Source: Roseiflexus sp. (GTDB lineage: Bacteria > Chloroflexota > Chloroflexia > Chloroflexales > Roseiflexaceae). From it: 33,606 bases of DNA. A program made the position numbers and the translations under genes. Where the stretch lies: contig JANWXL010000571.1 of assembly GCA_025055265.1 (NCBI GenBank), positions 1-33,606 of the forward strand, in the 5' to 3' direction. This document shows positions 1-33,606 of the stretch, piece by piece; the stretch's first letter is position 1, and each line of letters starts with the position of its first letter. The notes beneath the pieces were generated by a model. That model was not told the origin of the DNA and did not search any database. It saw only the letters and a list, made by a program, of their open reading frames with translations.

Positions 1-307
1 CGCCGTCAGCGTCCAGTGCCAGCGCCACGTCGACGCGGTCGTTGACGATCAGCGGAACGCCAGCCGCGCGAGTGAGCGGCAGCAACGCCTTCCCCAGAGC
101 GATCATGTCGCGCGCCGGTACGTCCTTGTCGCGCAGTTGAATGACATGTGCGCCGCCGCGCAGCGCCGCGCGCACGATCTCGATCAGCGAACGTTCACCT
201 GCGGTGCGTCGGTCGGTAATGACATACACGATGCCTCCGCCGGATGGAAACGGGATCGGATCGGTCAGCACAGACGGGGATGGATCGACTGATGTGGACA
301 GTGCCAT
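1..307 (-). CDS. thiE: Thiamine-phosphate synthase, N-terminal part (gene runs off the left edge)
   Basis: Minus-strand reading from ATG at 307: MALSTSVDPSPSVLTDPIPFPSGGGIVYVITDRRTAGERSLIEIVRAALRGGAHVIQLRDKDVPARDMIALGKALLPLTRAAGVPLIVNDRVDVALALDADG; typical ThiE motifs (YVITD, IQLRDK, LIVNDRVDVALA). TPP riboswitch directly upstream. Confidence 0.93.
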   Translation of the reverse strand, partial: MALSTSVDPSPSVLTDPIPFPSGGGIVYVITDRRTAGERSLIEIVRAALRGGAHVIQLRDKDVPARDMIALGKALLPLTRAAGVPLIVNDRVDVALALDADG

Positions 308-335
308 AGTTGTCTCCTCCTGGAGTGCCAGAATC

Positions 336-373
336 AAAACTGCCGCTGACCCCACCAACGTGGATCAGCGGCA
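336..373 (-). terminator. Intrinsic terminator between TPP aptamer and thiE (attenuator)
   Basis: Minus strand TGCCGCTGATCCACG-TTGG-TGGGGTCAGCGGCA followed by GTTTTG; long GC-rich stem plus short T-run. Confidence 0.8.
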
Positions 374-385
374 GACTCTGTCTGG

Positions 386-483
386 ACACTTCCCTACGCT
401 GGTATGACCCAGGTCAGGTTCAAAGGGTCTGCGACATCGGTAGGGTCGCACTCTCAGCCGGGCTCACCCGGCTCCCCCAGTGG
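386..483 (-). ncRNA. TPP riboswitch (THI element)
   Basis: Minus strand contains the conserved THI-box pieces in order: GGGGGAGCC, GGCTGAGAGTGCGACCCT, CAGACCCTTTGAACCTGACCTGGGTCATACCAGCGTAGGGAAGTG. Confidence 0.95.
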
Positions 484-594
484 TGTGTTTAATTGTCATT
501 GGGTTATTAAAAGTAATGATACACGACTTCTGGCAGGATCGCAAGATGCTTTTCGCCCAGCAGTTCGGGTCATGCATCATCAGACAATGGCGGA

Positions 595-697
595 GCGACG
601 ATGTGTAAGGGCGGGTCTCAGACGCAGGCGTTGACGGCGCGGCGGATGACACGCAGAGCGACGATGCGTAAGGGCGGGTCTGAGACCCGCCCTTACG
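595..697. repeat. Partial direct repeat GCGACGATGYGTAAGGGCGGGTCTSAGAC (x2), the second completed to a perfect palindrome
   Basis: Copies at 595-623 and 659-687; 667-697 reads CGTAAGGGCGGGTC-TGA-GACCCGCCCTTACG (14-bp perfect arms). Confidence 0.85.
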
Positions 698-770
698 GCG
701 TCCCAGGGCAGCGCGATGAATTCAGACATCAGCGAACGCATCGTCTGCTTACAACTCATGACTGCACCCT

Positions 771-1661
771 TCACCACACCAGCGCACGCTGCCGAACCGC
801 CATTTGCTCCAGCCGCGCGATGCGCTCCTCTGTCGGCGGATGTGTGCTGAAGAGTTTCACAATCGCGCCGCCATCGAGCGGATTGACAATATACAGGTTC
901 GCCATCGCCGGGTTAGTCGCAAGCGGCAGGCGCTGCTTCCACGCCTCGATCTTGCGTAGCGCTGATGCCAGCGCCAGCGGCGATCCGCTGATTGTCGCGC
1001 CTGCGGCGTCCGCTTCGAATTCGCGCGTGCGCGAGATTGCCAATTGAATCAGCGTCGCAGCGATCGGCGCCACCAGGATCAGCAGCAATCCGCTCACCAA
1101 CCCTGCCAGGCCGCTGTCCTCCCCATCGTCATCGTGGCGCCCAAAGCCGCCAAGCAGCAATGCCCACTGCGCCATATCCGCCAGGATCGCAATCGCGCCG
1201 GCAAACGTCGCCGCAATCGTGCTGATGAGCGTATCGCGGTTCTTGATATGCCCTAATTCATGGGCGATGACCGCGGCAACTTCATCGTCGTTCATCAATT
1301 GCAGCAGTCCGGTTGTGACAGCAACCGCGCCGTGCTGCGGATTGCGACCGGTGGCAAACGCATTCGGCGCCGCCGAGTCGATCAGATAGACGCGCGGCAT
1401 CGGCAGGTTCGCGCGCTGCGCCAGTTGTGCAACCATCTGGTAGAGACGCGGCGCTTCGTACCGGCTGACTTCGCGCGCGCCAGCCATGCTCAGCGCCAGT
1501 TTATCCGAGAACCAGTATGCGCCGCCATTCATCAGGACGGCGAGAATGAATGCGATGATCATGCCCTGCGTGCCGCCGAACCACTGGCCCGCCAGGACCA
1601 GCAGCACCGTCAGCGCACCCAGCAGAGCCGTTGTCTTCAGTGTATTGGTCAATCCTCTCAT
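771..1661 (-). CDS. htpX: HtpX-like M48 family membrane zinc metalloprotease
   Basis: 296 aa; N-terminal TM pair, zinc motif AVIAHELGHIKNRDTL, NAFATGRNPQHGAVAVTTGLL, C-terminal FSTHPPTEERIARL. Confidence 0.94.
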   Translation of the reverse strand: MRGLTNTLKTTALLGALTVLLVLAGQWFGGTQGMIIAFILAVLMNGGAYWFSDKLALSMAGAREVSRYEAPRLYQMVAQLAQRANLPMPRVYLIDSAAPNAFATGRNPQHGAVAVTTGLLQLMNDDEVAAVIAHELGHIKNRDTLISTIAATFAGAIAILADMAQWALLLGGFGRHDDDGEDSGLAGLVSGLLLILVAPIAATLIQLAISRTREFEADAAGATISGSPLALASALRKIEAWKQRLPLATNPAMANLYIVNPLDGGAIVKLFSTHPPTEERIARLEQMAVRQRALVW

Positions 1662-1759
1662 AGCAGCCCTCTATATAACAGCCACGCAGTCGCGGGCAAC
1701 GCGGCGCGCGCCAGCGTGGAGATTGCAGTTCCACGGTCGTTGCCTTCAGGGACAACAAA

Positions 1760-1790
1760 GCCGGGCAGGAACGATATCGAACTGCCCGGC
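1760..1790 (-). terminator. Hairpin downstream of hsp20, probable terminator
   Basis: Minus strand GCCGGGCAG-TTCGATATCGTTC-CTGCCCGGC then TTTGTTG. Confidence 0.5.
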
Positions 1791-1902
1791 AACAACGGCG
1801 CTTATGCTCACCCGCCGTCTTTCTGAGCCTGTCCAGGCTCGCAGGTCATTCACTTACCCCAGACTTCAGGACCGCGGGTGAGCGCGCTTCAGCAGCCTGC
1901 GG

Positions 1903-2352
1903 TCATGCCGTCTGGATGGTGATGCGGTGCGGTCGGGCATGCTCGACTTTCGGCAGCCGGATGGTCAGCACCCCATCCTTGAGCGATGCCGAGATCCTGT
2001 CGGCGTCCACCGTTGCAGGCAGGCGGACGCAACGCTCAATCTTGCCGCTCGTGCGCTCCTGGATGAGGTAGTGCGCATCCTTTGGCTGCTCGACAGCCGC
2101 CTCACCACGGATGGTGAGCATGTTCTGCTCGAGCTGGATATCAACCTTGTCGCTCGGAACGCCCGGCATAAGCGCCGTCACCACATATGCCTCATCGGTT
2201 TCGTAGAGGTCCAATGGAATGCGCGACGTTCCTGCCCAACCGCCAAAGAGGCTGCGTGGCATCACCCAGCTCTCGTTCAGCAGTTGCTCGACTGCATCCG
2301 ACAGCCGCAGCGCCTCAGCGAATGGATCGAAACGGGTCAACGCAGTAGTCAT
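1903..2352 (-). CDS. Hsp20/alpha-crystallin family small heat shock protein
   Basis: 149 aa; IPLDLYETDEAYVVTALMPGVPSDKVDIQLEQNMLTIRGEA and ISASLKDGVLTIRLPKVE; strong RBS AAGGAGGTGAGG before the ATG. Confidence 0.95.
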   Translation of the reverse strand: MTTALTRFDPFAEALRLSDAVEQLLNESWVMPRSLFGGWAGTSRIPLDLYETDEAYVVTALMPGVPSDKVDIQLEQNMLTIRGEAAVEQPKDAHYLIQERTSGKIERCVRLPATVDADRISASLKDGVLTIRLPKVEHARPHRITIQTA

Positions 2353-2444
2353 TGGTCCTCACCTCCTTGTGGCATCTGGTGTTTTCGGTTATGTATATTA
2401 GCGCGTGTGTGTTAGAACTGTGTCAGAGAAACGTTAGCGTTGCG

Positions 2445-3827
2445 TCAATCCTTGTGCGTCTGCAGAACCCACGCCACGCCTTCTTCCACTGTGCTGAAGA
2501 CGCCATCAAGTTGCGCTTCGTAGGCGCGCCGCAGCATTTCCCCCAGGCGCGGACCTGGCGCGACCCCCGCAGCGATCAGGTCACGCCCGCGGACCAGCGG
2601 CGCGGGACGATTTCTGGCGGCGCCCTCAGCCTCGGCAATCGCCAGAAACGCCGCTGCCGGTCGCTCTGGCGGCATTGGCGGTCGTCCGGAGGCGTCAGCT
2701 TCAATCAGTCGCTCCCACTGCACCAGGGTTGCCGGCGCGAGACGGTTCGCCAGGCGACGCACCACGCGCGGCGTCGGCGGGGTGTGAATGTGCACCAGGT
2801 GCTCGCGCACCAGCGGCGTTACCAGACGCTCAAGCCAGTGCGGCGCTCCGATGCGCGCAAGGAACGCTTGCGTCAACGGCACGCCCGCCGCTGCGTGCCC
2901 CGGACTGCGTGGAATGCCGTCCTCTTCGATCACGGTGGTGGGAGGCTTTCCCAGATCATGACACAGGGCTGCAAACATCAGCACCGCGCGGTCGCGCGCA
3001 TCCAGCGCGTCGCGTTCGGCAATGCGCGCTGCTGCATCGCAGACGTAGAGCGTATGAACCCACACGTCTCCTTCAGGGTGAAAGTGCGGGTGTTGCGGGC
3101 ATCCCTGTAATGCGACAAGTTCAGGGTAGAGCGCCAGCCATCCCGACTCATCGAGAGCGTGTAACCCGGCGGAGGGGCAGACGCCAAGAGTTGCCCATTT
3201 GTGCCATTCACGCCAGATACGGTCGCCTGGAAGAGTGGCAGATGCAGGAAGCAGGGTGCGGCAGAGCGCAGCCGTCTCCGGTGCGAGGCGCATATCAAAG
3301 CGCGCCGCAAACTGCATCGCGCGCAACACGCGCAGCGGATCATCGCCAAATGCCTCGGATGTATGCCGCAGCAGCCGCGCTTCGAGATCGGCGCGACCGC
3401 CAAAATAGTCGATCAGATCGCCAGACGGCGTCAGCGCCAGTGCGTTGATAGTAAAGTCGCGGCGCGCCAGCGCCTCGCGCGGCGTCAACGACGGGTCGTA
3501 CTCCAGCAGCGTGCCAGGCTCGTCATCATCGTCAACCGGATGCCGACGCACCGGCAGCGTCACATCCACCTCGTATCCTGCGAGCCGCGCTTTCAATACG
3601 CCAAAAGAGCGACCGACCGCATCAACCCGACCGAACGACGCAAGCGCGGCGGCGAGGGTCTGCCCGTCGATGCCGTACACTTCCACATCAATATCGGTCG
3701 GCGGCAAACCGAGCAGCATATCGCGCACTGCGCCGCCAACCAGCAGGGGACGTCCGCCAGCGCGCGCAAGCGCATCAAAGAGCGACGCCAATGTCTCAAG
3801 AAGGGGGTGCTGAGAGAGAGAAATCAT
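2445..3827 (-). CDS. CCA-adding/poly(A) polymerase-type nucleotidyltransferase with HD domain
   Basis: 460 aa; PLLVGGAVRDMLLGLPPTDIDVEVYG, RRDFTINALAL, DPLRVLRAMQFAARF, FAALCHDLGKP (HD). Confidence 0.92.
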   Translation of the reverse strand: MISLSQHPLLETLASLFDALARAGGRPLLVGGAVRDMLLGLPPTDIDVEVYGIDGQTLAAALASFGRVDAVGRSFGVLKARLAGYEVDVTLPVRRHPVDDDDEPGTLLEYDPSLTPREALARRDFTINALALTPSGDLIDYFGGRADLEARLLRHTSEAFGDDPLRVLRAMQFAARFDMRLAPETAALCRTLLPASATLPGDRIWREWHKWATLGVCPSAGLHALDESGWLALYPELVALQGCPQHPHFHPEGDVWVHTLYVCDAAARIAERDALDARDRAVLMFAALCHDLGKPPTTVIEEDGIPRSPGHAAAGVPLTQAFLARIGAPHWLERLVTPLVREHLVHIHTPPTPRVVRRLANRLAPATLVQWERLIEADASGRPPMPPERPAAAFLAIAEAEGAARNRPAPLVRGRDLIAAGVAPGPRLGEMLRRAYEAQLDGVFSTVEEGVAWVLQTHKD

Positions 3828-3867
3828 CGAGAAGGTAGCGTGCAGACGTTGTGCCGATGATTCAGAA

Positions 3868-5871
3868 TCACAATACCAATATCAAGATTAGCGCCACTGT
3901 CACCACAATGCTCACGCCCGTCGCCCCCAGTGCGACGATCCGATCCCGGTTCAGAAAACGCCAGTCATCGGGCAGTAACTTTTCAAATCCGTAGATATAC
4001 CAGCGGTAGAGCACCGGTTCACGCGATCGCCTTTTGCCTCCAACGCCTTTGGTCACCGTCCATTCATTCAAGTCGAACACGATCTCGGTCACAGGGATGA
4101 AATGGACAATCACTTCGCTTAGCACGATGCGCGTATCGGGATCCAGGCGCTTCTCCGCCTCTTCAATCATCGTCTGAATGCCCGGTACGAGGCGCCATTC
4201 GGAGCGGAATCCGCCCTGCGCCTGCTCGCAGTAGATTTTGCGCTTCTTACAGCGCTGCTGCAGCCACTGTTCATCAACTTTCGGCAAATTGTCGTGTTCA
4301 GTCATTGTTGCCGCCCGGCGATGCCAGCGGATAGTCTTGTGAACAACCAGGCGGCTGGTTCCGTCGCAGCGTTTACAGTGCAATCCGCCGCTTCCCTGGC
4401 AGTCGGGACACGGGATCAGGCGCGGCGGTGCGGCAACCTGTACCGACGCAGACGCAGAGGCGACTGTCGCCGGGGAACCGGGCATCGGATCGCCCGGCAA
4501 TCCGGGATCGGCAGGTGCAGGAACACGCCGACTGCCGTTGCAGCGGGGACAGATGGTGCGCCCGATTCCTTTGCAATCGTCGCACAGCACGACGCGCGTC
4601 GTACCGGGAATGCGCACAATGCCGCCAGGATCGTTCTCAAATCCTTGCGGCGCAGGAAGCGGCACTTCCCAGCGACCGGGCTCACGCTCCAGTTTGATCT
4701 CTATCATCTGATAATCCGGTTCTTCGGCGCTCCGCGCTGGCTCGCGCGTCTCGTACAGCACGCGCAGGACGTACCAGTAGACGTTGCGATGCCCAATCTG
4801 TCGGATCGCTGCCAGGCGCCCTAACGCCGGACGGCGCAGCCACGGTCGGGCATCGCTCCAGTCGTTCAACAGCCGGGCGATTTCGCGCGGATCATTGAGT
4901 TCGTTCATGCGCGTCAGGGCTTCCTGCATCGGCGCCTTGAGCAGATCGGGCGCCAGCGCCTTTTCCACCGGGTGCGGTTCTTCTGGCGGTGATGCCGGAG
5001 TGGAGGGTGTGCTGGCAGGCGCGCTGGTCATCACCTGCGTCGTGCTGGTGTGGCGGTTCAGCGCCTGTTTGAGCGCATCCGCCGCCGCCTGGGCGCTTGG
5101 GTAGCGTTTGGACGGTTCCAGCGCCAGCATCGTGCGGATGATGGTATCGAGCGCAGCGGGCACATCAGTCACGCCGCGGTCGCGCAGCGACATTGGCGGT
5201 GCGAATGGTCCGCCATCATCGCCCAACCCTGGTTTGTAGGGCCAGGGCAGATCACCCGTGAGCATGACATACAACACCACGCCCAGGCTATAGATATCGG
5301 AGAGATGGGTGACAGCGGTTGCCGACGATGCGTGTTCTGGTGAGAGGAATCCGCGCGTCCCCATCACTTTGTTGACCGTCGTCATCGGCGGTTTGCCTGA
5401 TTCGCGGGCGATGCCGAAATCGGCGAGAAACACGCGCTTGCCGTTGTGGTCGACGAGAATATTGCCGGTCGAAATGTCGCGGTGGACGACGCCGTGCGCG
5501 TGGGCATAGTCGAGTGCCGCGGCGGTGCAAAAAAAGATGTGCGCCGCCAGTTCGAGCGGCAGCCGTCCGCGTTGATTGAGCAGATCACGGAGTGATCCGC
5601 CCTCGACATATTCCATGACAGTGTAGTGGAACGGCGACTGATACCCGTGGTCGTAGATCGGCACAATGTGTTCGTGGCGGAGCTGGCTGGTGATCTCCGC
5701 TTCGCGGGTAAAGCGTTCGATCCATTCGGGATCCTGCGAAAGAAGCACCTTAACCGCAACCTGACGGGTGCGCAGCGTCCGGTGACGCGCCAGCCACACC
5801 TGGCTGACGCCCCCTCTGCCGATCTGGCGCTCCAGGCGATAATTGCCGATCCGTTCAGGAAGGTTGCTCAT
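3868..5871 (-). CDS. Serine/threonine protein kinase with C-terminal DnaJ-type CxxCxGxG zinc-binding repeats and a C-terminal TM helix
   Basis: Start at MSNLPERIGNYRLERQIGRGG (ATG at 5871, overlapping the ptsP stop as ATGA). VAVKVL, HRDISTGNILV, DFGIAR, then CDDCKGIGRTICPRCNGSRRV and CPDCQGSGGLHCKRCDGTSRL; hydrophobic C-terminus VALGATGVSIVVTVALILILVL. Confidence 0.9.
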   Translation of the reverse strand: MSNLPERIGNYRLERQIGRGGVSQVWLARHRTLRTRQVAVKVLLSQDPEWIERFTREAEITSQLRHEHIVPIYDHGYQSPFHYTVMEYVEGGSLRDLLNQRGRLPLELAAHIFFCTAAALDYAHAHGVVHRDISTGNILVDHNGKRVFLADFGIARESGKPPMTTVNKVMGTRGFLSPEHASSATAVTHLSDIYSLGVVLYVMLTGDLPWPYKPGLGDDGGPFAPPMSLRDRGVTDVPAALDTIIRTMLALEPSKRYPSAQAAADALKQALNRHTSTTQVMTSAPASTPSTPASPPEEPHPVEKALAPDLLKAPMQEALTRMNELNDPREIARLLNDWSDARPWLRRPALGRLAAIRQIGHRNVYWYVLRVLYETREPARSAEEPDYQMIEIKLEREPGRWEVPLPAPQGFENDPGGIVRIPGTTRVVLCDDCKGIGRTICPRCNGSRRVPAPADPGLPGDPMPGSPATVASASASVQVAAPPRLIPCPDCQGSGGLHCKRCDGTSRLVVHKTIRWHRRAATMTEHDNLPKVDEQWLQQRCKKRKIYCEQAQGGFRSEWRLVPGIQTMIEEAEKRLDPDTRIVLSEVIVHFIPVTEIVFDLNEWTVTKGVGGKRRSREPVLYRWYIYGFEKLLPDDWRFLNRDRIVALGATGVSIVVTVALILILVL

Positions 5872-7538
5872 ACGTAGAAACTCAACACCGATCGGGCTGC
5901 TGATCGCGCCTGCGTCATAGACGTCTCGCCCAAGCGCTCTTTGATCAGGGGAATGCTGGCCGGGTTCATACTCAACTGCACCACTCCCAGCCCAACCAGG
6001 AGCGGTGCAACATCCGGCGCACTGGCGATCTCGCCGCAGACGCACACCTGCAGATGGGCGCGTGCAGCGGCGCCGACGGTTTGCGCGATCAGGCGCAGAA
6101 CAGCGGCGGAGGTCTGCGGATAGCGGGCGGATACATCAGCGCTGGTGCGATCAGCGGCAAGCGCATACTGCGCCAGATCGTTCGTGCCGATGCTAAAGAA
6201 CGCCGCCTCGCGCGCCAGCAGATCGGCAGTGATCGCTGCCGCTGGCGTTTCAATCATGACACCGACGGGTACGTCCGCCCGGTACGGAATGTCTTCCTGC
6301 GCCAGCGACTCGGCGGCGCTGCGGATCTGTTCCCGCGCCCACGCGACTTCGTCCGGTGTGGTGACCATCGGCAGCAGGATGCGCAGATCGCCATGCACTG
6401 CCGCGCGGAGCATGGCGCGAATCTGAGTCTGGAACAGATCGGGGCGACGCATAGCCAGGCGCACCCCGCGGATGCCGAGCGACGGGTTGAGTTCATGGGG
6501 CAGGTCGAGGTAGTCCACCCGCTTATCGCCGCCAATATCCAGCGTGCGGATAATGACCGGGCGACCTTCCATGATGTCGAGCACAGTGCGATAGGCTTCA
6601 TACTGTTCGTGTTCACCGGGCGGAGCGCTGCGCCCCAGGAAGAGGAACTCGGTGCGGAACAGCCCGATGCCTTCCGCGCCCTGTTCGAGGGCGGCGCGCG
6701 CCTCCAGCGGATGGCTGATATTCGCCCAGATCGTCACCGGTTCGCCGCTCGCCAGCCGCCCCGGTTGATCGCGCAACGGTTGGCGTCGGATCCGCGCAAG
6801 GATCGAACCCGACGCGCGTCGTTCGTAGGAGGACCACTCAAAGGCGTCAGGATCAACGATCAGCAGACCGGTGTATCCATCGAGCACGAGCGGTGCGCCA
6901 TCGGGAACCGCCAGCGTCGCTGCGCCCAGCCCGACAACCGCCGGAATGCCGAAGGCGCGCGCCAGAATGGTTGTGTGGCTGGTTGGCCCACCCTCAGCCG
7001 TTGCGAATCCGGCGATCCGTCCATCGCGCAGACTGACCGCTTCCGCTGGCGTCAGATCGTTCGTCACCAGGATAGCGCCGATCGGCAGATCGTGGATGCG
7101 GCGCGTTTCGCCGTGCAGCGCCGTCAGGATCGCGCGTCGCACGCTATCCACGTCGCTGGAGCGTTCGCGGAGATAGGGGTCTTCGATTGCTTCAATGGTT
7201 TCGCGCAATGATCCGATGGCGGCAATCAGCGCCTGTTCCAGGCTGATGTGCCCCTCGCGCATGCGCCGTTCAACTTCCTGCGTCAGGGTTTCGTCTTCGA
7301 CGAGAAGCGCATGGGTGTCAAAAATGCGCGCCTCTTCGATGCGGCCCTCTTCACGCAACAGATCCGCCAGCGCGCGAAGCTGAGTGGCAGCCATTGCCTG
7401 AGCTGCCGTGAAGCGCGCCATCGCGGCGTCGATATCGGCATCGACCGTATGCCAGGTGTGGTTATCGGGCAGATACCGCACTGCGCGCCCGAGCGCCACT
7501 CCTGGTGAACTGCCAGCGCCACGAAGATAGATGGCCAT
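5868..7538 (-). CDS. ptsP: Phosphoenolpyruvate-protein phosphotransferase (PTS enzyme I)
   Basis: 556 aa; GGPTSHTTILARAFGIPAVVG (phospho-His site), GIGLFRTEFLFL, RTLDIGGDKRVDYL, FFSIGTNDLAQYALAADR, VCVCGEIASAP. Confidence 0.96.
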   Translation of the reverse strand: MAIYLRGAGSSPGVALGRAVRYLPDNHTWHTVDADIDAAMARFTAAQAMAATQLRALADLLREEGRIEEARIFDTHALLVEDETLTQEVERRMREGHISLEQALIAAIGSLRETIEAIEDPYLRERSSDVDSVRRAILTALHGETRRIHDLPIGAILVTNDLTPAEAVSLRDGRIAGFATAEGGPTSHTTILARAFGIPAVVGLGAATLAVPDGAPLVLDGYTGLLIVDPDAFEWSSYERRASGSILARIRRQPLRDQPGRLASGEPVTIWANISHPLEARAALEQGAEGIGLFRTEFLFLGRSAPPGEHEQYEAYRTVLDIMEGRPVIIRTLDIGGDKRVDYLDLPHELNPSLGIRGVRLAMRRPDLFQTQIRAMLRAAVHGDLRILLPMVTTPDEVAWAREQIRSAAESLAQEDIPYRADVPVGVMIETPAAAITADLLAREAAFFSIGTNDLAQYALAADRTSADVSARYPQTSAAVLRLIAQTVGAAARAHLQVCVCGEIASAPDVAPLLVGLGVVQLSMNPASIPLIKERLGETSMTQARSAARSVLSFYV

Positions 7539-7814
7539 CTATTCCTCGGCTGTGAGTTGATCCAGTAATGCGGCCAGCGCCGCCACTGCCTCACGTTCAT
7601 CGTCGCCCTCGGCGCGGATCAGCACCTGATGCCCCTGCGCGGCGCCAAGTTGCAGCAGATTCAACAGGCTGACCGGCAGCTCGACCGAGGATCGCCGGCT
7701 CATGTTCCGTACCGTGATGCGGCTGCGAAACTCGCGCGTCTTGCGATAGAAATCGGCTGCCGGACGCGCATGCAGCCCGAAGGGATGCCGAATGCGTACC
7801 ACTCGCTCTTCCAT
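7539..7814 (-). CDS. HPr family phosphocarrier protein
   Basis: MEERVVRIRHPFGLHARPAADFYRKTREF...; GLHARPAA active-site motif; immediately adjacent to the enzyme I gene. The ORF opens at 7844 but MEERVV at 7814 is the better start. Confidence 0.9.
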   Translation of the reverse strand: MEERVVRIRHPFGLHARPAADFYRKTREFRSRITVRNMSRRSSVELPVSLLNLLQLGAAQGHQVLIRAEGDDEREAVAALAALLDQLTAEE

Positions 7815-7867
7815 GTCTCTTCGAAGGTGCACATCACCGCCCATCTCCCATAGAGACAGGCATTGCG

Positions 7868-8278
7868 TTACTGATAGCGTATGCGACGATCCGACTGCAC
7901 TTTGACCAGATCGCGTCCGCGCAGCGCGGCGGCGGCCGTTTCCTCCAGCGTCGCACCGACCGATGCCTCGACCGCTGCAAGATACGCGCCCTCAACAAGC
8001 GGAGCGTTGCTGATGACGACGCGCATGGCGGGCTCGTCTTCGAGGACGGCTTCGACACTCAGTGCGGCGCTGGTGAAATCGACCAGCACGAGCACGCCGT
8101 CGTTGCTGGCAACCCGGCGCAGACCGTCGCGAATAGCCTCTGTGCTGATTCCGAGCGAACCGTCAACGGCTCCGCCTACTGCGACAATCGGAACCTGACC
8201 ATGCGTCGCCTGATCGGCAAACTCCTTGACGCCGCTCGCAAGCCGTTCACTATGAGCAACGATCAAAATGCCAACCAT
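7868..8278 (-). CDS. dhaM: PTS-dependent dihydroxyacetone kinase phosphotransferase subunit DhaM (EIIA-Man-like)
   Basis: 136 aa; MVGILIVAHSERLASGVKEFADQ (active His), VDFTSAALSVEAVLE, NAPLVEGAYLAAVEA; located with dhaK/dhaL. Confidence 0.93.
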   Translation of the reverse strand: MVGILIVAHSERLASGVKEFADQATHGQVPIVAVGGAVDGSLGISTEAIRDGLRRVASNDGVLVLVDFTSAALSVEAVLEDEPAMRVVISNAPLVEGAYLAAVEASVGATLEETAAAALRGRDLVKVQSDRRIRYQ

Positions 8279-8290
8279 ATCATGTCACAA

Positions 8291-9544
8291 TCATGTCACA
8301 AGCCCGTATGCTTCGGCAAGTATCTCAACGGGATGGCGCGCAGCGACCCCTGCGCCGTGGCTGATCTGCCAGCGACACGTCTCTGAGTCGCAAAGCGCCA
8401 GATCGGCGCCGGAGCGCCGCACCGTCTCGAACAGCGGCGCTCCGACGTCCATGCTGATCCGATACTTCTCGACCTTCAGACCATACGTTCCGGCGATGCC
8501 GCAGCAACTGGCGTGCGTTTCGACCAGGCGCAATCCGGGAATGAGTTCCAGCACGTCGATCGCCGGGCGACCGATGCGGTGCGCGCGCAACTGACATGGC
8601 GGATGATACGGCAGCGTGCGCTCGATCGGGCGGAAGTCGGTGCGCAACTCACCGCGCTCGTAGAGTGTGCGCAGAAACTCGAAGATGTCGAAGGTCTGGC
8701 GCGCGACTGCGCGCACAGCATCGCTCTGCATGCCGAGCAGTTCCGGCGCTTCTTCTTTGAGCGTCAGCGTACAACTGGTGCTCGCGCCGACGATCGGGAT
8801 GTTACGCAGCGCGTAGGGCGCCAGGAATGCGACGTTTGCTTCGTGGGCGCGACGCGCAGCGGCAAAGTCGCCGTTTGAGAGCAGCGGCAGACCGCAGCAG
8901 CGCTGACGGGGCAGCAACACTTCAAAGCCGTTGTGTTCAAGCACTGCGACGACCGCCTTCCCGATCCACGGCTCGTAGTAGTTTGCTGAACAGCCGTGGA
9001 AGTAGACCACCTGTCGTCCTGACGCGCCATTGGTCGTTTGGGGGGCGCGCCGACGATGGAACCACGCCCGAAATGTGTACCGGCTGAAGGCTGGCAACGG
9101 CGCTTCTCGCGCAATCCCCAGCGTGCGTTCAATGACCAACCGCAGCGGCTTGAAGCCGAGCAGCGCATTCGCCAGCGGCGCGTGCGGTCCAGCGCCTAGG
9201 CGACCGATCAGACCGGAGCGACTGATCAGGCGGTTGCGCAGCGGGATGCCGCGTTCCGCCGCCAGGCGCGCCCGCGCGCGCGCGTTCAACTCAGCGATTC
9301 TGACGCCGGTCGGACAGACTTCGTTGCACACGCGGCATCCCGAACAGTAGTCCACCGACTCGTCGGGCGACGACTGGCGCTCGTGCCGAAAACGTTGCGC
9401 CTGCGGACCGACATATTTGGGTCCGGGAAACAGATCGGTGACGGCGCTGACCGGACACGCCGCCGTGCAGATATTGCACTTGATGCAGTGATCGAGCGAC
9501 TGTTCAAGCGACTGTTCGATATGATCTTCTGGAATGATTGTCAT
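8291..9544 (-). CDS. glpC: Anaerobic glycerol-3-phosphate dehydrogenase subunit C (Fe-S/CCG domain)
   Basis: Start MTIIPEDHIEQS at 9544; 4Fe-4S motifs CIKCNICTAACPVS and CSGCRVCNEVCPTG; CCG motifs RCCGLPLLSNGD and ASCCGIAGTYGLK. Confidence 0.92.
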   Translation of the reverse strand: MTIIPEDHIEQSLEQSLDHCIKCNICTAACPVSAVTDLFPGPKYVGPQAQRFRHERQSSPDESVDYCSGCRVCNEVCPTGVRIAELNARARARLAAERGIPLRNRLISRSGLIGRLGAGPHAPLANALLGFKPLRLVIERTLGIAREAPLPAFSRYTFRAWFHRRRAPQTTNGASGRQVVYFHGCSANYYEPWIGKAVVAVLEHNGFEVLLPRQRCCGLPLLSNGDFAAARRAHEANVAFLAPYALRNIPIVGASTSCTLTLKEEAPELLGMQSDAVRAVARQTFDIFEFLRTLYERGELRTDFRPIERTLPYHPPCQLRAHRIGRPAIDVLELIPGLRLVETHASCCGIAGTYGLKVEKYRISMDVGAPLFETVRRSGADLALCDSETCRWQISHGAGVAARHPVEILAEAYGLVT

Positions 9545-10785
9545 GACACCAATCCTGCAAGTATGCGTCCAGCCGCCCATCCTGTGGCGAGGGAAACGCC
9601 GCTTCGACTCCGTTCGCGGACAGTATCGGCGCCACCCAGTGCCGCACCGGCGACAGCGACATTGTCGTAGATCACCTCGTCAGCAGCGCCGAGCGGACGC
9701 AGATGTGCGTCGGTTGCGACGCCAGCCGTGTAAATGGCGTGTCCGTGCGGATCGAGGAAGCGCGGCGCAAACCAGTCGGCGCGGTTTGCCGGCGCGCGCA
9801 CCGGCAGATCGAGCGCTGTTTCACGCACGATGCCTGCGTGGTCGGTCCGAATGCCGCCGCCAGCAATACCGCCGGTGGCCAGCAGTACGCGCTCAACTCG
9901 ATGTTCCTGCTGGCGCGCCGCCGCCTCGCTCCAGATGGTCGTAAGGCGGCGATCCTGACCTTCGCCACGGATTACTTCCGATCCGATCTGCAATCGTCCG
10001 CCAGCCCGTTCGATAGCCTGCTGGAAGAGTGTAAACAGGCGTATTCCCGGAACCGACGGCGGCAATGTCGGTATCTCGAACACCTGCGCGCCGCTCTCGT
10101 TCTGCATATGTGCAACGACCTCCAGCGGATCGCGCAGTCCGAGCACAGCGGGCAGCCCGATCCTGGTTGCATTGCCGCGTTGCGCGCGTAACTGTCTGCC
10201 AATCTCGCTGCGAAACGCCGGGTCATCGAACATCCGCGCAAAGGTGACAGTCGTATATTCGCGTCGGCGGAACGCTGGCGGCATTGTCAGGTACACGCCG
10301 CGCGCTGCGATGCCCTGCGCCGCCAGATTGGCAGCGATAAACGGCGGGTAGAAATCGCGCAACTCACGAAAGCCAGCGATCAACATTTCTCCGCCGAGCC
10401 GCACGTCTCCGGCAGCCATCGTGACCGGCAACAGCGCGGCAGGGCGCAACGCGCCCGCCGCCGTCGGCAGCAGAACGTTGCGTTCCAACCCTCCGACATA
10501 CGGATAGCGCGCCGCTTCGGTCAGAGCACGAAAGCGCGTAATAGCTTCCTCTACGGCGTGCACGCCAATCAGAGCGTATGGGTGACCCGGACGTGACGTG
10601 ATGATTGTCTGGAGCGCTTCGCGCGGAGAACGTTCATCAGCGCCCCAGACATCAATTGTCCCCGCAGTCCAGTGGGTCGCTCCCTGTCCCTTCGCCAGCA
10701 GCAATGGTCGCAGGCCGGCTTCCGCCAGCGCCAGCGCGCCCATCAACCCGCTCAATCCTGCGCCAATAACAATTGTTGTGCGCAT
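9541..10785 (-). CDS. glpB: Anaerobic glycerol-3-phosphate dehydrogenase subunit B
   Basis: MRTTIVIGAGLSGLMGALALAEAG (FAD site), GGIAGGGIRTD, C-terminal GVSLATGWAAGRILAGL; located between glpA and glpC. Confidence 0.9.
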   Translation of the reverse strand: MRTTIVIGAGLSGLMGALALAEAGLRPLLLAKGQGATHWTAGTIDVWGADERSPREALQTIITSRPGHPYALIGVHAVEEAITRFRALTEAARYPYVGGLERNVLLPTAAGALRPAALLPVTMAAGDVRLGGEMLIAGFRELRDFYPPFIAANLAAQGIAARGVYLTMPPAFRRREYTTVTFARMFDDPAFRSEIGRQLRAQRGNATRIGLPAVLGLRDPLEVVAHMQNESGAQVFEIPTLPPSVPGIRLFTLFQQAIERAGGRLQIGSEVIRGEGQDRRLTTIWSEAAARQQEHRVERVLLATGGIAGGGIRTDHAGIVRETALDLPVRAPANRADWFAPRFLDPHGHAIYTAGVATDAHLRPLGAADEVIYDNVAVAGAALGGADTVRERSRSGVSLATGWAAGRILAGLVS

Positions 10786-10798
10786 TGCGATCCCCTGG

Positions 10799-12490
10799 TC
10801 ACACAACCTCCTCGATCACATAATCGCGTCCCTGCACAATCGTGTCGCGCCCCGTGGCGGGCAGGCGATCAATGGCGAGCGTTTCGAGATAGTTCAGTTC
10901 GTTGAGGCGTTCCTGGCGCAGTTGGTCGCCCCACAACGTCGGCGTAACCCCCTTCCAGCGTTCCTGGAGGAAGTGTCCGATCAGCGCCGTTGCTGGCGGC
11001 GCGCCAGCGGCCTGCGCAGTTCCATTGCGGAGTTCATGCCAGATTGCGGCGGCGCGGTAGGTGCAGAATCCGCCCTGACATGGACCCATGCCCAGGCGCG
11101 TATCGCGGCGCAGATCATCGAGATTAGCCGTTCCATCGCTGCGGATCGCCGCTTCCAGGTGCGCACGCGTGACCAGTTCACATTCGCAGATCAGATCGCC
11201 GTAGCTATCGTCAGCCTCAACCTCCGCCAACCGGTGGCCCAGCATATAGAACGGCGACGCCAGAATGGCAAACTGCGTGCGTGCGGAGGAACGCGGCGCT
11301 GAGGCGGCGCTGTCGTGCAACGGTTCGACAGGCAGATCCGCCGTCCGGCATGGCGTGGTCACGCCGAGTCGCTGCGCAACCAGATCGACGGTATGCTCCG
11401 CCATCAGACGATACGTCGTCCACTTGCCGCCGACAATGCTGACGATGCCAGCGACGCCGTCGCGGGTTTCGTGGTCGAGCAGTTTGTAAGTGCGGGGAAT
11501 ATCCCGGTCGCTTCCGGCGTCCTGTTCTCTGTACAACGGTCGAACGCCCGCCCAGGCTCGCAATGCGCGCATGCGGCTCACCCCCGGAACCAGGCACTCG
11601 CCTTCTTCGAGGATCAACCGGACTTCTTCGGGGGTAATATCGTACACATCGGGATCAGGCACAGCGATGTCGGTAGTGCCAAGCACTGCGACCGTATGGA
11701 TGGGCACGATGATGTCGCCGTCGGCGGGCATTTTGCAACGGTTGACGACGGTATTGACAATCCGATGGTTCATGGCGATCATCGTGCCCTTGCCAGGCAC
11801 GACACTGATGTGCAACCCGGCCATGGCGGCGATCTTCCCCGCCCAGGCGCCGGTTGCATTAATGGTGAAACTGGCATGGATCCGCACCGTTTCGCCGCTC
11901 CGCAGGTCCTCGCACACCGCGCCGATGATCCGATCGCCGACACGTTCCAGCCCGACCACGCGGTGGTAGGTCAGAACCTGTGCGCCGTAACGTCGGGCAT
12001 CATCGGCATTGGCGTGCGTGGCGAGAAACGAGTCGGCTGCGCCATCGCGCACAGCGAATGCACGCCTGATACGCGGGTTGAGCAACGGTTCGCGGCGCAG
12101 CGCCTCACGCACCGGGATTTCCTCAACCCATACGCCGGTACGGCGGCATGCCGCCACAAACCGATCGGCATATGACTCATCGTCTGCCGGGGTCACGACG
12201 AACAATCCGCCGGTGTCCTCGATGCAGTGCGGCATGATCTTGCGCAGGATTTCATTTTCACGCGCGCATTCCTCTGCCGACTGCGGGTCTTTCACCACAT
12301 AGCGACCGCCGGAGTGCAACAGCCCATGGTAGCGACCGGTCGTGCCGTGGGTCAGGTCCCCCTTTTCGACCAGCGCGCATCGGATGCCGCGCAGCGTGAG
12401 GTCGCGCAGCGCGCCAGCGCCGGTGGCGCCGCCGCCGATTACCAGAACATCGGTCGTGAGAGTGCGCATACCGATCCTTTCCAGGATCAT
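10799..12490 (-). CDS. glpA: Anaerobic glycerol-3-phosphate dehydrogenase subunit A (FAD, [2Fe-2S]-BFD domain)
   Basis: 563 aa; TTDVLVIGGGATGAGALRDLTLRGIRCALVEKGDLTHGTTGRYHGLLHSGGRYVVKD; C-terminal ICECELVTRAHLEAAI and MGPCQGGFCTYRAA. Confidence 0.94.
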   Translation of the reverse strand: MILERIGMRTLTTDVLVIGGGATGAGALRDLTLRGIRCALVEKGDLTHGTTGRYHGLLHSGGRYVVKDPQSAEECARENEILRKIMPHCIEDTGGLFVVTPADDESYADRFVAACRRTGVWVEEIPVREALRREPLLNPRIRRAFAVRDGAADSFLATHANADDARRYGAQVLTYHRVVGLERVGDRIIGAVCEDLRSGETVRIHASFTINATGAWAGKIAAMAGLHISVVPGKGTMIAMNHRIVNTVVNRCKMPADGDIIVPIHTVAVLGTTDIAVPDPDVYDITPEEVRLILEEGECLVPGVSRMRALRAWAGVRPLYREQDAGSDRDIPRTYKLLDHETRDGVAGIVSIVGGKWTTYRLMAEHTVDLVAQRLGVTTPCRTADLPVEPLHDSAASAPRSSARTQFAILASPFYMLGHRLAEVEADDSYGDLICECELVTRAHLEAAIRSDGTANLDDLRRDTRLGMGPCQGGFCTYRAAAIWHELRNGTAQAAGAPPATALIGHFLQERWKGVTPTLWGDQLRQERLNELNYLETLAIDRLPATGRDTIVQGRDYVIEEVV

Positions 12491-13152
12491 GACAGCTGAG
12501 CTTCATTCTGATCGGATGGCGGGTCAACGTTAAGCCCGACCATGGCGCAGGCAATGTAGTACGCCGACGTAGCGCCAGGGTCTTGATGCCCAATGCTGCG
12601 CGGACCAAGAAAGGCGGCGCGCCCTTTGGTCGCCTGCATCGGAATTGTGGCGCGCATCCCTTCTTCAACGGCGGCGAGGGCGCAGCGTGCCGCTTCTTCG
12701 AGCGATTTGCCCTCTGCAATGGCGCTGCGAAACGTTTCGACCCCCGGCGCAATCGCGTCGAGCATCGTTTTTTCGCCGCGTTGCACACGTCCGCGTTCAA
12801 TGATCCCCTCAAGCGCCACTTCGAGAGCAGCAGCAATATCCGCACCTTCGATGGCGTGGCGTCCTGCCAGCAACGCGCCCGCGCGTCGAAATGCTGTCCC
12901 ATAGAGCGGACCAGCCGCACCGCCGACCGTGGCCAGGAGCGTTTTACCGGTCACGTCGAGGATCGTGCCGATGTCGCCGTCCTGCAGCGCATCGAGTTTG
13001 ACGACGACAGCGGAGAACCCGCGGTTCAGATTCGTGCCGTGATCTGCATCGCCGATCACGGTATCGAGTTCCGTCAGTTCAGTCGCGTGTTCGCGAATGA
13101 GCGCAGCAGCGCGCTCGAGAAAGCGGATGACATGGTCGACGGTGATCTGCAT
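12487..13152 (-). CDS. dhaL: Dihydroxyacetone kinase subunit DhaL (ADP-binding)
   Basis: 221 aa; ELTELDTVIGDADHGTNLNRGF, TVGGAAGPLYGTAFRRAG, GRAAFLGPRSIGHQDPGATS. Confidence 0.95.
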   Translation of the reverse strand: MQITVDHVIRFLERAAALIREHATELTELDTVIGDADHGTNLNRGFSAVVVKLDALQDGDIGTILDVTGKTLLATVGGAAGPLYGTAFRRAGALLAGRHAIEGADIAAALEVALEGIIERGRVQRGEKTMLDAIAPGVETFRSAIAEGKSLEEAARCALAAVEEGMRATIPMQATKGRAAFLGPRSIGHQDPGATSAYYIACAMVGLNVDPPSDQNEAQLS

Positions 13153-13226
13153 CCGGAAAGCCTCCAGACAAGCATCTCCTTGTATTGGGCATCAAAGTAC
13201 CGGCGTATGGCATCGGCGCATCTGCT

Positions 13227-14213
<987 letters not shown>

Positions 14214-14318
14214 CTTCACTTGCGCACTCCTCGCGCCACCCGCGCGACCACGCTGTCTGGCATCAGTTGCGTGCGGCATCGCACCGAAATCATGTCGTCA
14301 TGCTTGTGTACAGGCGCC

Positions 14319-14324
14319 ATTATA
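14319..14324 (-). promoter_or_regulatory. Candidate extended -10 element for the dhaK operon
   Basis: Minus strand TGGTATAAT, about 105 nt upstream of the dhaK start; no clear -35 box. Confidence 0.4.
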
Positions 14325-14426
14325 CCAGAAGCCGCTCGATCAGCGCATCCGGTGGCTGGTCAGGAGTGAAAATGTGACGTATCATTTCCGCCATTTTTGA
14401 AGATGAACGTAACTTTTACCTTATGA

Positions 14427-15233
14427 GTGTGTTGGCAGCAACAGGTGTTGTTGTTGCGATTTGTTGCGGGGCTGTCGATTATCGAACTCGAGCCGATGCT
14501 GCGCGCCGCTGTATCGCTGCGCACACTGCCCGCGCTGCTGCCGCCCGATCTTGGCGCAATCGAGCGCTCCGTTCTGGCGCGCGCTGCTGAATTGCGCCTC
14601 GCTGCAGCGCCATCGCCGGCGGCGCCGTATCCGACAAACCTGCCCGTCGTTGCTGCACTCGTGGCGTTAGCGCTGCTGATTGGCACATTCCTGATTCTGA
14701 GCGCTCTGTTCGGCGGTACGCAGCAGCCTCCACAGTCGCCGCCGCGCCCGTCTGTCACTGCGCCCGCCGCTGCCACAGCGCCGATCCCGGCAGCGTCGCC
14801 GACACCATCTCCAGAGGCGTCGCCTGAGATGCCATCATCGCCGACGCCAACCAAGGGAGCGTCGCCGATACCGCAGCCGACGGCGACATCCGCCCTGGCG
14901 CTGCCGACGGTCACGTTCCAATCGGCGCCGATGCGCACACTGGAACCGCCGCCGACGCGAGTGCGCACGCCGGAACCGCCGCCGACGCGGGTGCGCACGC
15001 TGGAGTCGTCGCCGACGCGGGTGCGCACGCCGGAACCGCCGCCGACGCGGGTGCGCACGCCGGAGTCGTCGCCGACGCGGGTGCGCACGCCGGAGTCGTC
15101 GCCGACGCGGGTGCGCACGCCGGAACTGTCGCCCGCGCCCGACGTTTCGCCGACTGCTGTGCCGCCCGTCGTATCGCCTTCACCTGAAGATGATAACGAT
15201 CACGATGATGATGACGATGATGATAGTGATTGA
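14427..15233 (+). CDS. Putative membrane-anchored Pro/Thr-rich repeat protein with Asp-rich tail (start uncertain)
   Basis: TM segment LPVVAALVALALLIGTFLILSALFGG, then P/S/T-rich region, (V)RTPEPPPTR decapeptide repeats, C-terminus EDDNDHDDDDDDDSD. The only upstream start is GTG right after an in-frame TGA. Confidence 0.6.
   Translation: MCWQQQVLLLRFVAGLSIIELEPMLRAAVSLRTLPALLPPDLGAIERSVLARAAELRLAAAPSPAAPYPTNLPVVAALVALALLIGTFLILSALFGGTQQPPQSPPRPSVTAPAAATAPIPAASPTPSPEASPEMPSSPTPTKGASPIPQPTATSALALPTVTFQSAPMRTLEPPPTRVRTPEPPPTRVRTLESSPTRVRTPEPPPTRVRTPESSPTRVRTPESSPTRVRTPELSPAPDVSPTAVPPVVSPSPEDDNDHDDDDDDDSD
14931..15140. repeat. 30-bp in-frame tandem repeat, about 7 units
   Basis: Units start at 14931, 14961, 14991, 15021, 15051, 15081 and 15111 (last one degenerate); consensus GTGCGCACGCCGGARYCGYCGCCGACGCGG. 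Confidence 0.95.
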
Positions 15234-15292
15234 TGATAGTGATGATAGCGACTGAGACGGTCATCACCTATACTGGACAACGTGTTGACGGG

Positions 15293-15442
15293 TGCGCTGG
15301 CGGCGCCGGTCAAACGCTGGTCGTGCGCCCGCTGCTCCAGGGTCGATGACCGTCACCGGCGCCAGGCGATGTGTTGGCTGGCCGCGCTGGCGGCGCTGGT
15401 CGAACGCCGGTTGTGCGCCCGCTGCCCCCACGTGACGGTCAT
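15293..15442. repeat. Imperfect 45-bp direct repeat interleaved with an 11-bp inverted repeat
   Basis: GCGCTGGCGGCGCYGGTCRAACGCYGGTYGTGCGCCCGCTGCYCC at about 15293 and 15382; ATGACCGTCAC at 15346-15356 versus GTGACGGTCAT at 15432-15442. Confidence 0.75.
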
Positions 15443-15596
15443 CTACGCCCGCAATTACGAGGCTGCTACGTACTCCGTCGCTCGCTCGCGCTGCCGGGAT
15501 GCCTCTGGTAATGCCCCTCTGCTACACTGTCATCGATGAACTCGCTTGCGCTCGATGATGATGACGTTAGCGCCTGGCGCTGCGAGGGTTGCGGTT

Positions 15597-17834
15597 ATGA
15601 TCTTTCGTCCACTGCGTTCACGCATCCAGTACAAAATCATTCTTCCGTTCCTTCTACTGACATTGCTGGTAGCGCTGGCTGGTTCGACCACGGCTTTCCT
15701 CTTTATCACCGGTAATGCTCAGGAACGACTCAACAATCAACTGGCGCAGACCGCGCGCGTTGTGGCAGACGCTATCGTTCGGCAGGAGAGCAGCAATCTC
15801 ACCTTCCTGCGCGAACTCGTGTTCGCTGGACCGAACGCCGAGACCGGCGCACCCGCAGTTGCCGATGCACTCGCTGCCAGGGATGTTACCGGACTTGGCG
15901 CAGCGGTCGATCCCTTCGTGCGCATCAGTCAGCGGCGCGGCGTGCGGCTGGACCGCCTGATCATCTTTGACAGCACGGGCAGATCGGTGCTGCACCTCGA
16001 ACGCGATGACAGTTCGTCCACCATCTGGGTCAATCGTCCGCCGCGCGATATGTCGGGGATGTGGTTCGTTCAGCGCATTTTGACGGGCGCTGCCGATGCA
16101 CGCGGCGATAAGTACGCTGGTTTGCTCGATGCAGGCGATGGTGCACGATACATCTTCACGGTTGCACCGATCAAACAGGGAGAACGGATCGTCGGCGGCG
16201 CCGTCGTTGCTATGCGCCTTAGCGGGTTGCTTGCCGACCTCGCTGCACAATCGCAGTCGGCTATCGTGACAGTGTATGACCCGATGACCGGGAGAGCCTT
16301 TGCCAGTTCCATCGAACCGGTCGCCGGTCTTTCCGCGCTCGATGTCCGCGCTGATGTCATCACGCGACTGCAATCGCTTTCTACGACACCAGAACGTGGG
16401 GTGTTCGATATTGCAACTGTCAATGATCGTCAGTATCAACTTGCGTTTGCCCCGCTGGTGATACGCGGCGACATCGTTAGTGTGCTCTCGGTTGCACTGG
16501 CAAGCGACTACGTCATCGGTCCCTGGTCCGATATGCGCTCATTGCTGGTGGGTTTGACCATCGCGCTCATGGCGGCGATCGTCGGGTTGGGCGTCTTCAT
16601 TGCGCGCCAGATTACCCGTCCGGTGGAAGAACTCCTCTCGGTGGCGCAGGATGTGACGGGCGGCAATCTTGATCGGCGCAGCGCCGCGCACGGCGACGAT
16701 GAGATCGGGCAACTCGCCCGCGCCTTCAACACCATGACCAGCCATCTGCTGGCGCTCTACAACACGGTGCGCGCTGAAGCTGGTCGCCGTGCCGCAATTG
16801 TAGAGAGCATCACCGATGGTGTGATTGTCTGTGACGCCGACGACCGCATCGAACTGCTGAATCCGGCAGCGCGACGGATCCTCGGGTTATCGAACGACGA
16901 TCCTCCCCCGGCATCCCTCGCTGATGTTCGGTTTGAGCCATTGGGCGCCGATGCGCCTCACTTTGGCGGCGCACGTTCGCCAGACCTGTTTCGGATTGGC
17001 GAGCGTGTCGTGCGCGTCGTGCGTGCGCCGGTGTTCGATAGCGCTGGCACAACGCTGGCGACCGTGGTCGTGCTGCACGATATGACTCACGATGTCGCCA
17101 TCGACCGGGCGAAGACCAATTTCATTGCGACAATTTCCCATGAACTGCGCACGCCTCTGACGGTGATCAGCGGCAACGCCGATCTGCTGGCGCGCCGATT
17201 GGTTGGCATGCTTTCGGAAGAGCAGCAGACGCTGGTCGATGGCATTCATGCGCAGGCGCGTACGATGACAGCGCTGGTCAACAATGTCATTACGATTGCC
17301 GGTCTCGACTCAGGCACGCTGACCTTCGATATCGAACCGCTTTCGCTTGCTGACGCCTTACAGCGCGTTATCGGGTCTGCTCGCAAAGCGGCTGCCGCCA
17401 AAGGGCTGACATTCGAAGCGGATCTTCCCGACGATCTGCCGGACGTGCTCGCCGATCCGGTGCATCTGCCGCAGGCGCTTGCGCAGGTACTCGACAATGC
17501 CGTGCGATACACAGCGTCTGGAACGGTGCGTCTAAGCGTAGTGCATTGCGGCGATGTCGTGCGCATCGATGTCAGCGATACCGGTCCGGGTCTTGCGCCA
17601 GAACAGCGCGCAACGTTGTTCACACGATTCGCTCGTGGCGCCGAAGGACTCAATTCCTCGGAACGCGGCATGGGTCTCGGTCTGGCGATTGCCAGTGAAC
17701 TCATCCAGCGTCAGGGAGGTTCGCTGTGGCTCGAGCACTCGTCGCCTGAAGGCAGCACCTTCAGCATGACTCTGATGTGTGTCGCGGATGAAGCAGTCGA
17801 TGAACAGAATCCGGCCGTTACGTCCGTCGCGTGA
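15597..17834 (+). CDS. Membrane sensor histidine kinase (extracytoplasmic sensor - HAMP - PAS - HisKA - HATPase_c)
   Basis: Start [24 protein letters not shown] with GAGGG upstream; second [33 protein letters not shown] (HAMP); [25 protein letters not shown] (PAS); [15 protein letters not shown] (H-box); [35 protein letters not shown]. Confidence 0.94.
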
Positions 17835-20013
17835 CCGGGCGCTGACGTTCGCATTGATTGGAGCAACCATTGTCGCTGGCGCTGTCGGCACGATGGCGCT
17901 GGCTGCAATCGTGCTCTGGCTGCTGACACCGCGCGGCGCCATCTATCCGCAGAGTCTGCTCTCTCGCCTCAGCGCCGACTATCGCCCGTGGCGGGCGGCG
18001 GACCGCCCGCAATTGCCGCCGATCGCTCCCGATGCGATTCGTCAGATCGAGCAGGATGCTGTGATTGAAACAATTGGCGACTGGTCGATCGTGCCGCCTG
18101 TCTATGAGCAACCGCCAGTTGAAGCGCCTGGCGCGGCGCTGGCGTTGCCGACGGCAACGGCCACTGCTTCGATAACGCCTGCCGCTTCGCCCTCACGGGT
18201 TACGCATTCTCCTTCAGCAGTTGCGACTCCTGTCCCTTCTGTGACCGCTGTTGCAACTGCTGTCCAGGTTGCACTTCCATCGGTTATTCCGCCAACAGCA
18301 GCGCCATCAGCCGTACCATCGCCTGTCCCAACCCAGCCGCCAGCGCCGACCAGCGCCCTGCGCCCGACAGCGCCCTCTCCGACAGTCATGGCGCTGGCGA
18401 CGCCGACGCGCTATCCGACGGCGCCGCCGGTGATTCTGACCCCCATTCCGCCAAGCCCGACGCCACCGGCGTCGCCGACGTTCGCGCCGCCGCCGACCAC
18501 GCCAACACCCACTCCGGCGCCAGCGACCGCGACTCCTACGCCAGCGTCTACAGCGACCGCCACTCCTCCGGCGACTGCCATCCCCACGGCGACCGCCATG
18601 CCGACGCTGACGTATACACCGACACCGTCGCCCACGCCAGCGGCAACGCATACGGTGACGGCGACCCCAACGCCAACCGCCACGCACACGCCAACACCGT
18701 CGCCCACGCCGACGCATACGCCGACCGCAACCGCTACATCGAGCGCCACGGTGACGCCGACGCACACGCCAACGCCGTCGCCCACGCCGACGGCCACGAC
18801 AACGCCATCACCGACGCCGACTGCGACGCCGGTTCCGCAGTTTATCGTGAATGACCATGGTGATGCGCCCGATGCAAACCTGGCTGATAACGTCTGCCAG
18901 ACGACGGGAGGCGTCTGCACGCTGCGCGCTGCCATTCAACAGGCAAATGCCCGACCAGGCGCCGACGACATCTGGTTCAATCTGCCGGGCGCCGGTCCGC
19001 ACATCATTACCGTCTCCGCGCCGCTGCCAGCGATCACCGAGGCTGTCGTCATTGACGGTTGGACGCAACCGGGATGGGCGTCGGCGCCGCTGATCGAGGT
19101 GCGTGGATTGCCGACGATGGGAAACGGGCTGACTATCACGAGTGGCAGCAGCACAATCCGCGGGCTGGCGATCAATCGTTTCACGCAACACGGCGTTTTG
19201 ATCACTGGCGGTGGTGGAAACACCATTCAGGGCAATTATCTGGGGGTGGCGCTCGATGGCATCACGTCTGCGCCCAATTTCAGTTCAGGCATCAGCATCG
19301 AAAACTCATCGGGCAACATCATCGGCGGCGCAACACCAGGGGCGCGCAATGTCCTGTCTGGTAATGCGGTCAATGGCATCCGCATTTGGGGCGCCTCATC
19401 GACAGGGAACCGGATTATCGGCAACTACATTGGTGTGGCTGCCGATGGCATCACGCCTCGCGGCAACAGCGACGACGGTATTGATCTCCAGGACTCAACC
19501 AATACGGAGGTGGGCGGAACGGATGCGACTGAGGCGAATGTCATCGCACACAATGGAGATGAAGGCGTTACACTCAAACCGGGTGCGACCAGTGCACGCA
19601 TTCTGGGCAATCGTATCTTTGCGAACGGCGGTCTGGCGATCGACCTGAACAACGATGGTCCTACCCCCAACGACGACGCACTGCTGACCGGATTTGCCAA
19701 TCAGGGCATGGATGCGCCGGTCATCAGCGTCGCCTGGTTGAGCGGCAGTTCACTTACAGTGACAGGCTACATCGGGACGACGCCGGGACAGACGCTGTTC
19801 AGCGGCGCGCGTGTTGAGATTTTTCTTTCGCAGGGAGTGGCGGGCGCCAGGGGGGAGGGCAGGGTGCTGCTTGGCGTTCTCACTGCCGCCGCCAATGGGA
19901 CATTTGACGGAACATTCACGGTCAGCGAGGTGAGCGCCGGCGACGTTGTGAGCGGAACGGCAACCGGCGCCTACACCTCTGAGTTTGGCGCGAATATCGT
20001 GGTGACGCCATAA
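17788..20013 (+). CDS. Membrane-anchored protein with long Thr/Pro-rich linker and C-terminal CSLREA-like / right-handed parallel beta-helix domain
   Basis: N-terminal [31 protein letters not shown]; about 200 aa of TPTPSPTPT-type sequence; [37 protein letters not shown]; then repeated N-I-I-G-G/G-N-x-I-x-G-N-Y-I-G beta-helix motifs. Confidence 0.88.
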
Positions 20014-20298
20014 TCATCGCGCCGATTTGAGGACATCGAGGAGGCGCGCAACCTCTTCTGAGTTGACAGCTTCACCGGAGCAGAGGCAATCGCGCGCGTA
20101 GGTCTCTGCCAGGAGCGTGCTCAGACTCCCAACCGCCGCTTTGACAGCGGCAAGTTGCGTGACGATCTCCTGGCAGTCACGGCACTCCTCGATCATGCGT
20201 TGAATGCCGCGCACCTGACCTTCGATTCGCCGCAGCCGCACCAGCACATCATGGCGCAGTTCATCGCTGATCGGGCGCGCGGGCCGCGGTGCGGACAT
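20014..20298 (-). CDS. CsoR/RcnR/CstR-family transcriptional repressor
   Basis: 94 aa; VLVRLRRIEGQVRGIQRMIEECRDCQEIVTQLAAVKAAVGSLSTLLAETYARDCLC. Confidence 0.92.
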   Translation of the reverse strand: MSAPRPARPISDELRHDVLVRLRRIEGQVRGIQRMIEECRDCQEIVTQLAAVKAAVGSLSTLLAETYARDCLCSGEAVNSEEVARLLDVLKSAR

Positions 20299-20316
20299 CG
20301 CCCCCTCCCTGCGCGG

Positions 20317-20646
20317 TTATGCAGCGATTGCCGCGTCAAACGCCTCTTTCAGCATGCGTTTGGGACCGGCGCCAACGATCCGGTTGATCTCCTTGCCATT
20401 CTTGAAGAAAATCATCGTCGGAATGGCCATGATGCCAAATTTGCTCATCCAGCGCTGATGGTCGTCGGTGTTGACCTTGGCGACTTTGATCTTTCCATCG
20501 TATTCGTTCGCCAGTTCTTCGAGGATCGGCGCAATCACGCGGCAGGGACCGCACCACGGCGCCCAGAAGTCAACGACGACCGGAATGTCGGATTTCAGCA
20601 CCTGCTGCTCGAAATCGTCATCCGTCACAGTAACAGGCTTTGCCAT
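20317..20646 (-). CDS. trxA: Thioredoxin
   Basis: MAKPVTVTDDDFEQQVLKSDIPVVVDFWAPWCGPCRVIAPILEELANEYDGKIKVAKVNTDDH...IMAIPTMIFFKNGKEINRIVG; WCGPC active site. Confidence 0.96.
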   Translation of the reverse strand: MAKPVTVTDDDFEQQVLKSDIPVVVDFWAPWCGPCRVIAPILEELANEYDGKIKVAKVNTDDHQRWMSKFGIMAIPTMIFFKNGKEINRIVGAGPKRMLKEAFDAAIAA

Positions 20647-20684
20647 AATAGCGTTACACTCCCTTTGCAATGTATCAGTACGCA

Positions 20685-20703
20685 CATACCTCCCAGGGGT
20701 ATG
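20685..20703. promoter_or_regulatory. Candidate CsoR/CstR operator
   Basis: CATACCTCCCAGGGGTATG: imperfect palindrome with the ATACC..GGGGTAT shape of CsoR-family operators, located upstream of the trx-csoR pair. Confidence 0.55.
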
Positions 20704-20749
20704 CCGATACAGTATAATCTGCCTGTATCATGAAGTCAAGGAGGTCGGG

Positions 20750-21262
20750 ATGGTCATTGAGCGCATCAACTCAGCCACGTTTCACGCGGCGCGTCCCGGA
20801 TTGGTGGCGCTGTTGCAGGACGCTGTCAACAGCGGCGCCTCGCTCGGTTTTCTCCCGCCGCTCGATAAGGTGACAGCGCAGCGCTACTGGGACGCGATCT
20901 GCGACGATGTCACTGAGCGCCTGCGGGTGTTGCTGGTGGCGCGTGAAGGCGACACGATTATTGGCGCCGTTCAGCTCGAACTGGCGCAAAAACCGGGTGA
21001 GCAGCATCGCGCGCAAATGAAGAAACTTATGGTGCTGCGTTCAGCCCGACGGCGGGGCGTCGGTCGGGCGCTGCTTGCGGCGGTTGAAGAGGAAGCGCGT
21101 CGCGAGGGGCGTTCGTTGCTGGTCCTCGACGCGCGTGAGGGCGATCCTGTGGAGCTGTTGTACCAGGCATGCGGCTATACCTACGTCGGACGCATCCCGA
21201 AGTATGCCCGCAGCGCTGACGGTTCGTTGCATACGGCGGTCATCTATTATCGATTGTTATAG
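20750..21262 (+). CDS. GNAT family N-acetyltransferase
   Basis: MVIERINSATFHAARPGLVALLQDAV...IIGAVQLELAQKPGEQHRAQMKKLMVLRSARRRGVGRALLAAVEEEARREGRSLLVLDAREGDPVELLYQACGYTYVGRIPKYA; GGAGGTCGGG RBS just upstream. Confidence 0.9.
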   Translation: MVIERINSATFHAARPGLVALLQDAVNSGASLGFLPPLDKVTAQRYWDAICDDVTERLRVLLVAREGDTIIGAVQLELAQKPGEQHRAQMKKLMVLRSARRRGVGRALLAAVEEEARREGRSLLVLDAREGDPVELLYQACGYTYVGRIPKYARSADGSLHTAVIYYRLL

Positions 21263-21269
21263 CATGGCG

Positions 21270-21611
21270 TTATATTAGTGGAATGATCAATCCTATTATC
21301 CCTGCTATCAGGAGCGGCGCAGCAACATACCAGAAGCGGCGCATCAGCCGATGCTCACGAGCGCCGGCCGCCAGATACGGCTCACCGATGGCGATCCAGG
21401 TCACCACGCCGATAGTCAGGGCGATCATCGTCAGTTCATAGACCAGTCGGGTTGCATCGCCCAGACTCAGCCACACATAGTAAATCTCGAAGAAGGCGCG
21501 TAACCAGATGCCATAAATGACGACAGCCGCCAACGCCAGCACCAGCAGCCAGAGACCCCATACAGCAGCGCCGCGCTTCCACGTTTGCCCGGTCGGTTGA
21601 TGATCGATCAT
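21270..21611 (-). CDS. Small multi-TM protein of unknown function
   Basis: 113 aa with about 3 hydrophobic segments (GLWLLVLALAAVVIYGIWL; YELTMIALTIGVVTWIAI; WYVAAPLLIAGIIGLIIPLI). Confidence 0.65.
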   Translation of the reverse strand: MIDHQPTGQTWKRGAAVWGLWLLVLALAAVVIYGIWLRAFFEIYYVWLSLGDATRLVYELTMIALTIGVVTWIAIGEPYLAAGAREHRLMRRFWYVAAPLLIAGIIGLIIPLI

Positions 21612-21774
21612 CGCTCGTCTCCGCAGTTCATGGCGTTATGCCAGCTTCGTTATATCAGACGTATGCAGGTCTGCCAGTGTTTCCACAGCAATGATTCCAC
21701 AACCCCTAACCCCTAACATGTATCTCTCTCTTGTATAATCGTACCAATCCAACGTCTACGAGGACAGAGACGCT

Positions 21775-23325
21775 ATGAAGACAACACGCGAGCGCATTGA
21801 GGACCTGCGCCGGCGGCGTGAGCGTGCACGCACGACCGATCCGCAGGCTGCAGAGAAGCAGCACGCGCGCGGCAAGATGACCGCCCGCGAACGTATCGAC
21901 AAGTTGCTCGATCCGGGTTCATTCGTTGAGCTCGACGCCTTTGCTGTGCATCGTACCACCGCCTTCGGCATGGATCGGCACAAGCCGCTGGGAGACGGCG
22001 TGATCACCGGGTATGGAACGATCGACGGCCGCCATGTCTGCCTCTTCTCGCAAGATTTCACGGTGTTCGGCGGGTCGCTCGGCGAGGTGTTCGCCGAGAA
22101 GATCTGCAAGGTCATGGACCTTTCGTTGCGCATGGGAGTGCCGTGCATCGGGTTGAACGACTCCGGCGGCGCCCGCATCCAGGAAGGGGTCGTCAGTCTT
22201 GGCGGATACGCTGAGATCTTCTACCGGAATGTGATGGCTTCCGGCGTGGTGCCCCAACTATCGGTGATTGCCGGGCCATGCGCTGGCGGCGCGGTCTATT
22301 CGCCCGCCCTGACCGACTTCATCCTCATGGTCAAGGGCAGTTCGCAAATGTTTGTTACTGGTCCTGACGTGATCAAAACCGTAACCGGCGAGGATGTCGG
22401 CTTCGAGGAACTGGGCGGGGCGATGACGCACAATTCGCGCAGCGGCGTGGCGCATTTCGCCGCCGACAGCGAAGAGGAGGCCTTCGATCAGTTGCGGGCG
22501 CTCCTTTCGTACATCCCGTCGAACAATCTGGAAGATCCGCCCTACGTCCCGACCGACGACGACCCCGACCGCATGGATGAGAATCTGCAAACGATCATTC
22601 CCGACAATCCGCGCAAGCCATACGACATGCTCCAGGTAATCGAAGCGGTGATGGACGAAGGGAGTTTTCTTGAAGTGCAGCCGTTCTGGGCGCGCAACAT
22701 CATCATCGGCTTTGCGCGGCTCGACGGGCACGCGGTTGGGGTTGTCGCCAATCAACCGGCGCAACTGGCTGGCACGCTCGACATCGATTCATCGGTCAAA
22801 GCGGCGCGGTTTGTGCGGTTCTGCGACGCCTTCAATATCCCGCTGGTCACGTTTGTTGATGTGCCCGGATTTCTGCCAGGAACGCAACAGGAGTACGGCG
22901 GCATTATCCGGCATGGCGCCAAGCTGCTGTACGCCTACTGCGAAGCGACGGTGCCGAAGCTGACGGTCATCACGCGCAAAGCCTATGGCGGCGCCTACGA
23001 CGTAATGGCGAGCAAGCACATCCGCGCCGATTTCAATGTTGCCTGGCCCACTGCCGAGATTGCGGTCATGGGCGCTGATGCTGCGGTCAAGATCATCTTT
23101 CGCCGCGAACTGGCGCAGGCTGCCGATCCGGTGGCGCGCCTGGCGGAACTGGTCGAGGACTATCAGAACCGGTTCGCCAACCCCTATATCGCTGCGGAGC
23201 GCGGGTATCTCGATGATGTGATCGAGCCGCGTGAAACGCGACCGGCGCTGATCCGCGCGCTGCGCCTGGCGCGCGGCAAGCGTCAGACCCTGCCCCCGCG
23301 CAAACACGGAAATATTCCGCTATGA
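21775..23325 (+). CDS. Acyl-CoA (propionyl-CoA type) carboxylase carboxyltransferase beta subunit
   Basis: 516 aa; [109 protein letters not shown]. Confidence 0.96.
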
Positions 23326-23347
23326 TGACGGGCGCTGATGCGCCCGG

Positions 23348-23383
23348 TTGTGCCGGGGCACGGCGCGCTGTGCCCCGGCACAA
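23348..23383. repeat. Perfect 14-bp inverted repeat (possible terminator or repeat-element stem)
   Basis: TTGTGCCGGGGCAC-GGCGCGCT-GTGCCCCGGCACAA. Confidence 0.9.
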
Positions 23384-23476
23384 GCGCAGCAATCTCCCCG
23401 CACCCTGGGAGATCGCTTCAGCCACGCTCTCCTCGCTGCAAGCGTCGCTTGCGTTCTTCGCAATGACGGCGGCTTG
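23384..23476. repeat. Interspersed-repeat-like segment, left flank of the glycine-zipper cassette
   Basis: CAATCTCCCCGCACCCTGGGAGATCGCTTC...CTTCGCAATGACGG; a related segment in opposite orientation lies at about 24403-24475. Confidence 0.5.
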
Positions 23477-23491
23477 AAGGCGGCGCCTCGA

Positions 23492-24229
23492 ATGTCCAGC
23501 TTCACGTTGACCTTTCTACGAGAAATCGACTTCGCATGGCGAATGTGGAATGGAAATAAACCAGAGGAAGCAATTCAGGGTGCGATTCAAAGCGGCATCA
23601 GTGCAGGCGGCCGAACGCTGATCAGTGGTGTCATTTCTGCTCAGGTATTACGCACGCGCATCGCTGCCGCTGGCACGGTCGCATTGCGCAGCGGAGCGCG
23701 CAAAGTCGCCTCAACGAATATCGGAAGAAGCGCTATTCACCGCATTGCCTCGGCATCGCTCGGAAAACCCGTCTACGGAGCGGCAGCGGTCAATCACGTT
23801 GCGAAACTGTTTCGCACGAATGTTATCACGTCCACGATCAGTTTAGTCGCGTTGACGGCACCTGATGTATACCACGCCGCCATCAGGCGTGATATTTCGT
23901 GGTCTCAGTTCGCGAAAAACATGGCTGTCAATGGGGCGAGCATCGTTACTGGCACTGGGGGATGGTTCGCCGGAGCAGCGGCAGGAGCAGCGATCGGGAG
24001 CGCGGTTCCGGGCATTGTCACAGCAACAGGAGGGTTTGTTGGCGGAATATGTGGAGGAGTGCTGGGCGGCTTTGCCGGAACCAGTAGCGCAAGGCGGTCC
24101 AGGGTCACGATGCCGGATCCTGAACGGGTCCTGAACCATGTCACCCGCATCACTGAAGCGTGCACGATCCGGGATGATGGCATCGCTCAAGGAGTGGCGT
24201 CTCGATGTGAGGAGGACGAAGATGCTTGA
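23492..24229 (+). CDS. Uncharacterised glycine-zipper-rich membrane-active protein
   Basis: Start MSSFTLTFLREIDFAWRMWNGNKPEEAIQGAIQSGISAGGRTLISG; C-terminal half GTGGWFAGAAAGAAIGSAVPGIVTATGGFVGGICGGVLGGFAG. Confidence 0.75.
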   Translation: MSSFTLTFLREIDFAWRMWNGNKPEEAIQGAIQSGISAGGRTLISGVISAQVLRTRIAAAGTVALRSGARKVASTNIGRSAIHRIASASLGKPVYGAAAVNHVAKLFRTNVITSTISLVALTAPDVYHAAIRRDISWSQFAKNMAVNGASIVTGTGGWFAGAAAGAAIGSAVPGIVTATGGFVGGICGGVLGGFAGTSSARRSRVTMPDPERVLNHVTRITEACTIRDDGIAQGVASRCEEDEDA

Positions 24230-24380
24230 TGAGATCGCACGAAAACTGGCTTCTCTAGGAACAGTCGGTACGATGTTTGTTGTCGCAGCGTCGATTGCCA
24301 GCGGCATGGGTTTGACCGGCGCTGCAGTGATAACCACGGCTGATCTGAAATGGGCTATCAAGCGCCAGTTAGGTTGTTAG
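24222..24380 (+). CDS. 52-aa hydrophobic protein overlapping the end of the glycine-zipper gene
   Basis: MLDEIARKLASLGTVGTMFVVAASIASGMGLTGAAVITTADLKWAIKRQLGC; strong AGGAGGA RBS 12 nt upstream; overlaps the preceding stop by 8 nt. Confidence 0.65.
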   Translation: MLDEIARKLASLGTVGTMFVVAASIASGMGLTGAAVITTADLKWAIKRQLGC

Positions 24381-24402
24381 ATTCTGTCGGAAAATCAAGC
24401 GT

Positions 24403-24475
24403 CGCCGTCATTGCGAGTCCCGCCAGCGCCGAAGCAATCTTCTGTCGCGTCAGGCAGGTTGCTTCGCTGGCCTAG
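24403..24475. repeat. Interspersed-repeat-like segment, right flank, inverted relative to 23384-23476
   Basis: CGCCGTCATTGCGAGTCCCGCCAGCGCCGAAGCAATCTTC...GCAGGTTGCTTCGC. Confidence 0.5.
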
Positions 24476-24550
24476 AGGGCGCTGCAGGCTGATGAACAAT
24501 AAGAGTAGTTCGGTAGTGCCGGGACGCTGCGGGTTGAGACCCTGCTGAGG

Positions 24551-24720
24551 TCGTGCAAGCCCCGCAGGGGCTTCAATGTCCTGAGCAAGGGCTTTAGCCC
24601 GCAGCCTGAAGCGCACGCGACCGGGCAGCGCAGGTTTACCGGATTTAAATCTTCATTAGCCCTGGCTGAGATCGTGCAGGCTCTGCATGGGCTTCAATGT
24701 CCTGAGCAAGGGCTTATGGA
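24551..24720. repeat. Two diverged copies of RTCGTGCARGC..GCAKGGGCTTCAATGTCCTGAGCAAGGGCTT
   Basis: Copies at about 24551-24597 and 24671-24716. Confidence 0.8.
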
Positions 24721-24864
24721 GTTTGAGAGAATAATCCGGTATCGCCCAGTCTAGCCCGCGCAGGCGGGCTTCGCAACCGTAGCCCGCAGCTTTTGGAGTT
24801 TGAGAAAATAATCCGGTATCGCCCAGTCTAGCCCGCGCAGGCGGGCTTCGCAACTGTAGCCCGC
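24717..24864. repeat. 71-bp near-identical direct repeat, period 77 bp, with internal hairpin
   Basis: TGGAGTTTGAGARAATAATCCGGTATCGCCCAGTCTAGCCCGCGCAGGCGGGCTTCGCAACYGTAGCCCGC at 24717-24787 and 24794-24864; only two differences seen. Confidence 0.93.
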
Positions 24865-25101
24865 GACTTCAGGCGCCGGGCGGATGGGCGGATAGCGGAA
24901 TATTTATTCAAAAACCATCAGCCGCTCTCGATGTTCATCAACCGCCAGGCAGATCTACAAGTCTGATTTCCGACTCGCAACCACACCCTCCACCAGATTC
25001 CCTATTGCTTCCGGTTACGGAGTCGTGCTAAGATGAGAGGCGTGACTGAGACGCTGCGCAGCAGATTGTGGCAGGCGCACACCGCGGAGTGGTGGAGAAC
25101 T

Positions 25102-25566
25102 ATGGCGAACGTGAGTCACGACGCAGATCCAGTAGAACGCGTCGTTGAGTTGCATTTGCCCAGCCGGCTTGGCTACGAAAAAGTCGCAATGGATGCGGCT
25201 GCCTCGGTTGCGCGGCGGATGGGGTTCAGTGCGGATCGGGTCGATGCGCTGCGCACTGCTCTGGCTGAAGCGGTGACCAATGCCATCGAGCACGGGAATG
25301 CCCACAACGCAGATACGCGCGTTCTGGTGATCCTGACGGTGCGACCATCGGAGCTCGTCGTCAGCGTTGCCGACCAGGGTTTCAAGCCGATTGACAAGGC
25401 GCAGATCGCGCCCGCGCCCAGCATCGAAGATTCGTTTTCCCGCGCCGATAAAGGCGGTTGGGGCATCTGGCTGATACGCGAGCTGATGGACGAGGTGGAG
25501 TTCACCACGGCGCCAACCGGCGGCAATCAGGTGCGGATGGTCATTCATCTGGAGAAGCAGTCGTAA
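25102..25566 (+). CDS. RsbW-like anti-sigma regulatory factor (HATPase_c_2)
   Basis: MANVSHDADPVERVVELHLPSRLGYEKVAMDAAASVARRMGF...ALRTALAEAVTNAIEHGNAHNADTRV...VADQGFKP...KGGWGIWLIRELMDEVEF. Confidence 0.88.
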   Translation: MANVSHDADPVERVVELHLPSRLGYEKVAMDAAASVARRMGFSADRVDALRTALAEAVTNAIEHGNAHNADTRVLVILTVRPSELVVSVADQGFKPIDKAQIAPAPSIEDSFSRADKGGWGIWLIRELMDEVEFTTAPTGGNQVRMVIHLEKQS

Positions 25567-25569
25567 CGT

Positions 25570-26013
25570 ATGCACAAAGTATCTCCTCCCCTCTCGATCA
25601 AGCTGTCGATCCCCAGCGAATTTGGCTATGAACGGGTGGTTCGTGAGGCTGTGGCTTCATTTGCGCGGCGTGTTGGCGTTGCCAGCGAGCGCGTCGAGGA
25701 TTTGAAAACCGCCGTCAGTGAAGCATGTCTCAACGCGATCGAGCACGGGAATGCGCAGATGCCCGGGACGCGCGTTGATGTGAATTGTGTCTGGGAGAAC
25801 GATGTCCTGATGGTCAGAGTGCTCGACCATGGCTTAAGGCGGTATGCTGGCCACGTGGCACCCTGTATTGCCTGCAAGGTTCATGGCGAGGCGCCGCCGC
25901 GCGGCATGGGATTGTATCTGATCGCGCAGTTGGTCGATACGTGCGGTTTCGAGTCGTCGCCCGATGGTGGCAATGTTTTGTATATGTCGATGCACACTCG
26001 CGCGATGGCTTGA
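25570..26013 (+). CDS. Second RsbW-like anti-sigma regulatory factor (HATPase_c_2)
   Basis: 147 aa; LKTAVSEACLNAIEHGNAQMPGTRVDV, VLDHGLRRY, RGMGLYLIAQLVDTCGFESS; paralogous to 25102-25566. Confidence 0.88.
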   Translation: MHKVSPPLSIKLSIPSEFGYERVVREAVASFARRVGVASERVEDLKTAVSEACLNAIEHGNAQMPGTRVDVNCVWENDVLMVRVLDHGLRRYAGHVAPCIACKVHGEAPPRGMGLYLIAQLVDTCGFESSPDGGNVLYMSMHTRAMA

Positions 26014-26089
26014 TGAGCACACTTGAGCGCCGGGCGGAGGCGTTCCTGGAGACCGGCGGCGTTGCAGGATTGTGGTGAGGAGCACCGGT

Positions 26090-26452
26090 ATGCTGGACGA
26101 TGATCTAAGTGTGCATATCCGAGAGCGCGAAGGGGTGGCGATTATCGATCTGATTGGCGACGTGACGACGTTTGCCGAAGAAAAGATTACCGGCGCCTAC
26201 AATGAAGTCTCGCGCAGAGGCGCACGGAATATTCTGCTGAATTTTCGTCAGAACGACTATATCAAGAGTGCTGGCATCGCTATCCTGATCGGAGTCGTCA
26301 CCGAAGTCAACCGGCGGAATCAACGCCTGGCGGTTAGCGGTTTATCGCAACACTTCCAGAAGATCTTTCGCATGGTCGGCCTGGCGCAGTATATCGACAT
26401 TTATCAGGACGAAGACGAGGCCATTCGCGGGCTGACCGCCGCGATGACCTGA
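26090..26452 (+). CDS. STAS-domain anti-sigma factor antagonist (RsbV-like)
   Basis: MLDDDLSVHIREREGVAIIDLIGDVTTFAEEKITGAYNEVSRRGARNILLNFRQNDYIKSAGIAILIGVVTEVNRRNQRLAVSGLSQHFQKIFRMVGL. Confidence 0.9.
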   Translation: MLDDDLSVHIREREGVAIIDLIGDVTTFAEEKITGAYNEVSRRGARNILLNFRQNDYIKSAGIAILIGVVTEVNRRNQRLAVSGLSQHFQKIFRMVGLAQYIDIYQDEDEAIRGLTAAMT

Positions 26453-26468
26453 CTCGCTGCGGTGTGAG

Positions 26469-26828
26469 ATGATGGACGGGCTGGTCTTATTTGTCTTCTT
26501 TGCGGCTTTTCTGCTTATCGCGGCATATTTGTTGTGGCGCTACTGGGGGGCGCTGACAACAGTTTCGCCGGAAGAAGAACGTTTTGAGCGGCGCGTTGCC
26601 GCATTGAACGAACGTCAGGCGCACCGCTATAGCGACGAGGAGCTGGCAACGCCGGTCACCGAAGAGGATGCCTGGCGCGTGATGGTTGAGCGTGGACGTC
26701 GTGTGACGCGCCGTGATCGTTCAACGGGGGATCTGATGCGTCGTCGCGCCAGTAAAAGTCTGACCGATCGCTCATCCCGGCTGTTGCCCGGCCGCCGTGC
26801 TGCGTCGCCGCGTTCTGATGACGAGTGA
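26469..26828 (+). CDS. Single-pass membrane protein of unknown function
   Basis: 119 aa; MDGLVLFVFFAAFLLIAAYLLWRYWG followed by a charged, Arg-rich cytoplasmic-type tail. Confidence 0.65.
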   Translation: MMDGLVLFVFFAAFLLIAAYLLWRYWGALTTVSPEEERFERRVAALNERQAHRYSDEELATPVTEEDAWRVMVERGRRVTRRDRSTGDLMRRRASKSLTDRSSRLLPGRRAASPRSDDE

Positions 26829-26946
26829 GCGGTTAAGGGTTAGGGGTTAAGGGCTGCGCCTGACGCGATCTGTGACCCAGTTCTGTTGCCAGAAGCCCCA
26901 TTGCATCTCCTGACTGTCTGCGCTGTTACCCGGCAACCGCATCCGG

Positions 26947-27189
26947 CTACGCGCTATGAAGCAATGGCGTGATGATCGCCAGCGCCATATTGCCAGCGTC
27001 GATCGCGCCGGGTGAACGCCCCTGGTCCACCACGTCGCCGACTGACAACGCACCGATTGCCTGGGGGTCTGCCAGTCCTTCCAGGATGCGCCGCAGTTGC
27101 CTGGGTTCGCCTCCCGGACTCACCGGACGTTGTCGCCAGTAGACGAACGCAAACCGCGCTCGTTGTCCAGTCGGAGCGGTCGTTGCGGT
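26947..27189 (-). pseudogene. Orphan ORF fragment with no usable start codon
   Basis: Minus-strand open frame TATTAPTGQRARFAFVYWRQRPVSPGGEPRQLRRILEGLADPQAIGALSVGDVVDQGRSPGAIDAGNMALAIITPLLHSA*, with a stop immediately upstream and no early ATG. Confidence 0.4.
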
Positions 27190-27280
27190 CTACATCCTGC
27201 CATCAAGGGAAAGCAAGCGCCCTGCTCGTTGAATGCTGGTTGCGCAAAAGCGAACGTTATTGTCCTCTCCGAATCCCGCG

Positions 27281-27832
27281 TCATCGCGATCCGGGCATGA
27301 TACGCTCCAGGTAGGTCAGCGCCGCCTCGGGGTCGGCTTTCACGGCGTACAGCCGACGGTACCGCTCGTGGGCGAAGTTTTGTGCGAAGATGTACTCGAA
27401 TTGCGTCAGGAGCGGATCGAAATAGCCGCCAACGTTGACGATGACGATCGGTTTATTGTGATAGCCAAGCATGCGGAGCGTCATAATCTCCAGCAATTCT
27501 TCGAGCGTGCCGAAGCCGCCTGGCAGCGCGACAAACGCATCGGCGCGATCGTCCATGATTTGCTTGCGTTCGCGCAGGGTTCCGGTGACGATCAGTTCGT
27601 CCGCTTCCTGGTATCCGACTTCGCGTTCGAGCAGCGTCTGCGGGATAACGCCGACGACCCGACCGCCAGCGGCGTGCACCGCCCGCGCCACAGCGCCCAT
27701 CAACCCGATGCTCCCCCCGCCGTAGACCAGCGTCCATCCGCGCCGCGCCATCCCTTCACCGAAGGTTTGGGCCGCTTCCAGGTAGAGTGCCGGTACATGA
27801 TCGCTTGAGGCGCAGTAGACGCATACGTGCAT
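27281..27832 (-). CDS. LOG/TIGR00730 family Rossmann-fold protein (putative nucleotide 5'-monophosphate phosphoribohydrolase)
   Basis: MHVCVYCASSDHVPALYLEAAQTFGEGMARRGWTLVYGGGSIGLMGAVARAV...LPGGFGTLEELLEIMTLRMLGYHNKPIVIVNVGGYFDPLL. Confidence 0.94.
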   Translation of the reverse strand: MHVCVYCASSDHVPALYLEAAQTFGEGMARRGWTLVYGGGSIGLMGAVARAVHAAGGRVVGVIPQTLLEREVGYQEADELIVTGTLRERKQIMDDRADAFVALPGGFGTLEELLEIMTLRMLGYHNKPIVIVNVGGYFDPLLTQFEYIFAQNFAHERYRRLYAVKADPEAALTYLERIMPGSR

Positions 27833-27892
27833 CGTTCATCTCCTTCATCTATGTGCCAGATATCCGCCATCTACTTCCCGGCGCCTGACTGG

Positions 27893-28075
27893 TCACGAAT
27901 GGTGCAGCCGGTGACGCCGAACAGAGCGCTGCTTTGGCGACTTCCTCCGGCGTACCGGGTCGTCGCATTGGTATAACCGCAGCAGAACGCTTCGGGTTGC
28001 TGCTTGAGATATGCCAGCCTCTTGATCATCCATTGACAGGCTCTCTCCCAGGCGGACGGGATTAAGCGGATCGCC
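27893..28075 (-). pseudogene. Frameshifted C-terminal relic of a short-chain dehydrogenase/reductase
   Basis: Minus strand encodes, in successive frames, GDPLNPVRLGE / MIKRLAYLKQQPEAF / PMRRPGTPEEVAKAALCSASPAAPFVTS; the last piece matches the common SDR C-terminal PMxRxGxPEEVAxAAL..FVTG pattern. Confidence 0.6.
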
Positions 28076-28261
28076 TCGAATTATCGGACTGGACGAGATC
28101 GATGTCAAGGAATGTGATACGCTGTGCGCGTTCTGGTCACTCAGGTTATAGGAGCGAAGGCGGTTTGTCGAGGTGGAGCGCATACGCGCAGATTGAGCTG
28201 GAGGACGTGCTGGTTGCGGCGTTGCACGGCTCAGTTGAGCCGGCGTTCACGGCGCCGGGCA

Positions 28262-29188
28262 TCACACATCGTTCAGCGTCAGTAATCGCGCTGGGGTAGC
28301 GATTACCATCGCTTCAATCTGTTGAACATCGAGACCGCGCTCACGCAGCCAGGGGAGAAATCGCCACAGGATGTACGTCAACCCGGGTCCCCCCCAACCG
28401 CCGTAGGAGGGCCAGTACGAGGTGCGCGCAAGATCGCTGGAGAGGCACAGTTGCGTCCCGTACCCTTCGGCTGCCATCGCCAGGATCAACTCAATGCGCA
28501 GATGATCGGGCTGGTACTTCTCCTTGCCAATCTGATCGATGCCCAGATTGGCGCCGGTCCTTGCCACTGCTCGCCAGTAGTTCAGATCCGGCTTGTGGTC
28601 GAGGTGGCCAACCAGAATGCGTTCCGGCGTCACGCCTTCACTGCGCAGCAGGTCGATCTGCTCAAGCGCCATCGTGCCCTTCTCGGTGTGGGTGCTGATC
28701 AGGGCGCCAGTTTCCCGATGAGCTCGCGCAGCGGCACGGAAAACCTTTTCCTCAGCGGGTGTGATGGCGTTCAGGCTCGATGCCGCCTTGATCACGCCTG
28801 CACGCACGCCGGTGTCGTCAATGCCGTCCGTGATCTCGCGGATCATCTCCTCCGCCAGTTCGTTAATCGTGCGCTCCTCTGTCCAGGGTCGGCAGAATGC
28901 ATCCTTGAGCCAGCCGGTCGTGCAGATGATATGTACGCCTGTCACTCGTGAGATTTCGCGCAGCGCCAGAGGATCGCGGCCGTAGTCGCGCGGGGTCATC
29001 TCCACCAGCGCCCGCCCGCCTGCCATATGGAAGTGACTGAGTTCACGCGTTGCAGCGGCGATGCTCTCCATCGCCAGGTCACGGTCAGTCACGCTGGCGG
29101 GCGGATGGGTGATCACGTGCTCGTGCATATACGTGATACCCAGCGCCGTCGGTTCAATGTCGCCGAGAACTGTGCGAATCTTGCCCAT
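28262..29188 (-). CDS. Phosphotriesterase/PTE-like lactonase family metal-dependent hydrolase
   Basis: MGKIRTVLGDIEPTALGITYMHEHVITHPPAS; MHEHV metal motif, GVRAGVIKAASS, ALISTHTEKGT, ILVGHLDHKPDLNYWRAVARTGANLGIDQIG, LSSDLAR. Confidence 0.9.
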   Translation of the reverse strand: MGKIRTVLGDIEPTALGITYMHEHVITHPPASVTDRDLAMESIAAATRELSHFHMAGGRALVEMTPRDYGRDPLALREISRVTGVHIICTTGWLKDAFCRPWTEERTINELAEEMIREITDGIDDTGVRAGVIKAASSLNAITPAEEKVFRAAARAHRETGALISTHTEKGTMALEQIDLLRSEGVTPERILVGHLDHKPDLNYWRAVARTGANLGIDQIGKEKYQPDHLRIELILAMAAEGYGTQLCLSSDLARTSYWPSYGGWGGPGLTYILWRFLPWLRERGLDVQQIEAMVIATPARLLTLNDV

Positions 29189-29229
29189 TGCGATCCTTTC
29201 GCAATGCATCCTTTCGCGGTTCGCTTCGC

Positions 29230-30306
29230 CTATTCGATCAGCGGCGCAACGCGGCGCTCGCGCGCGCTCAGTAGAGCAGTATCGACGATCTGCTGACCGA
29301 TGCGGCAGATGGGAATCGAGAGCGGACCGTGCACCGGTTCGCCAGTGCGCAGGCTATGCACGAAGTTCTGAATCGGATTCTGGAAAGGAGGCTTCAGATC
29401 GTCCACTGGCAGCGTTTGACCTTCTGGATGCGCCCGCGTCTGCACCCGAATGGTCGACTCATAGTCGTAGGAGCTGATTGTCCCCTCGGTGCCCACGATC
29501 ACGAAGCCGCACTTGGGCTGCGGTTGGTGTGTCCACGGGTCAGTGAAGGTTCCCCAGCGCGTCTCAAATTTGGAGAGACCCCGGGCGTAACGTGCGACCG
29601 TGATGCTGTGCTCATCGACTTCGAGACCGGGAGGCTCATCGACCATCGTCATAACCTCAATCGGCTTGGCGCCGCCGTGGAACCATGTGCCCAGCGTTGC
29701 GCCGTAGCCCAGGTAATCGAGCAGCGAGCCGCCGCCCATATCACGACGATAGAACCAACTGTCGCGCCTGCGCTGCGCCGCTTCCTCAGGCGTAACCTCA
29801 GCCTTATCCGCCAGGTGATAGAGCGGACCGCGGTTGCCGTCGTAATAGTGCACTTCAATCACCTCGCCGATCACGCCCTCGTCAATCAGTCGTTTGCTGG
29901 TGACATGCGGCGGATACCATGCCAGCGGCCAGTTGATGACCATCTGCTTGCCCGTCGCCGCCACGGCGGCGATCATGCGATCTGCTTCCGCCAGCGAGGC
30001 GGCGAATGGCTTCTCCACCAGGATGTGCACGCCATAGGGCGCCACGCGCTCGACCCATAGCCCGTGCGTGGCCGTCGCCGGGCAGAGAATGACAAGGTCG
30101 GGCTGCGTTACTTCCAGGCACTGGCGGTAATCAGTGAAGATGCGATCTTTGGGAATGGCGAAGTTGCGCGCAGCAGCGATCATTCGCTCCGGCTGTTCGT
30201 CGCAGATGCCGACAATCTCAACATCCGGGTGTTCATACGCCTGACGCAGCAGATCGCCCATGTGCATATGGTCGAAGTTGATGCCGACGACTTTGAGTTT
30301 CGACAT
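29230..30306 (-). CDS. Gfo/Idh/MocA family oxidoreductase
   Basis: MSKLKVVGINFDHMHMGDLLRQAYEHPDVEIVGICDEQPERMIAAARNFAIPKDRIFTDYRQCLEVTQPDLVILCPATATHGLWVERVAPYGVHILVEKPFAASLAEADRMI. Confidence 0.92.
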   Translation of the reverse strand: MSKLKVVGINFDHMHMGDLLRQAYEHPDVEIVGICDEQPERMIAAARNFAIPKDRIFTDYRQCLEVTQPDLVILCPATATHGLWVERVAPYGVHILVEKPFAASLAEADRMIAAVAATGKQMVINWPLAWYPPHVTSKRLIDEGVIGEVIEVHYYDGNRGPLYHLADKAEVTPEEAAQRRRDSWFYRRDMGGGSLLDYLGYGATLGTWFHGGAKPIEVMTMVDEPPGLEVDEHSITVARYARGLSKFETRWGTFTDPWTHQPQPKCGFVIVGTEGTISSYDYESTIRVQTRAHPEGQTLPVDDLKPPFQNPIQNFVHSLRTGEPVHGPLSIPICRIGQQIVDTALLSARERRVAPLIE

Positions 30307-30331
30307 GGCTGATTCCTTCCTGCCTTGACAA

Positions 30332-31474
30332 CTATGTTCGACCGGGCAGACGGCGCACATCGCCGGGGCGCTTCGGCTGGCAGTCGTGTGCGCTGCCGAT
30401 GGCGGCGAAGGCGAGCGCCAGGCTGCGCAGGTTATCCGCCGCGTTATTGTACGGTGCGCGGCGTTCCTCGATAGCGCAGAGCAGATCCGCCATGGCGCCG
30501 TGAAAACCGTCCGGGAACCAGTGACCCTCCAGCACCGGGGAGAAGACGCCCTGCGCCGTGAACAGGTGCACTGTCTGTTCCTGCAAGCTGGGTCCGCTGC
30601 TCAACGCGGTCGCCTTCGTTCCAACCAGGTACGTGCGATCCTGGCGACCAAATGTCGTCACTGCGTTGAAGCTGAGCGTCGCCTGCGCTGCCGGATACTC
30701 GATGAGCACGTGGGCAAGCATTGGCGGTCGCGGGCGCTGGTCGCGCGTGCGATTGACGGCGGCGAACACCTGCTGCGGCTGTTCATCGCCGAAGTAGCAG
30801 GTCAACATATCGAACCAGTGGATGGCGAAATCGTAAAGCACCAGGTCGTCGATGTCGTTGAAAGGCGTGTTCACAACCCATGAGTGATCCCAGTGGACGG
30901 AGAGATCGGCGCTGATCAACTCACCCAGCAGGCCCGCTGCAACCGCCAGCCGCAGATAGGCGACGTGCGGCGCCCAGCGGCCGTTCTGGTTGACGGCCAG
31001 TAGCACTCCCTGCCTCGCAGCCAGTTCACACATTCGTTCGCCGACGTCCAGATCGATCACGAAGGGCTTCTGGCTCAAGACGTGTTTTCTTGCCAGCAAC
31101 GCCGCCTCGATCAGCGGCGCACGATCAGCCGGATGGGTGGCGATGTCCACCACTTCAATGTCGTCGCGACGCAGCACGTCACGGTAGTCAGTATAGACGG
31201 CGGCGTCCGGATAAAATGCAGCGCGGCGCTCTTCGGCGCGTTCCCGATACTGGTCGCACAATGCCGCGACGTTGTATCCCGCAGCGCGATAGGCTGTCAG
31301 ATGATGTTTCGTAATGCCGCCGCAACCGATCAGGGCAATGGCGGGGCGATAGCGCTGAGGATCGCGGGGCCGATAGGGCAGATTCGGTGCGACCAGCGTT
31401 GCCTGTGCGCTGCCCCGCGCGTCGCCAGGGACATCTGGCTGCATAGGCGGCGTTTCACCAGTCTGTGCGCGCAT
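30332..31474 (-). CDS. Gfo/Idh/MocA family oxidoreductase
   Basis: Start MRAQTGETPPMQPDVPG with GGGGGAAAT upstream; IALIGCGGITKHHLTAYRAAGYNVAALCDQYRERAEERRAAFYPDAAVYTDYRDVLRRDDIEVVDIATHPADRAPLIEAALLARKHVLSQKPF. Confidence 0.92.
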   Translation of the reverse strand: MRAQTGETPPMQPDVPGDARGSAQATLVAPNLPYRPRDPQRYRPAIALIGCGGITKHHLTAYRAAGYNVAALCDQYRERAEERRAAFYPDAAVYTDYRDVLRRDDIEVVDIATHPADRAPLIEAALLARKHVLSQKPFVIDLDVGERMCELAARQGVLLAVNQNGRWAPHVAYLRLAVAAGLLGELISADLSVHWDHSWVVNTPFNDIDDLVLYDFAIHWFDMLTCYFGDEQPQQVFAAVNRTRDQRPRPPMLAHVLIEYPAAQATLSFNAVTTFGRQDRTYLVGTKATALSSGPSLQEQTVHLFTAQGVFSPVLEGHWFPDGFHGAMADLLCAIEERRAPYNNAADNLRSLALAFAAIGSAHDCQPKRPGDVRRLPGRT

Positions 31475-31559
31475 ATTTCCCCCGTAGTCACATCTTCCCT
31501 TCTCAGGTTCAACAGGCGTTGCAGCGACTCCGACGTCCCCTGGACGATGCCCGCCAGAG

Positions 31560-32861
31560 TCATCCTTCCTGCTCCAAACCGGAGAAAAGCGCGCCGTCTG
31601 CGCGCAACCGCTGCTGTAACTGTGCAATCGGCACGTCGCGCACGACGCCGTTGCTGTGTAACGCCATCGCCGCTGCTGTGCCAGCAGCCTGTCCCATTGC
31701 CATGCACTGCCCCATGCTGCGTACCGAGGCGTGGGCATCGTGCGTCGCCGAAAGGCAGCGCCCGGCTACCAGCGTGTTGGTCAGCGTCTGCGGGATCAGG
31801 CTGCGGAAAGGAATGTCATAGGTCGCGCCAGGGGGCAGGTACTCCCAGCGCGTGTCGCTACCGGGATGATGATCTTCGATTGGCGCGCCGCATTGCGCGA
31901 TAGCGTCGGGAAAGCGACGGGCTTTGAGCACGTCCTCGCGCGTCAGGCGGTAGTCGCCGTAGATGCGCCGCGTCTCGCGGACGCCGATCTGCGTGCTGAA
32001 ATTGAGCAGGTATGCGTTCTCATAGCCGGGAATGCGCTCACGCAGGAAGCGTACATATTCCATAGCCTGCCTGCGACCTTCGACTTCGGCTCTGGTCAGT
32101 TCGATCGGATCAGTGGCATCAACGTAGGCGACGCGCGTCATGTTCGTGGCGACGACACCGCGCAGCGGCGTGCGATGGACGCTGCCCTCCTCACGCGGCA
32201 GACGGTAGTCGCCGCTGAGGTTCGCTTCCTTCATTAATCGAACCAGATCGGCGCGTGTGACCTTAAGCGCGCGTTCCTCGTCGACGTTGCCGAGGCGGAA
32301 GGTTGTGGTGAGCGATTGCGCCGGACCGTCTTCGCCAGCACGTTGAAAGGGCGCGCCAGCATGGAAGCAAAGGTCGGCGTCGCCTGAAGCATCGATGAAG
32401 ACCTTGCCAGCGATCCAGCCGAGACCGCTCTTTCCTGCCGCCAGAATGGCGGTCACGCGGTCGCCCTCTTTGCGCACATCCACGCAGAAGGTATGCAGGC
32501 GCAGGCGCACGCCCGCCTCCAGCGCCGTCTGCTCCCAGACCACCTGCAACGTCGGCGGGTCGTAGGTGACAGCCTGCCCGGCGCCGTAACTGCTCGGTCG
32601 TTCAATGACCATGCCGTAGTGTCGCAGCCGCTCAACAATCTCCCAGGGGATGCCGCCGACCACGCGCCGCGTATCGTTGCCGGGAAGGTAGAAGCCATAG
32701 AAGGTGTCGAGCACCATGGTCGATGTGCCGCCGAGAAAGCCATAACGCTCAACCAACAACGTATCGGCTCCCGCGCGCGCCGCGGCAATGGCGGCGGTGC
32801 ACCCGGCACATCCGGCGCCGAGCACAACTACCTCCGCGCTGTCGAACGTTGGGAAAGGCAT
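31560..32861 (-). CDS. FAD-dependent oxidoreductase (FAD_oxidored / PF12831-like)
   Basis: 433 aa; EVVVLGAGCAGCTAAIAAARAGADTLLVERYGFLGGTSTMVLDTFYGFY...VFIDASGDADLCFHAGAPF...TLVAGRCLSATHDAHASVRSMGQCMAMGQAAGTAAAMAL. Confidence 0.92.
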   Translation of the reverse strand: MPFPTFDSAEVVVLGAGCAGCTAAIAAARAGADTLLVERYGFLGGTSTMVLDTFYGFYLPGNDTRRVVGGIPWEIVERLRHYGMVIERPSSYGAGQAVTYDPPTLQVVWEQTALEAGVRLRLHTFCVDVRKEGDRVTAILAAGKSGLGWIAGKVFIDASGDADLCFHAGAPFQRAGEDGPAQSLTTTFRLGNVDEERALKVTRADLVRLMKEANLSGDYRLPREEGSVHRTPLRGVVATNMTRVAYVDATDPIELTRAEVEGRRQAMEYVRFLRERIPGYENAYLLNFSTQIGVRETRRIYGDYRLTREDVLKARRFPDAIAQCGAPIEDHHPGSDTRWEYLPPGATYDIPFRSLIPQTLTNTLVAGRCLSATHDAHASVRSMGQCMAMGQAAGTAAAMALHSNGVVRDVPIAQLQQRLRADGALFSGLEQEG

Positions 32862-32880
32862 AAACGGGGTTCCTTCAGGG

Positions 32881-32901
32881 GAAATATTTCAATATTTTGA
32901 A
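32881..32901. promoter_or_regulatory. Overlapping palindromes just downstream of the promoter (candidate operator)
   Basis: GAAATATTTC (32881-32890) overlapping TTCAA-TATT-TTGAA (32888-32901). Confidence 0.45.
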
Positions 32902-32904
32902 CAT

Positions 32905-32932
32905 ATGATACCGGTTTTCCAGGACTTGTCAA
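32905..32932 (-). promoter_or_regulatory. Candidate sigma70-type promoter for the FAD oxidoreductase operon
   Basis: Minus strand TTGACA - 16 nt - TATCAT, about 45 nt upstream of the FAD oxidoreductase start. Confidence 0.6.
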
Positions 32933-32941
32933 GCGGAATAT

Positions 32942-33606
32942 TTATTCAAGCGCCATTTCACCTGCCAGCAGATCCAGCAGGACATCCGGCGGAAGGTCTG
33001 CGAGCGAACGGAGACGCAGCATATGAGGCGGCAGCGGGAGTGTCTCGAGGAGCGCCACCGGTACAGCAACGCATCGCATGCCTGCCGCTGCCGCAGCGCG
33101 AATGCCATTGGGCGAATCTTCCAGCACGACGCAGGACTCAGGCGTCGCACCGAGACACGCAGCGGCGCTCAGAAACAGATCAGGGGCGGGTTTGACGCGC
33201 AGTCCATCACTGCGGGTGCGCACACAGTTGAAGTATGCACGAATGGCATGGCGTTCGAGCCAGCCCTCGACCCACTCACGCGACGCGCTCGACGCTACTG
33301 CCAGGCGAATGCCGCGCGCATGCGCCGCAGTTATCAACTCACGCACGCCGGCTCGAAGCGGTTGCTGATCGCACAACGCGATAAATCGCTCGCGATGTTC
33401 GCGATGGAGCGCCTCGCGGTCAACCGGCGTTCCGGTCAACGCCTCAAGTTCGTCGTAGGGATCGTAACCGCCAATTGTTCCCAGCCCATGCACCCATTTC
33501 TCGGGGAGAAGCTCCGCGCCAAAACGACGATACTGCTCACTCAACACGATGAAATCCGGCGTCTCTGTGTCGAGGATCAACCCATCGAAATCGAAAATCA
33601 AAGCCT
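32942..33606 (-). CDS. HAD superfamily hydrolase, beta-phosphoglucomutase-like (5' end beyond right edge)
   Basis: ALIFDFDGLILDTETPDFIVLSEQYRRFG...LAVASSASREWVEGWLERHAIRAYFNCVRTRSDGLRVKPAPDLFLSAAACLGATPESCVVLEDSPNGIRAAAAAGMRCVAVP. Confidence 0.92.
   Translation of the reverse strand, partial: ALIFDFDGLILDTETPDFIVLSEQYRRFGAELLPEKWVHGLGTIGGYDPYDELEALTGTPVDREALHREHRERFIALCDQQPLRAGVRELITAAHARGIRLAVASSASREWVEGWLERHAIRAYFNCVRTRSDGLRVKPAPDLFLSAAACLGATPESCVVLEDSPNGIRAAAAAGMRCVAVPVALLETLPLPPHMLRLRSLADLPPDVLLDLLAGEMALE

Follow-up and report, generated by a model that had tools for sequence, protein, structure and literature searches.

Passages on the yeeR gene of Escherichia coli place it between flu and irmA and describe the K-12 gene as truncated (PMC6480617) or class it as a pseudogene in strain NCM3722 (PMC8614746), and a proteomic study counts its product among the inner-membrane proteins (PMC8144685); the published yeeR passages that we found name no function for it. 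The full-length protein, which RefSeq names 'YeeR family protein', has 838 aa. Among 5,426 complete genomes of E. coli, 2,569 have a near match to it, and in 1,788 of these the match spans 80% or more of the 838-aa gene. Pfam holds no model for the core of the family. Two further entries invite comparison: a Lactococcus plasmid protein annotated as a 'glycine zipper family protein' (WP_021166212.1), and PDC-M09B, a phage defence candidate in PADLOC, which is a candidate label in a database and for which our literature search on PDC-M09 found no paper.

Comparison of the Roseiflexus locus with described systems

The window, as we call the whole 33,606-nucleotide stretch of Roseiflexus sp. DNA analysed here, corresponds to C262, one of 604 contigs in a draft genome that comes to 4.0 Mb and is 83% complete, and carries a 245-aa and an overlapping 52-aa open-reading frame (ORF). 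Searched alone, the 245-aa protein gave no matches in genome_contigs or viral_contigs, and the decisive approach was a search of genomes of the same genus rather than of family libraries: in two congeners, G004 and G005, the corresponding gene is intact, a single open frame of 487-492 aa. Its product shares 35-36% identity with the YeeR core over 283 residues (E ~1e-38), and also matches proteins from Klebsiella, a Selenomonas plasmid and a gut phage.

Like the intact Roseiflexus gene, E. coli YeeR has the invariant E, D and QxK set and the order nuclease-like domain, helices, zipper, but it differs in an N-terminal extension of ~400 aa, membrane-type at its start, which none of the Roseiflexus forms has, and in its position beside flu/agn43 and irmA (a cluster of prophage CP4-44 and its relatives), partners that the Roseiflexus forms lack. 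The two broken genes are also broken in opposite ways, as K-12 yeeR retains only its first 507 codons, an N-terminal 507 aa without the zipper, whereas the window copy lacks the N-terminal domain. The Lactococcus protein aligns to 91% of the intact Roseiflexus protein with 38% identity, yet has a long C-terminal extension, and its gene has a WYL regulator on one side and on the other a gene that weakly matches BnzA (Bunzi). PDC-M09B shows HMM matches to E. coli YeeR in the QTKY and zipper regions, weak ones that take in the full architecture, and a similar DG..Q.K motif, but it is a separate and more distant family, aligned by hhalign over 84 columns with a probability of 31%. On one contig of the viral collection (L145:1144-5990) a PDC-M09A/M09B-like pair, its putative members assigned from length and motif, lies directly upstream of an 840-aa YeeR gene; a protein at L102:4710-5924 was tried as a PDC-M09B protein and rejected.

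A predicted nuclease-like domain in intact relatives

The intact congener genes combine homology to the YeeR core with a domain that bears the invariant residues E46, D73, Q82 and K84. Each of the 50 rows in the alignment of relatives has E46, G71, D73, Q82, K84 and E112; E112VP was in the search pattern and is therefore partly preselected, while the other invariant residues were not. All 50 rows thus hold the active-site set of PD-(D/E)XK nucleases, E, D and (E/Q)xK, in the right order. AlphaFold models residues 40-165, mostly at pLDDT 74-98, in the order alpha-beta-beta-beta-alpha-beta, and residues 166-333 as helical with moderate confidence; its model of the zipper is unreliable. A Foldseek search with the full-length model gave helical chance matches only, so the N-terminal domain was folded separately, and its best matches were then mostly PD-(D/E)XK nucleases (named among them PspGI, Hjc, VRR_NUC, MspJI and I-Ssp6803I), each without significance (E ~0.2 or worse). 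Sequence searches gave no significant match in the PDB and no notable match in Pfam. We regard the predicted PD-(D/E)XK-like fold of the domain in the intact family as supported, not proven.

The ancestral gene, of which two congeners still have an intact form, encoded a YeeR-family protein of ~490 aa, whose N-terminal domain bears a PD-(D/E)XK-like active-site set (E46...D73...QTK82-84) and is followed by an extended helical, hydrophobic region and, at the C-terminus, a glycine zipper. Such an intact protein would most likely be a membrane-associated nuclease, with the zipper anchoring it or inserting into the membrane.

Two gene remnants in the window

The features of the locus, in window coordinates, are these:

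23345-23386, no strand: hairpin, where the 5' part of the YeeR-family gene would be expected
23382-23467, no strand: dispersed repeat, occupying the place of the gene's missing 5' part
23492-24229, plus strand: 245-aa ORF, part of a longer open frame in which TTG at 23348 is the earliest potential start
23492-23515, plus strand: 5' junction, the first 8 codons of the 245-aa ORF, at the edge of homology
23939-24090, plus strand: glycine-zipper coding region, residues ~150-200, with 10 GxxxG against 4.1 in shuffles (P ~0.0002)
24091-24092, plus strand: site where an internal deletion took out 258 nt (86 codons) in frame after the zipper, from DNA alignment to congeners
24222-24380, plus strand: 52-aa ORF

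A preliminary description, made from the letters of the window, had proposed a compact two-gene cassette of glycine-zipper proteins, a candidate toxin/immunity, defence or effector module. What it saw in the DNA was confirmed: the two ORFs, their 8-nt overlap, the ribosome-binding site GAGGAGGACGAAG (AGGAGG) ahead of the ATG of the 52-aa ORF, flanks rich in repeats (dispersed repeats also lie around 24400-24925) and an excess of GxxxG in the 245-aa protein, 12 against 3.5 expected from composition, a count that 0 of 5000 shuffles reach. The glycine zipper is thus genuine, membrane insertion is probable, and the description was also right that no housekeeping role is evident and that the family is uncharacterised. 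In the 52-aa protein no GxxxG was counted, and its residues 8-39 are hydrophobic. The compact cassette itself did not survive comparison with other genomes, as both ORFs are remnants of longer, unrelated genes; neither is a natural gene from end to end, which the sequence alone could not reveal. Elsewhere in the window, a dispersed repeat at 24659-24925 with a 77-nt tandem duplication (24712-24865) has several copies in its own genome and in congeners, and an ORF at 14427-15233 with tandem 'TRVRTPE(P/S)(P/S)P' repeats is open on both strands.

Residues ~9-199 of the 245-aa ORF match residues 188-378 of the intact congener protein, with 82% identity over the first 175 aligned, so that the helical region and the glycine zipper are homologous to those of the intact gene; residues 201-223 match its last 23, and residues 224-245 (22 residues) are read-through, the native stop TGA of G004 being TGC in the window. 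The window copy has lost the ribosome-binding site and start codon of the native gene (in G004, GGAGG and after it ATG) together with its initial ~187 codons; the missing 5' coding sequence, which specifies the nuclease-like domain, comes to ~570 nt, counted to the DFAW codon in G004. This conserved domain is absent from the ORF and, since a search of the assembly to which the window belongs gave no match to the N-terminal 187 aa of the intact protein, from the rest of that assembly as well. The 258-nt deletion takes out the conserved FIEDDA segment, including D389, which is invariant in 50 of 50 relatives. On these alignments the 245-aa ORF is best read as a remnant of a YeeR-family member and not as a complete one; with the start, the nuclease-like domain and the conserved C-terminal segment deleted, it therefore cannot do the ancestral job.

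The zipper part also matched models of tape-measure proteins, lysins, LeoB and PdsO, which would suit a housekeeping or structural membrane protein of the phage tail or OmpA-like zipper type, were the kinship to PHROG, LeoB and PdsO real. Those matches centre on the compositionally biased glycine-rich stretch, the conserved N-terminal domain matches none of the models and the distribution of the family is patchy, and we consider such a role highly improbable. The PHROG tail and lysin, LeoB, PdsO and TcdA/TcdB-pore matches were rejected as glycine-rich composition, weak or below cut-off.

The parent of the 52-aa ORF is a longer protein unrelated to the YeeR-family protein. In a sister genus (G006) a 211-aa protein matches it, through residues ~96-134 of its own, at 69% over residues 2-40 of the ORF, and the last ~12 residues of the ORF resemble the C-terminus of that protein, the stretch between being deleted. 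A frameshift in the middle of the ORF was considered and rejected, as the middle matches the G006 protein in frame. In the 51-aa version that G005 carries on contig C22 (L047:467-619), 13 residues remain at the start, with more of the C-terminal part; the G004 copy of the gene stops after 17 codons. As aligned, these versions, the 52-aa ORF and the 51-aa ORF of G005 among them, are different deletions of one ancestral gene. The intact 211-aa kin (L162:5068-5700, minus strand) belongs to a glycine-/alanine-rich hydrophobic family without a Pfam match. We found no relatives of the 52-aa ORF beside YeeR-family genes elsewhere.

Could the truncated form nonetheless be a functional derivative, a membrane-active glycine-zipper peptide with a small partner that serves as a toxin/immunity pair or pore former? 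The frame is open over 245 codons, itself a caveat for decay, the large deletion is in frame, omega on the window branch is below 1, and the second ORF has its good ribosome-binding site and overlap. The ATG at 23492, however, has no ribosome-binding site, the protein has lost its FIEDDA segment and ends in read-through sequence, congeners with an intact first gene hold a differently broken second gene, and neither the truncated form nor the pair was seen in any other genome. The preliminary description had itself counted lack of conservation of the pair, together with lack of a phenotype, against such a module, and the pair is present in no examined locus outside the genus. We consider a functional derivative quite unlikely.

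The locus in congeners

Synteny shows that in one of the two congeners with an intact gene it stands at the locus of the remnant. The neighbours at the window locus, identified by eye, are a carboxyltransferase gene and a HATPase gene; in G005 (contig C92) the intact gene follows the same acyl-CoA carboxyltransferase gene as the remnant does, in G001, where it is frameshifted, the gene has the carboxyltransferase gene before it and the HATPase gene after it, the arrangement of the window, and in G004 it lies ahead of the same HATPase gene. G002 and G003 keep both flanking genes and have no match to the YeeR-family gene. In the window, 25033-26452 holds two adjoining HATPase (RsbW-like) ORFs and then a STAS-like ORF, functions assigned by eye, and the first of the two HATPase ORFs stays beside the carboxyltransferase gene across the genus. 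The G005 draft holds two different YeeR-family alleles, on contigs C22 (L047) and C92 (L046), which probably reflects a strain mixture.

These comparisons also bear on whether the break is an artefact, with the gene intact in the actual genome and the contig mis-joined at repeats. The draft has its 604 contigs and the 5' junction lies near the dispersed repeat, where a chimeric join is possible. Of the several separate lesions (the 5' loss, the 258-nt deletion, the lost stop and the deletion in the second ORF), only one is near a repeat, though, the assembly has no unplaced N-terminal fragment, and congeners show independent lesions and absences; an assembly artefact is very unlikely as the explanation of the locus.

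GC at third codon positions is 0.57 in the remnant and 0.50 in the intact relative, against 0.73-0.75 in the neighbours, a contrast that suggests horizontal gain of the gene. Branch omegas, from a three-taxon subtraction of pairwise dN/dS on 215 shared codons, are ~0.36 for the window, 0.14 for G004 and 0.35 for G005, and private changes (synonymous:nonsynonymous, small numbers) are 6:7, 7:0 and 3:3. As the window value is ~0.36 and not 1, the decay is recent or some constraint is left; the values fit recent relaxation without proving it. Taken with the homology, the synteny and the deletions, the locus is very probably an inactivated and recently eroding one, in which a horizontally gained gene for a predicted membrane-associated nuclease of the YeeR family has been broken and a second gene survives in part as the 52-aa ORF.

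Distribution and neighbourhoods of the YeeR family

Searches of GTDB genomes gave 139 matching stretches, in Desulfosoma, Betaproteobacteria, Pseudomonas, Paenibacillus, many Clostridia, Bacteroidales and others. Judged by eye, the N-terminal parts vary among members, from none to zinc-ribbon-like, signal-peptide-like or membrane segments; the YeeR-family proteins of L099, L119, L120 and L127 have an N-terminal signal-peptide-like stretch, a hint that some members may act outside the cytoplasm. Gene neighbours, on which PADLOC was run for the distant relatives, vary as well and include WYL regulators, Sel1 repeats, TerB and, in one contig, the PDC-M09 pair; no single partner gene is conserved beside the family, and 34 of 86 loci are without a close same-strand neighbour. 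The proposed link to defence holds in part, in that defence-type genes are associated to some extent with the intact relatives, but not as a compact toxin/immunity cassette. The variable N-terminal parts may be exchangeable input domains, and the proteins may be used in conflict, probably with mobile elements.

Discussion

As a relic of a YeeR-family operon the locus is ordinary; its lesson is that truncation can give a gene the look of a compact toxin cassette. For the family as a whole we offer, tentatively, the possibility that YeeR proteins are undescribed membrane-tethered PD-(D/E)XK nuclease effectors, spread horizontally over many phyla, which with exchangeable N-terminal sensors may act in defence or inter-element conflict, and that decayed copies such as those in the window and in K-12 yeeR may be footprints of loss where the system is costly. 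The lead worth keeping is the nuclease prediction for a family that occurs in many phyla and in about half of the complete genomes of E. coli, for which the conserved E/D/QxK set makes a specific, testable biochemical prediction.
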